Position numbers and translations under genes: made by a program. Below the pieces are notes generated by a model, which was given only the letters and a program-made list of their open reading frames with translations, made no database searches and was not told the DNA's origin. 64,000 nucleotides of DNA from NCBI GenBank assembly GCA_024743435.1, contig JANSWO010000004.1, positions 124,001 to 188,000 on the forward strand, written 5' to 3'. This DNA comes from Pseudomonadaceae bacterium (lineage in GTDB: Bacteria; Pseudomonadota; Gammaproteobacteria; Pseudomonadales; Azotimanducaceae). Below, piece after piece: positions 1 through 64,000 of this stretch (within the stretch, counting starts at the first letter, position 1; every line of letters begins with the position of its first letter).

Positions 1-176
1 AGGCCGTTGTCTCCTGCCATCTTGATTGCCCGGACACGGACATCCTCCGGTGGATTGTCCATCGCCGCGAGTCGCGGCCCGGCCGCACTGCCGGTGTCGG
101 ATGAGTTTGAATTGGCCGAGTGGCTCACAGATATCTCCTGGGCGGTGTGCCGGTGGCGCGCACTGCTGCCCGGCAT
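1..176 (-). CDS. possible 5' part of an unidentified leftward gene, cut by the window edge
   Basis: On the minus strand an ATG at 174-176 opens a frame that runs without a stop to base 1 (58 codons). A second in-frame ATG lies at 60-62 and a third at 18-20. The last ~20 residues, starting MDNPPEDVRVRAIK, look like a real protein start; the preceding part is Ser/His/Ala-rich and low in complexity, so ATG 60-62 may be the true start. No good ribosome binding site precedes any of the candidates. A -10-like TATACT (minus strand, 194-199) lies just upstream. The gene would follow recG in the same direction. I do not recognise the family, and the frame may be spurious. Confidence 0.3.
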   Translation of the reverse strand, partial: MPGSSARHRHTAQEISVSHSANSNSSDTGSAAGPRLAAMDNPPEDVRVRAIKMAGDNG

Positions 177-201
177 TCGGTGAATCTGTTTTGAGTATAG
201 A

Positions 202-221
202 CAGCAGCTGGCAAGCTGCTG
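202..221 (-). terminator. 8-bp hairpin just after recG
   Basis: CAGCAGCT (202-209) and AGCTGCTG (214-221) are perfect complements around a 4-base loop, 10 bases beyond the recG stop codon. There is no clear T-run on the minus strand after the stem, so this is a weak or factor-assisted terminator at best. Confidence 0.4.
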
Positions 222-230
222 CTCGGGTGA

Positions 231-2237
231 TCAGGTATCCGCGAGGTCGATTCGGCCACCCGACCAGTGTGCAACCAGCGTCGAGGCGGCGGTGCGATCG
301 TTGCCGAGCAGTGCGGCCGCGCGTTCGACCACGCCATCGAATAAGTCTGCATCACGCTCGAGGTCGGCGACTCGAAAAGACTGCTCGCCGGTTTGCCGCG
401 CGCCGAGTAACTCGCCCGGACCGCGCAGCTTGAGATCCTCCTCGGCGATCTTGAAGCCGTCGCTACTGTCGCGCAGCACCGCCAGACGAGCCTTGCCGGT
501 CTGCGATAGCTCGCCGGCGTACATCAGCACGCAGTGGCTGGCTTTGCCGCCGCGCCCGACCCGACCGCGCAGCTGGTGAATCTGCGCAAGGCCAAGGTGA
601 TCGGCGTTTTCGATGATCATCAAGGTAGCGTTGGGCACGTTCACCCCAACTTCGATGACCGTTGTCGCAACCAGCAGATCAAGTTCCCCGGCTTTGAATC
701 GAGCCATGATGCTGGCTTTCTCATCTGCCGGGGTGCGCCCATGCAGGAGCGCAATTCTGGCATTTGGCAGAGCTGTCGAGAGGTCTGAAAAGGTGGTTTC
801 GGCATCTGCTACATCGGCATCCTGAGCAGGTTCGATGTGCGTGCACACCCAATAGGCCTGGTTGCCATCCGCCAGTGATCGACCTACTCGGGAGACGATG
901 TCCGCCCGCCTTGCGTCGCTGATGACGGTGGTTGTGACGGGCCGTCGGCCGGGTGGAAGCTCGTCGATGACCGATGTGTCCATGTCCGCATAGAGCGCCA
1001 TCGTCAGCGTTCGGGGTATGGGCGTTGCTGTCATTACCAGTTGGTGAGGTGCATCACCGGCACTTTTCGCGCGTAGCGCCATCCGCTGGTGCACACCAAA
1101 GCGGTGTTGCTCATCGATGATCACCAAGGCCAGAGCGTGGAACGTGACGCTATCGGAAAATAACGCGTGGGTGCCGATGACGACCTGCGCCTCGCCGCTT
1201 TCTACCTGCGCCTCTCTGGTTCTGCGTTCGGCTTTGCGCAGTGAGCCGGACAGCATGGTGACGGATACGCCGAGCGGGGTCAGCCACTCGGACAATGTCA
1301 GAAAGTGCTGCTCGGCCAGAATCTCCGTGGGAGCCATGACAGCCGTCTGCATGCCGTGCTCGGCGGCGCGCACGGCCGCAAAAGCCGCAATCACCGTTTT
1401 GCCAGAGCCAACATCGCCTTGTACCAGGCGCAGCATTGGCCGGCTTCTTGAAATGTCTTCGAGTACTTCCCGCAGCACCCTGCGCTGCGCGCCCGTAAGG
1501 TTGAAGCCGAGTTCGCTGAGCAGGGCACGACCGAGGCCTTCGCGCTGATCCAGCTTGGGTGCTCGAAGCGATTCGCGCGCGAGCATCCGCGCCTGCATGA
1601 CGAGGTAGTAAGCCGTTAGCTCATCGCCCGCAAGCTGACGCCGCCGTATCTCCAGATCCGCAGCACCCGCACCCTGTGGCGGTTGGTGCAGGTAGTGCAG
1701 CGCATCAAAACCAGGTGCGCGGCTCGCATCCGGACAGGACAGCGCGGCGAGAATGACGGATCGCATGCGTGCCTGGCCGATGCCCTCGGTCACGGGGTAC
1801 ACCGGCGTCAGCGATTCCTCTAGTGGCGGCGGCTCACCGCTGAACACCCGGTATTCCGGGTGCACCATCTCAAGGCCTTTGGGCCCGAACCGCACTTCAC
1901 CGAACGCCCGTACACCGGCTCCTTTGATGAGTTGGTCCTGCTGCCGGCGGGAAAAGTGGAAGAAGCGCAGGGTCAGCGCTGAACTGTCGTCAGCAATGAC
2001 AACGCTCAAGGACCGACGAGAGCCAAAACCCACGTCCGCGCTGACGATGTTGCCGGTCACCAGCACAGACTGACCGGGGGATGCCTGACGCATGGGCAGC
2101 GAGCGGGTTTTGTCGTTGTAGCGTCGCGGCAGATGAAACAGGCAGTCGCGAAGGGTCAGCAGGCCGAGCCGCGCGAGTTTTTCAGACTGCGCGGGCCCTA
2201 CGCCCTTGATGGCTGTCACCTCGTCATCAAGTGTCAC
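231..2237 (-). CDS. recG: ATP-dependent DNA helicase RecG
   Basis: Superfamily 2 double-stranded DNA translocase that remodels stalled forks and Holliday junctions. The 668-residue protein has the usual family length. An N-terminal OB/wedge region (about residues 50-135) precedes the helicase domains. Walker A is GDVGSGKT at residues 274-281, the DEQHRFG motif II starts near residue 375, and the C-terminal helicase motif QLRGRVGRG is present. The start is GTG at 2235-2237, giving MTLDDEVTAIKGVG; this matches the N-terminal helical hairpin of the family. It is the last recognisable gene of the leftward rpoZ-spoT-ridA-recG run, a conserved gammaproteobacterial order, and lies 43 bases after ridA. 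Identity is certain; only the exact start could differ. Confidence 0.97.
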   Translation of the reverse strand: MTLDDEVTAIKGVGPAQSEKLARLGLLTLRDCLFHLPRRYNDKTRSLPMRQASPGQSVLVTGNIVSADVGFGSRRSLSVVIADDSSALTLRFFHFSRRQQDQLIKGAGVRAFGEVRFGPKGLEMVHPEYRVFSGEPPPLEESLTPVYPVTEGIGQARMRSVILAALSCPDASRAPGFDALHYLHQPPQGAGAADLEIRRRQLAGDELTAYYLVMQARMLARESLRAPKLDQREGLGRALLSELGFNLTGAQRRVLREVLEDISRSRPMLRLVQGDVGSGKTVIAAFAAVRAAEHGMQTAVMAPTEILAEQHFLTLSEWLTPLGVSVTMLSGSLRKAERRTREAQVESGEAQVVIGTHALFSDSVTFHALALVIIDEQHRFGVHQRMALRAKSAGDAPHQLVMTATPIPRTLTMALYADMDTSVIDELPPGRRPVTTTVISDARRADIVSRVGRSLADGNQAYWVCTHIEPAQDADVADAETTFSDLSTALPNARIALLHGRTPADEKASIMARFKAGELDLLVATTVIEVGVNVPNATLMIIENADHLGLAQIHQLRGRVGRGGKASHCVLMYAGELSQTGKARLAVLRDSSDGFKIAEEDLKLRGPGELLGARQTGEQSFRVADLERDADLFDGVVERAAALLGNDRTAASTLVAHWSGGRIDLADT

Positions 2238-2280
2238 GACTTGCCAGACCCTTGCTGTGGGTTGCAGAGGCGCATACGCC

Positions 2281-2676
2281 CTAGTCAGCGCTGCCCGGCA
2301 CCAGCATCACGCCTTCGATTTCGACTTGTGCACCGCGAGGCAGATCAGCAACCGCGAAGGCTGCCCGGGCTGGGAAGGGCTCGTGGAAGCGTTTCTCCAT
2401 CGCCGTGTTCACGTGAGAGAAGTTGGCCAGATCTTTCAGGAACACCGACAGCTTTACGCAGTCATTCAGACCGCCGCCGGCGGCTTCGCAAACGGCAGCC
2501 AGGTTATCGAGCACCTGTTCGATCTGGTCAACGAAGTCTTCGCTGACGAGTTCGCCGCTTGAGGGGGAGAGGGGAATCTGGCCAGACAGAAAAACCAAGC
2601 TTCCCACTTTCATTGCTTGAGAATAAGTACCGATGGCTGCTGGGGCTTTGTCGGTGCTGATAGCGGTTCGCGACAT
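2281..2676 (-). CDS. ridA: RidA family reactive enamine/imine deaminase
   Basis: Cytosolic trimeric enzyme that hydrolyses reactive 2-aminoacrylate-type enamines released by PLP enzymes such as threonine dehydratase (ilvA lies at the other end of this window). At 131 residues it has typical length. The family motifs GQIPL near residue 33 and PARAAFAVADLPRGA near residue 102, whose first Arg is the substrate-binding arginine, are both present, followed by VEIEG. The ATG start has a good AAGGAG Shine-Dalgarno nine bases upstream. It sits between spoT and recG in the same orientation, as in Pseudomonas. RidA-superfamily paralogues exist, so orthology to E. coli RidA is likely but not proven. Confidence 0.92.
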   Translation of the reverse strand: MSRTAISTDKAPAAIGTYSQAMKVGSLVFLSGQIPLSPSSGELVSEDFVDQIEQVLDNLAAVCEAAGGGLNDCVKLSVFLKDLANFSHVNTAMEKRFHEPFPARAAFAVADLPRGAQVEIEGVMLVPGSAD

Positions 2677-2762
2677 CGTCTGCTCCTTTTTGTCGAAGTG
2701 GGGTTCAAGGGTTTTGTTGACGACCGTATCGGCAGCCGGATGACATCCGCGCTATTCGATCG

Positions 2763-4970
2763 TTACGCGACGACTCGTCTTATCGAGCTTACTGACGTTA
2801 CGTTGCGTAGTCGCCGCATGACGCGCGCGAGATGGTTGCGACTGCGAACGGCCAGTTCGACTCGAACCGAGGAGATTACCGAGCTGCGCTCTTCAATGTG
2901 AATATCCTCAATGCTCGCATCGAGGTCAGTGATTGTACTGGCGAGTTCGGCGATCACGCCCTTCTGACGCTTTACCTCGATCAACAGATTCGTATTGAAC
3001 TCACCGCGACGCTTCTCGGCCCAACGGGTTGGGATGATTTCGTTCGCGGCGCGCCGGCGCACCTCGTGGATGTTGGCGCAGGTTTCCAGATGCACGACGA
3101 GGCCTTTGCCCCGGCTCATGTGTCCGACGATAGGATCTCCCGGCACCGGACCGCAGCAACGTGCATAGGTAATCACCAGGCCTTCGCCGCCACGAATCGC
3201 CACCGGGCCGCCCTGATTCAACTCTACCGCTTCGAAATCCGGGTTGCTGGCCGCCAGCAGGCGCTGGGCAACCACGTAGGCCATCAACTCGCCGCTGCCG
3301 ATGGCCTCGAAGACGTCGTCGCGCTTGCGCATGTCGAATTCCGTGAAGACTTTGCGCAAACGTCGGAAATCCAGATCCGCAATCGATGTATCTGCTTGCG
3401 CAAGAGCGCGGTTTAGCAGCTTGCGACCGAGCGCGATGGAGGACGAGCGATGTTGTTTCTTTAAGCCGTGGCGGATGCCTGTGCGCGCTTTGCCGGTGAC
3501 CACGAAACTAAGCCAGTCCGGATTCGGCATCGCATCCGGCGCGGTCGTAATGCTGACGCTTTGACCGGACTGCAGTTGTGTCGACAGCGGCACAAATTCC
3601 CTGTCCACGTGGCCGCCGACACAGGTGTTGCCAATCTGCGTGTGAACCGCGTAAGCAAAGTCCACCACACAGGCGCCGCGTGGTAGAGAAAGGATGTCGC
3701 CGTCTGGCGTGAAGACATAGACCTCATCGGGGAACAGATCGGTTTTGACGCTTTCGACAAACTCTCTCGAATCGCCAGCCTGCTGGTTTAGATCCACAAC
3801 CTGCTCAACCCACTCGCGGGCTTTCCGTTGAGTTCTGCGAACGGCGTCGGTATCTCGGCTCGCTTTGTATTTCCAATGCGAGGCGATGCCTTCGCTGGCG
3901 ATCCGGTCCATCGCTTCGGTTCGAATCTGCACTTCAATGGGAACGCCGTGCATGCCAATCAGCGAGGTATGCAGAGACTGGTAACCGTTGGCCTTCGGTA
4001 TCGCGATGTAGTCCTTGAACCGGCTGGATACGGGTTTGTAGAGGTTGTGGATTACGCCGAGCGCTCGATAGCAGGTATCGAGCTGATCCACGACGATCCG
4101 ATAGCCGTATACGTCCATGATCTGGCCGAATGGCTTGCGCTGGCGTTTCATCTTCTCGTAGATGGAATACAGATGTTTCTGCCGGCTCGTAACAGCGGCC
4201 TCGATACCCTCATTCGCGAGAGCCTGCTCAAGCGACAAACTGATCTCACGCATTACCGCTTTGCGGTTGCCTCGGGCTGCCCGCACCGCCCGCGAAATAC
4301 GGTCTGCGCGCAGCGGGTAGAGCGCGCCGAACGCCAGGTCTTCGAACTCAACCTTGAACTCGTGCATACCGAGCCGGCCGGCAATTGGCGCGTAGAGATC
4401 GAGGGTTTCCTGGGCGATGCGTTTGCGCTGAGCCTGGCTCATGACACCGATGGTTCGCATGTTGTGCAGCCGATCGCACAACTTGACCATGATGACGCGG
4501 ATGTCATTGGCCATCGCCATGGCCATTTTCTGAAAGTTCTCTGCCTGGGCTTCTGCGCGGCTGCGGAAAATGGTGGAGAGTTTGGAGACGCCGTCGACGA
4601 TGGTCGCGACTTCTGCGCCAAAGCGCGCAGACAGGTCTTCAAGGCTTACGCCGGTGTCTTCCACAACATCGTGCAGTAGCGCGGCCATCAACGCCTCGGC
4701 GTCCATGCCCATCGTCGCCAGATTGCTGGCGACGGCTATCGGGTGGGTGATGTAGGCGTGACCGGTGCGGCGGAACTGACCGTCGTGACACTGCGCAGCA
4801 AAGTCGTGCGCTTCTATGACGCGAGCGACATCCTGCTCATCGAGATAGCTTCGTAGTTGCTCAGTGAGGCTGTCCAGGCTGGCCGGGGCGGCTACCTGGT
4901 CGTTGGCGGCTGCCTGACGCAGCTGCGCCTGGAAATAGCCGTCAGAGCTCTTCGCTCTGTTGCTGCTCAT
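2763..4970 (-). CDS. spoT: bifunctional (p)ppGpp synthetase/hydrolase SpoT
   Basis: RelA/SpoT-homologue controlling the alarmone of the stringent response. The 735 residues read in family order: an HD hydrolase domain with H76 (ITHPIAVA) and H100-D101 ([10 protein letters not shown]); a synthetase domain with [29 protein letters not shown] and EVQIRT; a TGS domain ([20 protein letters not shown]); and a C-terminal ACT region. The intact HD motif argues for hydrolase activity and so for SpoT rather than RelA. The ATG start lies inside the 3' end of rpoZ (29-base overlap), so the two are translationally coupled. The order gmk...rpoZ-spoT-ridA-recG is the classical spoT operon. Confidence 0.96.
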
Positions 4971-5220
4971 CAGTGACGCCGAAAGTCATTTCAACTTCCT
5001 CATCCTGTGTGGCGGCATCGTGCTCGTCAAGCACTTCGTGGGAAACCAGACCCAGGGCAATCTCTCGCAATGCGATGACCGTGGGCTTGTCGTCTTCCGG
5101 ATCAACCATTGGCTCGGAGTTCGTGCGATACATCATGCGAGCACGACGGGTCGCCAGGCGAACCAGCTCGAAACGGTTTTCCACATTTTCCAGGCAATCT
5201 TCAACGGTGACGCGCGCCAT
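4942..5220 (-). CDS. rpoZ: RNA polymerase omega subunit
   Basis: Small RNA polymerase subunit that helps assemble beta' and forms part of a ppGpp site. The 92-residue protein begins [20 protein letters not shown] and contains the family motif [11 protein letters not shown]; the tail is acidic and Gln/Glu-rich. Its 3' end overlaps spoT by 29 bases, linking the ppGpp enzyme with one of its targets. Unlike in E. coli, it is not directly after gmk: a YbjN-family gene and about 800 bases separate them. Confidence 0.96.
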
Positions 5221-5290
5221 GGCGGAGCTTCCACAGATTCGGGGGCGGCGAGTTTAGCGATGCACCGGCAAGCAGGCAAGCGCCGATGAG

Positions 5291-5312
5291 GCCAGCCCCG
5301 AGCGGGGCTGGC
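5291..5312 (-). terminator. 10-bp GC-rich palindrome between the ybjN-like gene and rpoZ
   Basis: GCCAGCCCCG (5291-5300) and CGGGGCTGGC (5303-5312) are perfect complements with a 2-base centre. It lies 17 bases beyond the stop of the ybjN-like gene and about 70 bases before rpoZ. There is no following T-run, so it could be a transcript 3' end or a processing site rather than a strong intrinsic terminator. Confidence 0.5.
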
Positions 5313-5328
5313 GGATGCTGTCGGAGCG

Positions 5329-5799
5329 CTATTGGCCGATGTGGGCCTTAAACTCACCTAAGGTGATCTCCCAAAGCTCCATCTGGCGCTTTAGGTTGCT
5401 CGCGGATACGCCGCCTTCGAGGTTTACGTCCATTTCGATGATCGGGTCGTTCTCGGCATCGATATAGGCTTTGCCGTAGCGGTTCTCTTTGTTCCAGGAG
5501 TTGATGATCTCCGGTGCGATACCGTCATCCAGAGCGAAGCCGGCGGCGAACTGGATAGCCTTGCAATCTTTGTTGTCGGTGCAACCGTAGAAATAGACGA
5601 CGAAGCGAGAGCCAGTAGCGCTGGATTGGATCATCGGATCGCCAACACCGTCGGTATCCATCTGCGCACGGTAGCCCATGCTCTGGATGACTTCGGCGAC
5701 GCGCGGTGCGTTGCTCGCATCGACGAGGTCGGTTGGCGCCATGAGCGTGCTGCCGACATTGGCGAGCAGAGTGACGATGAGTGAGGCTGTTGACAGCAT
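5329..5799 (-). CDS. YbjN-domain secreted protein
   Basis: 156-residue protein with a hydrophobic N-terminus (first ~20 residues, signal-peptide-like with a plausible cleavage near LMAPTDLVDA), so probably periplasmic. The rest matches the YbjN family pattern: RFVVYFYGC with a second Cys in DCKAIQFAAGF, then INSWNKENRYGKAY and a MDVNLEGGVS segment. The molecular role of the family is unsettled; in enterobacteria YbjN is linked to motility and exopolysaccharide regulation. The gene is inserted between gmk and rpoZ on the same strand, with about 220 non-coding bases upstream and a palindrome downstream, so it is probably its own transcription unit. Family assignment is solid; function is not known. 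Confidence 0.75.
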   Translation of the reverse strand: MLSTASLIVTLLANVGSTLMAPTDLVDASNAPRVAEVIQSMGYRAQMDTDGVGDPMIQSSATGSRFVVYFYGCTDNKDCKAIQFAAGFALDDGIAPEIINSWNKENRYGKAYIDAENDPIIEMDVNLEGGVSASNLKRQMELWEITLGEFKAHIGQ

Positions 5800-6018
5800 A
5801 GTTGGCTCCCGGGCCGTTGCGGTTGTTGGCCTGAAGGGTTTGCCCCCAGACGCTGGATTTAGCGAAGCATCGCCCGAATCAGTTTACCGGGCTTTGCCAG
5901 CGCCGGCAGCCATGTGCCTGCCATGTTTTAGCAGTCACGCTTCTTAAGGCGACGCCAGCGCTGCTGCCCTATCTAGGCGTAGGGAGCTGGGGAAATGGCT
6001 CAACGGGTTTTGGGTGGG

Positions 6019-6633
6019 CTATTGATTCAGCAATTCCGCGATCAACGGCGCAAGTTCCTCCGCCCGCCGGCCCTGGCGTAGCCGATCCGCGCGCAACAGG
6101 GCGGTGAGCTCTGCCACGGCTAGCTCGAAGCGGTCATTAACGATGACGAAGTCAAACTCGTCGTAGTGGGACATTTCCGCGACAGCGGAGGCCATTCGCT
6201 TCTCGATAACGGCGGCATCGTCCTGGCCGCGCGCTGATAGCCGCTCCAGCAGTGTGGCTTTAGACGGCGGCAGGATGAAAACGCTGATCGCATCCTTAAA
6301 CTGCTTACGGACCTGTTGCGCGCCCTGCCAGTCGATCTCCAGGACAATGTCATGGCCGGCATCCAATGGCTCGCGAATGGCGGCGATGGAGGTGCCGTAC
6401 AGATTGCCAAATACGTTGGCGTGCTCAACGAACTCGCCGGCTGAGACCATCGCGCGGAAGCGATCCTCGTCAATAAAGTGATAGTGCTTGCCGTCCACGT
6501 CGCCAGGGCGTTGCGGACGCGTTGTGTGGGAAACGGATACAAAGACCTCCGGCTCGCGTTCTACGAGGGCGCGAACGAGGGATGTCTTGCCGGCGCCGGA
6601 GGGCGCCGCGACGATCATCAGCACGCCTTTCAT
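6019..6633 (-). CDS. gmk: guanylate kinase
   Basis: Phosphorylates GMP (and dGMP) to GDP with ATP in the cytosol, feeding GTP and ppGpp pools. 204 residues, usual length. P-loop APSGAGKTS at residues 9-17; GMP-binding segment SHTTRPQRPGDVDGKHYHF; NVFGNLYGTS; LEIDWQGAQQVR. Its ATG overlaps the yicC stop by four bases (ATGA), so it is translationally coupled to yicC. The yicC-gmk pair is conserved in gammaproteobacteria. Confidence 0.97.
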   Translation of the reverse strand: MKGVLMIVAAPSGAGKTSLVRALVEREPEVFVSVSHTTRPQRPGDVDGKHYHFIDEDRFRAMVSAGEFVEHANVFGNLYGTSIAAIREPLDAGHDIVLEIDWQGAQQVRKQFKDAISVFILPPSKATLLERLSARGQDDAAVIEKRMASAVAEMSHYDEFDFVIVNDRFELAVAELTALLRADRLRQGRRAEELAPLIAELLNQ

Positions 6634-7490
6634 TCGATGTTCTGAACCTGCTCGCGAATCTGCTCGATGGCGACCTTCAGGTCGACCGCCTGCTTGGCGG
6701 TACCGGCGAGAACGGCCTTGGCGCCGAGCGTGTTGGCTTCGCGATTCAGCTCCTGGGTCACAAAATCCAACCGGCGGCCGTGGGGGCCAGGTCCTTGCAG
6801 CGCATTGTGCGCTTCCGCTGTCTGAATGCTCAGCCGGTCCAGCTCTTCAGCTACGTCAGCCTTCTGGGCCAGTAGCGCCACCTCCTGGGCAAGCCGCTGG
6901 GGCTCGAGCTCCACCGACAGTGCGCTGATCCGTTGCTGCAGCCGTTGTTGCAGCTCCTGCGTGAGATCGGCGGTGCCGGTGCGGGCTTCGGCTGTGATGC
7001 GCTCGATATCGGCCAGCTGCTCCTGCAGCACGGCTTCTATACCCGCACCCTCTCGAGCCCGGTGTGCAATGAGTTCATCCAGCGCTTGTTCGAACGCTTG
7101 TTTCACATTGGCAACGAAGACTTCCGGATCGCCGCGTCCGTCCATCATCACGCCGGGCCAGCGCAGCAGCTCCATCGGCGTGGGTGGCGTGGATTCCGGT
7201 GAGTCCCGGCGTAGCTGTTCCAGCGTTGCCAGTAGCTGAACCAGTAATGGCCGGTTGATGACAAAGGCGCCGCCGCTGCTGTCGTCAATGCGCAGTGTGC
7301 AGTCCAGCTTGCCCCGCTTCAGGCGTTTGCGAACGATCTCCCGCAACACGGGCTCATGCTGGCGCAGGGTCTCCGGCAGTCGAAAGCTGGTGTCCAGGTA
7401 TCGATTGTTGACCGAGCGTAACTCCCAGACGATTGTAGCGCCTTCGTAGTCCAACTGGGTGCGCGCAAAGGCGGTCATCGAGTAAATCAT
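6630..7490 (-). CDS. yicC: YicC family endoribonuclease
   Basis: 286-residue YicC/YloC-type protein, a family with endoribonuclease activity reported for Bacillus YloC and a role in small-RNA turnover in E. coli. The N-terminus MIYSMTAFARTQ, ELRSVNNRYLD and the C-terminal LDFVTQELNREANTLGAKA motif are diagnostic. The open frame extends 25 codons further upstream, but family alignment places the start at ATG 7488-7490. It overlaps gmk by four bases and is divergent from rph. Confidence 0.93.
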   Translation of the reverse strand: MIYSMTAFARTQLDYEGATIVWELRSVNNRYLDTSFRLPETLRQHEPVLREIVRKRLKRGKLDCTLRIDDSSGGAFVINRPLLVQLLATLEQLRRDSPESTPPTPMELLRWPGVMMDGRGDPEVFVANVKQAFEQALDELIAHRAREGAGIEAVLQEQLADIERITAEARTGTADLTQELQQRLQQRISALSVELEPQRLAQEVALLAQKADVAEELDRLSIQTAEAHNALQGPGPHGRRLDFVTQELNREANTLGAKAVLAGTAKQAVDLKVAIEQIREQVQNIE

Positions 7491-7519
7491 GGTGGCGGCC
7501 AGCGTGTGCAAAGACTGAG

Positions 7520-7548
7520 ATTGTAGAGCCCTGGCCCTGGGCTGTCCT
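7520..7548 (-). promoter_or_regulatory. candidate sigma-70 promoter for yicC-gmk
   Basis: Minus strand: AGGACA (7543-7548), 17-base spacer, TACAAT (7520-7525). It lies about 30 bases before the yicC start and points away from the rph promoter. Confidence 0.45.
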
Positions 7549-7554
7549 GCCCTG

Positions 7555-7584
7555 TTCCAGAGCATCGAGCCGGCAGCGTATACT
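7555..7584 (+). promoter_or_regulatory. candidate sigma-70 promoter for rph-pyrE
   Basis: TTCCAG (7555-7560), 18-base spacer, TATACT (7579-7584). The -10 is good and the -35 weak. It would give a leader of roughly 70 bases before rph. Confidence 0.4.
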
Positions 7585-7659
7585 CGCGCGCCGCGGCGGT
7601 TGCCGGTGCACCGCGCAAGTACACTCTTTTCTCACACCGAGCCCAATACAGGAATCTCT

Positions 7660-8385
7660 ATGACCTCGTCGCAAGCCTCAGTCACTCGCCCAAGCGGCCG
7701 CGAACCATCGGCGCTGCGAGCGATCTCTTTTCAGCGCGGGTTTACCGAACACGCTGCCGGCTCGGTACTGGTGAGCTTTGGCGGCACTCGCGTGTTGTGC
7801 ACAGCGAGCGTGGAAAACTCAGTGCCCGGGTTTTTGCGCGGCAAAGGCCGGGGTTGGGTTACGGCCGAGTACGGCATGTTGCCTGGCTCCACCCACAGCC
7901 GCGTAGATCGGGAGGCGGTGCGCGGCAAGCAACAGGGGCGCACAGTAGAGATTCAGCGCCTGATTGGCCGATCGCTGCGCGCCGCCATCGATTTAGAAGC
8001 GCTCGGTGAGCGCACCATCAAACTCGACTGCGACGTGCTTCAGGCGGATGGCGGAACCCGTACGGCGTCCATCACTGGCGCGGCGGTTGCGTTGGCAGAT
8101 GCGTGCCGGGTGGCGGGTGTTCAGCACGCATTCAATGAACTTGTGGCATCAGTGTCCGTAGGAATCTACAAAGGCGTGCCGGTATGCGATCTGGATTATC
8201 CCGAAGACAGCAACGCCGATACGGATATGAATGTGGTTATGCGTGAGGGCGGCGGTTTTATCGAGATACAGGGCACTGCGGAGCAAGGCAGCTTTGATCC
8301 CGACCAGCTCAGCGCCCTGCTCGCCCTGGCCAAAGGCGGGATTGACGAGTTGTTTGCAGCCCAGCGGGCAGCGCTCGCGCAGTAG
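7660..8385 (+). CDS. rph: ribonuclease PH
   Basis: Phosphorolytic 3'-5' exoribonuclease that trims tRNA 3' ends. From ATG 7660 the product is 241 residues, the family length. Motifs: RPSGREP near the start, then [35 protein letters not shown] and [15 protein letters not shown]. The open frame extends 20 codons upstream, but the ATG at 7660 with AGGA ahead of it fits the family N-terminus. pyrE follows 54 bases later, as in E. coli and Pseudomonas. Confidence 0.96.
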
Positions 8386-8439
8386 CGCAGCGTCGCCTTC
8401 GCCATCGTAGAGATCACCAGCACAGGAGAACGACACAGC

Positions 8440-9102
8440 ATGGACAAGCAACAGCGGCAGGAATTTGTGCAGGCACTGCTTGCGCGTGATGTGCTGAAGT
8501 TTGGCGAGTTCACGCTGAAGTCAGGGCGACTCAGCCCCTATTTCTTCAACATGGGTGATGTCAGCGACGCGGACGGTCTGGCGCTGCTTGGACAGGCCTA
8601 TGCCGACACGGTGCAGCGCGCTGGCGTCGGTTTCGATGTGCTGTTCGGGCCCGCGTATAAGGGCATTCCGTTGGCCGTTGCCACGGCCCTGTCCTTTCAG
8701 CAGCGAGGGGTCAACGCGCGCTGGGCGTTTAATCGAAAAGAAGCCAAGGATCATGGCGAAGGCGGCAACTTTGTCGGTGCTCCGCTGAATGGCCGGGTTC
8801 TCATTGTCGATGACATCCTGACGGCGGGCACTGCGGTGCGCGAGGCGGCTGCCATGGTGCAGGCTGCGGGTGGCGATGTAGTTGGCGTTGTCGTTGCGCT
8901 GGACCGCCATGAAATCATGGATGGTGGTGTAACGGCGGCGGAAGCTGTCAGCCGGGACCTGGGTGTGCCGGTTTACTCTGCAATAAGCCTTACGGATGTG
9001 ATCGACTACCTTGACTTGGCGGCGCGCTCTGACAAAGTTCGAGCCGACGATCTTGAACGCGTCACCGCCTATCAGCAAAAACACTGCCGGGTTTCGGCCT
9101 GA
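8440..9102 (+). CDS. pyrE: orotate phosphoribosyltransferase
   Basis: Converts orotate and PRPP to OMP in de novo pyrimidine synthesis. 220 residues; the substrate-binding segment FTLKSGRLSPYFFNMG and the PRPP loop VLIVDDILTAGTAVREA are clear, with FGPAYKGIPLA and FNRKEAKDHGEGG between them. A good AGGAGA ribosome site precedes the ATG. Probably cotranscribed with rph; in E. coli pyrE translation is coupled to rph and attenuated by UTP, but here I see no clear attenuator in the 54-base gap. Confidence 0.97.
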   Translation: MDKQQRQEFVQALLARDVLKFGEFTLKSGRLSPYFFNMGDVSDADGLALLGQAYADTVQRAGVGFDVLFGPAYKGIPLAVATALSFQQRGVNARWAFNRKEAKDHGEGGNFVGAPLNGRVLIVDDILTAGTAVREAAAMVQAAGGDVVGVVVALDRHEIMDGGVTAAEAVSRDLGVPVYSAISLTDVIDYLDLAARSDKVRADDLERVTAYQQKHCRVSA

Positions 9103-9112
9103 GCTATAGAGC

Positions 9113-9772
9113 ATGAAAGCAGAACCGACAAAAAATTTGCCTGAAGCCATGTGCTCGCCTCGCCGGGTCGCGGCGGCAGCCATTGTCGCGGCTGTGCTGC
9201 TCACATCGGTCAGTGCCCAGGCAGCCCGTTTTTATCGCTATACCAATGCTACCGGCGCAACGGAAATCTCATCCAGCATCCCGTCAGATCGCGTGGCGTA
9301 TGGCTATCAGATCATCGACGGTACAAGCGGTCGGGTGCTGCAAACGGTTGCTGCCCAGCTGAGTCCGGAGCAGGCCAGGTTGAAGGCTATTCAAGATGAA
9401 AAGCTTGCTCGTTGCGAAGCGGCGGTGGACCGAGTCCACACCCTGTATCAGTCTGAGGCCGAGATCGTTGCTGCGGAGCAGCAGACCATCGAGTCGATTG
9501 ATGTGCGCATCGTTAATGCCAGGGCCAATATCACCCAGCTGCAGACGCAACTGACTGAACTCGAAGGTCAGGCTGCCCGGGCTGAGCGCTCAGGGCGCCC
9601 GTTGACCGCAGCAATGGTTGAAAGCATCGAATCAGCGCGCGAGCAGATTGATCAGTTAGAGCAGGAAGTTGCCGCACGGCGAGCGGAGCAAGACAATGCT
9701 CGCGTCGCTTTCGAGCAGGAGATGGCGCTGTTTCGCGATCCCGACTGCAAAAAGCTGGTCAGTCAGCGCTAG
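9113..9772 (+). CDS. DUF4124-domain exported coiled-coil protein
   Basis: 219 residues. A charged N-terminus is followed by a hydrophobic stretch (about residues 18-38) ending in SAQA, so it is exported. The next ~35 residues (ARFYRYTNATGATEISSSIP...GYQIID) resemble a DUF4124 domain; the remainder is Gln/Glu/Ala-rich and probably a long coiled coil (about residues 85-205). It begins 10 bases after pyrE and is likely in the same transcript. The last 14 bases overlap slmA tail-to-tail. Function unknown; such proteins are common envelope proteins in gammaproteobacteria. Confidence 0.7.
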   Translation: MKAEPTKNLPEAMCSPRRVAAAAIVAAVLLTSVSAQAARFYRYTNATGATEISSSIPSDRVAYGYQIIDGTSGRVLQTVAAQLSPEQARLKAIQDEKLARCEAAVDRVHTLYQSEAEIVAAEQQTIESIDVRIVNARANITQLQTQLTELEGQAARAERSGRPLTAAMVESIESAREQIDQLEQEVAARRAEQDNARVAFEQEMALFRDPDCKKLVSQR

Positions 9773-10351
9773 TTCCGGCAAACAGCGCGGTGCTCACCGC
9801 GCGCCATTGCTCTTCCCACATGGCGCTCGGCGCATCCCGAAACTGACCGCGAACGAATTGGTTGATCCGCCCTTCGGTCATTGCCATTACCAGATTCGCC
9901 ACCGCGTTATGAGCCAGCACCGGCCGGGTTGGGGAGCGAGCCTGCTCTTCCCGCACAACCTGGCGCAGTTCCGTCTCCAGTCGATCGAAGAACTGGCGCA
10001 TGCGGACGCGCAGCCGCTCCGTCTCACCGAGCAGAACATCGCCCACCAGGATCCTTGCGAAGCCTGGATTGCGTTCTGCGAAGATGAGCAGCAGCAGAGC
10101 AATCCGGCCGCAACGCACGGATGCGGGCTCGTTCTGCCTCGCGATGTCGTGGCAGCGAGGAAAGATGCTCTCCTCCATGTACTCGATGAGCGCTTCGAGC
10201 ATTTTGGCTTTGCTGGGGAAGTGCCGGTATAGGGCGGCCTCTGAAACGCCCACCTCGCGAGCCAACGCGGCGGTGGTTATCTTGCCGCCGCTGTCTGCCT
10301 GCAGCATGCTCGCAAGCGCTTGCAGGATCTGCTGTTTGCGTTGGCCAGCCA

Positions 10352-10352
<1 letters not shown>
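9759..10352 (-). CDS. slmA: nucleoid occlusion factor SlmA (TetR family)
   Basis: DNA-bound inhibitor of FtsZ ring assembly over the nucleoid. 197 residues, near E. coli length. The N-terminal helix-turn-helix reads ITTAALAREVGVSEAALYRHF, with FPSKAKMLEALIEYMEESIF after it; the C-terminal half keeps the SlmA pattern (ERNPGFARILVGDVLLGE, LVMAMTEGRINQFVR). Its ATG overlaps the argB stop as TGATG, so it is translationally coupled to argB instead of standing next to dut as in E. coli. It ends convergently with the DUF4124 gene. Confidence 0.93.
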
Positions 10353-13908
<3,556 letters not shown>

Positions 13909-14095
13909 GGACAAATCCTGCGCCTGCTTCAGAGGCTGGCTATGTTACGTGGCTGGCGTATTCCCTGGCTAGGTATTGGTTCCCGTTTTCGCGCCGCGGT
14001 CGGCACGGGAATCGCCCTGCATCGGGGCTATGCGTGTTGGTATGTGCTCACTCTCCCAGGCCGAAACGGGTTCGGCGGGCGCCGCTATTCCGTCG
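13909..14095. other. intergenic region between algC and coaBC, where dut would be expected
   Basis: Only ~185 bases separate coaBC and algC. In Pseudomonas the order is coaBC-dut-algC, and in E. coli dut lies between coaBC and slmA. A dUTPase needs about 450 bases, and I find no dUTPase motif fragment here on either strand. A short CCGAA/TTCGG repeat (near 14061-14075) is the only structure noticed. It presumably holds the 3' end of coaBC and the algC leader. Confidence 0.6.
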
Positions 14096-15304
14096 TTATG
14101 CTGAGCCCAGCTTCGTGCCAATGAGACGGGCGATTTCCCGGCTCAGGTTGAGCTTGTCGTCCGGGCCGAGATTCACCTCGCCGGCGTCATCGATCACCGT
14201 CACGACATTGATGTCGCTGCCAAAACCGATGTCGCTGCGACCGACATCGTTCACCACAATCATGTCCAGACCCTTGCGAATGCGTTTCTCGCGCGCATGC
14301 TTCAAAACGTCGTTGGTCTCGGCGGCGAAGCCGACAAACAGGGTTGTCCGCTCGGCGCTCGTGGTCTTGGCGAGCGTTGCGATGATGTCCGGGTTTTCAA
14401 CGAGGCTCAGGGTCAGAGTGCTGTCACCGCCGGAGCGCTTCAGTTTCTGGCTAGCTGGCGTGTCCACGCGATAGTCGGCAACGGCGGCAACGCCGATAAA
14501 TACATCGGCATCGGTTATCGCGCGTTGTGCCGCTTCCAGCATGGACTGTGCGGACGTCACGGAGACGAGGTTGGCGCCCGATGGCGCGGTAACGGTTACC
14601 GGGCCGCTGATCAGCGTTACCCGCGCACCTGCCTCGATGCAGGCTTGAGCGAGCGCATAGCCCTGTTTTCCCGAGCTGTGATTCGACAGAAAGCGTACCG
14701 GATCGATCGCCTCTACCGTGGGGCCGGCGGTAATCACAACATGACGGTTCGCCAGGGCTCGGTCTGCTGAGGTCAGGTTGGCCAGGGCCTGTGCGATTTC
14801 TTCAGGCTGCAACATTCTGCCGGGCCCATTTTCGCCGCAAGCCTGTTCGCCGGACGCAGGTCCCAGGACCGTAACGCCATCCGAGATAAGCGTTTCAAGG
14901 TTTCGTTGCGTCGCCGGGTGCTGCCACATCTGTTGATTCATGGCAGGTGCGAGCACAACCGGTGCTTCGGTTGCGAGCACAATAGTCGTTAGCAGGTCGC
15001 CCGTGCTGCCCGCGGCGGCGTTAGCCATGAAATTGGCGGTCGCGGGTGCAACCAACACGATGTCCGCCCAGCGCGCCAGCTCGATGTGGCCCATGGCCGC
15101 CTCGGCGGCTTCGTCCCACAAATCGTCTCGCACCGGTCTGCCGCTCACCGCCTGCAGCGCGGCCTTGCCCACGAAGTGACCAGCGCCTCGGCTGGTGACA
15201 ACCTGAACGTCTGCGCCCGCGGCGGTCAGTTCTCGCACAAGCGCAGGCGCTTTGTACGCAGCGATGCCGCCGGTGATGCCCAGTACTATGTTTTTGCCGT
15301 TCAT
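14096..15304 (-). CDS. coaBC: bifunctional phosphopantothenoylcysteine decarboxylase/phosphopantothenate-cysteine ligase
   Basis: Two consecutive steps of coenzyme A synthesis in one protein. 402 residues from ATG 15302-15304, which begins MNGKNIVLGITGGIAAYKA, the usual CoaC N-terminus; 32 further upstream codons are open but not conserved. The flavoprotein decarboxylase half has the active-site segment APAMNQQMW and the Cys loop GEQACGENGPGRM. The ligase half has ITAGPTVEAIDPVRFLSNHSSGKQG and the conserved VVNDV near the end. It is divergent from radC, as in many gammaproteobacteria. Confidence 0.96.
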   Translation of the reverse strand: MNGKNIVLGITGGIAAYKAPALVRELTAAGADVQVVTSRGAGHFVGKAALQAVSGRPVRDDLWDEAAEAAMGHIELARWADIVLVAPATANFMANAAAGSTGDLLTTIVLATEAPVVLAPAMNQQMWQHPATQRNLETLISDGVTVLGPASGEQACGENGPGRMLQPEEIAQALANLTSADRALANRHVVITAGPTVEAIDPVRFLSNHSSGKQGYALAQACIEAGARVTLISGPVTVTAPSGANLVSVTSAQSMLEAAQRAITDADVFIGVAAVADYRVDTPASQKLKRSGGDSTLTLSLVENPDIIATLAKTTSAERTTLFVGFAAETNDVLKHAREKRIRKGLDMIVVNDVGRSDIGFGSDINVVTVIDDAGEVNLGPDDKLNLSREIARLIGTKLGSA

Positions 15305-15463
15305 CGCGTCCCTGGCGTCCTTCGCTGTGCTCGAGGCAAGCAGTTGTCTTCGAGGCCGGAACCTTACCATCGCAACAGAGCCTATCGGCAATGTCGGCAA
15401 TCTCGAATAAAGGCTGCTTTGGCGGTTTGTGGCCTGGGTCGCTATTTCAACGCTGGAGGCACT

Positions 15464-16120
15464 GTGATCGACGATCTACCCAGGGAGCGACTTCTCGGCC
15501 AGGGCGCGCAGGCCCTCAGTAATGCCGAATTGCTTGCGCTCGCACTAGCCAGTGGCTCGGCGGGCAATGCCTCGAGCGCTCTGGCTCGGGAGCTGCTAAC
15601 CCAGTTTGGTGGTCTTGCCGGCCTGTTCGCAGCCCCGGTGGACCAACTGTTGGCCCAGCCCGGTGTTGGCCCCGCGCGAGCGGCGCTGCTTCGGTCCTTG
15701 CCGGCGCTCTGGTCCCGTCTGGCGCAAGCGGATGTAGCCAGCCGGCCGCTGCTGGCGGATACGTCGGCAGCTCGGCGATTCCTGCAGGCGCGTCTCGCGC
15801 CGGAAGACAGCGAGGTCTTTGGTGGCTTGTTCCTGGATACGCGCAACAGGCTGCTGGCGTTTGAGGTGCTGGCGCGTGGGTCGATCGACAGGGCAGTTGT
15901 TTATCCTCGGCAGGTTCTGCGGCGGGCGCTCTATCACAACTGCGCCGCGATGATCTTTGCCCACAACCACCCCTCTGGTTGTGCTGAGCCCAGCCGCAGC
16001 GATATAGATCTGACTCACCGCCTGCGTAACCTGCTCAACGAGGTTGATGTGCGGGTTCTCGATCACATTGTCGTTGCCGCAGGGGGCTGCATCTCACTGG
16101 CCGACAGGGGCATGCTTTGA
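15464..16120 (+). CDS. radC: RadC family (JAMM/MPN-domain) protein
   Basis: 218-residue protein of the RadC/YicR family; the biochemical function is still debated, and the old DNA-repair assignment is doubtful. An N-terminal helix-hairpin-helix part ([22 protein letters not shown], then [10 protein letters not shown]) precedes the JAMM metal motif [17 protein letters not shown], which has the HxH...SxxD ligands. I chose GTG 15464 ([11 protein letters not shown]) with GGAG ahead of it; the much longer upstream frame lies over the divergent coaBC gene and is not conserved. Ends four bases into an unrelated ATG, then rpmB follows. Confidence 0.93.
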
Positions 16121-16174
16121 TCGGGTTTGCCTACGCCGGCAAGAGGCCGGCAAGCATTAAGTTGCGCGGATTTC

Positions 16175-16203
16175 TCGACAGTGAGAATTGCCTAGTGTAT
16201 AAA
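16175..16203 (+). promoter_or_regulatory. sigma-70 promoter for rpmB-rpmG
   Basis: TCGACA (16175-16180), 17-base spacer, TATAAA (16198-16203). It is the best-matching promoter seen in the window, about 30 bases before the rpmB start, as expected for ribosomal protein genes. Confidence 0.7.
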
Positions 16204-16233
16204 GCGCGTCCGTTTTTTAAGGCCCAAGCAATC

Positions 16234-16470
16234 ATGTCTCAGGTCTGCCAAGTTACCGGCAAGCGCCCGGCCACGGGTAACAACGTGAGCCACGCGAGAA
16301 ATCGAACCCGTCGTCGCTTCGCGCCGAACCTGCACTACCATCGCTTTTGGGTGGGTACCGAGAGCCGGTATGTGCGTCTGCGCGTTTCTGCCAAAGGCAT
16401 GCGAATCATCGACAAGAATGGCATCGACTCGGTGCTCGCCGACATGCGTAAGCGTGGGGAGAAGGTTTAG
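16234..16470 (+). CDS. rpmB: 50S ribosomal protein L28
   Basis: Large-subunit ribosomal protein, 78 residues from ATG 16234. It starts [20 protein letters not shown] and continues with [18 protein letters not shown] and [18 protein letters not shown], all standard. The open frame reaches back to 16117, but that part contains the promoter and is not coding. rpmG follows after 2 bases. Confidence 0.97.
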
Positions 16471-16472
16471 CC

Positions 16473-16628
16473 ATGCGTGACAAAATCAAACTCGTGTCCA
16501 GTGCTGGCACCGGCCACTACTACACAACCGACAAGAACAAGCGCAATACGCCGGACAAGCTCGAATTCAAGAAATACGATCCGGTGGTTCGCAAGCACGT
16601 CATCTATAAAGAAGCCAAAATCAAGTAA
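16473..16628 (+). CDS. rpmG: 50S ribosomal protein L33
   Basis: 51-residue ribosomal protein translated from ATG 16473 to TAA 16626-16628. It begins [20 protein letters not shown] and ends in [11 protein letters not shown], the classic Cys-less L33 form (no zinc-ribbon cysteines). It is two bases after rpmB in the conserved rpmBG operon and is followed by an intrinsic terminator. Confidence 0.97.
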
Positions 16629-16694
16629 CTGATTCTGGTCTCGCATGCCTGCCGGTTGCGGCTGGTTGGCGAGTGTGAGCGAACAACGCACCTG

Positions 16695-16724
16695 ACGGCC
16701 CGCTATATGCGGGCCGTTTTGTTT
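16695..16724 (+). terminator. intrinsic terminator of rpmBG
   Basis: ACGGCCCGC (16695-16703) pairs with GCGGGCCGT (16709-16717) around a TATAT loop and is followed by TTTGTTTG. A textbook Rho-independent terminator. Confidence 0.9.
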
Positions 16725-16770
16725 GTCTGGCGCGTGCCGTGCGCCGTTACGTTCCAGGGAGGCCAGCACA

Positions 16771-17628
16771 ATGCCTGAACTGCCGGAAGTAGAGACCACC
16801 GCGCGTGGCGTGGCGCCGCACGTAACCGGTAAACGACTGACGGCAATCGACGTACGGCAGCCCTCCCTGCGATGGCCGGTAGAAATCCCAGAGGGGGCGC
16901 AGACGGCCAGCATCCGCCAGGTCTATCGGCGGGCAAAATACGTGCTGTTCAAAACGGATGTCGGCCACTTCATCCTGCACCTCGGCATGTCGGGGTCGCT
17001 GCGATGGCTGCCTGCCCCTGCGCCTGCGCCACAGAAGCACGATCACATCGATTTTGTCTTTGCGTCACCATCTCAAGACGCTGAGGGCGCGGGTGTGCTG
17101 CGTTATAACGATCCGCGTAGATTTGGCTCCCTGCACTGGCACGCGGGGGTGCTGGATGAGCACTTCCTGCTTGCCCGGCTGGGTGTTGAGCCGCTGTCCG
17201 ATGCGTTCTCCGGCGACTATCTGAAGGGCTATACCCGCGGCCGTAAAACGCCCATCAAGAGCCTCATCATGGATTCTCACGTGGTGGTGGGTGTGGGTAA
17301 TATCTACGCCAACGAGGCTTTGTTTCGCGCCGGGATACGCCCAACCCACCGGGCCGCGCGGATGACGTTGGCGGCTTGTGAGGCGCTGGTTGCGGAGATC
17401 AAAACCGTGCTTGGGTGGGCAATCAATCGAGGTGGTACTACGCTTCGAGACTTTGTCGGTGGTGATGGCAAACCCGGCTACTTTCAGCAGGAACTTCTGG
17501 TTTACGGACGTGAGGGTGAGGCCTGCCGGCGCTGCGAAGAACCCCTGCAGGGCGTTCGGATCAGCAATCGGGCGACGGTTTACTGTCGAAATTGCCAACC
17601 AGCCAGCGGATTTCGCGCTCCGCGCTGA
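16771..17628 (+). CDS. mutM: bifunctional DNA-formamidopyrimidine glycosylase/AP lyase
   Basis: Removes 8-oxoguanine and formamidopyrimidines and nicks the AP site. 285 residues from ATG 16771. Pro2 and Glu3 (MPELPEVETT) are the catalytic N-terminus; FILHLGMSGSL, the helix-two-turn-helix VVGVGNIYANEALFRAGI and the zinc finger CRRCEEPL...CRNCQ are all intact. AGGGAGG precedes the start; an open extension of 16 codons overlaps the rpmBG terminator and is rejected. The rpmBG-mutM-coaD neighbourhood matches E. coli. Confidence 0.97.
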   Translation: MPELPEVETTARGVAPHVTGKRLTAIDVRQPSLRWPVEIPEGAQTASIRQVYRRAKYVLFKTDVGHFILHLGMSGSLRWLPAPAPAPQKHDHIDFVFASPSQDAEGAGVLRYNDPRRFGSLHWHAGVLDEHFLLARLGVEPLSDAFSGDYLKGYTRGRKTPIKSLIMDSHVVVGVGNIYANEALFRAGIRPTHRAARMTLAACEALVAEIKTVLGWAINRGGTTLRDFVGGDGKPGYFQQELLVYGREGEACRRCEEPLQGVRISNRATVYCRNCQPASGFRAPR

Positions 17629-17778
17629 TAGAGTTCACACTAGGTAGTGCTTGATATTGGCAGCGATGCGCGCTGCCAGGCCTGCTGGGCCAACAGGAAT
17701 GCCCGGGCCAGGTTCGAGCAACTCAGTCAAACTCCAGATCGCCCGCGGGACGGGCAATCGAGCTAAAGGAAGATTCAC

Positions 17779-18090
17779 ATGGACAGAATTAAATCTTTGC
17801 TGGTCGGTGCGCTGTGCGCGCTGTTGGTTTCCGCTCCAGCGTATGCGGCGCCGGAAGATGAGCCGCGCTGGGAAGATATGGTCGCCGATATTGCGATTGC
17901 CCGGCCATTTGGTCTGGTGGCAACCGTTGGTGGTTCGGCCCTGTTTGTGGTCAGCCTGCCGTTTACGGCGCTGGGTGGCAACGTCCAGCAAGCCGCTGAC
18001 ACCCTGGTGGTGAAGCCGGCTAAATCCACGTTTCAGCGCTGCCTCGGCTGCACCTCGTCTGGCCGCTACCGGGATCCGGAAGCTCGCTGA
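17779..18090 (+). CDS. small conserved exported protein ending in a TFQRCLGC motif
   Basis: 103 residues with a clear signal peptide (MDRIKSLLVGALCALLVSAP, cleavage after AYA) and a second hydrophobic stretch (ATVGGSALFVVSLPFTALGG, about residues 55-75) that may be a membrane segment. Near the C-terminus is VKPAKSTFQRCLGC. Short proteins with a signal peptide, a Gly-rich hydrophobic core and this Cys-x-x-Cys-type ending recur in gammaproteobacteria without a known function. AAGGAAG gives a good ribosome site. It is isolated, convergent with coaD. Confidence 0.65.
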   Translation: MDRIKSLLVGALCALLVSAPAYAAPEDEPRWEDMVADIAIARPFGLVATVGGSALFVVSLPFTALGGNVQQAADTLVVKPAKSTFQRCLGCTSSGRYRDPEAR

Positions 18091-18122
18091 ACGACGCACA
18101 GCGGCCGGATGCCGCTCAGCAG

Positions 18123-18605
18123 TCAGCCAGCGGTGCCGTTAGCCAGCGCCGCCTTTACGGCGGGGTGAACAAAGTTGCCGACGTCGCCGCCCATCTGAGC
18201 GATCTCGCGAACGAGCGTCGATGAGACGAATGAATGCTCGTGTGCGGACGGCATGAACACGTACTCGATCTCCGGATCGAGGGACTGATTCATCTGCACC
18301 ATCTGCGACTCGTAGTCGAAGTCGGTGACGGTGCGGATGCCGCGGAGGATGAACATCGTGTCTCTACCGCGCACGTAGTTCACCAGTAGGCCGTTGAAGC
18401 CTTCCACCACAACCCGATCGCCGTGGCTTGCCAGCACCTCCTCGCACAGCGCAATGCGTTCCGCGAGAGCGGTTTTCGGATCTTTCTGCAGCGACGTACC
18501 AATAGCCACGATCACTTGATCGAACACCTTCAGTGCCCGAGTGATCAGATCTGTGTGGCCGTTGGTGATCGGGTTGAATGAACCCGGATATACAATGGTC
18601 TTCAC
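18123..18605 (-). CDS. coaD: phosphopantetheine adenylyltransferase
   Basis: Penultimate CoA-synthesis step: transfers AMP from ATP to 4'-phosphopantetheine. 160 residues, typical length. The nucleotidyltransferase motif GSFNPITNGH (residues 8-17) has Asn where most CoaD proteins have Asp (GSFDP). RGIRTVTDFDYESQM and the ISSTLVREIA-type segment (FVSSTLVREIA) are present. It is downstream of rsmD on the same strand, a common pairing. Confidence 0.95.
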   Translation of the reverse strand: MKTIVYPGSFNPITNGHTDLITRALKVFDQVIVAIGTSLQKDPKTALAERIALCEEVLASHGDRVVVEGFNGLLVNYVRGRDTMFILRGIRTVTDFDYESQMVQMNQSLDPEIEYVFMPSAHEHSFVSSTLVREIAQMGGDVGNFVHPAVKAALANGTAG

Positions 18606-18776
18606 GTCGCTCCCCTTCGAATTTAAAACGGGCGCCGCGCTGCCTGATCAATCAGGTCTTCGTTTTACGGCGTCGTTGTCTAATCGGTTTGTTTGGTCAG
18701 CGCCTTGTCAGAGTCTGACCTCTTGGCTCGGATGGTACCGCAAATAGCGCCCGGAACGAGGCGCACGACGGACTAT

Positions 18777-19313
18777 CTAAACGGCCGCCAAAAGGGCAAA
18801 TTCCGACTCGCCCGCTTTGCTGTGTTTGATGGTGCGCCAGCCCTCGCCGAACGGCTCCGACGAGGCGCGGCGTTCGACGTACACTAGCCCGGTCGCGAGC
18901 TGGCGCGTGCGGAGACTCTCCAGAGCTGGTGCGAGCAGAGCGCCGTCAAAAGGTGGGTCGAGTAGCCAGATGTCAGCTGGTTCGCTGGCTGTTAGAAAGC
19001 GCTCGGCGCTGCTGTGATGAATCCGGGCGCAGGAGCCGAGCTGTGACGCTGCCTGGCGCAAAGCCGCTGCCACCAGCCGGTCTGAGTCGACCAGCGTGAC
19101 CTTGGCAGCACCCCGAGACTCCGCCTCAAAGCCTAAACAGCCACTGCCGGCGAAAAGATCAACGACGCTTGCATCGGGCAGATCAGCAATCAGCCAGTTG
19201 AATAGCGTTTCCCGGGTGCGGCCCAATGACGGGCGAAGACCCGGACGATTTGCGACACGGAGCTTTCGCCCTCTCCACTTACCACTGATAATGCGGACTT
19301 CGTTTTTGGCCAT
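18777..19313 (-). CDS. rsmD: 16S rRNA (guanine-966-N2)-methyltransferase
   Basis: SAM-dependent methyltransferase that modifies G966 of 16S rRNA in the assembling 30S subunit. 178 residues from ATG 19311-19313: RIISGKWRGRKL near the start, RPSLGRTRETLFNWL, the SAM motif VVDLFAGSGCLGFEAESRGA and the catalytic DPPF. The open frame continues 367 codons further upstream, but this lies entirely antisense to ftsY and is not conserved. It is divergent from ftsY with only 15 bases between them, an arrangement seen across Proteobacteria. Confidence 0.95.
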   Translation of the reverse strand: MAKNEVRIISGKWRGRKLRVANRPGLRPSLGRTRETLFNWLIADLPDASVVDLFAGSGCLGFEAESRGAAKVTLVDSDRLVAAALRQAASQLGSCARIHHSSAERFLTASEPADIWLLDPPFDGALLAPALESLRTRQLATGLVYVERRASSEPFGEGWRTIKHSKAGESEFALLAAV

Positions 19314-19328
19314 GGCAACGTTCAAACA

Positions 19329-20273
19329 GTGAGCGACGAGGATGACAAGGGCGGCGGCTTTTTCAAGCGGCTGAGTAAGGGACTGTCGAAAACCCGGGGC
19401 TCGCTGGCCGCGGGTGTGGGCAACCTGATACTTGGCGAGAAGGTCATAGATGAGGATGTCCTGGAAGAGCTGGAAACGGCGTTGCTGCTGACAGACGTTG
19501 GTGTAGAAGCCACGGACAAGATCATGGCCAGCCTGACGCCGCGCATCAAACGCAAGCAGCTCAACAACACGGTTGCGTTGCACGCGGCACTGGCGGACGA
19601 GCTGAAAGCCTTGCTTGCGCCGCTCGAGAAACCCTTTTGTGTCGATACCGAAAGCAAACCCTGCGTTGTTATGTTTGTTGGCGTCAACGGCGCGGGCAAA
19701 ACCACGACGCTGGGCAAGATCGCGAGTCATTTGACAGCACAAGGCCGGTCGTTGGTGCTTGCCGCTGGCGATACGTTTCGGGCAGCGGCCGTTGAGCAGC
19801 TGCAGGAGTGGGGGCACCGTAACGCCGTAGAAGTTATCGCCCAGGGCCAGGGCGCGGACAGCGCATCGGTTGTTTTCGATGCGGTAGCCTCGGCGCGTGC
19901 GCGCGGTATCGATGTCGTGCTCGCAGACACTGCCGGCCGGCTGCAGGCGAAAGCCAACCTCATGGAGGAGCTGTCGAAGGTCAAGCGGGTGATGGCCAGA
20001 GACGATGCCAGCGCGCCACACGAGGTGCTGCTTGTGCTCGATGCTGGAACCGGTCAGAACGCGCTGTCGCAGCTCGACCTGTTCGATCAGGCGGTGGGTG
20101 TCACCGGGTTGGTCGTGACCAAACTCGATGGCACGGCAAAAGCTGGCGTCCTTTTTGCGCTCGCAGCGCGCAACCCCAAGCCCATCTATTTCATCGGCGT
20201 TGGTGAAGGCATTGAAGATCTTCGGCCGTTTGACGCCGACAGTTTTGTCGATGCCCTGCTTGGGAACCTGTGA
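19329..20273 (+). CDS. ftsY: signal recognition particle receptor FtsY
   Basis: SRP-type GTPase that docks ribosome-SRP complexes at the membrane. 314 residues: a short acidic/basic start, the N domain, then the G domain with VGVNGAGKTTTLGKIA, DTAGRL and TKLDGTAKAG, ending FDADSFVDALL. The long acidic A domain of E. coli FtsY (497 residues) is absent, as in many other bacteria. Start is GTG 19329; an ATG at 19311 in another frame stops after six codons. First gene of ftsY-ftsE-ftsX-rpoH. Confidence 0.95.
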   Translation: MSDEDDKGGGFFKRLSKGLSKTRGSLAAGVGNLILGEKVIDEDVLEELETALLLTDVGVEATDKIMASLTPRIKRKQLNNTVALHAALADELKALLAPLEKPFCVDTESKPCVVMFVGVNGAGKTTTLGKIASHLTAQGRSLVLAAGDTFRAAAVEQLQEWGHRNAVEVIAQGQGADSASVVFDAVASARARGIDVVLADTAGRLQAKANLMEELSKVKRVMARDDASAPHEVLLVLDAGTGQNALSQLDLFDQAVGVTGLVVTKLDGTAKAGVLFALAARNPKPIYFIGVGEGIEDLRPFDADSFVDALLGNL

Positions 20274-20300
20274 CGTGAAGCCAGGGCGGGCCAGATAGCG

Positions 20301-21023
20301 GTGACGCACATCGAGTTCGATCGTGTAGTGAAGCGTTTCGACAGTGGCCTGGAGGCGCTGGCCAATGTTTCGGTGAGTTTTGAAGAGGGCACCATGTGCT
20401 TTCTTACCGGTCACTCCGGTGCGGGAAAGAGCACTTTTCTTAAGCTACTTTTGCGTCTCGATGCGCCGTCGCGCGGACAGATACGTGTCAACGGGGTTGA
20501 TCTCGGTGGCTTGTCAGACCGGCAGTTGCCCAGCTATCGGCAGCATCTGGGAACCGTATTTCAGGATCATCACCTCCTCGCGCATCGAACGGTGCTTGAG
20601 AATGTGTCGTTGCCTTTGTGGGTGACGGGCATGTCGGAGCGTGACATTGCCCGGCGCGCGCGCGCCGCGCTTTCTCGGGTGGGTTTGCTTGATCGCGAAC
20701 GGCAGTTGCCGCAGGCGCTATCGACGGGCGAGCAGCAGCGAGTTGGTATTGCTCGAGCGGTGGTGAACCGGCCCAAGATTCTGCTGGCCGACGAGCCCAC
20801 GGGTAACTTGGACCCGGCACTATCGCGGGACATCATGGCGCTGTTCGAGCAGTTCAATCAGGTTGGCACCACGGTGATTGTCGCCAGCCACGACATCGAC
20901 CTCATCAACTCGCTCGGCCATCGCGTTTTGCGCCTGGACCATGGCCAGCTCGCCGAGGATCGACCCAGCCGGGCCCAGTTTGAGGAAGGGTCTGAGCAAG
21001 AACAACAGGCTGCACCCGAGTGA
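20301..21023 (+). CDS. ftsE: cell division ATP-binding protein FtsE
   Basis: ABC ATPase partner of FtsX; the complex sits at the division ring and controls periplasmic amidase activation. 240 residues: Walker A TGHSGAGKSTFL, Q-loop VFQDHHLL, signature LSTGEQQR, Walker B ILLADEPTGNLD, and the switch His in VASHD. GTG start at 20301. It overlaps ftsX by four bases (GTGA). Confidence 0.95.
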   Translation: MTHIEFDRVVKRFDSGLEALANVSVSFEEGTMCFLTGHSGAGKSTFLKLLLRLDAPSRGQIRVNGVDLGGLSDRQLPSYRQHLGTVFQDHHLLAHRTVLENVSLPLWVTGMSERDIARRARAALSRVGLLDRERQLPQALSTGEQQRVGIARAVVNRPKILLADEPTGNLDPALSRDIMALFEQFNQVGTTVIVASHDIDLINSLGHRVLRLDHGQLAEDRPSRAQFEEGSEQEQQAAPE

Positions 21024-22015
21024 GCGGCAAGCGAGGCAATGCGCGAGTCGCGCCCAGGCAAGGCAAAAGCGGGCTGCCCTGGCCCAAGCTGCCGCGTGGC
21101 CGCGCGGCCTGGTTGAAAGACCACCGTCGCGTCGCTCGGGAAAGCATCGCCAGCGTCAACGCCCGCATTGGCACCACGTTTCTGGTCTGGCTGCTCATTG
21201 GCATCGCCCTGGCATTGCCATCTGGCCTGTATCTGCTGCGCGTAAATCTGGACGCTGTCACGGCGGATTGGCAGGGGCGGCCGGGGCTGACCGTGTACTT
21301 CCAGCCTGGTGTCGAGCAGACGGATATTGATGTCCTGTCAGAACGTCTATCCCAGCATCACGCAATCAGCGAGGTGGACGTCATCTCGCCCGAGGCCGCG
21401 CTCGAAGAGTTCAAAGCCCTCAGTGGAATCGATGATGCGCTGGCGCTACTGGACGATAACCCGCTGCCCGCTGCGCTACGCGGCCGGCTCGCGGCGGAAG
21501 CACAGGCGTCCGATCTGGAACTGGCGGCGGCGCTGGCGCGTTCGGCCGTCGGCGTTGATGATGTGGTGATTGAACGGACCTGGCTTGCCCGGCTGGCGGC
21601 TATTTCGAGTGTGGTCGACAGGCTCGGGCTCGCGCTCGCATTGCTGTTTGGGCTGGGCGCGGTCCTCGTTACCGCGACATCCGTGCGGCTGGCTATCGAG
21701 AATCAGCTCGATGAGCTTCGAGTTCTCAAGCTCGTGGGAGCCTCGAACGCCTTTATGCGCCGGCCATTTCTCTATGTCGGTGGGTTGTACGGTCTTGGCG
21801 GCGCGCTGCTCGCAGCGATGCTGATCAGCGCCCTGCTGCTGACGCTGGAGGGCCCGCTCGCGCGCCTGGTGGGTAGCTACGGTGAACGGCTTGCCCTGGT
21901 CGGCTTCGACCCAGCTTTTCTGGGTGGTCTGCTGCTGCTTGGGGCGGGCCTGGGAATCAGCGGCGCCCTGGTTGCTACGCGGGCCCGGTTATCTAACCTC
22001 GATATTGTCCAGTAG
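21020..22015 (+). CDS. ftsX: cell division protein FtsX
   Basis: Inner-membrane component of FtsEX. 331 residues: a basic cytoplasmic N-terminus (about 60 residues), TM1 near 54-75 (FLVWLLIGIALALPSGLYLL), a periplasmic domain, then three TM segments near 205-225, 250-280 and 300-320 with LKLVGASNAFMRRPFLYVG, the conserved FtsX cytoplasmic loop. It starts with GTG inside the ftsE stop. Confidence 0.95.
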   Translation: MSGKRGNARVAPRQGKSGLPWPKLPRGRAAWLKDHRRVARESIASVNARIGTTFLVWLLIGIALALPSGLYLLRVNLDAVTADWQGRPGLTVYFQPGVEQTDIDVLSERLSQHHAISEVDVISPEAALEEFKALSGIDDALALLDDNPLPAALRGRLAAEAQASDLELAAALARSAVGVDDVVIERTWLARLAAISSVVDRLGLALALLFGLGAVLVTATSVRLAIENQLDELRVLKLVGASNAFMRRPFLYVGGLYGLGGALLAAMLISALLLTLEGPLARLVGSYGERLALVGFDPAFLGGLLLLGAGLGISGALVATRARLSNLDIVQ

Positions 22016-22108
22016 CTTCACTGCCAGCCCTTTTTGACGCCAGGCACGGCGATATCCCTAAAGTGGTCTATATTTACCACTTTGAAATCAGCCACATAAA
22101 AGGCGTTG

Positions 22109-22136
22109 GGAACTTTCGTAACAGTTAGCAGTCTCA
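22109..22136 (+). promoter_or_regulatory. sigma-E-like promoter upstream of rpoH
   Basis: GGAACTT (22109-22115), a 16-base spacer and TCTCA (22132-22136) match the extracytoplasmic-stress sigma factor (RpoE) consensus well. Transcription would begin near 22142, giving a leader of about 120 bases. In E. coli one rpoH promoter is RpoE-dependent, so this linkage appears conserved. Prediction from sequence only. Confidence 0.6.
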
Positions 22137-22248
22137 TACCTGGAGTGCTAAAATGGCACGGCAATTGAGGCTCGACCGGGCCTTGCCAGGGTTGGTCATC
22201 CAAGCTCCCCTGGCTCGCGGTCGGGCACATGTGATTTGAGTTGTACCT

Positions 22249-22254
22249 AGGAGG
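22249..22254 (+). promoter_or_regulatory. strong Shine-Dalgarno of rpoH inside a possible hairpin
   Basis: AGGAGG lies seven bases before the rpoH ATG. It is embedded in TACCTAGGAGGT, which can fold on itself, and a CUCC stretch near 22204 could also pair with it. Heat-sensitive occlusion of the rpoH ribosome site is known in E. coli; here it is only a possibility. Confidence 0.45.
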
Positions 22255-22261
22255 TCCAGCT

Positions 22262-23113
22262 ATGACGACGCAACTACTGTCAATGAACCACCTGTCACCA
22301 GGCGCCAACCTGGATGCCTACGTGAACACGGTGAGCGCGTTTCCCGTTCTATCGGTCGATGAGGAGCGGGCGCTTGCGCATCGTTTCTACTTTGAGGAAG
22401 ACCTCGAAGCCGCTCGCGAGCTCGTTCTTTCGCACCTGCGCTTCGTGGTCCACATTGCTCGCTCCTACCGAGGCTACGGCCTGCCGGAGGCAGACCTCAT
22501 TCAGGAAGGTAATGTCGGCTTGATGAAAGCCGTCAAACGCTTCGACCCTGAGCATGGTGTCCGGCTTGTCACGTTCGCGGTGCATTGGATCAAAGCGGAG
22601 ATTCACGAATACGTGCTGCGCAACTGGCGCATAGTCAAAGTGGCGACCACCAAGGCTCAGCGCAAACTGTTCTTCAATCTGCGCGGCGCGAAAGCTCGCC
22701 TGGGCTGGTTAAACGCGGATGAGACGTCGGCGATTGCCGATGACCTGGGCGTCAGCAAAGAAGAAGTCACCCGCATGGAAGGGCGCCTCGCGTCGTTTGA
22801 CATGGCCTTCGACGGTTACGGTGACGACGACGATGCGCCGATTACCGCACCCGCTCAGTACCTGGCAGCCGACACTGCGGACCCCGCAGACCTGGTTGCT
22901 CAGAACGAGCACTATGACAACGCGCATCTGCAGCTCACTGAGGGCCTCAGTGCACTCGACTCGCGCAGCCGGGATATTATCGAGAGTCGATGGCTCGTCG
23001 ATGATAAGGCGACGCTGATGGAACTCGCAGAGCGCTATGACGTATCTGCCGAGCGCATTCGTCAACTTGAGAAGGCGGCGATCAAGAAACTCAAGGTGTC
23101 CTTCGCCGCCTGA
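22262..23113 (+). CDS. rpoH: RNA polymerase sigma-32 heat-shock factor RpoH
   Basis: Directs transcription of heat-shock genes. 283 residues, the usual size, from ATG 22262. Core-binding region 2 ([37 protein letters not shown]) and, diagnostically, the RpoH box QRKLFFNLR are present; region 4 ends [18 protein letters not shown] seven-codon upstream extension is open but contains the Shine-Dalgarno. Position after ftsYEX is conserved. Likely controlled from the sigma-E-like promoter upstream as well as read-through from ftsX. Confidence 0.97.
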
Positions 23114-23127
23114 GCATCTTCAGCAAG

Positions 23128-23160
23128 AACCCTCATCGAACAGTCGCGTCGGTGAGGGTT
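23128..23160 (+). terminator. stem-loop after rpoH
   Basis: AACCCTCA (23128-23135) pairs with TGAGGGTT (23153-23160), and the stem extends inward by about three more pairs. It is followed by GTTCCCTTCTTC, a weak U-tract. Placed 15 bases beyond the rpoH stop. Confidence 0.65.
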
Positions 23161-23210
23161 GTTCCCTTCTTCGTATGCACTTGCGGTTAGTACCTCGCTT
23201 CTGCGTCGCT

Positions 23211-23250
23211 CCGCACCTCCCCGCACCTCCCCGCACCTCTCCGCGCTCTC
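23211..23250. repeat. four tandem 10-bp C-rich units
   Basis: CCGCACCTCC occurs at 23211-23220 and 23221-23230, then CCGCACCTCT (23231-23240) and CCGCGCTCTC (23241-23250). The rest of the 268-base rpoH-DUF423 gap holds the rpoH terminator and the short leader of the next gene; no convincing coding frame. Confidence 0.75.
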
Positions 23251-23381
23251 GTTTTGTCGATTCTCACTTTTCAGCCGCTCGATTGTCGTCTGCGAGGCGG
23301 TGTTGTGTAGGATGTTGCGCTCTGTCGATACGCTCTCTTAGTGCGAATATGGCGCCTTACGCAATTCTCGGGAAATAGTTG

Positions 23382-23765
23382 ATGAACGCAATGCTGGCTC
23401 TGCTGATCGGAGCGCTCTATGGCGGTCTTGGTGTTGTGCTCGGCGCATTTGGCGCACACGCACTCAAAGCTCGGCTGGAGCCTGCGATGTTGGCGACCTG
23501 GGACACAGCCGTTCTGTATCAACTGGTACATGGGCTCGCCTTACTGCTTGTCGCTCTGATCGCGCGAACCTCTACTCTGCCCGGTCTGTCCGTTGCGATG
23601 TGGTCGTTTGCGATTGGAGTTCTGCTCTTCTCCGGAAGCCTCTACGTTCTGGCCTTGGGTGGCCCCCGCTGGCTAGGCCCCGTGACACCGCTTGGTGGTG
23701 TCGCGTTCATCGTTGGCTGGTTAGCCATTGTTGTGGCGGCCGTGCGGGGCGAGGCGAGTGTCTGA
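23382..23765 (+). CDS. DUF423 family membrane protein
   Basis: 127-residue inner-membrane protein with about four TM segments. The start MNAMLALLIGALYGGLGVVLGAFGAHAL is shared by DUF423 (E. coli YgdD) proteins, as are the Gly-rich GAFGAHAL and the later TPLGGVAFIVGWL. Function of the family is unknown. ATG 23382 is preferred to a TTG one codon earlier. trmB follows closely and may be cotranscribed. Confidence 0.85.
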   Translation: MNAMLALLIGALYGGLGVVLGAFGAHALKARLEPAMLATWDTAVLYQLVHGLALLLVALIARTSTLPGLSVAMWSFAIGVLLFSGSLYVLALGGPRWLGPVTPLGGVAFIVGWLAIVVAAVRGEASV

Positions 23766-23781
23766 GGAACGAGATCGCGAC

Positions 23782-24471
23782 GTGACAGATGATCAAGGTA
23801 GTTTCGGCGACAAGCGTCTGCAGGTGTATGTGCGCCGAAAAGGGCGCATCACTAAGGGGCAACAGCGAGCGCTCGATGAGTATTCAACACGCTACGTCGT
23901 AGCGCCTGAGGCGCTGCAGACGCCGCAAACACTATTCGGCCGCGACGCACCGCTTGGCATCGAGATTGGGTTTGGTATGGGCCATGCTCTAACGGCCTGG
24001 GCGGCGGCAGAGCCGGACTGGAACCTCGTCGGCATCGATGTTTATCAGCCCGGTATTGGGGCGGCGCTTCTGGGCATCGTCGAAGGCAAACACGACAACG
24101 TTGTGCTGATGGAAGCCGATGCCCGAGCCGTCGTGGCTTCGTTACCAAGCGCCAGTATTGATGCGCTACACGTGTTTTTCCCCGACCCATGGCCCAAAGC
24201 CAGGCACCACAAACGACGCATCATCGAGCCTGAGTTCACGGCGGTCATGGCTGATCGGCTCCGCCCTGGTGGGAAGTTACGGGTGGCCACCGACATTGAG
24301 GCTTACGCGCAGGTCATGCTGGAGGTGTTGGAGGCAGAGCCGGGTTTGGCTAACGATGCCGGTAGCGGCTTTGCACCTCGGCCGAATCTAAGGCCCATCA
24401 CGCACTTCGAATCGCGAGGCCTCGCGCGTGGGCATGGAGTTTGGGACTTTGCGTATACGAGGAAGGGGTAG
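23782..24471 (+). CDS. trmB: tRNA (guanine-46-N7)-methyltransferase
   Basis: SAM-dependent enzyme that forms m7G46 in tRNA variable loops. About 230 residues: YVRRKGRITKGQQRAL near the start, the SAM motif GIEIGFGMGHAL, and the diagnostic HVFFPDPWPKARHHKRR. Start is uncertain: GTG 23782 has GAGGA 13 bases ahead of it, while an in-frame GTG at 23758 overlaps the DUF423 gene and would add eight residues. In Pseudomonas the same gene lies near hemW-rdgB. Confidence 0.94.
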   Translation: MTDDQGSFGDKRLQVYVRRKGRITKGQQRALDEYSTRYVVAPEALQTPQTLFGRDAPLGIEIGFGMGHALTAWAAAEPDWNLVGIDVYQPGIGAALLGIVEGKHDNVVLMEADARAVVASLPSASIDALHVFFPDPWPKARHHKRRIIEPEFTAVMADRLRPGGKLRVATDIEAYAQVMLEVLEAEPGLANDAGSGFAPRPNLRPITHFESRGLARGHGVWDFAYTRKG

Positions 24472-24483
24472 TCAAAACCTGAG

Positions 24484-24514
24484 GCGGGTAGCCGGCGCAA
24501 AACCGGCTACCCGC
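24484..24514. terminator. 12-bp stem-loop between convergent trmB and the receptor gene
   Basis: GCGGGTAGCCGG (24484-24495) and CCGGCTACCCGC (24503-24514) are perfect complements around CGCAAAA, 12 bases after the trmB stop. It can serve transcripts from both sides; no long T-run follows on either strand. Confidence 0.75.
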
Positions 24515-24524
24515 GAGAAACAAG

Positions 24525-24555
24525 ACGGTTCGATAGATGCGATCTACCGAACCGT
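24525..24555. terminator. second palindrome in the trmB/receptor gap
   Basis: ACGGTTCG (24525-24532) pairs with CGAACCGT (24548-24555), with an inner AGAT/ATCT pairing. On the minus strand it is followed by CTTGTTTC, so it probably terminates the receptor transcript, whose stop is 14 bases away. Confidence 0.65.
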
Positions 24556-24568
24556 TTGTGCTGTCGCC

Positions 24569-27079
24569 CTAGAACCTAAACGCAGCCTCCAGGAAGATCT
24601 GCTCACCACGGCCGATGCCAACCAGCTGGTCATCGCCAGTGGGTGGACGGAACGGTGCGGGGCCGGCGAACGTGAGAACCTGCTCATCGCCGAGATTCTT
24701 AGCGATCAACGAGAAGCGCCATCTCTCGCCTGGAGAGTAGAGCGATACGTTCAAGTCCACGGTGGTGAAGCTATCCTGAACCAGAGCACCCGTTGGGTTG
24801 GTAACCGGGTCGAATTCAAAACCCGCACCCACGATGTAGCGATCCTTGTAAGCAATATTCGGGCTGATGCGAAGCATGATCCCGTCCGTCAACTGTGTTT
24901 CCCAATTGATGGCCAGGTTGCCGGATAGATCTGGAGCGAAGCCGGCATCGCGGCCTCGCAAGTTATCGCCAACGCCGTCAGTGCCCGATGGGAAGAAGTC
25001 GCCGGTGATTTCCGCATCGAGGTAGGCCCATGATCCGGAGAGGCTCAATCCCGGCACTGAGGTGGACCACAGAAAGTCCACTTCCAGGCCCTGTGTTGTG
25101 ACTTCGCCAGCATTGAAGGTGCGGAAAGCAAACACGCCCGGGTCGAATAACTGGACTTGTTGATTCTCGTAAACGTAGCGATAGATGGTTGCGTTAAGCG
25201 TTACGCTGCGATCGAGGAACTGAGACCTTAGACCCACCTCAAAACCTTCGGACTCTTCCGATTCGAAGCGCAGCAGTTCTGCTGATGCTGCGACAACGGC
25301 GGGATCCGGACTGATCAGGCCGACCACCGATCCGCTAGGCAGCGTGTTGTTATCGACGCCACCAGATTTGAAGCCGGTCTTGTACGCACCGTAAATCGAG
25401 ATGTTGTCGCTAACGAGATAGCGGAGCACAAGCTCGGGCGAGATATTGTCGTCTTCGAACTTGATGTCTGGCGACTGGAAGCCCGAACTCACGGTTCCGA
25501 AAATTGCGACCACGCCGGCGTGGACAAACGGGAAGGCAACCGAGGTGCTCTTCTCTTCATCGGTCCAGCGAACGCCGCCCGATAGCTCCCACTTCTCGGA
25601 TAGCTGAACGTCGGCGCTCACAAAGAAGGACAGAGCCTCTGCCTCGATGGGGCGATCTGCGAGCCAATCGAAGGTGGCTCCGGTTACCGGGTCTGGACCA
25701 AACGGTGGTCCGAACACGCCGAGAAGCGAGGGGTTGAAAGCGTTTTGCGAAGTGCGATGGCCGATGTCTCGGTCCTCCCAGAATCCGCCGACCTGGAAAT
25801 TGAATGGGCCATCAAAATTACTGGCCAGTCTCACTTCCAGTGTTGTTTGCTCGAGCGTGTTCTCGAATGGTGCTGACAAGCCCGCGGCGCTGCCGTCCGG
25901 GTTCTGGCCGGTGGAGTTAAAGGTATCGTTGTACTCGTTGTCGAGATCCACGTAACCGGTTAACACCGTCAGGTCGAACTGCTCGCTTAGGTCGATATCC
26001 ATCTGCAGCCGGGCAAACAGAATGTCCGTATCGTTGTAGGCGCGGAAGATATTGCGGCCCTCGCCTGGCGAGCCTGGTGGTAGCGTATCAATCAGTGCAT
26101 TGGCATCAGGCCCGGTAAACTTGCCGTCATTGATGTCGCAATCGTGGGTCGGCAGAAAAAGGTCAATGCCGGGTGTGCCCCCGAACGCGCCGCCCAGCAA
26201 CACCGATGGATCGGGTATGCCGTCTGCTCCACAGAAGATGTCGATCGCGTTGTTGAGAATCTCCGACTCTTGTTTGTTGTAGTCGATCTTCAGGTTAGCG
26301 CTGAATCGATCTACCGGTTCCCACAGAAAGGTTGCGCGAGCAATGAGATTGTCCAGGCCTCGGTCTGGATCGACCGTTGGGTTGCCATCAGCGATCTCGA
26401 CAAACTTGTCGATTTCCTGGTATTCCGCTGCCAGCCGGAAACCCAGTGTTTCAGTTAGTGGGCCAGCAACGTAGCCGCCAACGGTGGTTCCTTCTTCTTC
26501 AAACTCATAAGAGGTTTTCAGACTGCCTTCCCATTCTTCTGTGGGATTTGCTGATCGAAGCGACATAACGCCTGCTGATGCTGCTTTACCGAAGTAAAGC
26601 GACTGAGGCCCTTTCAACACAGCAACTTGCTCAACGTCGAAGAACGCACTTTGCAGTAGCCGTTGAGTACTCACAGAAACGCCATCGTAGTTAAGCGCTA
26701 CCGCTGAATCGAAAGCATTGGAAATGAACGAGGAGCCAACACCGCGCAACGTGATTTGCGCACCGGCACCCGAGCCGCCGATGGAAATGTTCAAAGCCGG
26801 TATACGGCTCAACAGATCAGTTGCTTCGTCGATACGAAATATATCGAGGGTCTCTTCCGTAATGGCTGTTACGGCGACGGGCGTCTCCTGAAGGGACTCC
26901 TCGATGTTTCGCGCGACAACCAGGATCTCCTCAACGTTATCGTTGCTGGCAACCTCTGCTGCTTGAGCAATGGGTGCAAAAGAAAGCGCTGTTGCAATCA
27001 CCGCGGAGGTTGCAATTGTCCCTTTCAGACGTGGTCTCTCTCCTGACCTGTGCCGTCTCGAAATGAATAGGCCGATCAT
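24569..27079 (-). CDS. TonB-dependent outer-membrane receptor
   Basis: 836-residue active transporter of the outer membrane. N-terminal signal region (first ~40 residues, ending APIAQA), a TonB-box-like EEILVVA, then the plug (ESLQETPVAVTAITEETLD; ITLRGVGSSF; GPQSLYFGKAASAGVM) and the 22-strand barrel. The C-terminus ends in alternating residues and Phe (EAAFRF), as needed for barrel assembly. The ATG has GGGGAGA ahead of it. The substrate cannot be told from sequence; the closest pattern is the large marine/Sphingomonas-type receptor group for polysaccharides, siderophores or other bulky nutrients. It follows hemW on the same strand after 80 bases, not a standard member of this neighbourhood. 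Confidence 0.88.
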   Translation of the reverse strand: MIGLFISRRHRSGERPRLKGTIATSAVIATALSFAPIAQAAEVASNDNVEEILVVARNIEESLQETPVAVTAITEETLDIFRIDEATDLLSRIPALNISIGGSGAGAQITLRGVGSSFISNAFDSAVALNYDGVSVSTQRLLQSAFFDVEQVAVLKGPQSLYFGKAASAGVMSLRSANPTEEWEGSLKTSYEFEEEGTTVGGYVAGPLTETLGFRLAAEYQEIDKFVEIADGNPTVDPDRGLDNLIARATFLWEPVDRFSANLKIDYNKQESEILNNAIDIFCGADGIPDPSVLLGGAFGGTPGIDLFLPTHDCDINDGKFTGPDANALIDTLPPGSPGEGRNIFRAYNDTDILFARLQMDIDLSEQFDLTVLTGYVDLDNEYNDTFNSTGQNPDGSAAGLSAPFENTLEQTTLEVRLASNFDGPFNFQVGGFWEDRDIGHRTSQNAFNPSLLGVFGPPFGPDPVTGATFDWLADRPIEAEALSFFVSADVQLSEKWELSGGVRWTDEEKSTSVAFPFVHAGVVAIFGTVSSGFQSPDIKFEDDNISPELVLRYLVSDNISIYGAYKTGFKSGGVDNNTLPSGSVVGLISPDPAVVAASAELLRFESEESEGFEVGLRSQFLDRSVTLNATIYRYVYENQQVQLFDPGVFAFRTFNAGEVTTQGLEVDFLWSTSVPGLSLSGSWAYLDAEITGDFFPSGTDGVGDNLRGRDAGFAPDLSGNLAINWETQLTDGIMLRISPNIAYKDRYIVGAGFEFDPVTNPTGALVQDSFTTVDLNVSLYSPGERWRFSLIAKNLGDEQVLTFAGPAPFRPPTGDDQLVGIGRGEQIFLEAAFRF

Positions 27080-27159
27080 ATTCTCTCCCCAGAGTTATAG
27101 AGGGGATCATGGTTAGCACATGCATCGCCGAGCGTCTACAGCGAAGACGAACCGAAGGC

Positions 27160-28281
27160 CTATAGAAAACTCGCAATCACCGTATCAAGCCAGCGTAATC
27201 CGGCCGGCGTAGGCGCTAGCCGATTCTCGCGCAGCAAGCCGGCGTCGATGAGTTGGTCGCATGTTTTCTGAATCGTTTCACTGGATAAACCGGTGCGCTC
27301 AGTAAACGACTCCCAGGTTACGCCGTCGATCAGCCGCAGCGCGTTCATCATGAACTCTGCGGCGAGATCAGACTCCGCGATCGGCGCGCAAGCCAGGGGG
27401 CTCAAACCCGCAAGATACAAACGAGGCTGAGATACGACGGTTGTGCGTTCGATGCTGCCGTCATCCACCGTCAGCTTGCCGTGGGCGCCAGCGCCAACCC
27501 CAAGATAGTCACCAAACTGCCAGTAATTGAGATTGTGTCTGCCGGCTCGGCCCGGCTTGGCAAACGCGGACACCTCGTAGCGTTGGTACCCGGCGCTGAC
27601 CAGCATGTCCAAGCCCGCATCTTCAATGTCGGCGAGCGTATCTTCTGCAGGCAGTGTTGGTGGCCGATGACCGAACTCGGTTTTGGGCTCCAGCGTCAAT
27701 TGATACCAGGAAATGTGTTCCGGTTGCAGAGCGATCGCTTCGCTGAGGTCCTGCCGGGCCATGTGCGCGGATTGCTGGGGCAGACCGTGCATGACATCCA
27801 GATTTATGTTGTCGAAGCCGCCTGTCCGCGCGGCGTCAACACAGCAGCCGATTTCCTTTGCACCGTGGATTCGGCCTAACCGTTTGAGTGAGTCATCGTT
27901 AAAGCTCTGCGCGCCGATCGACAGCCGGTTTATTCCTGTGTGCCGGTAGGCCGCAAAATCGTTGTACTCCCGAGCCCCAGGGTTTACTTCCATCGTAACT
28001 TCGGCGTCCGCTTCCAGACGTGGCGCAATAACATCCATTAGCGCGGCAAATGTTTCTGCTGAGAACAGGCTCGGCGTGCCACCACCAAAGAACACGCTGT
28101 GGATCGGCCGCGTGGCAGAGCCGAATGCGGCCTCGAGGTCGGCCAGCAAACGCTCGCGATAGGCGTCTTCTGGAATGCCATCGTCCGTTTCAGGAGCCGG
28201 ATGGGAATTGAAATCGCAGTAAGGGCACTTGCGCACACACCAGGGAAAGTGCACGTACAGCGATAACGGAATGTTGGTCAC
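27160..28281 (-). CDS. hemW: radical SAM heme chaperone HemW
   Basis: Coproporphyrinogen-III-oxidase-like radical SAM protein that inserts heme into respiratory enzymes; it is not itself the oxidase. 373 residues: YVHFPWCVRKCPYCDFNSHP carries the CxxxCxxC cluster motif, then FFGGGTPSLF, and the HemW-type HNLNYW followed by GVGAGAHGK. The start overlaps the rdgB stop by four bases. Confidence 0.94.
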   Translation of the reverse strand: MTNIPLSLYVHFPWCVRKCPYCDFNSHPAPETDDGIPEDAYRERLLADLEAAFGSATRPIHSVFFGGGTPSLFSAETFAALMDVIAPRLEADAEVTMEVNPGAREYNDFAAYRHTGINRLSIGAQSFNDDSLKRLGRIHGAKEIGCCVDAARTGGFDNINLDVMHGLPQQSAHMARQDLSEAIALQPEHISWYQLTLEPKTEFGHRPPTLPAEDTLADIEDAGLDMLVSAGYQRYEVSAFAKPGRAGRHNLNYWQFGDYLGVGAGAHGKLTVDDGSIERTTVVSQPRLYLAGLSPLACAPIAESDLAAEFMMNALRLIDGVTWESFTERTGLSSETIQKTCDQLIDAGLLRENRLAPTPAGLRWLDTVIASFL

Positions 28282-28889
28282 AGCGCGGGTGCGTTGTCGC
28301 TGAACTCGCGTTCGAGTGCTGGCATGAGCTGAGCCATAGCCTGGCCGCGGTGACTCTGCTCGGCTTTGCGTTCGGCAGAAAGTTCTGCCGCGCTAACGTT
28401 ACTGCCAATAGGCATGAAAATGGGATCGTAGCCAAAGCCTTCCGATCCGGCAGGGGCTGTGGCGATTGTGCCGTGCCAGGTGGCGGTTGCAATCACGGGC
28501 GCGGGGTCAGTTGCGTATCGCATGAAAACCAGTGCGCAATAGAAGTAGGCGTGGCGATCGTCCTGCCCTGACAAGGCTGCAAGTAGCTTTGCGTTGTTTG
28601 CCTCGCTATCGCCATGTGCGCCGGCGTAGCGGGCAGAGAAGATGCCGGGCTCGCCGTTCAAACCTGGCACGACGATGCCAGAATCATCGGCCAGGCAGGC
28701 AAGGTCGCAAGCCTGGCAAACGCCGCGCGCTTTCAGCAAGGCGTTCTCGACGAAGGTAACGCCGGTCTCCTCCGCACCTTCGATCCCGAGTTCGCCCTGG
28801 CTGACGACTTGCACACCCAGCGGTGCGAGCAATCGATCAAATTCGCGAAGCTTTCCCGCGTTGCCGCTGGCAAGCGCCAGCTCCTTCAC
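28278..28889 (-). CDS. rdgB: XTP/dITP diphosphatase (RdgB/HAM1)
   Basis: House-cleaning pyrophosphatase for non-canonical purine triphosphates (dITP, XTP). 203 residues: LALASGNAGKLREFDRLL at the start, ETGVTFVENALLKAR, ADDSGIVVPGLNGEPGIFSARYAG and GSEGFGYDPIFMP. Coupled to hemW downstream (4-base overlap) and to the DUF4426 gene upstream. Confidence 0.96.
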   Translation of the reverse strand: MKELALASGNAGKLREFDRLLAPLGVQVVSQGELGIEGAEETGVTFVENALLKARGVCQACDLACLADDSGIVVPGLNGEPGIFSARYAGAHGDSEANNAKLLAALSGQDDRHAYFYCALVFMRYATDPAPVIATATWHGTIATAPAGSEGFGYDPIFMPIGSNVSAAELSAERKAEQSHRGQAMAQLMPALEREFSDNAPAL

Positions 28890-29332
28890 TCCAGGCCCCG
28901 ATACATTCTGTTGGTGAACTGGATATTCATGGGGTCACCATTTGCGACCTGGATATCGATATCAAAACGAAATATGTCTTCATCGGTGTGCTTAACCGCG
29001 GCGAGGTAGTACACCGCGTTGTCCTCTAACACCTCGCGAAACTCCAGTTCGAAGTTCTGACTGAGCAGGTTGGTAAAGCCGCCGCTGGCGCGAGCACGTC
29101 TTGGTGTGCCGGTTTTATCGAGAACGCTGATATTCACCAGCGACCATTGAGTGCCGCGAACGATGTCATATTGTTCGGCAATCTCGCGCGACAGGAACAC
29201 GGTGGGAATAACCACGTAGTGAATGTCGTAGTCGTCAAACTCGAACGCCTGCTCTGCCGCTGCGGTCAAGCTTGAAAGTAGCAATGCCATCGCCGCCAGA
29301 GCACCTCCCAGTTGAGCGGCTAACGTGTTCAT
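28886..29332 (-). CDS. DUF4426 exported protein
   Basis: 148 residues from ATG 29330-29332, which overlaps the metW stop by four bases. Signal peptide (GGALAAMALLLSSLTAAA) and a body with FDDYDIHYVVIPTVFLS and RYAG-like strands ending IQFTNRMYRGLE. DUF4426 proteins lie between metW and rdgB in Pseudomonas too; function unknown. The open frame extends 53 codons upstream across metW and is not used. Overlaps rdgB by four bases. Confidence 0.85.
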   Translation of the reverse strand: MNTLAAQLGGALAAMALLLSSLTAAAEQAFEFDDYDIHYVVIPTVFLSREIAEQYDIVRGTQWSLVNISVLDKTGTPRRARASGGFTNLLSQNFELEFREVLEDNAVYYLAAVKHTDEDIFRFDIDIQVANGDPMNIQFTNRMYRGLE

Positions 29333-29928
29333 CGGCCAAGATGATAAAACGCGGTTGCGCCGAAGAGATTCGCGGCGGGACGCTTTCGTGGCGTGCTGTT
29401 GGCGTCGTTGCTCTTCGCATCGATCACCAGGCGTTCGATGATGTTCAGGCGCTTGTCGTGACATAGCCGTTCGAAGTCCTTGAATGTGCACAGGTGGATA
29501 TTGGGCGTGTTAAACCAGTCATGGGGCAGGTGTTTAGCCACCGGCATGCTACCGCGTAAAAGCAAGTGTGCACGGCATCGCCAATGGCCAAAGTTTGGAA
29601 AAGTAACAATGCACTCGCGCGCAATGCGCAACATCGCATCCACCATGTCGGATGGGTTGTGCACGGATTGTAGCGTTTCGGTCATGACGACCATGTCGAA
29701 GCTGTCGTCGGCGAAATTATCGAGGCCAAGGTTCAGATCCTGCTCGATCACGTTGACACCACGCTCCAGACAGCGACGGATATTGTCAGCGTCGACATCC
29801 AAGCCGTAGCCGTTGACCTGTTTTGTGGCCGCAAGCTCGGCCAACAACTCACCGTCGCCACAACCCAGGTCTAATACGCGCGCATTTGGCCGAATGAGAT
29901 CCGCAATAAGAGCCAGATCGCTACGCAT
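29329..29928 (-). CDS. metW: methionine biosynthesis protein MetW
   Basis: Class I SAM-methyltransferase fold protein that acts together with MetX in methionine synthesis. 199 residues: [16 protein letters not shown] (SAM motif I), [30 protein letters not shown]. Overlaps metX by eight bases and the DUF4426 gene by four, so the four genes are translated as a chain. Confidence 0.95.
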
Positions 29929-31084
29929 TGGTCACCTGCGCGAGCCGGTTGAGATAGGCGCCGAGTGCGTCGATATAGCGCGGCACGGGCAGCAGGAACG
30001 AATCGTGCCCGTGCGGAGAGTCGATGATAGCGTGGCTGACATCGCGGCCGGCAGATATGGCGGCGTTGGACATATCAGTTGAGCGTTGGGGTGAGAAGCG
30101 CCAGTCGGTGCTGAACGACAACATCAGAAAGCGCGCTCGCGTTTGTGCAAATACCGCCGTCAGATCGCCGTCGTATTCCGCCGCTGGGTCGAACAGGTCC
30201 AGCGCGCGGGTCATCAACAGGTAGGTATTGGCATCGAAGCGTTGCGAGAACGCCTCGCCCTGGTAGTCGAGATAGCTCTCTACTTGAAACTCAATCTCGC
30301 TGCCCTGGTCTGGATCACCCGATTTGATCTCGCGGCCAAAGCGCTCCGCGAGCGCATGATCCGACAGATAGGTTATGTGGCCTAACATGCGCGCCACGCG
30401 CAGACCCTGCTCCGGCAAAACGCCATGCTCAGCGTAGCGGCCGTTATGAAAGTTCGCATCCGAGGTAATGGCTGAACGGGCGATCTTGTTGAACGCGATG
30501 TTTTGAGTGGTCAGACGGGCTGAACTGGCGATCAGCACGGCGCTGTCCAGCCGGTCCGGGTAGTCGATCGCCCACTGCAACGCCTGCATGCCGCCGAGGC
30601 TGCCGCCGATGATGGCGGCGAAACGCTTGATGCCCAGATGATCCGCCAGCCGCGCCTGGGATTCGACCCAATCCCGCACAGTGACCGTAGGAAAGTCGGG
30701 ACCGAAAACATCGTTGGTCGCCGGGTTCACCGAAAGAGGGCCGGTGCTGCCATCGCAACCGCCAAGGTTGTTCAGTGCCAGTACATAAAAACGGTTGGTG
30801 TCGATGGCCTTGCCGGGCCCGATGCATACGTCCCACCAGCCTGGCTTTCGATCAGACTCAGCGTGTCGCCCCGCCGCGTGATGATTACCGGATAACGCGT
30901 GGCAGATGAGTATCGCGTTGCTGGCATCAGCGTTCAGCTCACCGTAGGTTTCGTAGACGAGATCAAAGCGTGTCAGCTCGCCGCCACGCTGCAGGGCGAG
31001 GGGCTGCTCGCAGGCGAACGTCGCTGGCTGCACAAGGCCAACGTCGCCTGGAGATGTCTGCTGTGGCTCGTTATTCAAAGACAT
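29921..31084 (-). CDS. metX: homoserine O-acyltransferase MetX
   Basis: Alpha/beta-hydrolase that acylates homoserine, first dedicated methionine step. 387 residues: [25 protein letters not shown], the nucleophile elbow [10 protein letters not shown], and the C-terminal His in [12 protein letters not shown]. MetX proteins paired with MetW often use succinyl-CoA rather than acetyl-CoA; the sequence alone does not settle which donor is used here. YggT lies upstream by 14 bases. Confidence 0.95.
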
Positions 31085-31098
31085 GGTGCGCTGTTGGG

Positions 31099-31650
31099 CT
31101 AAAGAGGTAGCGATGCAAACAGCGAGCGCAGAACCTGCTGCAACACCATGAGCCCCAGCAGCGCGAAGATGGGAGAGATATCGAGCCCACCGATTACCGG
31201 AATGATCTTGCGCAATGGCGCGGTGATCGGCTCAATAATTTGTCGTACCAATGCCAGCACGGGGTGGTAGTTACCCTGCACAAACCAGCTCGCAATCGCG
31301 GAAATGATGATGCTGAAAAAGAATATCTGCGTGAGCAGAAGCAGCGTTTGCAGCAGCGAATAGGCGATGACAGGCAGCGCACCCAGATCACTGCCGGCAA
31401 GGGCGTACAGCCCCCAGGTGTGCAGACACTGCAGGAGCCAGGCGGTGACAAGTGAGGCGGCATCGAATCGGCCAAAAGGCGGTAGCAGCATTCTCAACGG
31501 GCGCAGCACCGGGTCGGTCAGCGTGCTGATTGCCTGGCAGATCGGGTTGTAAAAGTCGGCTCGAACCAGCTGCAGTACAAAGCGCAGCAGAAATAGAAAT
31601 ACTGCGCTGCTCAGCAGGAAGTCGATGATGATGTTCGCGATATCGGTCAC
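31099..31650 (-). CDS. yggT: YggT family membrane protein
   Basis: 183-residue inner-membrane protein with two YGGT repeats, each a pair of TM segments (about 10-30 and 60-80; 95-125 and 155-175) with [13 protein letters not shown] and [16 protein letters not shown] between them. GTG 31648-31650 starts one base after the proC stop; the 21 upstream codons are inside proC. YggT relatives are linked to cell envelope, K+ or osmotic resistance, without a firm function. Confidence 0.92.
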
Positions 31651-31651
31651 G

Positions 31652-32497
31652 TCAGTCTCCGGCAAATTCTTTAGCGAGTTCGGCGCTGCGCACGGCGGCG
31701 GCTTTGAGAGCACGGTTTACGGTTTCGGGCATGTGTCCGTCGAGCATAGTCTCCAGCGCGGCCTGGGTTGTACCACCCGGCGAGGTGACGTTGCGTCGAA
31801 GGGTAGCCACATCGCTACCGCCACCACCCGCCAGCATCGATTCACGCTCTGCGATCGCCATTGCTGCAGCGCCCTGTGCGGTTTGCAGCGTTAATGTGGT
31901 TGCGGTGGCTTCATCAAGGCCAAGTTCGATCCCGGCGTTGATCATGTGCTCCATCAACAGGAAGAAGTATGCCGGGCCGCTGCCTGATACTGCGGTTACC
32001 GCATCGAGTTGGGACTCGCGCGCGACCCAAAGCGTGTCACCTACAGCAGCGAGAATCGATTGCGCCTGGTCTTTCTGCTCAGCGCGCGTGTTGTCACTGG
32101 CAAACAAGCCGGACATCCCCTGGCCGTACAGTGCGGGTGTGTTTGGCATGCAGCGAACGATTGCGGGGCCACTGCCGAGTAGCTGTCTAAGTGTCGCCAC
32201 TTCGATACCGGCAGCGACCGAAATCACGAGGCTGCGCTCGGAGAGGCCCGGCGCGGTACCAGCCGCTGCTTTGGCCATGATCTGGGGTTTCACGGCCAGC
32301 ACAACAACGTCCGCCTGCCTGGCAGCCGCTTCGTTGTCGGCAGCAATACTGACGCCCAGGTTGGCGGCCAGCTCCGTTTGCTCGGCAGAAGGATCTGCTG
32401 CGATCAGCACGTCCTGGGGCCTGCTCGTGCGCAACCCGGCCATCAGGCTGCGCGCCATGTTACCGGCGCCGATAAAGGCAATAGTCTGGGCTGTCAC
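31652..32497 (-). CDS. proC: pyrroline-5-carboxylate reductase
   Basis: Last step of proline synthesis, NAD(P)H-dependent. 281 residues: Rossmann motif FIGAGNMARSLMAGL, VVLAVKPQ, VRCMPNTPALYGQGMSGL, and the ProC signature region TAVSGSGPAYFFLLMEHMI and RRNVTSPGGTTQAAL. GTG start at 32495-32497. Confidence 0.96.
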   Translation of the reverse strand: MTAQTIAFIGAGNMARSLMAGLRTSRPQDVLIAADPSAEQTELAANLGVSIAADNEAAARQADVVVLAVKPQIMAKAAAGTAPGLSERSLVISVAAGIEVATLRQLLGSGPAIVRCMPNTPALYGQGMSGLFASDNTRAEQKDQAQSILAAVGDTLWVARESQLDAVTAVSGSGPAYFFLLMEHMINAGIELGLDEATATTLTLQTAQGAAAMAIAERESMLAGGGGSDVATLRRNVTSPGGTTQAALETMLDGHMPETVNRALKAAAVRSAELAKEFAGD

Positions 32498-32577
32498 GTG
32501 AGGCCTGCGTTGCGGTCATGAACGGCTGCGCAGTGTAGCGTTTGCGCCTGCTGGGCACGATAGGTGCCTGCCACCCG

Positions 32578-33258
32578 TCAGGCTGTGCGCGGGCCGAATA
32601 GATCGGTGCCGATACGGATCATGGTGGCGCCCGCCGTAATGGCGGCTTCCAGGTCAGCGCTCATGCCCATGGACAGAGTGTCCCAGGCGCTCAGGCCTTC
32701 ATCTTCTGGCGCGTACTCATGAAAGAGGCTTGCCAGCCGATCGTGCGCATTGGCATCGTCGGGCGCAGGGATAGCCATAAGGCCGCGCAGGCGCAGCCCT
32801 TGCAAGCTTTGGCAGTGGTTGATCAGGCCGCCCAGCTCATCGATGCTGACGCCGGCTTTCTGCGGCTCGTTGCTGATGTTTACCTGCAGGCAAATGTTGA
32901 GCTCACCATCCGGCCTGGCCGCGCGCTTGGCGATAACCGGGCGATCGACCGTCTGCAGCCAGTCGAAGGACTGTCCGACGGCGCGCGCCTTGCGGCTCTG
33001 ACAGCCGCCGATGAAGTGCCAGACAATCTCGTCCAGATCAAATAATGCGGCAAGTTTGGGTTCGGCCTCCTGCAGGTAGTTTTCGCCGAAGTGCCGGATT
33101 CCAGCGTCGTAGGCCTCGCGTACAACGCCCGGATCCCGAGTTTTACTGGCGGCAACGAGTGTGATGTCGCTGCTGTCCCGCTGGCAATTACGACACGCCG
33201 CGTCGATTCGGCCCCGCACCTGGGTAACTCTATCTTTGATCGTCGGCTTGTCGGTCAT
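32578..33258 (-). CDS. yggS: YggS family PLP homeostasis protein
   Basis: PLP-binding regulator of vitamin B6 balance (PLPBP/PROSC family), one-domain TIM barrel. 226 residues from ATG 33256-33258. PLP Lys is in LVAASKT; GIRHFGENYLQEAEPK, RGLMAIPAP and SMGMSADLEAAI(x)AG, then MIRIGTDLFGPR. The usual FIGHLQSNK reads FIGGCQSRK here. Upstream 28 codons are open but unconserved. Downstream proC and yggT complete a conserved cluster with pilT. Confidence 0.94.
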   Translation of the reverse strand: MTDKPTIKDRVTQVRGRIDAACRNCQRDSSDITLVAASKTRDPGVVREAYDAGIRHFGENYLQEAEPKLAALFDLDEIVWHFIGGCQSRKARAVGQSFDWLQTVDRPVIAKRAARPDGELNICLQVNISNEPQKAGVSIDELGGLINHCQSLQGLRLRGLMAIPAPDDANAHDRLASLFHEYAPEDEGLSAWDTLSMGMSADLEAAITAGATMIRIGTDLFGPRTA

Positions 33259-33582
33259 ATCGGTTGAGTAGCGCCGCGTGGGGCAGTAGAGGGTTTTTGC
33301 CTGGCCAGCACCCGGTATCAAGATGCAAACCTCGAGAATCAAACCAAGGCCCGGTGTGCGAAGAAGGTCTCACTTCGAACGGCCAGTGGCGAGTAACATC
33401 TGAGGCCTTGGTGTCAGCCTGTGGGCGATACTACTATAGAGCGGTGCGTGAGCTGGCCAGTGGACTGTCGGACACGTGCGGTTGCGGCGCCTACGGCTGC
33501 AGCTGTAGAGCCATCAGCCTGCTTCAGCTGGCAATGGCATGGCCGCCGGCAAAGATCGAACAGCGAATAGACAAGGATCGCT
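33259..33582. promoter_or_regulatory. divergent intergenic region yggS/pilT with a candidate pilT promoter
   Basis: 324 bases with no credible gene. TTGGTG (33408-33413), 18-base spacer and TACTAT (33432-33437) form a plausible sigma-70 promoter for pilTU, giving a long leader (about 140 bases). A separate promoter toward yggS must lie here but was not resolved. The remainder shows no repeat of note. Confidence 0.4.
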
Positions 33583-34617
33583 ATGGACATTACGGAACTG
33601 CTTGCCTTCAGTGCCAAACAGGGAGCGTCGGATTTGCACCTGTCTGCGGGCCTGCCGCCGATGATTCGTGTGGATGGCGACGTGCGCCGCATCAACCTGC
33701 CGCCACTGGAGCATCGCGAAGTCCATTCGCTGATCTACGAGATCATGAATGACAAGCAGCGCAAAGATTTCGAAGAGTTTCTGGAAACCGACTTCTCGTT
33801 CGAAGTGCCCGGCGTTGCTCGCTTTCGGGTTAATGCGTTTAACCAGAACCGCGGTGCCGGCGCCGTCTTTCGAACGATTCCATCGAAAGTACTGACGATG
33901 GAAGACCTTGGCATGGGTCAGGTGTTCCAGGATATCTCCATGACACCGCGTGGACTGGTATTGGTAACCGGGCCAACTGGCTCGGGTAAGAGTACGACAC
34001 TCGCCGCGATGGTCGACTACATCAACGATAATCGTTACGACCACATCCTCACGATTGAAGACCCGATCGAATTTGTTCACGAAAGCAAAAAGTGCCTGGT
34101 AAATCAGCGTGAGGTGCACAAAGACACCCACGGTTTCAATGAAGCGCTGCGCTCAGCTCTGCGGGAAGACCCTGACATCATCCTCGTCGGTGAGATGCGA
34201 GATCTCGAGACGATTCGTCTGGCACTGACCGCGGCGGAAACCGGTCACCTTGTTTTCGGAACGCTGCACACCACGTCAGCCGCGAAGACGATTGACCGCG
34301 TGATCGATGTATTCCCGGCCGAAGAGAAAGACATGGTTCGTTCCATGTTGTCGGAGTCACTGCAGGCCGTTATCTCACAGACGTTGCTGAAACGAGCGAC
34401 TGGTGGTCGGGTTGCCGCGCACGAGATCATGATCGGTACGCCCGCCATTCGAAATCTGATTCGTGAAGATAAAGTTGCGCAGATGTACTCAGCCATTCAG
34501 ACCGGCGTATCTGTCGGTATGACAACGCTCGATCAGTCACTGCAGGATCTCGTGGCCAAGCGTACGATTACGCGTGAGGTTGCTCGTGAGAAAGCCAAGA
34601 TGCCGGAAAACTTCTAG
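33583..34617 (+). CDS. pilT: type IV pilus retraction ATPase PilT
   Basis: Hexameric motor that depolymerises pili and powers twitching. 344 residues: Walker A GPTGSGKST, Walker B ILVGEMRD, His box GHLVFGTLHT, and the PilT-specific AIRNLIRE motif near the C-terminus. The ATG has AAGGA ahead of it. Start of pilT-pilU. Confidence 0.97.
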   Translation: MDITELLAFSAKQGASDLHLSAGLPPMIRVDGDVRRINLPPLEHREVHSLIYEIMNDKQRKDFEEFLETDFSFEVPGVARFRVNAFNQNRGAGAVFRTIPSKVLTMEDLGMGQVFQDISMTPRGLVLVTGPTGSGKSTTLAAMVDYINDNRYDHILTIEDPIEFVHESKKCLVNQREVHKDTHGFNEALRSALREDPDIILVGEMRDLETIRLALTAAETGHLVFGTLHTTSAAKTIDRVIDVFPAEEKDMVRSMLSESLQAVISQTLLKRATGGRVAAHEIMIGTPAIRNLIREDKVAQMYSAIQTGVSVGMTTLDQSLQDLVAKRTITREVAREKAKMPENF

Positions 34618-34651
34618 CCGACCCTGACGGTCGCTGGGCAGGAGCACAGCC

Positions 34652-35800
34652 ATGGAATTCGACAAGCTACTAAAACTGGTCGTCGAGAAAGGCGCATCGG
34701 ATCTATTCATCACGGCTGGTCGGCCACCGTCGTTGAAAATCAACGGCAAGGTGTTCGCGGCCGGCAAGGCTGCGCTGTCGCCGGAACAGTCGCGCGACAT
34801 CGTGCTCAGCGTAATGAACAAACAGCAGCGCGAGCAGTTTGATCGCGAGAAGGAATGTAACTTCGCGATCAACACGCGAGGCCTGGGCCGGTTTCGAGTC
34901 AGTGCGTTTTATCAGCGCAACCTGATCGGCATGGTGCTTCGTCGAATCGAAGTGAACATTCCAACGGTTGATGAGCTGGGGCTGCCTGAGGTCATTGAAG
35001 ATCTGTCCATGACAAAGCGTGGATTGATCATATTCGTCGGCGCAACCGGCACCGGTAAGTCCACCTCTCTCGCCGCGATGCTCGGCCATAGGAATATGAA
35101 TTCCACGGGTCACATTATCAGCATTGAAGATCCCATCGAATACATTCATCAACACCACGGCTGCATTGTTACGCAGCGCGAGGTCGGCGTTGATACTGAC
35201 AGCTTCGATGTCGCCCTGAAAAACACACTGCGGCAGGCGCCGGATGTCATCATGATTGGCGAGGTGCGCACGCGGGAAACCATGGAGTACGCCGTAACCT
35301 TTGCTGAAACCGGCCACCTCGTGCTGTGTACCCTGCACGCAAACAACGCAAACCAGGCGCTCGATCGCATTATTCACTTCTTCCCAAGTGATCGTCATGG
35401 CCAGGTCTGGATGGATCTGTCGCTTAACCTGAAGGCGATCGTTGCGCAGCAGCTTGTTCCGACCGTTGATGGCCAAGGCAGACGCGTTGCGGTTGAAGTT
35501 CTTATCAATACGCCGCTGGTGTCAGATCACATTCGCAAAGCCGATGTGCACCTGCTCAAGGAGCTGATGTCCAAATCGCGCGAGCAAGGCATGCAGACGT
35601 TCGACCAAGCGCTGTACAAGCTGTACACCGAAGGCGAGATCACCTACGACGCCGCGCTGGCGCACGCTGATTCAGCGAATGACCTGCGCTTGATGATTAA
35701 GCTCGGGGCGGATGCGAATCCCGATCCGATGGCAGCCGTTGATGGCCTGTCGCTGGAAGCAGATCAGGATGTGGAGTCGAGTCTGGCGTTTAAGCGTTAG
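34652..35800 (+). CDS. pilU: PilT-dependent retraction ATPase PilU
   Basis: PilT paralogue that assists retraction. 382 residues: ASDLFITAGRPPS, Walker A GATGTGKSTS, IMIGEVRTRETM and GHLVLCTLHANNANQALDR, which distinguish PilU from PilT. AGGAG precedes the ATG, 34 bases after pilT. Ends 31 bases from convergent ruvX. Confidence 0.96.
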   Translation: MEFDKLLKLVVEKGASDLFITAGRPPSLKINGKVFAAGKAALSPEQSRDIVLSVMNKQQREQFDREKECNFAINTRGLGRFRVSAFYQRNLIGMVLRRIEVNIPTVDELGLPEVIEDLSMTKRGLIIFVGATGTGKSTSLAAMLGHRNMNSTGHIISIEDPIEYIHQHHGCIVTQREVGVDTDSFDVALKNTLRQAPDVIMIGEVRTRETMEYAVTFAETGHLVLCTLHANNANQALDRIIHFFPSDRHGQVWMDLSLNLKAIVAQQLVPTVDGQGRRVAVEVLINTPLVSDHIRKADVHLLKELMSKSREQGMQTFDQALYKLYTEGEITYDAALAHADSANDLRLMIKLGADANPDPMAAVDGLSLEADQDVESSLAFKR

Positions 35801-35830
35801 CTCTTTCTCCCAACCCCGGTACTCGTCTAC

Positions 35831-36226
35831 CTAAGGTTGTCCCCCCAACCACGTCATCGCGATGACCACAGCAGCCTCGGCGTGATTGCCTTCGCCGCTG
35901 CCGGCTTCGCGGCTGCTCAGCCGCTCATCAACCATTTCTATCGGCAGTCCAGTCTTGCGGGCAAGAACATCAGCAAAGGCGCGCGCGGCGGTGCTCATGT
36001 CACTCTCGCTACCATCCATGTTGATGGGCAAACCCACCAGCACACGATCGATGCGCCAGTCCAGGATGAGTTCTTCAATATCCGTCCAGGGCGGATGCCT
36101 GGGCGAGTCGATACTGGACACCGCGCTGGCGGTACCGCTTACCGTGTTGCCGACAGCAAAGCCGTAGTGGCGTCTGCCGGGATCGATGGCGAGCACGCGC
36201 TCAACCGACTTTGTTGAGTCAGGCAT
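35831..36226 (-). CDS. ruvX: YqgF/RuvX family putative pre-16S rRNA nuclease
   Basis: 131-residue RNase H-fold protein, also called putative Holliday-junction resolvase; in E. coli it matures the 16S rRNA 5' end. AIDPGRRHYGFAVG supplies the first catalytic Asp, VLVGLPINMDGSES and VDERLSS the others. Its start overlaps yqgE by eight bases. Confidence 0.94.
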   Translation of the reverse strand: MPDSTKSVERVLAIDPGRRHYGFAVGNTVSGTASAVSSIDSPRHPPWTDIEELILDWRIDRVLVGLPINMDGSESDMSTAARAFADVLARKTGLPIEMVDERLSSREAGSGEGNHAEAAVVIAMTWLGGQP

Positions 36227-36797
36227 TACCAGCTTGAGTCGCCATGAGACTGAAGTCGATGCCCAGCGCGCTTGCGGTTGCGCTGACTTTGTCGTCGATG
36301 TTGGTGTCGAACAGAACGTCGAGATCTGCCTCGCAGCTCAGCCAGGCATCGGCCTGCATCTCGCGCTCAAGTTGGCCGGGGCCCCAGCCGGTGTAGCCGA
36401 GTGCTAACAGATATCGGCGCGGGCCGGCTTGCGCATGAATCTCGGCAAGCGCGTCTCGCGATGCGGACAGCGTTATCTCGTCGGTTACGGACAGGCTCCC
36501 GTCATAGTGACACTCGCTGGAGTGCAGGATAAATCCGCGCCCGGGCTCCACTGGACCGCCTTCGTAGACGAGCGGCGCATTGGCAGGCCCTGGGTCGTTG
36601 CCTCGCTCCGCAGCAGACAGCGGCGCGATGAGTTCGGCGAAAGCAGTATCCGATCGGCGATTGACGATGAGCCCCAGCGCGCCATCATCGTTGTGCTGGC
36701 AGACATAGATGATGCTGCCGCCGAAGTAGCTACCGAGTTGGCTCGGCATGGCCAGCAGAAACGATGCCGCTAAAAGTCTGTTATCGGCGTTGCTCAC
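36219..36797 (-). CDS. algH: YqgE/AlgH family protein
   Basis: Conserved family, named AlgH in Pseudomonas for an effect on alginate; biochemistry unsettled. LLAMPSQ...GSIIYVCQH, GALGLIVNR, YEGGPVEPGRGFILHS and GYTGWGPGQLE are diagnostic. From the GTG at 36795-36797 it has 192 residues, close to the family size; the open frame extends 17 codons over the end of the tonB gene. A TTG two codons further upstream is another possibility. Order tonB-algH-ruvX is as in Pseudomonas. Confidence 0.92.
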   Translation of the reverse strand: MSNADNRLLAASFLLAMPSQLGSYFGGSIIYVCQHNDDGALGLIVNRRSDTAFAELIAPLSAAERGNDPGPANAPLVYEGGPVEPGRGFILHSSECHYDGSLSVTDEITLSASRDALAEIHAQAGPRRYLLALGYTGWGPGQLEREMQADAWLSCEADLDVLFDTNIDDKVSATASALGIDFSLMATQAGNA

Positions 36798-36808
36798 AAT
36801 CAATGTAC

Positions 36809-37681
36809 TCAAACGCCGAGGCTGTTGCCGCGCGGTTCGAAGCGCCATGTTCGAATGATCTCCAGCACTTCGTAGGTCTTGCTCATGGCAACCGTGAAAG
36901 GTGGATAGGGAGCGCCCTGACGAACGATTCGCAGTGCAGCCTCATCGAGTACGGGCTTGCCGCTGGATTCCAGGATACGCACTTCCTGCAAGCTGCCATC
37001 AGCGCGAATAACGACGAGCATACGCAGGTTGCCGTAGACATCGGCGAGCCCACGCTGGTTGCCTACCCGCTCCACTTTCTTGCGCCAGCTGTCCAGATAC
37101 GATGCTTCGTCTGCGGTCTTGGTGGAGACGCTCGTCAGCCGTTTGATACGTGGCCCCTTGGCGCGGTTGTCGGCATCGAGTGCGACACGCGCCTCGAGGC
37201 TCGCGATCTCACGGGCAAGTTCTTCGATGGTGCGATTCTGAGTATCGAGCGCGGCAAGTTGCTCATCCACCTGCTGATCGCTTTCTGTGCTGGTGAGATC
37301 ATCTGCTGCGCTCACCGTGCTCACGAGCGCGGAGCTGGATTGCTCGACCGCCTCCTGGGTAACCAGAGGATCGGCCACCAATGGATTGCTGACGTTGTCG
37401 GCGAGGCTGGATTCGTCTTCAGCAGTAGTTTCGATCACTTCAGACTCATCGCCGCTGCCAGCCTGATTCGACTGCGCGAGAAAGTCCGCATCCTCCGGTG
37501 CGACGGCATCGCTGTACTGGGCGAGCGTCACTTCGATGGTGGGCGCATCGCCGCTGCTGGTGTCGAACGAAAAACCCAGCCCGAGGATCAGTGCGGCGTG
37601 CAACGCAATGGCGAGGAAAACGGTGAAACTTAACCGGTCTCGTGGCGCGATATCGGGGGTCGGATCAACAAGTTCGCTCAT
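36809..37681 (-). CDS. TonB family energy transducer, TonB3-like
   Basis: 290 residues from ATG 37679-37681. Short cytoplasmic start, TM near residues 18-38 (FTVFLAIALHAALILGLGF), a long acidic Ser/Ala/Glu region without the Pro-rich rod of classical TonB, a predicted coiled coil (about 150-185), and a C-terminal TonB domain (VYGNLRMLVVIRADGSLQEV; GKPVLDEAALRIVRQGAPYPPF; IIRTWRF). In P. aeruginosa the gene at this site is tonB3, needed for twitching motility, with no proline-rich region either. No exbB/exbD nearby. Confidence 0.86.
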   Translation of the reverse strand: MSELVDPTPDIAPRDRLSFTVFLAIALHAALILGLGFSFDTSSGDAPTIEVTLAQYSDAVAPEDADFLAQSNQAGSGDESEVIETTAEDESSLADNVSNPLVADPLVTQEAVEQSSSALVSTVSAADDLTSTESDQQVDEQLAALDTQNRTIEELAREIASLEARVALDADNRAKGPRIKRLTSVSTKTADEASYLDSWRKKVERVGNQRGLADVYGNLRMLVVIRADGSLQEVRILESSGKPVLDEAALRIVRQGAPYPPFTVAMSKTYEVLEIIRTWRFEPRGNSLGV

Positions 37682-37742
37682 GGTCTGCTTGTTCAGCTTT
37701 CTATGCTTCGATGCGTTTGGAGCAGCACGGCTAGTGCCATGC

Positions 37743-38720
37743 CTAGCCGGGCAGGCGCCCGGCAACCTCATCCATCAGCATAGCTGCGATGTCGAGCGAA
37801 TACTGTGTATCGAGTTCTCGTATACACGTGGGGCAGGTGACGTTGACCTCGGTGAGATAGTCGCCGATCACGTCGATGCCTACCCACAATAACCCGCGGC
37901 GGGACAGCTCTGGCCCGAGCTGCTCCGCGATGAACCGGTCGCGCTTGGTCAGTTCTCGGCCAACACCGGTGCCGCCGGCTGCCAGGTTGCCGCGAGCCTC
38001 GCCCGCTTTTGGAATGCGGGCCAGCGCATACGGCAGTGGCTTGCCATCGATCAGCAGAATGCGTTTGTCGCCATCGCTGATTTCTGGAAGATAGAGCTGG
38101 CCCATGATGGGCTCTTTTCCGCCTTCGGTGAGGGTTTCCAGGATGACGCCGATGTTGGGGTCGCTGGCCATCACGCGGAACACGCTTGAGCCGCCCATTC
38201 CGTCAAGCTTCTTGAATACTGTGTTGCCTTGCGCCGCGTGAAAGTCGCGCAGCTCCTGTTCATCCGCCGACACAATCAACGGTGGGCAGCACTGAGGGAA
38301 GGCTGTCGCAAAGAACTTCTCGTTGCAATCGCGCAGGCTGGCGGGTTTGTTCACCACCAGGCTGCCACCCTCCTCAACGCGTTCCAGTAGATAGGTGGTA
38401 TAGATGTAGTTCATGTCGAACGGCGGGTCTTTGCGCATGAAGATGACATCCATCTCCGCTAGCGGTCGGCGCTCGGGCTCGCCCAGCTCATACCAATGCT
38501 CACCGGCGACGTTCGGATCCAGCTTATCGACGAATGGCTCGGTAAGACGCAGGCTCGACATGGTTGCCAGCACTTCACCGCCAGAGAGTGAAATGTCAGC
38601 TTGCTGGACATAAAAAGGTTGCCAGCCGCGACGCTGTGCCGCGCGGATCATCGCCAGCGTGCTGTCTTTCTTGAGTGACAGCGAGTCGATTGGGTCCATC
38701 ACGAAAGCGATGTGCACCAT
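37743..38720 (-). CDS. gshB: glutathione synthetase
   Basis: ATP-grasp ligase joining gamma-glutamylcysteine and glycine. 325 residues from ATG 38718-38720: MVHIAFVMDPIDSL, MRKDPPFDMNYIYTTYLLE, VFKKLDGMGGSSVFR and NVTCPTCIRELD. Thirteen further codons are open but not conserved. Divergent from the pil chemosensory operon, as in Pseudomonas. Confidence 0.96.
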   Translation of the reverse strand: MVHIAFVMDPIDSLSLKKDSTLAMIRAAQRRGWQPFYVQQADISLSGGEVLATMSSLRLTEPFVDKLDPNVAGEHWYELGEPERRPLAEMDVIFMRKDPPFDMNYIYTTYLLERVEEGGSLVVNKPASLRDCNEKFFATAFPQCCPPLIVSADEQELRDFHAAQGNTVFKKLDGMGGSSVFRVMASDPNIGVILETLTEGGKEPIMGQLYLPEISDGDKRILLIDGKPLPYALARIPKAGEARGNLAAGGTGVGRELTKRDRFIAEQLGPELSRRGLLWVGIDVIGDYLTEVNVTCPTCIRELDTQYSLDIAAMLMDEVAGRLPG

Positions 38721-38914
38721 AATTCTGCAAGCTCCGATGGTCAGGCCGTATGCGGGCACGAAAGAGCCGCGAGAGTACCGAGATGCCTACGGTGCAGCAA
38801 CAGCAGTGCGACGTGGCTCGCGTTCCGCTTGCGACTGGCTGGTTGCCTCGCGGCCAATCGTGATACAACGCTCGCGCTTGAAACAAACGTCGGACACGCA
38901 GAAAGGAAAGTGGA

Positions 38915-39295
38915 ATGGATGCTGAGCTGCAAGGCGTAAAGGTGCTTGTCATTGATGACAGCAAAACAATTCGCCGAAGCGCCGAAACGCTGCTGACTCG
39001 GGAAGGCTGTGATGTCATCACGGCAACCGACGGGTTCGATGCACTGGCGAAAATCGCGGATTCGCGTCCTGAAATCATCTTTGTCGACATCATGATGCCC
39101 AGGCTTGATGGCTATCAAACCTGCGCTTTGATCAAGAACAACACCGAGTTCAAGGCGACGCCGGTTGTCATGTTGTCCAGCAAAGACGGGCTCTTCGACA
39201 AGGCGAAAGGCCGAATCGTGGGCTCGGACCAATACATCACCAAGCCGTTCTCGAAAGAAGAACTACTCGGCACCATTCGCACACTCGTTCACTAA
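38915..39295 (+). CDS. pilG: twitching motility response regulator PilG
   Basis: Single-domain CheY-like receiver that controls pilus extension and, in Pseudomonas, cAMP. 126 residues: VLVIDDSKTIRRSAETLL, phosphoacceptor Asp in IIFVDIMMPRLDG, and KPFSKEELL. AAGGA precedes the ATG. First gene of pilG-pilH-pilI-pilJ-chpA-chpC. Confidence 0.95.
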   Translation: MDAELQGVKVLVIDDSKTIRRSAETLLTREGCDVITATDGFDALAKIADSRPEIIFVDIMMPRLDGYQTCALIKNNTEFKATPVVMLSSKDGLFDKAKGRIVGSDQYITKPFSKEELLGTIRTLVH

Positions 39296-39308
39296 GCTCA
39301 AGACGACC

Positions 39309-39680
39309 ATGGCACGGATTCTAGTCGTTGATGATTCTCCAACCGAAGCCCACCAACTGGTGCAGGCGCTGTCGCGCCATGGCCATCAAGTGCTGACGGC
39401 CAACTCGGGTAGCGATGGCATCGAGGTGGCTGAGGTTGAGCTACCCGACGTCATTCTCATGGATGTCGTCATGCCCGGCGTTAACGGCTTCCAGGCGACG
39501 CGCCAGTTGACCCGCGCGAACAGCACCGCTCACATTCCCGTGATCATCGTCTCGTCGAAAGATCAGGCAGCAGATCGAGTCTGGGGTGAGCGCCAGGGCG
39601 CGCGCGCTTACCTGACCAAACCGGTTGATGACAAAAACCTCATGCGCGCGGTCAATGACGTGCTGGCGAGTGACGCATGA
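39309..39680 (+). CDS. pilH: twitching motility response regulator PilH
   Basis: Second CheY-like receiver, acting on pilus retraction or as a phosphate sink. 123 residues from ATG 39309: ILVVDDSPTEAHQLVQAL, DVILMDVVMPGVNGFQATR, and TKPVDDKNLM. The open frame extends upstream over pilG out of its frame. Overlaps pilI by four bases. Confidence 0.95.
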   Translation: MARILVVDDSPTEAHQLVQALSRHGHQVLTANSGSDGIEVAEVELPDVILMDVVMPGVNGFQATRQLTRANSTAHIPVIIVSSKDQAADRVWGERQGARAYLTKPVDDKNLMRAVNDVLASDA

Positions 39681-40210
39681 ACGCAACCATCGAACTGTTG
39701 CATGAGATTCGTACGGATACGTTCCGTAACGCCGCGCCTATGCCGTTGCGCCAGACTACTAAGGCGGAATGGCAAGGACTTGGTTTCCAGATAGGCGGAA
39801 TGCGCTGCGTATCGGCCATCGGCGAAGTGAGTGAAATTCTGGATATGCCTCGTGTCGCGCAGCTTCCTGGCGTGCAGAGCTGGGTCCTTGGTATCGCCAA
39901 CGTACGTGGCACGTTGCTACCAATCATCGATGTGCACAGTTTTCTCGGGCTGACGCCAACGCTGCCGAGCAGCATGTGGCGTGTGCTCCTGGTGGAAGAG
40001 GGCGGCGTAGCCGCTGGCCTCGTTGTCGAGCAGTCACTTGGCCTGCAGCATTTTGCTGCCGAGAGTTTCGAGGCGCTTGAGCCGGAAGGCCTGCCTGACC
40101 TCAATGCTTTTTTGCGAGGCGCATATCGGCACGGTGGCCGCGTCTATTATCAAATTGAATTGGCCGCGATTCTTCGCGATGCCAGATTTTTCTCAGTTGC
40201 GGACAAGTAG
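39677..40210 (+). CDS. pilI: CheW-like adaptor PilI
   Basis: Scaffold linking the PilJ receptor to ChpA. 177 residues: a CheW domain with GFQIGGMRCVSAIGEVSEIL, VLGIANVRGTLLPIIDVHSFLG and ARFFSVA. ATG overlaps the pilH stop (ATGA). Confidence 0.94.
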   Translation: MNATIELLHEIRTDTFRNAAPMPLRQTTKAEWQGLGFQIGGMRCVSAIGEVSEILDMPRVAQLPGVQSWVLGIANVRGTLLPIIDVHSFLGLTPTLPSSMWRVLLVEEGGVAAGLVVEQSLGLQHFAAESFEALEPEGLPDLNAFLRGAYRHGGRVYYQIELAAILRDARFFSVADK

Positions 40211-40243
40211 GGTCCGCGAGTCGATTACCAGGGATAAGTTGCT

Positions 40244-41458
40244 ATGAACTCGGAAAAGTTTTCTCCGTTGCTGGTGGTACTGATGGCGCTATTGGTAGGC
40301 ACCATGGCCGCTATGGCGTACTTCATTTTCGCCGAAAATCTAAGCCTGTTGGGCAACAAGAGCCTGATGTTGGCGGTGGTAGGCATGGTGATCACTGGCC
40401 TCATTGCGGTTGTCATGGTGCGTGACACCCGCGCCCGACTGCGTGAACAGGCGGAGCAGAACGAGCGTAACCAGGCGGCGATTCTGCAGTTGCTTGATGA
40501 GCTGGCCGATCTGGCCGAAGGCGATCTCACAGTGCACGCATCGGTTACCGAGAACTTCACGGGCGCCATCGCTGACTCCATCAATTTCGCGATTGATCAG
40601 ATGCGCGGCCTGGCAACGGACATCAAGCGCCTGTCCGAGCAAGTCGCTGTCGCTGCAACGGACACCCAGGCTACTGCCTCGGATCTCACCTCTGCCGCAG
40701 AAAGTCAGGCGAAAGAAATTAACGACGCGACGTCGGCTATCAACGAGATGGCCACCTCCATTGATGAAGTGTCAGCCAACGCAACAGAAAGCGCCTCCGT
40801 TGCGGAGCGTGCGGTTGATTTGGCGAACAATGGATCCCAGGTCGTACACGACACAATCGGTGGTATGGACGGCATTCGCGGCCAGATTCAGGAAACCGCG
40901 AAACGCATTAAGCGGCTCGGCGAATCGAGCCAGGAGATCGGTGACATCGTCTCCTTGATCAACGACATTGCGGATCAAACCAACATCCTGTCGTTGAACG
41001 CAGCCATTCAGGCCTCAATGGCAGGTGATGCTGGCCGTGGCTTTGCGGTTGTAGCGGATGAAGTTCAACGCCTGGCCGAGCGCTCGAGCGCGGCCACCAA
41101 GCAGATTGCCGCACTGGTTAAAACCATTCAGACCGATACGAACGAGGCGGTCATCTCCATGGAGCAAACAACGGTAGAAGTGGTGAGTGGTGCCAAACGG
41201 GCCCAGGACGCAGGCGTTGCGCTTGAAGAGATCGAAGGCGTCTCAACATCACTTGCGGAACTGATCCAGAACATCTCGAACGCCGCGCGTCAGCAGGCGC
41301 AGACGGCCGGCCAGGTATCGAGCACTATGAAAGTCATTCAAGGCATTACCGCGCAAACCGTGGACAGCACAGATCGCACGGCGCACTCCATCGGCTCGCT
41401 TGCCAGCGTAGCCAATGAAATGCGTGATTCGGTCAAAGGCTTTAAGCTTCCTGAGTAG
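40244..41458 (+). CDS. pilJ: PilJ-type methyl-accepting chemotaxis protein, minimal periplasmic part
   Basis: Receptor of the Chp/Pil system. 404 residues: TM1 about 9-29 (LLVVLMALLVGTMAAMAYFIF), a loop of only ~10 residues (AENLSLLGNK), TM2 about 41-60, a HAMP-like linker, then a long coiled-coil signalling domain with the hairpin tip ISLINDIADQTNILSLNAAI-type (NILSLNAAIQASMAGDAGRGFAVVADEV). Pseudomonas PilJ is ~680 residues with a ~250-residue periplasmic region of two PilJ domains; that part is missing here. Signalling half matches PilJ rather than ordinary MCPs. No pilK methyltransferase follows. Confidence 0.85.
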   Translation: MNSEKFSPLLVVLMALLVGTMAAMAYFIFAENLSLLGNKSLMLAVVGMVITGLIAVVMVRDTRARLREQAEQNERNQAAILQLLDELADLAEGDLTVHASVTENFTGAIADSINFAIDQMRGLATDIKRLSEQVAVAATDTQATASDLTSAAESQAKEINDATSAINEMATSIDEVSANATESASVAERAVDLANNGSQVVHDTIGGMDGIRGQIQETAKRIKRLGESSQEIGDIVSLINDIADQTNILSLNAAIQASMAGDAGRGFAVVADEVQRLAERSSAATKQIAALVKTIQTDTNEAVISMEQTTVEVVSGAKRAQDAGVALEEIEGVSTSLAELIQNISNAARQQAQTAGQVSSTMKVIQGITAQTVDSTDRTAHSIGSLASVANEMRDSVKGFKLPE

Positions 41459-41490
41459 GATCGGTGTCGGAAACAACCACAAGGACGGGC

Positions 41491-44400
41491 ATGTCGACGC
41501 CACGAGAACATTTCGCCCTCGACTGGATTCGGAGTGATCTTCTCCAGACTCTGGAGGAAGCGCGTGCGTCTTTAGAAATCTACGCCGAGAACGACGATGC
41601 CACGCGAATGCGCATGTGCCTCACGGCACTGCACCAGCTGCATGGCACGTTGCTCATGCTCGAACTCGATGGCGTTACGTGCCTTGCTGACCACTTAGAA
41701 CAGCTTGCCCAGCGACTGACGACTGACTCTGTCAGCCCAGCGAGTGATGCTGAACAGTATCTGATGCAGGGCATCCTGGAATTGCCGGGCTATCTTGATG
41801 ACCTGCATAAAGGCGGTCGCGATTCACGCACGCCCATGCTGCCTCTGGTCAACGACATTCGCCGCCTGATTGATCTGGAAGCCCTCGACATGCCTGCGGG
41901 CAGTGTTGATCTGCATCGGCAAGCGCCTTCCGAGTCGATTGATCGCTTCGGCGAGATTGACGGCGTTGGCAAAGTTAAACGCATCCGCGCGGCTTACCAG
42001 CAGGTGCTGCTGTCAATTCTGAAAGGCGAAGACAAACCTTCTGCCGTCGCCACCATGCAGAAGGTCGCCGCCAGCCTCGAGCGCGTTTGTGTGGATACGC
42101 CGCTTGCTTCGCTATGGCAGGCATTTGGTCTGTTTATCAATTCACTGGACGGCTCGTCCGGCAATCTCGGCAACGATGTTGTGAAGCTTCTTCGTCGCGT
42201 TGACGCGGAGATTCGTGCGCTCGCGGCCGATGGCGCGGAGCTGCTCAAGAAGCCCGTGCCCGTTGATCTGGTGCGTTCGCTGCTGGCCGCTGCCCGCGAA
42301 CGCGATCATTCGAGCAGCCTCGCTGATGGTTTGCAGGAAGCCATTGATTCTCAGCCTGGCAGCGAAAGCCTGCGCTTCTCCGGGCAGGAAGCTCTGGCCA
42401 GTGCGGCAGTAGCACTGCGCGGCGAACTCACAGAGATCAAAGACCAGCTGGATCTTTTTGTCCGCTCGGACAATCGTTCTAATTCAGCGCTCATGGAAAT
42501 TGCCGCACCGCTGAAACAGATTTCCAGCACGCTGTCGTTGTTGGGTTTTGAAGGCTCTCGAGCACTCGTCGTCGAACAGCTTGATAGCTTGAACCTGTCA
42601 CCGGACGGTGAGCCGGTGGACGACGAGTCATTGACGTCGCTTGCCACCGTACTCGTGCAGGTGGACGAGAATCTTGCAGTACACGCAAACCTTAATGCCA
42701 GCGCCGACAATAGTGTCGATCAAGTTGTTGCCGATGCTCATCGGCGCGTCTTATCCGAGACCCGCTCCGGGCTCGATCAGGTGAAGCAGGCGCTCGTTGC
42801 GTACGTATCCAGCGAGTGGGATACAGCGGCGCTCGCACAAGCACCGGCGGCGCTGATGGAGCTGCACAAGGCGTTGGCGATGTTGTCGCTGCAGCGCCCG
42901 GCTGATCTGCTGGATAACTGCGCCGCCTATGTACAACGCCACCTTCTCGCCGGCAATGTGCCGAGCTGGGAAGAGCTGGATCAATTCGCCGATGCGGTGA
43001 GTGGGGTCGACTACTACCTCGAACGCCTTGGCGATGAGTCCGGTAGTCAGCAGGAGAACATTCTCGGCCAGGTTGAGCGCTCACTTTCTGCGCTCGGTTA
43101 TCTCGGAGAATCGTTTGATCCGGACTTTGTTGTGCCGGATGAAGCCAGCGCCGAAGCAGAGGCTGCTGTTGAGCCTGAGCTGGATTCGAGCGCTGCGGAC
43201 ACAACAGATGCTCTCGTTGAGCCGGATACTCAGGAGGTTGAAACTGAGGTTTCTGATTCGGCGGCAACCGCTGATGTCGGGCACGAGGCTGCCACAGAAG
43301 CCACAGAAGCCACAGAAGCCGCAGAACCGAAAGAAGAGGTGGCGGAAGAGTCCCTTGAGCTCGATTTGGCGGCGGATGAGTATTCCGAGACCGATGCTGA
43401 TTTGCTGGTCCCTCTGGACGACGAATCCGGGTTGGAAGAATTCGATCTGGATAGCGATCTGTTTGTCGATATGGCGGGCGAGACGGAACCTTCCGAACTT
43501 GCAGGCGATGAGCCCTCCGAGCGGCCAGATACGACCGAAGACCTGAGCCTTGGTGCTCGCGATGATGCGAGCGTCGACGCTACGCAGGAAGCATCGCCGG
43601 AGCAGCCATCTGAACAGTTGCTGTCGGATAGTCAGTGGTACAGCGAACCGGAAGAGAGTCCGGATGCTGCGTCGACGAACGAGGATATGCTTCTCGATTC
43701 TGATGAGGCGATGCGCGCCGATGCAGATCCTTCATCGTCCGACGTCGGTGGCGTGGATGAGTTGAGCAGTGCGGATTCTGATCCAAGCTCTAGCGCCGAG
43801 CCCGAATCGACGCCAGCCGACGAGCTCGATCTGATCGGTGACATTCCGGAACTGTCGTTTGACGAACCGGTTGCGCCGGATGAGGCCAGTGGTGACAGCG
43901 AAGCTATTGAGCTTACGGATGTCGACTTTGGTTCTGAGCTCGAGAGCGCGCCGCAGGAGCCGTCTGAGCCCGAGCTTGAAGACGTTGAGTCTTTCCTCGA
44001 ACTCGACACGCCAGAACACACCCTTTCTGAACAAAAATCAGAGCAAGGGCCCAAGTCAATATCCGGGTTGGATGCGCAGGACACTGCTGATGAGCAAGAA
44101 GGCGAGGATCTCAGCTCGCCAATGCAGCCCTCGGAGAGCGAAGCATCAACGAGCCTGCTGGACGGCCTCGATAGCATAGATTTCGATTTTTCTGGCACGA
44201 ATGCGTCGGAGAGCTCTCGGAGCGACGAGTTACTCGATGACGATTTGCTCGGCGAGGACGAACAGCTGGAGCCGAGCGCAACGTTTGCCGAGTCTGCGTC
44301 GGAGCAAACACCGGGCCCCAGCGAAGAACTGGAAGAGCGCGACGAAGAAATCGTCGAGATATTCTCAGAAGAAGTCTCAGAAGTGCTTGAAGCGGTCAGT

Positions 44401-47400
44401 GACAACCTTGTTGTCTGGAACGATCGCCGTGACGATCAAGATGCGCTGGCTGAGATTCGGCGAGGCTTCCATACGCTCAAGGGTAGTGGCCGCATCGTTG
44501 GCGCTATGACGCTTGGTGAGCTCGCCTGGTCCGTCGAGAATCTGCTCAATCGAGTCATCGATAAAACCGTCACGGCGTCCGATGATGTTTTGACCGTCAC
44601 CGCGAATGCCGCCAGGTTGATCGATGGTGCACGCGATGCGTTTGTCGAGCGCAGGGCCGCTGACGAGCCAGAGATTAACGCGTTGATGGAGAGCGCTGAT
44701 CTTCTCGCTTCCGGAGCGCTGCTCGATGATGCGGACGAGTTGCCGAACCTCGATGCACGCATAGACGAAGATGCGGCTGAGCTGGTTGGCGATGATGCCG
44801 TTGTGCTCGAGCTGTTTCTCGGCGAGGCCGACGGTCTGGTCGCTGAACTCGAACAGATTGCCGTTGCCGATGATCTTGTTCTGCAGGATGACTTTCTGCG
44901 GGCCTCGCACACGTTGGCCGGAAGTTCTGCTGCCGTGTCTGCCGATGCGATGCGTCGGGTTGCGGGCTGCCTCGAACAACTAGCGTTTGATCGTTCTAAC
45001 CGCGCGACGTCGAGCCAGCCGCTCGATGCCGCCGCGAGTGCTTACGTACGGGATGCGGTGTTCTGTCTCCGGCGCCTGCTTACCGATCTGGCTGATGACC
45101 GCAGTAGCGAAGACGTTTCCAGGTTCGAACGTGAACTTGCTGAACTACAAGCTACTGATAGCCAAAACGATCTTGCATCGCGAGAGAATGCCGAGACTAC
45201 CGAGCCTGGTTCTGACGAGGTTGTCAGCAGAGCGGATGATAAAGCCGGCCTGCTTGCGGACGAGTCATTGCAGGCGCTGTTTGATTACGAACAACACCTG
45301 GAAGCCTGGCGCTGGGGCACGATTGACCTCGCCGCCGCCGAAAGCCTTTGTGATTCGCTGGCTCGCCTCGCTGACAATGCTCATGCTGCCGAGATCGAGC
45401 CAGTCGCTGAACTAGCGTCAGCGCTTGCCGAAGGCCATCAGGCACTTAGCGATGATTCGCTGCAGGAGGCAGATCTTGAGCTACTGCGTAGCGCTCATGA
45501 ACGCCTGCTCGCGCAGCTGGACAATGTTGCCGTGGGCCAACAGGCACAGCGCGACGAAGGGCTCGTCGAAGCACTGCAGGCGCTGAGCGCAGTCGCTGGA
45601 GCGCCAGCCTCCATTACTACAGACGTAGATGCCGCAGACGCAGACACCGCTGAAGCAGAATCTGTGCACAGTGCATCTGGGGCGATTCCCGATGCAACGG
45701 ACGTAACTGAGCCCGAGGATGCATCGTCTGAGGATGCCCTTGAGCTTAGTGAGCCAGAGCGTGAGATCGCATCGAATCTGCCGAGCGAGCCGAACGAGTC
45801 TGAACAGCTGACGGATGAATCCGACAGTTTTGATCTTGCTGATCTGGTTTCGGAAGACGAGCTGGCGGCTGAAACCGATCTACCTATTGATGATCTTGAA
45901 TCGCTGTCGCTTGCCGCCAATGCCGATTCTGAGAATGAGACAGCGCCACAGGCTGACGACACCGCGCAAGCAGACGCAGCGCCGTCTCTCGATGTAGACG
46001 CCGAGATAGTCGGCATATTCTTTGAAGAAGCCGACGAGATTCTGGAGGGCTTCGATGCAAGCCTTCAGCAGTGGCTCGCGGAGCGCGACAATGCCGTGCA
46101 TCAGGAAAACCTGCTGCGTGGTCTGCATACGCTGAAAGGCGGAGCGCGACTTGCCGGGCTGGTCGAGTTAGGTGACGAAACGCATCGACTCGAATCTTTC
46201 CTGGTGGATGCGCAGAACGCTGGAACCGCAACCGACGGTGCGTTCTTCGCTGATCTTGCGAATCGCCACGAATCACTACTGTCGCTTCTGGCCAGCAATC
46301 GCCAGACGATCAGCAGGCAAACCGAAGCGGCCGCCAACCAGCCGGCAACGCCTGAGACTGAACCGGTTGCTGATGCGCAGGAGACTGCCCCTGCCGCGCG
46401 GGCGCCGGTCAAGCCCGTGGCCCAAAGCGAGATGGTTCGTGTGTCCTCCGGGCTGCTTGAAGAGCTGGTAAACCTTGCCGGTGAGAGCAGCATCATGCGC
46501 GCTCGCATCGAGCAGAGCATCAGCGATTTCGGCACTGCGCTTGGTGAAATGGAAACGACGATTGACCGCGTGCGTGAGCAGCTGCGTCGTCTGGAAATCG
46601 AAACTGAAACCCAGGTGCATTTCCGCTCCGACACCCAAGGCCCTGCCTACAAAGAATTTGATCCGCTTGAGATGGATCGCTACTCCCAGCTCCAGGAGCT
46701 GACGCGGTCGCTGTCTGAATCTGCATCGGACATGCTGGATCTGAAAGAAACACTGTCGGTGAAATCACGAGAAGCCGAAACGCTCCTGCTCCAGCAAGGC
46801 CGCCTGAACACCGAACTACAGGAAGGCCTGATGCGTACGCGCATGGTGCCCTTCAGTCGGCTGCTGCCGCGCCTGCGGCGAATCGTTCGGCAAGTGTCGC
46901 GCGAGCTCGACAAGCAGGTTGAGTTCCACGCCTACAACGCGGAAGGCGAGTTGGATCGCACCGTGTTGGAGCGCATGGTGCCGCCCCTCGAGCACATGCT
47001 GCGCAACGCGGTTGACCACGGCATTGAAAGTAACGAAGAACGCCGCGGTTACAGTAAGCCCGTTGTCGGACGCATCGATCTGCGCCTGTCCCGCGAAGGT
47101 GGCGACGTTGTCATTGAGATCTCAGATGACGGCGCAGGAATAGATGTTGAGAGTGTTCGGGCTAAGGCGATCGAGCGCGGCCTGATGGCAGCTGATGCCG
47201 AGCTGTCGGATGAACAGATACTCGAATTTGTGCTGGCGCCAGGCTTCACGACGGCGCAATCGGTCACTCAGATTTCCGGTCGTGGTGTCGGCATGGACGT
47301 TGTGCACAGCGAAGTTAAACAGCTGGGTGGCAGCATCGATATCGCTTCGCAACCTGGCAAAGGCACCCGCATTACTGTGCGGTTGCCATTTACTGTGTCG

Positions 47401-48222
47401 GTAAACCGGGCACTGATGGTGTCGGTTGCTGACGACATGTACGCCATTCCGCTCAATACCATTGAAGGCATTGTGCTTCTGTCGGCCCAGGAACTGGCGG
47501 ACGCACAGAACAGTCATTCCGGTGTATTCGAATACGCTGGCATCCCCTATCGCGTGCGCTACCTGGGTAATTACATCGGTCGCGACTACGGCAGCCATTC
47601 CGATGCCGCGAGTGTTCCCGTTGTGCTGGTTCGTTCCGGCGACCATGCCGTTGCTGTGCATGTGGATTCGGTGGTTGGCAGCCGCGAGATCGTCGTGAAA
47701 GCGCTCGGCCCACAGTTTGCCGGTGTTGGCGGCATTTCCGGCGCTACCATCCTCGGTGATGGCAACGTCGTCGTCATTCTGGATCTGGTTGCGCTGGTGA
47801 GAACCCAGGGCGTCGATGGCTTTGTCGGCCGTGCGCGGCCACGTGTCGCCCGCGCCGAAGTGCGAACCGTGATGGTGGTGGATGACTCCGTTACCGTGCG
47901 CAAAGTGACATCGAGACTACTGGAGCGCCAGGGCATGGAAGTCGTGGTCGCCAAAGATGGTGTGGAAGCGATCGCGCTTCTGCAGGAGCAGCGCCCGGAT
48001 ATCATGCTGCTGGATATCGAGATGCCGCGTATGGATGGCTTCGAGGTCGCCCGGCAGGTGCGCCACGACGATCGACTGAAATCGCTACCCATCGTGATGA
48101 TCACATCGCGGACTGGCCAGAAGCATCAGCAGCACGCGAAAGAAGTAGGCGTAAATCAGTTCCTCGGCAAGCCGTTCCAGGAAAGTGAATTGCTCGCCAC
48201 GATCGATGAGTTGGTGCACTGA
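41491..48222 (+). CDS. chpA: multi-domain chemosensory histidine kinase ChpA
   Basis: CheA-type hybrid kinase of the pilus system, 2243 residues. N-terminal FimL-like degenerate HPt (TALHQLHGTLLML), an acidic Ser/Asp/Glu linker (about 546-944), HPt with FHTLKGS (His 994), an atypical SHTLAGSS HPt (His 1140), a further degenerate helical unit, a second acidic linker (about 1384-1504), HPt with LHTLKGG (His 1546), then dimerisation, ATPase (LRNAVDHG, DDGAGID, GRGVGMDVV), CheW-like domain and a receiver (MLLDIEMPRMDG, Asp 2175). I take ATG 41491 (AAGGA five bases upstream) because it gives the MSTPREHFALDW start matching Pseudomonas ChpA; a GTG at 41464 adds nine residues. Confidence 0.94.
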   Translation: MSTPREHFALDWIRSDLLQTLEEARASLEIYAENDDATRMRMCLTALHQLHGTLLMLELDGVTCLADHLEQLAQRLTTDSVSPASDAEQYLMQGILELPGYLDDLHKGGRDSRTPMLPLVNDIRRLIDLEALDMPAGSVDLHRQAPSESIDRFGEIDGVGKVKRIRAAYQQVLLSILKGEDKPSAVATMQKVAASLERVCVDTPLASLWQAFGLFINSLDGSSGNLGNDVVKLLRRVDAEIRALAADGAELLKKPVPVDLVRSLLAAARERDHSSSLADGLQEAIDSQPGSESLRFSGQEALASAAVALRGELTEIKDQLDLFVRSDNRSNSALMEIAAPLKQISSTLSLLGFEGSRALVVEQLDSLNLSPDGEPVDDESLTSLATVLVQVDENLAVHANLNASADNSVDQVVADAHRRVLSETRSGLDQVKQALVAYVSSEWDTAALAQAPAALMELHKALAMLSLQRPADLLDNCAAYVQRHLLAGNVPSWEELDQFADAVSGVDYYLERLGDESGSQQENILGQVERSLSALGYLGESFDPDFVVPDEASAEAEAAVEPELDSSAADTTDALVEPDTQEVETEVSDSAATADVGHEAATEATEATEAAEPKEEVAEESLELDLAADEYSETDADLLVPLDDESGLEEFDLDSDLFVDMAGETEPSELAGDEPSERPDTTEDLSLGARDDASVDATQEASPEQPSEQLLSDSQWYSEPEESPDAASTNEDMLLDSDEAMRADADPSSSDVGGVDELSSADSDPSSSAEPESTPADELDLIGDIPELSFDEPVAPDEASGDSEAIELTDVDFGSELESAPQEPSEPELEDVESFLELDTPEHTLSEQKSEQGPKSISGLDAQDTADEQEGEDLSSPMQPSESEASTSLLDGLDSIDFDFSGTNASESSRSDELLDDDLLGEDEQLEPSATFAESASEQTPGPSEELEERDEEIVEIFSEEVSEVLEAVSDNLVVWNDRRDDQDALAEIRRGFHTLKGSGRIVGAMTLGELAWSVENLLNRVIDKTVTASDDVLTVTANAARLIDGARDAFVERRAADEPEINALMESADLLASGALLDDADELPNLDARIDEDAAELVGDDAVVLELFLGEADGLVAELEQIAVADDLVLQDDFLRASHTLAGSSAAVSADAMRRVAGCLEQLAFDRSNRATSSQPLDAAASAYVRDAVFCLRRLLTDLADDRSSEDVSRFERELAELQATDSQNDLASRENAETTEPGSDEVVSRADDKAGLLADESLQALFDYEQHLEAWRWGTIDLAAAESLCDSLARLADNAHAAEIEPVAELASALAEGHQALSDDSLQEADLELLRSAHERLLAQLDNVAVGQQAQRDEGLVEALQALSAVAGAPASITTDVDAADADTAEAESVHSASGAIPDATDVTEPEDASSEDALELSEPEREIASNLPSEPNESEQLTDESDSFDLADLVSEDELAAETDLPIDDLESLSLAANADSENETAPQADDTAQADAAPSLDVDAEIVGIFFEEADEILEGFDASLQQWLAERDNAVHQENLLRGLHTLKGGARLAGLVELGDETHRLESFLVDAQNAGTATDGAFFADLANRHESLLSLLASNRQTISRQTEAAANQPATPETEPVADAQETAPAARAPVKPVAQSEMVRVSSGLLEELVNLAGESSIMRARIEQSISDFGTALGEMETTIDRVREQLRRLEIETETQVHFRSDTQGPAYKEFDPLEMDRYSQLQELTRSLSESASDMLDLKETLSVKSREAETLLLQQGRLNTELQEGLMRTRMVPFSRLLPRLRRIVRQVSRELDKQVEFHAYNAEGELDRTVLERMVPPLEHMLRNAVDHGIESNEERRGYSKPVVGRIDLRLSREGGDVVIEISDDGAGIDVESVRAKAIERGLMAADAELSDEQILEFVLAPGFTTAQSVTQISGRGVGMDVVHSEVKQLGGSIDIASQPGKGTRITVRLPFTVSVNRALMVSVADDMYAIPLNTIEGIVLLSAQELADAQNSHSGVFEYAGIPYRVRYLGNYIGRDYGSHSDAASVPVVLVRSGDHAVAVHVDSVVGSREIVVKALGPQFAGVGGISGATILGDGNVVVILDLVALVRTQGVDGFVGRARPRVARAEVRTVMVVDDSVTVRKVTSRLLERQGMEVVVAKDGVEAIALLQEQRPDIMLLDIEMPRMDGFEVARQVRHDDRLKSLPIVMITSRTGQKHQQHAKEVGVNQFLGKPFQESELLATIDELVH
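43291..43326 (+). repeat. four 9-bp tandem units inside the chpA linker
   Basis: GCCACAGAA at 43291-43299, 43300-43308 and 43309-43317, then GCCGCAGAA (43318-43326); encodes Ala-Thr-Glu repeats. Unit length is a multiple of three, so slippage would change linker length without frameshift. Confidence 0.9.
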
Positions 48223-48223
48223 T

Positions 48224-48700
48224 ATGGATATCGCATTGCAAAGTGATTCTCGAGAGCTGTCCTGTGTGTTGATTCCTTCGGGCAATTACCAGTTGCTACT
48301 TCCGAACGTGAGCGTTGCCGAGATCCTGCCCTGGCGTCGAATCAAACCGATAGACGACACTCCAAACTGGTGCCTTGGGCTGCTCGGCTGGCGTGGTGAA
48401 TCACTGCCGGTGGTGCGCTTTGAGCTGGTCGCGGCAGACGTTGGCGATGCACCAAGAACTGGCCGGTGTCTGGTGGTGATGAATCGTTCGCACTCGGTAC
48501 GCTCGCTTCCCTTCTGGGCGCTTGCTGCTGATGGCTTGCCGCGCATGCTGTCGCTCGATAGCGAGGATGTCAGCGAGTCTGCTCGCACCCCGGTGGCGAC
48601 GGAAAGCGCTTGTGTAATGCTGGGTACGGAAGAAGTTTCGGTGCCCAACCTCGGCTATCTGGAAGAGCGTGTCTCGTCACTGCCCGGCCTTTCGGGCTAG
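48224..48700 (+). CDS. chpC: CheW-like protein ChpC
   Basis: 158-residue CheW-fold adaptor starting one base after the chpA stop (TGATATG). It has CVLIPSGNYQLLLPNVSVAEIL, WCLGLLGWRGESLPVVRFEL and SVRSLPFWALAADGLPRML. In Pseudomonas chpC occupies the same place; chpB (CheB-like) would stand between, and is missing. Confidence 0.85.
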   Translation: MDIALQSDSRELSCVLIPSGNYQLLLPNVSVAEILPWRRIKPIDDTPNWCLGLLGWRGESLPVVRFELVAADVGDAPRTGRCLVVMNRSHSVRSLPFWALAADGLPRMLSLDSEDVSESARTPVATESACVMLGTEEVSVPNLGYLEERVSSLPGLSG

Positions 48701-48735
48701 CCGACAGAAGCGCGGTTTTCGCGATAGCAGGCTAG

Positions 48736-49509
48736 CTAGTGGCGCGATGGCCAGTGCCAGCTCTGTTGCACTGAGCTGAGCGCGCTGATGCAGGCAGTCT
48801 CGGCCCGAAGAATGGTTGTGCCCAGTTTGCGGGTATGCACGCCGCATTGTTGCGCGCTGTCTAACTCACTCTCACTCCAGCCACCCTCAGGTCCGATGAG
48901 GACAGTTGTATCTTGTTGAGGGAAGCCCTCAAGTGAGCTGCCGTCCGGCGCCAGCAAAATGGCGGATTCGGTGGAATCTTCGGTGAGTTCGGCCAGCAAG
49001 CTTGTCAGCTTGATCGGCGCTTCCAGAGTGGGTAACCAACATCGGCCACTCTGCTCACAGGCAGCCTTGATCACGCTATCCCAATGCGTCATACGCTTGT
49101 TCAGGCGCTCCGTTGAGAGGGAGCTATTGGTCCGATCGGTTGTCAGCAAGCGGATCGTGTCGACGCCCAGTTCGGTTGCTTTTTGCAGAGCGAAATCCAT
49201 CGCCTGGTTCTTAAGCAGTGCAACGCCCAGGGTCAGGCGCGGCGAATTCGCGGGGTGACGGTGCGTGAGTTCACCAAGTTCCAGGGTTGTTGTGCGGCGA
49301 TCAAGCTGTGCGATCTGGGCGGTGAACTCGACGCCACGCCCGTTGAAGACGAGGATGTTTTGCCCGGCCCGCAGCCGCAGTACGTTCGCCAGATAGTGAG
49401 TTTGCTCGCGCGCAAGCGTCACCGGCGGTAAGTCCTTCGCGTCGGTTGTTGACGCGTCCACCGGCAGTGCCGGCACACAAAGGCGATGCTTCAGGCTTGC
49501 GGCGCGCAT
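48736..49509 (-). CDS. rsmE: 16S rRNA (uracil-1498-N3)-methyltransferase
   Basis: SPOUT-class methyltransferase. 257 residues from ATG 49507-49509 with an N-terminal PUA-like part (RLRAGQNILVFNGRGVEF) and the knotted domain with KNQAMDFALQKATELGVD, CEQSGRCWLP, VLIGPEGGWSESEL and LRAETACISAL. The longer open frame runs into metF. The first 19 bases overlap the end of metF. Confidence 0.94.
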   Translation of the reverse strand: MRAASLKHRLCVPALPVDASTTDAKDLPPVTLAREQTHYLANVLRLRAGQNILVFNGRGVEFTAQIAQLDRRTTTLELGELTHRHPANSPRLTLGVALLKNQAMDFALQKATELGVDTIRLLTTDRTNSSLSTERLNKRMTHWDSVIKAACEQSGRCWLPTLEAPIKLTSLLAELTEDSTESAILLAPDGSSLEGFPQQDTTVLIGPEGGWSESELDSAQQCGVHTRKLGTTILRAETACISALSSVQQSWHWPSRH

Positions 49510-50336
49510 GTCGTGCGCAGTCGGTGCCACACTTCCAGGGCTGGACCGGTTTTGTTCAAGGTATAGAAGTGGATGCCCGGAGCTCCGCCCTGCACCAGCG
49601 CTTCGCAAACCTTGCTCGTAACGTCATTGCCGAAGGCGAGTAGTCCCTCTGGATCGTCCTTGAGTGATTCAAGGCGCTTGCCCAGCCAGCGCGGAATGTC
49701 GGCGCCACAGTTCTTAGAGAAACGGACGAGGCCTTCGAAATTCGTGATCGGCATGATGCCGGGCACAATCGGTATGCCGATGCCACGTGCTGCGGCTCGC
49801 TCAATGAAGTCGAAGTAGGCCGGCGGATTGAAGAAATACTGGGTAATGGCGCTATCCGCGCCTGCATCGACCTTACGAGCAAAGAAATCGAGGTCCGCTT
49901 CGGCGCTCGCCGCATCGGGGTGAACTTCCGGGTAGGCGGCAACTTCAATGTGGAACGCATCACCGCTGTGCGCGCGAATCAGCTTCACCAGACTCTCCGC
50001 GTTGCTGCTGTGCCGTGGGGCCGCAACAGCGCCGGACGGTACGTCGCCGCGCAGGGCGACGATGCGATTGACGCCGCGCGCCTTGTAGTCGTCGAGCATC
50101 GTACGGATCTGCTCTTCATTGTCGTTGCCGATCGACAGATGTGGAGCCGCTGGCACACCGACATCGGTCAGCAGTTTGCTCACCGTTTCTCGTGTGCCAT
50201 CGCGGGTGCTACCGCCAGCCCCATAGGTTACTGAGAAAAACTCGGGCCCCTCGGCCTTCAGCGCATTGGCGCTGGCCAATAGTGAGGCCTCGCCCTTCTT
50301 GGTGCGCGGCGGAAAAAATTCGAACGACAGTCTCAT
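49491..50336 (-). CDS. metF: 5,10-methylenetetrahydrofolate reductase
   Basis: Flavoenzyme forming 5-methyl-THF for methionine synthase. 281 residues from ATG 50334-50336: MRLSFEFFPPRTKKGEA, FFSVTYGAGGSTRDGT, ALRGDVPSG, and FFARKVDAGADSAITQYFF. Forty upstream codons are open but cover the gap and the metK end. Downstream of metK by 49 bases. Confidence 0.96.
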   Translation of the reverse strand: MRLSFEFFPPRTKKGEASLLASANALKAEGPEFFSVTYGAGGSTRDGTRETVSKLLTDVGVPAAPHLSIGNDNEEQIRTMLDDYKARGVNRIVALRGDVPSGAVAAPRHSSNAESLVKLIRAHSGDAFHIEVAAYPEVHPDAASAEADLDFFARKVDAGADSAITQYFFNPPAYFDFIERAAARGIGIPIVPGIMPITNFEGLVRFSKNCGADIPRWLGKRLESLKDDPEGLLAFGNDVTSKVCEALVQGGAPGIHFYTLNKTGPALEVWHRLRTTCAPQA

Positions 50337-50385
50337 GGGTAACTCACATCGGTGGCTCGCATCAAGGGCGCGAATCCGAGAACCG

Positions 50386-51540
<1,155 letters not shown>

Positions 51541-51656
51541 GGAGAAAGTCTGTCCGTGTTAGCTCGGGGGCAGCGATTGTACCCAATCGGCGTTGCTTGT
51601 GATTTGGTGAGCCTTCAAAATACCCGCCTCAATTTTTACCGCCATAGGCAAACCCC

Positions 51657-53630
51657 ATGTCCTCCGCTGTCGAACGTGCGAATGCGATCCGTGTGCTGGC
51701 CATGGATGCGGTCCAGAGGGCCAATAGTGGCCACCCAGGTGCGCCGATGGGTATGGCGGATTTCGCCGAAGTGCTTTGGCGCGAGGTCTTGCGCCATGAC
51801 CCGGCGAACCCGGACTGGATAAACCGCGACCGAGTTGTCCTCTCCAACGGCCACGCCTCCATGCTGTTGTACTCAGCCCTGCATTTATCGGGCTACGACG
51901 TGGGCACCGAGGATCTCAAGGCGTTTCGCCAGCTCGATTCGAAAACGGCAGGTCATCCCGAGTACGGCCACTGCCCCGGCGTTGAAACCACCACCGGCCC
52001 GCTCGGGCAGGGCTTTGCCAATGCGGTCGGTATGGCCTTGGCTGAGCAGCGTTTGGGCGAAGAGTTCAACACCGACGATTTCAAGGTGATCGATCACCGC
52101 ACGATCGTCATCGTTGGCGACGGTTGCCTCATGGAAGGCATTTCGCACGAGGCGGCATCCTTGGCGGGCACGTTGGGCCTCGGCAAACTCGTCTGTCTGT
52201 ACGATGACAACGGCATCTCCATCGACGGCGAAGTGGGCGAGTGGTTTGGCGAGGATGTGCCCGGCCGCTTTGAAGCCTACGGCTGGCGCGTGATTCGCAA
52301 CGTCGACGGCCACGATCGGGACGATATTGCCGAGGCGTTGGAGAACGCCACCGATAGTTCTGGCCAGCCTACCCTTGTGTGTTTGCGAACGACCATCGGC
52401 TATGGCTCACCCGCCAAGGCCGGCACGGCGGATGCTCACGGTGCGCCGCTGGGTGACGAGGAGATCGCCGTTGTGCGTGGCGAGCTCAACTGGGGCTCTG
52501 AGCCGTTCGAGATTCCGGAGCATGTGCGTGAGGCATGGGACTGCCGGGCACGTGGCGCAACGCTGAGCGGTGATTGGCAGGCGCTATTTGAGCGCTATCA
52601 GGCAGCGCACCCGGACAAGGCGTCCGAACTGCTCCGGCGGATGGCGGGAGAACTCCCCGCAGGCTGGGCGGACGAGCTCAATGCCCTAGCCGCCGATGCC
52701 CAGGCATCAGGTGGGTCGCTCGCCACTCGCAAGTCATCCCAGGCCTGCATCGGCGCGGTTGCCAATGCACTCCCGGAGCTGTTCGGCGGTTCGGCTGACC
52801 TGACCGGATCCAATGGCACGCGCTGGTCGGGTGCTGAGCCCTCGCGCTATATGAGTTATGGCGTTCGCGAGTTCGGCATGACTGCCATTTGCAACGGCAT
52901 CGCGCTGCACGGCGGCTTCATTCCCTTCTCCGGCACCTTCCTCGTGTTCATGGAATATGCCCGCAACGCTGTGCGTCTCGCATCGCTCATGGGCATTCGC
53001 AACATCCTGGTGTATACCCACGACTCGGTCGCCGTGGGCGAAGATGGCCCCACCCACCAGCCGGTGGAACAGCTCACCAACCTGCGCACGACACCCGGTC
53101 TGGCCACCTGGCGACCCTGCGATACGGTTGAGTCAGCGGTTGCCTGGCGCTGCGCCATCGAGCGCAATGGCCCGAGCGCATTGATCTTCACGCGCCAGGG
53201 TTTGCCCTGCCAACCGAAGAACGCCCAGCAGATCGACGATATTGCGCGGGGTGGGTACGTACTCGTGAAAGAGCAGGGCGAGCTTGCGAGCATCATCATC
53301 GCAACCGGTAGCGAAGTAGAGCTGGCTGTGCAGGCCGCTGCTCAACTGAACGTCGCCGGCAAGGGCACTCGCGTCGTGTCGATGCCCAGCGCGGAGACGT
53401 TCCTGGCCCAGGACGCGGAGTATCGAGAGGCTGTGCTGCCTGCCGCGATGCGAGCACGCGTGGCGGTGGAAGCGGCCCATGGTGATTATTGGTATCGCTT
53501 TGTCGGCCTGGACGGCGCAGTCGTCAGCATCGACCGATACGGCGTGTCCGCGCCGGGTAACGAAGCTCTGGCAACCCTGGGTATGACAGTCGATTCAGTC
53601 CTCGCTGCCGTGCACCGCGTCACCGCTTAA
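51657..53630 (+). CDS. tkt: transketolase
   Basis: Thiamine-diphosphate enzyme of the pentose phosphate and Calvin cycles. 657 residues: [33 protein letters not shown], the ThDP motif [13 protein letters not shown]...[25 protein letters not shown] and [18 protein letters not shown]. First gene of a tkt-pgk-fba series without gapdh or pyk. Confidence 0.97.
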
Positions 53631-53661
53631 TCGCCGCATTCCGGGTTAAATAGGGGTCCTG

Positions 53662-53731
53662 GCTGCCATCACCGCTGTGATGGACAGCTGCGTGAACGAT
53701 TCACGTAATGCCCTCGGCACAAGCCGACGGG
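53662..53731 (+). other. three consecutive stem-loops between tkt and pgk
   Basis: Hairpin 1: CCATCAC (53666-53672) with GTGATGG (53677-53683), extended by GCTG/CAGC. Hairpin 2: CGTGAA (53691-53696) with TTCACG (53700-53705). Hairpin 3: TCGGC (53714-53718) with GCCGA (53723-53727), plus flanking CC/GG. None has a T-run. They fill most of the 147-base gap and could mark a processing or attenuation region. Confidence 0.6.
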
Positions 53732-53777
53732 ACACCACTGACGATCAAGCGCAGACGATGGCGCAGGAGACAGACCC

Positions 53778-54944
53778 ATGACGATAGCGACCCTTGATGA
53801 CATTGACGTCCGCGGCAAGCGGGTGTTTGTGCGTCAGGATCTGAACGTTCCCGTCAAAGACGGCGTCGTGACGAGCGATGCCCGAATCAAGGCCGCCTTG
53901 CCCACGCTCAAGCGTCTGCTCGAGGGTGGTGCCGCTGTGATGGTCACCTCACACCTCGGCCGGCCAACCGAAGGCGAACCCGATCCGCAGTTCTCCCTCG
54001 CGCCTGTCGCGAATCGCCTGTCAGAACTGCTCGAGCGCCCCGTTTCTCTCGTGGCAGATTGGATAGACGGTGTTGAGGTCAGCGCCGGAGAGTTGGTGCT
54101 ACTCGAGAACGTGCGTTTTCTCAAAGGTGAAAAGAAGGACGACGAGTCTCTAGCCCAGCGCATGGCCGCGCTGTGCGATGTGTTTGTCATGGATGCGTTC
54201 GGCACCGCGCACCGGGCCCAGGCGTCAACACACGGTATCGCGCGCTTTGCTCCCGTGGCTTGTGCCGGGCCATTGCTTGCCGCGGAGCTCGATGCGCTGG
54301 CCAAAGCGTTGGCTGAACCAGCAAGGCCGGTTGTGGCCATTGTTGGTGGCTCGAAAGTCTCTACCAAACTCGAAGTGCTGCACTCGCTCGCCAAAGTAGC
54401 TGATCAGATTATCGTTGGCGGTGGTATCGCCAACACGTTTATCGCGGCCGCCGGCCACGGTGTAGGCAACTCTCTTTATGAAGACGATCTGATTGACGAT
54501 GCTCGATCCGTAGCGGCGAAAGTGACTGTCGTCGAGACCACCGATGTGATGGTTGCTCCCGAGTTTTCAGAAACCGCGACGGCGACGCTTCGCCCTGTCG
54601 GTGACGTCGCCGATGACGAGATGATCCTCGATATCGGCCCACAAACGGCGAGGGCAATGGCAGAGCTTCTGCAAAGCGCCGGCACGATCATCTGGAATGG
54701 GCCTGTTGGCGTGTTCGAGTTTGATCAGTTCGGCGAGGGCACGCGGGTGCTCGCTGAAGCGATTGCCGAAAGCCCCGGTTTCTCGATTGCAGGCGGCGGT
54801 GACACGCTCGCCGCGATTGAGAAGTACAACGTCGGCGATGGCATCTCATACATCAGTACTGGCGGCGGCGCCTTTCTAGAGTTTGTTGAGGGCAAAACGC
54901 TGCCGGCAGTCGCGGCGCTGGAAGCCCGCAACTCATCTGGCTAG
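53778..54944 (+). CDS. pgk: phosphoglycerate kinase
   Basis: Reversible phosphoryl transfer between 1,3-bisphosphoglycerate and ADP. 388 residues: [44 protein letters not shown] and the nucleotide-binding WNGPVGVFE...[15 protein letters not shown] precedes the ATG. Confidence 0.97.
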
Positions 54945-55119
54945 CGCGTACAGGCAGTCACGAACTGGTTACAAGCTGCGCGGCCTTAGCAACTGGCTTG
55001 CGCGTAAGATACTGGGGTTACGTTCGGTTGTTTGCCGAGCGCCACCTTTCCGAACTACGAATCGTCCATAGAATTTGAGCGACGAAATCTTTTGAACTAA
55101 GCACAGCGCGAGGATCGCC

Positions 55120-56184
55120 ATGGCTCTTATCAGTATGCGGCAAATGCTGGATCACGCCGCCGAACACAATTACGGCGTACCGGCATTTAACGTCAACAAT
55201 CTCGAACAGATGCGCGCCATCATGGAAGGCGCAGACGAGACAAACTCACCGGTTATCGTTCAGGCCTCTGCTGGCGCTCGCAAGTACGCGGGCCCGAACT
55301 TCCTGCGCCACCTCATCCTGGCCGCCGTAGAAGAATTCCCACACATCCCTGTGGTTATGCACCAGGACCATGGTGCATCGCCCGCGGTTTGCCAGCGCTC
55401 CATTCAGTTGGGTTTCTCCTCAGTGATGATGGATGGCTCGCTGCTCGAAGATCAGAAGACTCCGGCCGAGTACGATTACAACATCGACGTCACCAAGCGC
55501 ACCGTCGACATGGCGCATGCTTGCGGCGTGTCAGTGGAAGGCGAACTCGGCTGCCTCGGTTCATTGGAAACCGGTGAAGCGGGTGAAGAAGATGGCGTTG
55601 GTGCGGCCGGCGTTCTGTCCATGGAGCAGCTGCTCACCGACCCAGAGCAAGCAGCCGACTTTGTCGAGCGAACTGGCGTTGATGCGCTCGCAATCGCGAT
55701 CGGTACGTCGCATGGCGCGTACAAGTTCTCGCGCCCACCTACGGGTGACATTCTTGCGATTGAGCGCATCAAGCAAATCAATGCGCGCCTCCCCAACACC
55801 CACCTTGTGATGCACGGCTCCTCCAGCGTGCCGCAGGATCTGCTCAAGACCATCAACGAATTCGGTGGTGAGATTCCAGAAACCTATGGCGTGCCGGTGG
55901 AAGAAATTCAGCAAGGCATCAAGCACGGCGTGCGTAAGGTGAACATCGATACCGATCTTCGCCTGGCCGCAACCGCATCGATTCGCCAGTTCCTGGCGGA
56001 AAACCCGTCTGAGTTTGATCCGCGCAAATATCTTGGTGTGTCGCAGAACGCCATGAAGCAGGTGGTGGTGGATCGCTACAACGCGTTCGGCACATCGGGT
56101 AACGCCGACAAGATCAAACCCATCTCATTGGAAGGCATGTTCGAGCGTTACGCTGCTGGTGAGCTGCAGGCGGTTGTACGCTAG
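55120..56184 (+). CDS. fba: class II fructose-bisphosphate aldolase, Calvin-cycle-type subgroup
   Basis: Zinc-dependent aldolase for fructose 1,6-bisphosphate (and possibly sedoheptulose bisphosphate). 354 residues: [26 protein letters not shown] with a zinc His, [30 protein letters not shown], and [11 protein letters not shown]. The long form with LGxLG and this spacing is the class IIB (CbbA-type) group rather than E. coli FbaA. GAGGA precedes the ATG; 175 non-coding bases separate it from pgk. Confidence 0.95.
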
Positions 56185-56212
56185 AACCGCTTTGAGGCGC
56201 GGGTGCTGCTCG

Positions 56213-57457
56213 TTAGAACAGCACTCGCGTTCTTAGCGTCTCCTCAATTCCGCGCAAGTGGTTCAGCGCGATCGCGCTGTGCTCCGCATCGATGTCGACC
56301 ACCACGTAGCCGATATCACCACTCGTCTGCAGGTACTGCCCGGCGACGTTGACGCCGGCATCCGAGAACACCTGGTTGATACGTGCAAGTACGCCCGGCA
56401 CGTTCTTATGGATATGCAGCAGACGATGGTTGCCTGGGTGTGCAGGCAGTGCCACCTCCGGGAAGTTCACCGCCGACAGCGTTGAACCGTTATCGCTGTA
56501 GCGAACCAGCTTGTCCGCCACTTCCACCGCGATGTTCTCCTGCGCTTCGACCGTACTGCCGCCGATGTGCGGCGTTAGCAACACGTTATCCAGCTCGCGC
56601 AGCGGTGAGATGAACTCTTCATCGTTGGACTTAGGCTCGGTTGGATAGACATCGATTGCCGCGCCGCCGATTGCGTTCTGCTCCAGCGCGCGAGCCAATG
56701 CGTCGATATCGATAACATTGCCTCGGGATGCGTTAATCAGCACGGCGCCTGGCTTCATCTGAGCAAGCTCGCTCGCGCCGATCATGTTGGCGGTCTCTGG
56801 TGTCGATGGGACGTGCAGGCTCACGACGTCCGCTTGACCGAGCAGCTCCGCAAGAGAGCTGGACTGTTGGGCGTTGCCCAGGTTCAACTTCGTCACCACG
56901 TCGTGGAAGATGACGTTCATGCCCAAGCCTTCGGCGAGCACGCCTAGCTGAGAGCCGATGTTGCCGTAGCCGATGACACCGAGCGTCTTGCCGCGGGCTT
57001 CGAAGGAACCCGCAGCCGATTTACGCCATTCACCGCGCTTGAGTGCGTTGTGCTTGCTCGGTATCCCGCGCAGAAGAATGATCGCCTCCGCGAGCACCAG
57101 CTCCGCGACGCTGCGGGTATTCGAATAAGGCGCGTTGAACACCGGCACCCCTCGGGCGGCCGCAGCGTCGAGGTCCACCTGGTTGGTACCGATGCAGAAG
57201 CAGCCCACGGCGATGAGCTTGTCGGCTGCCGCCAGGACCTGTTCCGTCAGCTGGCTGCGCGAGCGAATGCCCAGCATGTGGACATCAGCCAATGCCCGGA
57301 TGAGCTCGTCGCCCTGCAGCGCGCCGCTTTGCCGGTCGATATTGCTGTAGCCGGCGGCTTCGAGTTTGGCGACGGCCTGATCGTGTATCCCCTCGAGCAG
57401 GAGGATCTTGATTCTCGATTTGTCGAGGGACAGGGCTTTGCTGCTGGCGGTCGTCAT
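56213..57457 (-). CDS. serA: D-3-phosphoglycerate dehydrogenase
   Basis: First step of serine biosynthesis; the E. coli-type enzyme reduces 2-oxoglutarate to D-2-hydroxyglutarate while oxidising phosphoglycerate. 414 residues: VGCFCIGTNQVDL, NIG motif GVIGYGNIGSQLG, INASRGNVIDIDAL, the catalytic His in LTPHIGGST, and a C-terminal ACT domain (GVLARINQVFSDAGVNVA). Divergent from a D-2-hydroxyglutarate dehydrogenase-like gene. 28 bases from convergent fba. Confidence 0.96.
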   Translation of the reverse strand: MTTASSKALSLDKSRIKILLLEGIHDQAVAKLEAAGYSNIDRQSGALQGDELIRALADVHMLGIRSRSQLTEQVLAAADKLIAVGCFCIGTNQVDLDAAAARGVPVFNAPYSNTRSVAELVLAEAIILLRGIPSKHNALKRGEWRKSAAGSFEARGKTLGVIGYGNIGSQLGVLAEGLGMNVIFHDVVTKLNLGNAQQSSSLAELLGQADVVSLHVPSTPETANMIGASELAQMKPGAVLINASRGNVIDIDALARALEQNAIGGAAIDVYPTEPKSNDEEFISPLRELDNVLLTPHIGGSTVEAQENIAVEVADKLVRYSDNGSTLSAVNFPEVALPAHPGNHRLLHIHKNVPGVLARINQVFSDAGVNVAGQYLQTSGDIGYVVVDIDAEHSAIALNHLRGIEETLRTRVLF

Positions 57458-57494
57458 ATCTGAGCTACTTAGTCTGCGCTGGTGGTCGCGTCAG

Positions 57495-57522
57495 TTGGCA
57501 GGACGCGAGGGGCGCATATACT
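57495..57522 (+). promoter_or_regulatory. sigma-70 promoter for the flavoprotein gene
   Basis: TTGGCA (57495-57500), 16-base spacer, TATACT (57517-57522), about 25 bases before the ATG. Lies in the 94-base serA/flavoprotein gap, so it could affect both. Confidence 0.65.
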
Positions 57523-57551
57523 AGCCGCCCACTTTCAACCTCACCACGACC

Positions 57552-58922
57552 ATGCTTGCCGAACTGCATGAAATTCTCTCACCCCAAAGGGTGCTTACGG
57601 ACGATGCGTCGCTGGCGCATTACGGTCGGGACTGGACGCGTAGCTATGAAGTGGCGCCCAGCGCGATCGTTTTCCCCGAATCGGCGGAAGAGGTGGCGAG
57701 CCTCGTCAAATGGGCCCGTGCGACTGCCACAGCGCTAGTCCCGTCCGGTGGACGAACTGGGCTCTCTGGCGGAGCCGTCGCCAGTAATGGCGAAGTGGTC
57801 GTCTCGTTCGAGCGGATGAATCGAATTCTCGATTTCGATGCCGCAGATGGTGTGGTCAGCGTGCAGGCGGGCGTCATTACCCAGGCCTTGCAGGACTTTG
57901 CGCAGGAAAAGGGGCTCTACTATCCCGTCGATTTCGCCAGCAGCGGCTCCTCCCACATTGGCGGCAACATCGCCACCAACGCGGGTGGCATCAAGGTGAT
58001 CCGCTATGGGCTCACGCGTGACTGGGTGGCCGGCCTGACTGTTGTAACAGGGGCGGGGGAGATTCTTAAGCTCAACCACGCACTCGTGAAGAACGCGACG
58101 GGTTACGACTTACGGCACCTCTTTGTCGGCTCTGAAGGCACGCTCGGGTTCGTTGTCGAGGCCCAGATCCAGCTCACACCGGCGCCGGCCGAGCAACAGG
58201 TTATGGTGCTCGGCATAGAGCGCTTCACTGACATCGTTGCCGTTCTGGACCACTTCAAGAAGACCCTGCCGCTATCGGCTTTCGAATTTTTCTCCGAGCT
58301 GGCGCTCAGCTATGTCACCAGTCATCGTGATCTGCCTCGGCCGCTGCAGCAGCCCACCGCCTTCTATGCCTTGCTCGAATTCGACGAAGATCGGCTCGAC
58401 GATGCCAGTGCCGCCTTTGAGGGCTGTGTCGAGGCGGGTTGGGTGGTCGATGGCGTGCTGAGCAACTCGCGCGCTCAGTCGGCGTCGCTATGGCAGCTAC
58501 GCGAAGGCATCTCTGAATCCATCGCGCCAAAGACGCCATACAAAAACGATGTCTCAGTACGCATCGGTGACATGGAGTCGTTCATCGACGAGACCAATGC
58601 GCTGGTCACGAGCGCCTATCCGGATTTCGACGTCTGCTGGTACGGCCATATTGGTGACGGCAATCTGCACATCAACATCCTCAAGCCCGATTCGCTCGCG
58701 AGCGATGTGTTCCATGAGCGCTGCCATGAGATCTCACCGCAGATCTTCGCCGCTGTGCAAAAGCGCGATGGCAGCATCTCGGCCGAGCATGGCGTGGGTT
58801 TGTTAAAGCGGGACTTTCTTGGCTTCAGTCGCAGCGATGCGGAGCGCGCCGCCATGGCTGCGATAAAAACCGTCTTTGATCCGGACGGCATAATGAACCC
58901 CGGCAAGTTGCTGTCTGAATAG
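57552..58922 (+). CDS. FAD-linked D-2-hydroxyglutarate dehydrogenase-like oxidoreductase
   Basis: 456-residue vanillyl-alcohol-oxidase-fold flavoprotein. FAD domain: VPSGGRTGLSGGAVA, GGNIATNAGGIKVIRYG, VGSEGTLGFVVEAQ. C-terminal substrate domain: SVRIGDMESF, WYGHIGDGNLHINI, GSISAEHGVGLLKRDFL, ending in MNPGKLL. The HxGDGNLH and EHGVG motifs are shared by D-2-hydroxyglutarate and D-lactate dehydrogenases. The position beside serA favours D-2-hydroxyglutarate: in Pseudomonas the two enzymes form a shuttle that reoxidises the SerA by-product. Substrate not proven from sequence. Confidence 0.85.
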   Translation: MLAELHEILSPQRVLTDDASLAHYGRDWTRSYEVAPSAIVFPESAEEVASLVKWARATATALVPSGGRTGLSGGAVASNGEVVVSFERMNRILDFDAADGVVSVQAGVITQALQDFAQEKGLYYPVDFASSGSSHIGGNIATNAGGIKVIRYGLTRDWVAGLTVVTGAGEILKLNHALVKNATGYDLRHLFVGSEGTLGFVVEAQIQLTPAPAEQQVMVLGIERFTDIVAVLDHFKKTLPLSAFEFFSELALSYVTSHRDLPRPLQQPTAFYALLEFDEDRLDDASAAFEGCVEAGWVVDGVLSNSRAQSASLWQLREGISESIAPKTPYKNDVSVRIGDMESFIDETNALVTSAYPDFDVCWYGHIGDGNLHINILKPDSLASDVFHERCHEISPQIFAAVQKRDGSISAEHGVGLLKRDFLGFSRSDAERAAMAAIKTVFDPDGIMNPGKLLSE

Positions 58923-58934
58923 CGCTGCGGCCAC

Positions 58935-59603
58935 TCAGTCGAGCTTGGTAATGCCCGCCGCGCTCGCCACCAGCACCTGGCCCGCCCGATTGGCGGCGAA
59001 GATGCCGTTGCACACCGTACCCACCAGATTATTGATGCGTTTCTCGAGCCCGTCCGGGTCCGTGATGTTCAGCCCGTAGACGTCGAGAATGAGGTTGCCG
59101 TTATCGGTAACCACGCCTTCCCGCCACACTGGCTCGCCGCCCAGGCCTGCAAGCCCTCGTGCGACCAGTGAGCGCGCCATTGGCACCACTTCAACCGGCA
59201 GCGGGTATTCGCCCAGGCAATCAACCAGCTTGGATTCGTCGACGATGCAAATGAAAGAGTCCGAGCAGGCCGCCACAATCTTCTCGCGCGTCAGCGCCGC
59301 ACCACCACCTTTGATCAGCGCGCGGCTAGGATCCACCTCATCGGCGCCGTCTACGTAGACCGCAATCGGGCCCGCACTGTTCGCATCGATCACGCTGATG
59401 CCGTGGCCGCGTAGGCGTTCCGCAGAGGCCTCGCTGGAGGCGACCGCTGCATCGAACTGGTGTTTGTGCGCCGCGAGCTCGTCGATAAAAAAATTCGCCG
59501 TAGAGCCCGTGCCGACGCCCACGATCGTTTTGCTATCCAGCAACGGCTCAACTGTCTCCATCGCGGCCGCTGCCACCGCGCGTTTCAAATCGTCTTGAGC
59601 CAT
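58935..59603 (-). CDS. rpiA: ribose 5-phosphate isomerase A
   Basis: Interconverts ribose 5-phosphate and ribulose 5-phosphate. 222 residues: [51 protein letters not shown]. Divergent from ilvA across 37 bases. Confidence 0.96.
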
Positions 59604-59640
59604 ACTTCCCGCACTTCCTCTTTCGCGATAACCGAAGCTG

Positions 59641-61161
59641 ATGCTCGAACGATACGTTAAGAAAATCCTTGCGTCGCGGGTCTACGATGTTGCCGTCGAG
59701 ACGCCGCTGCAAAAAGCGCCAACGCTGTCTGTACGCCTTGGCAACGAGGTGTGGCTCAAGCGGGAAGACTTGCAGCCCATCTTCTCGTTCAAGGTGCGCG
59801 GTGCGTACAACAAGATCGCCGGTCTGTCCGAGGCCGACCGCGCCAAAGGCATCGTCGCGGCATCCGCCGGCAACCATGCCCAGGGCGTTGCGCTGGCTGG
59901 CCGCGAGCTCGGCATCAAGACCATTATCGTGATGGGCCGCAACACCCCCGATATCAAGATCGATGCCGTGCGTGCTCTCGGCGCGAAGGTGGTGCTGCAT
60001 GGCGATACGTTCGATGAAGCCAAGCTGCATGCAGATGAACTCGTCAAAAAGCACGGCTACGTCTTCGTTCATCCGTATGACGACCCTGACGTCATCGCTG
60101 GCCAGGGCACCGTGGCGCTCGAGATCTGCAATCAACACCCTGGCTTGCCGGATGCGATATTCGTGCCCGTCGGCGGCGGCGGTCTCGTTGCTGGCGTTGC
60201 CGCGTATGTGAAATACGTGCATCCGTCGATCAAAGTGATCGGCGTTGAGGCCGAAGGCTCCGCGTGTCTCGATGCCGCCATGAAGGCCGGGCGCCGCGTT
60301 CGGCTGCCAGCGGAGACGCTGGACCTGTTTGCCGATGGCGTCTCCGTTGCTCAAATCGGCAAAGAGACCTTCAAGATCGCGCGCCGTTATGTGGACGAGG
60401 TCATCACCGTCAACACCGACGAGATCTGCGCCGCCGTCAAAGACACCTTTGATAACGTGCGCTCCATCGTCGAGCCGTCCGGCGCGCTGGCACTGGCCGG
60501 ACTCAAGCGATACGTCGAGCGTGATGGTGTTTCGGGTCAGCACCTCATTGCCATCGCCTCCGGCGCCAACATGAATTTTGATCGGCTGCGCCACATCAGT
60601 GAGCGCGCGGATGTCGGCGAGCAGAAAGAAGCCATCTTCGGCGTCACCATCGCTGAACGCCCAGGCAGTTTTCGCCGTTTTTGTCAGGACCTCGGCAAGC
60701 GCTCGGTTACCGAGTTCAACTATCGATATGCGGGTGAGACTGACGCGACAATTTATGTTGGCGTTGGTATCAAAACCCTGGACGAGCGGCGCGAGATTGC
60801 AGCGAGCCTCACTAAAAAAGGCTACGCCGTTGTCGACATGACCGACAACGAAACCGCGAAGCTGCATGTGCGGCACATGATTGGTGGTCGGTACGCGGGC
60901 GCGTCAGAAGAGCTCATCTATCGATTTGAATTTCCTGAGCGGCCCGGCGCCCTCATGAAATTTCTTAACGGGCTCGGCAGCAGTTGGAACATCACCATGT
61001 TTCACTATCGCAACCATGGCGCTGCGTACGGGAGGGTCTTGGTTGGGTTTACCTCGGCTAACGGCGGTGATGAAAGAAAGCTGAAAGCGTTTCTGAAGAA
61101 GATTGGTTATCGGTTTTGGGAAGAGAGTGATAACCCAGCGTATGAGATGTTTTTGGATTAA
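59641..61161 (+). CDS. ilvA: biosynthetic threonine ammonia-lyase
   Basis: PLP enzyme forming 2-oxobutyrate for isoleucine; generates the enamine that RidA removes. 506 residues: PLP Lys in [35 protein letters not shown], and two C-terminal ACT-like regulatory domains ([31 protein letters not shown]), the isoleucine-sensitive form. The 29-bp inverted repeat begins one base after the stop. Confidence 0.96.
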
Positions 61162-61254
61162 TGGGGACAGGACCAAGTGCCAGGTCCGATTTGCACCCCA
61201 TGAGCAGAACCGCGCGACCGTACCTATCGGACCTGGCACTTGGTCCTGTCCCCA
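61162..61254. repeat. perfect 29-bp inverted repeat with a 35-base centre
   Basis: 61162-61190 and 61226-61254 are exact reverse complements (29/29). The outer ends read TGGGGACAGG and CCTGTCCCCA, a GGGGACAG...CTGTCCCC pattern typical of the palindromic elements mobilised by REP-associated tyrosine transposases. The element fills the gap between ilvA and the next gene. No transposase is in the window. It could also fold in RNA and end the ilvA transcript. Confidence 0.9.
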
Positions 61255-61287
61255 CCGTTTCTGTAGTTGTATCGAAGGATTGCTCCA

Positions 61288-61689
61288 ATGGCTCTGACTC
61301 GTTCAGCTAAATGGTTTGTCTACTACTCATTGCTTGCAGCAACGCTGCACTTTGTCGGCGAAACGTGGATTCACCTCCTATACGGTCAGTTTTTGCCAAT
61401 GCTGATCGTTGATTACATTGCGATTGCTTTGGTGATTCTGGGTGCGCTTGGCCTGCTGAGATTTGGCTGGGGGCCTGGTCTACTCTGTGGTGATTGGGGC
61501 TTCACGTTCTGTTTGAACTATCGAACATTCTTTTGGCGTGTTGAAACGATGCTTAACGACACATCTACAACCGTTATTGAGAACACGGCGTATGTACTCG
61601 GAGTGGCGCTAGTATTCTCGGTGCTGGCATTTTTCTACTCAGCGTGGATTTGCATCCAGAATGAGAAAGCCGCTCTAGAGCGGCATTAG
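61288..61689 (+). CDS. small polytopic membrane protein, family not recognised
   Basis: 133 residues from ATG 61288 with AAGGA ahead of it. Hydrophobic segments near 12-30, 38-60, 65-75 and 98-122 suggest three or four TM helices. An ETWIHLLYGQ stretch and a Trp/Tyr-rich middle are notable. An in-frame TTG adds seven residues. The last codons contain a 16-bp palindrome (61669-61684), GCCGCTCTAGAGCGGC. The following 200 bases (61690-61889) have no gene I can support. Confidence 0.6.
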   Translation: MALTRSAKWFVYYSLLAATLHFVGETWIHLLYGQFLPMLIVDYIAIALVILGALGLLRFGWGPGLLCGDWGFTFCLNYRTFFWRVETMLNDTSTTVIENTAYVLGVALVFSVLAFFYSAWICIQNEKAALERH

Positions 61690-61889
61690 CAGCTAGAAAC
61701 AAGAAACAGGCGCAGTTCGTGCTGCAATTCCTTCTTGTACATGGTCCTGATCCCAGGTGTTGCACCCGTGTCAGCGTTAATCGATTACTTTGACCCGATT
61801 CCTCTTCGACTTCCGCCTATATCTGTAGCCGTTGATCCCGTTGTTCCGACGACGAATGCAAGGCGTGGTAGATATAGAAAGGAACTGAA

Positions 61890-62318
61890 GTGAGAAAGCT
61901 GTTCGTCTCAGTGGTGTGCTTGTTTCTTCTGCCGGCATGTACCGATTCGAGTGAGTGTGAACTGTGTGGAACTTGGCAGCTGCATGAAGAGCGGACGCTC
62001 GCGGATTTTTACGCGAATGGTGGCAAGAGGCTTCTTGAAGAGCAGAGCTATACAGTGGATGAGTGGGTAAATGGCCACTCGGTTTGTGAGTACGAACCCA
62101 AACTAGTTAGATGTTTCGATAGCTCGGAGATGGAGCCGGAGGGTGCGGAATGGTCACCCTATAAACTAAGTGACGGCGGTACTGATCAAGCGACTATCCA
62201 ATATCACTTATCTGGCGTGCCAAACATTCTCCCGATGTCGATCCGGTTCTATGAAGACTGTTATGCGACCGGTAGTGACGAAACGTTTCACACCCACTTT
62301 TGCAGGGTAGAGGAGTGA
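61890..62318 (+). CDS. small lipoprotein, unknown family
   Basis: 142 residues from GTG 61890, with AAGGA eight bases upstream. Lipobox LLPAC places Cys at residue 17, so the mature protein is membrane-tethered. After it, SSECELCGTWQL and later Cys residues (VCEYEPKLVRCF, EDCYATG, HFCRVEE) suggest several disulfides. Family not recognised. Looks AT-richer than the ilvA side. Confidence 0.6.
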   Translation: MRKLFVSVVCLFLLPACTDSSECELCGTWQLHEERTLADFYANGGKRLLEEQSYTVDEWVNGHSVCEYEPKLVRCFDSSEMEPEGAEWSPYKLSDGGTDQATIQYHLSGVPNILPMSIRFYEDCYATGSDETFHTHFCRVEE

Positions 62319-62418
62319 GGGCTGAGCCGAACAACTGGCCCAGAATAATTTGTCTAGATCTTCGCTGTGTTTTCGCCGTGCATCCTGAAACAGATATGAA
62401 AGTGACTGGTAGGCGATT

Positions 62419-62949
62419 TTGACTGGCTCTGTGTATCGATCTGCTCAGATATTCACGATCTCTATCTTCCTTTGCGTCGGATGCTCAGGACCTCCGATTC
62501 AGTGGTCACTCAATGCCGCGGACAATGTATGCGCGCTGTTTGGCAGCATGGAAGATGTTGGCAGGTATGATCGAATGTACAGGCTAGTCGTGTACAAATA
62601 TGTTGAAAGCACTCCGCAGGAGAGCCGTGAGGCATGGCTGCAGGGGCAACAGGCGATCATGCTTTCTATCAGCTCTCCGGCATTCAAAGGAGTTGCCGAA
62701 GAAAAAGTGGTCGGTTTGCGAGCGTTAGTTCAAAACGAATGGGTCGATCTGGAGCTCACATCGGACTCAGCTCGAAAGAGTAACCAGGTGTTTTTCATCA
62801 CTTCCGAGCGAACTCCCAAGTTACGAGAAACGCTAGAGGCTGGTACGCTAAAAATTCGATATCAAACGATGTCGACCACCGGGAACGATACGCTTAACCT
62901 GGGTCTGATGGCGTTTGCGTTGGACAGCTTAGATGCATGCGCCAGTTGA
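62419..62949 (+). CDS. putative lipoprotein, unknown family
   Basis: About 176 residues. The frame begins after a stop at 62410; possible starts are TTG 62419 or GTG 62431, neither with a good ribosome site. The signal region ends FLCVGC, a lipobox. The rest has a beta-rich look (GLRALVQNEWVDLELTSDS; FFITSERTPKLRETL). No recognised family. 100 non-coding bases precede it. Confidence 0.5.
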   Translation: MTGSVYRSAQIFTISIFLCVGCSGPPIQWSLNAADNVCALFGSMEDVGRYDRMYRLVVYKYVESTPQESREAWLQGQQAIMLSISSPAFKGVAEEKVVGLRALVQNEWVDLELTSDSARKSNQVFFITSERTPKLRETLEAGTLKIRYQTMSTTGNDTLNLGLMAFALDSLDACAS

Positions 62950-63053
62950 TATGCGGGTGATGGTAGGGGGCGGGATCAAATGCGAGGCTCAGTTGTTCTG
63001 CGATTGGTTATGTTATGGGTCTCTCACCTCCGCTTTAGGATGCGTAAGCAGCG

Positions 63054-63530
63054 ATGGATCTAAGTCTTGTATTCGGAAGCCTGACCAATCTTTTCGTACT
63101 GGGTTGGCTAATGCTCGTAGCGGGTGCTCTGCTAGGAACACACTCACGGGCGCGGGCAAGGCTTCTTTTTCTCGGTGGACGTGCCATTCCACTGCTCTTG
63201 CTGGCGGCATTCTGTATTGGGTGGGCTGCTACCAGGCACCTTCCAGGAGATATCTACTCGTTTGAAGGTGTGCTGGCAGCTTTCTCGGTACCGCAGAAAG
63301 CGCTCAACGCATGGGTCGAGGTGTTGGGGCTCGCGTTACTCGCGTCTCGATGGTTGATTGACGACTCCACGGCAAGGGTAATGCCAAGGCCGTTGTTGCT
63401 GCCGGCGCTTGTAGCCTGTTTTTTTGCCGCGGCGCTTGGCCTTGTTACTTACCTTCTAATTCTCGGCGGATGGAATCTTTGGACCAAGAGAGCAGGCGCG
63501 GGGCAGCGCGAGCCTGGCAAGTCGACCTGA
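63054..63530 (+). CDS. ABA4-like (DUF4281) family membrane protein
   Basis: 158 residues, about four TM segments. MDLSLVFGSLTNLFVLGWLML at the start and SFEGVLAAFSVPQKALNAWVE, then LALLASRWLIDD, follow the DUF4281 pattern (LEGVxxLF...WxHxLAFDLFxGRWIxxD), although the usual His and Asp of the third segment differ. Plant ABA4 acts in neoxanthin synthesis; bacterial members have no assigned role. ATG 63054; weak ribosome site. Confidence 0.6.
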   Translation: MDLSLVFGSLTNLFVLGWLMLVAGALLGTHSRARARLLFLGGRAIPLLLLAAFCIGWAATRHLPGDIYSFEGVLAAFSVPQKALNAWVEVLGLALLASRWLIDDSTARVMPRPLLLPALVACFFAAALGLVTYLLILGGWNLWTKRAGAGQREPGKST

Positions 63531-63627
63531 AGAATCCGCGGCATCCACTTAGCCAGGCATCGGTCCCGCTCCCTGATCGGTGCGTTGGCCGCGGTCTCGG
63601 TCACCGTCCGCTCGCGTGTGCAGCTGA

Positions 63628-64000
63628 ATGATACGGCTAGATGGCCTTCGAACAGCTTTTTACATTGGTGGTGTTTCTGCTCTGCTCGTCCATGAGATGG
63701 ATGCCGTTATGTTCGCGGAGTGGCGGCTCCTGTTTGGGCTAAGAGATTTCCCTGATTCTGTCGCCTACCCAACCTTCCTGCTGTTACACCTACCCATTCT
63801 ATTCACGCTATTGTGGTTTGCTCGGCACCCCAAGATTGAAGTGCAGCGTCGATTCCGTTTCTGGACGGCACTCTTCCTGCCGACCCATGCTTGCATACAT
63901 GTGTATGTTTCGGGCGATCCAGAGTATGGCTTCGTATCCGTCGTATCGAATCTACTGATCTATGGGTCTGCAATGCTCGGTTTGATCTATCTGGCGTTAG
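63628..64000 (+). CDS. membrane protein, truncated by the window edge
   Basis: From ATG 63628 (after an in-frame TGA at 63625) an open frame runs to the edge: 124 codons so far. It begins MIRLDGLRTAFYIGGVSALL and continues with VHEMDAVMFAEWRLLF, a His-Glu-x-Asp-Ala motif seen in the DUF6713-type small membrane proteins, then three more hydrophobic segments. Family assignment tentative. Confidence 0.55.
   Translation, partial: MIRLDGLRTAFYIGGVSALLVHEMDAVMFAEWRLLFGLRDFPDSVAYPTFLLLHLPILFTLLWFARHPKIEVQRRFRFWTALFLPTHACIHVYVSGDPEYGFVSVVSNLLIYGSAMLGLIYLAL

Follow-up and report, generated by a model that had tools for sequence, protein, structure and literature searches.

The perfect inverted repeat lying directly behind ilvA in the window, the whole 64-kb stretch of DNA that was analysed (G000:C9:124001-188000), is very probably a miniature inverted-repeat transposable element, a non-autonomous relative of the TIRtrons, being short and non-coding and carrying the ends of an autonomous element. 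Its family would probably consist of such MITE-like elements copied by a TIRYT, landing mostly nearby and often just behind stop codons. The features concerned are the following.

59641..61161, + strand: ilvA (threonine dehydratase), its 3' end abutting the element
61157..61162, + strand: putative left boundary hexamer ATTAAT, containing the ilvA stop codon
61163..61187, + strand: left terminal inverted repeat, the 25-bp family arm GGGGACAGGACCAAGTGCCAGGTCC; the perfect match reaches 61162-61190
61188..61228, no strand: centre of 41 nt, without genome-wide conservation and closest to the centres of the other units in the C9 swarm
61229..61253, - strand: right terminal inverted repeat, equal to the left arm in reverse complement; the perfect match reaches 61226-61254
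61254..61259, + strand: putative right boundary hexamer ACCGTT, its last two letters being the family mark [CT]T
61255..64000, + strand: start of a low-GC (51.7%) insert of small genes, which runs on beyond the window

As the sequence-only reading had described, the arms 61162-61190 and 61226-61254 are complementary in 29 of 29 positions around a 35-nt centre. The ilvA stop codon TAA occupies 61159-61161 and the left arm begins immediately after it. The element measures about 91 bp from arm to arm, or about 103 bp with the putative boundary hexamers, and is the sole inverted repeat longer than 12 bp at a gap of ≤100 nt in the 64 kb, while among 60 order-2 Markov counterparts of the window the longest was 14 bp. 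Folded as single-stranded DNA it gave -39.3 kcal/mol (z = -10.2).

Arms, units and transposase genes

Searching the genome for the 25-bp arm in the form GGGGACAGG[AT]CCAAGTGCCAGGTCC gave 90 forward and 73 reverse matches at ≤3 mismatches, 163 in all, and none for the reversed control. The exact grammar GGGGWCAG-N(3-6)-AGTGCCAG was matched 73 times, again with 0 in the control. A single copy without a related transposase, which according to the sequence-only reading would favour a plain terminator or a chance palindrome, is therefore not what the genome holds; the copy count and the transposase search it had proposed both came out positive, the latter with the IS200/IS605-like Y1 gene TIRYT1, which has the same flanks. 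The arm was missing from 56 of 57 genomes of the same family and order.

Besides the many units that are inverted doublets of 91-95 bp there are arrays of several arms, in which modules of 13 bp (GGGGACAGGTCCA, AGTGCCAGGTCCA) are tandemly expanded to as many as 10.8 copies, the array of 10.8 copies lying at L039:5219-5359 (C13, about 130.2 kb). Across the genome the arms are 95% identical to their consensus. The two arms of a unit share their deviations, 28 being matched vs 12.5 expected, a number reached in 0 of 5000 shuffles, and 31 plus-minus doublets carry matched arm changes. That a single arm forms its own hairpin (GGACC...GGTCC) was considered and rejected as a general property, because many arms read GGTCC...GGTCC.

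Two genes with the Y1_Tnp domain (PF01797) were found in the genome. TIRYT1 (C1:703319-704005) encodes a Y1 HUH tyrosine transposase of 214 aa scoring 49.5 bits against PF01797, where the cut-off is 23, and is bounded by arms of the window type, with an arm array before it and one inverted arm after it. Its motifs NHVH and YIELNP are invariant or nearly so across 7 homologs. The best NCBIfam model was REP_Tyr_transpos at 61-74 bits, under the cut-off of 80, and no solved structure matched the sequence at E ≤ 0.01. TIRYT2 on C3 (20.1-20.9 kb) is 57% identical to TIRYT1 and has another arm on its flanks, GGGGTCAGAGTAAAGTGCCAGAGTA, which this genome matches at 10 places, so that each transposase goes with its own arm; the arm types differ in the word adjoining the constant GGGGWCAG and AGTGCCAG parts. 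Arms of the GGGGTCAGAGTAAAGTGCCAGAGTA type also occur at C1:44169 and C1:249449. In G312, belonging to another genus of the same family, this type is spread over many contigs, and since the GGGGTCAGAGTAAAGTGCCAGAGTA family is dispersed and unclustered, short-range landing is not a rule for all TIRYTs. Homologs of the transposase with ≤51% identity were seen on plasmids, e.g. Iodobacter NZ_CP025783.1 (L104), and such plasmid-borne homologs are a possible route between genomes.

TIRYT1 has orthologs in Pseudomonadales MAG_142 (71%) and Gammaproteobacteria SI034_bin39 (67%), each flanked by GGGGACAGGACCAAGTGCCAG arms, and GGGGACAG arms in agreement with GGGGWSAS stand on both sides of all three genes. 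A decayed copy of a TIRYT1 ortholog, also with arms, was found in HXMU1422-5. In MAG_142 (genome G058) 32 arms were found, most of them within 13 kb around the transposase gene, and most of the sequences inside them are the left or right end of the transposon. This 13-kb stretch holds an intact 807-bp element together with derivatives of 734, 604, 521, 358, 138 and 135 bp, and four of these shorter forms retain pieces of the transposase reading frame. Read from sequence, the series shows a miniature form arising from a full element by internal deletion. In the window genome the centres are weakly similar to the subterminal DNA of TIRYT1, also outside its own swarm, so this descent is shown for the relative only; the 91-bp copy of the window presumably arose by the same internal deletion.

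Local swarms and the boundary mark

The distribution of the units was analysed with the genome-wide exact-grammar matches only, 66 arms forming 37 units. A neighbour within 10 kb was found for 34 of the 37 (92%), where simulation gave a mean of 16% and a maximum of 51%, and the units occupied 18 bins of 20 kb vs 34 expected. On C9 every unit was found within 185-193 kb. The centres agree better within swarms (0.636) than between them (0.518, with 0.505 for shuffled letters), a difference that was reached in 0 of 20000 permutations, although the most similar centre comes from the same swarm in no more than 15 of 25 cases. By eye, the outer flanks are not common to neighbouring units, so the unit itself has spread. 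The units lie preferentially behind genes: 33 of 47 gene 3' ends facing a unit are within 30 nt of it, vs 5 of 45 facing 5' ends, the gene calls coming from a simple script. A search of the available literature found no report of such local clustering.

Outside the arms a short mark was found. Among 82 pooled outer flanks, 74 have C/T at position 5 and 65 have T at position 6; positions 1-4 vary almost freely, A being favoured at 1, and there is no conservation past position 6. The left hexamer of the window copy, ATTAAT, has the family state T at position 6 and A instead of C/T at position 5, and this copy fits the mark in full on its right side only. In MAG_142 positions 4-6 of the flank are A-A-T. 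A comparison by eye of the left with the right boundary hexamer in several units showed no direct repeats indicating a target-site duplication, and GTAG and GTGG are absent at the foot of the arm consensus and in the free positions outside the arm. The simplest reading is that [CT]T is a putative cutting mark at a constant spacing from the base of the hairpin. In E. coli the dinucleotide cut by TnpA-REP is a CT next to its REP, and a Marinomonas enzyme chooses its site with the help of the GTAG guide (PMC8266576); by analogy, the [CT]T mark may parallel this cutting dinucleotide.

Short-range re-insertion is the preferred reading of the clustering and local gene conversion is its rival. The latter supposes that the units are old and immobile and that conversion between neighbours keeps the centres of a swarm and all arms alike. 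Wide differences between the centres of different swarms do suggest age, and conversion is expected to favour neighbours, but it leaves unexplained both the 92% of units with close neighbours and the fixed boundary mark, and MAG_142 has its deletion series locally. Gene conversion is accordingly considered unlikely as the source of the pattern.

Comparison with known systems

Ends and motifs identify the system as TIRtron/TIRYT, subclass 2.1, as these groups are defined in PMC3733652 and PMC6006769. According to the former, the hallmark of TIRYTs, the sister class of the GTAG-REP transposases, is ends of the consensus GGGGWSAS, which the element ends GGGGACAG match. TIRtrons as described there share with the present family a Y1 tyrosine transposase gene enclosed by terminal inverted repeats of the GGGGWSAS type and the additional TIR copies throughout the genome as singles, dimers and groups, and here too the TIR has further copies forming a repeat family. 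TnpA-Y1 subclass 2.1, equal to RAYT group 1, has NHVH and YIELNP like TIRYT1, the motifs being compared with Table 1 of PMC6006769, and likewise a region beyond the Y1 core, with 214 aa here and a subclass median of 238. No REP-like sequences adjoining subclass 2.1 genes were detected in that study, whereas here there is a large family of end repeats. The family is a further TIRtron member. Two of its properties, the swarms that each have centres of their own and a boundary mark peculiar to the lineage, are not described for TIRtrons in the available part of PMC3733652.

The REPINs and RAYTs of Pseudomonas fluorescens SBW25 (PMC3116915) resemble the present units in being extragenic inverted doublets with a spacer and a hairpin, whose presumed mobilisation in trans is by an HUH transposase with these repeats on its flanks. 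In contrast to them, the units here have no GTAG head, are fewer and are strongly clustered; the SBW25 doublets were reported to be random in extragenic space, and the units here are not. The TnpA-REP enzymes of E. coli, Stenotrophomonas and Marinomonas (PMC8266576) have the cutting dinucleotide CT or CA by the hairpin foot, of which the putative cutting mark [CT]T is reminiscent, but the GTAG guide is absent here. The sequence-only reading had assigned the ends to REP-associated tyrosine transposases. The mobile palindrome and its Y1 transposase stood, while the ends proved to be the GGGGACAG ends of TIRYTs, without the GT[AG]G head. A classical GTAG-tagged REP or REPIN of a group 2 or 3 RAYT, which would likewise give extragenic inverted doublets and a bounded Y1 transposase with REP_Tyr_transpos as its best NCBIfam model, is improbable, given the missing GT[AG]G head, the 61-74 bits against the cut-off of 80, and NHVH and YIELNP, which fit subclass 2.1.

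Gene context and proposed mechanism

In 5 of 8 relatives (L092-L096) a peptide deformylase gene in convergent orientation comes about 10-75 bp behind ilvA, and beyond it lie the 5-FTHF cyclo-ligase gene and a zapA-like gene. Here ilvA is separated from the peptide deformylase gene by the element together with about 4.7 kb that hold mostly small genes. The earlier claim that the element marks the border between conserved genes and small genes is borne out on its left side by these relatives. The first approximately 3.3 kb of the insert have a low GC content and stop at a decayed unit, C9:188589, outside the window; with the element on one side and this decayed unit on the other, the tract could be a composite passenger. 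From 61255-64000 in the window on to C9:188588, the insert encodes hypothetical proteins, an ABA4-like protein and a DUF6713 protein. Two units of the C9 swarm have a 6S RNA gene between them (L027:7513-7713, C9 about 191.5 kb), and an Rfam scan of the swarm region gave this RNA and nothing else. IlvA ends in ...FLD here and in readable relatives mostly in ...FLR, V, K or G; with this ending, and with the stop codon inside the hexamer, the insertion may have overwritten both the last codon and the stop.

The position directly behind the ilvA stop codon, the strong hairpin and the preference of the units for gene 3' ends would also suit a plain transcription terminator of ilvA. Such a terminator is highly improbable, as the element has no T-run, no terminator match and a centre of 35 nt in place of the short loop of a GC hairpin, and identical arms flank the transposase and recur genome-wide; the sequence-only reading had rightly doubted a simple terminator. 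A side effect of the element on the transcript, as an end or a stabiliser, is possible. An array of integron-like cassettes, with the 92-bp palindromes in the role of attC sites between small genes, could account for the small low-GC genes between the units C9:185163 and C9:188589 (decayed), but it is scarcely credible with a C9 swarm lying mostly among core genes (peptide deformylase, 5-FTHF cyclo-ligase, 6S RNA), units in tandem, convergent and divergent gaps alike, and arms that bound a Y1 transposase.

For the preferred reading, mobility by a TIRYT, a course of events may be proposed from the biochemistry of IS200/IS605 and TnpA-REP. Replication would expose a single strand on which the arms fold to a hairpin, and the transposase would cut at the dinucleotide just outside the arms and rejoin the excised strand elsewhere. 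Re-insertion would take place mostly near the donor, so that a swarm would stem from a local founder and keep its own centre, and the arms would remain alike, since movement is limited to arms that are recognised. Copies would persist mainly just behind stop codons, where harm is probably least. More tentatively, and with somewhat less than even confidence, the family may re-insert mostly within about 10-20 kb of its donor, the miniatures forming separate local populations with their own centres and a shared arm specificity, and the short mark outside the arm may be a lineage-specific cutting site that has changed among relatives, being [CT]T here and AAT in MAG_142.

In the literature available, descriptions of TIRYTs draw on sequence only, and these transposases are regarded as less productive than RAYTs. 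The present genome and MAG_142 together offer a productive TIRYT family with an autonomous element, intermediate deletions and a miniature end-product, and the flank statistics provide the footprint of a likely cutting site. The contrast with REPINs, which are spread at random, opens short-range transposition to testing in a simple system of two components.
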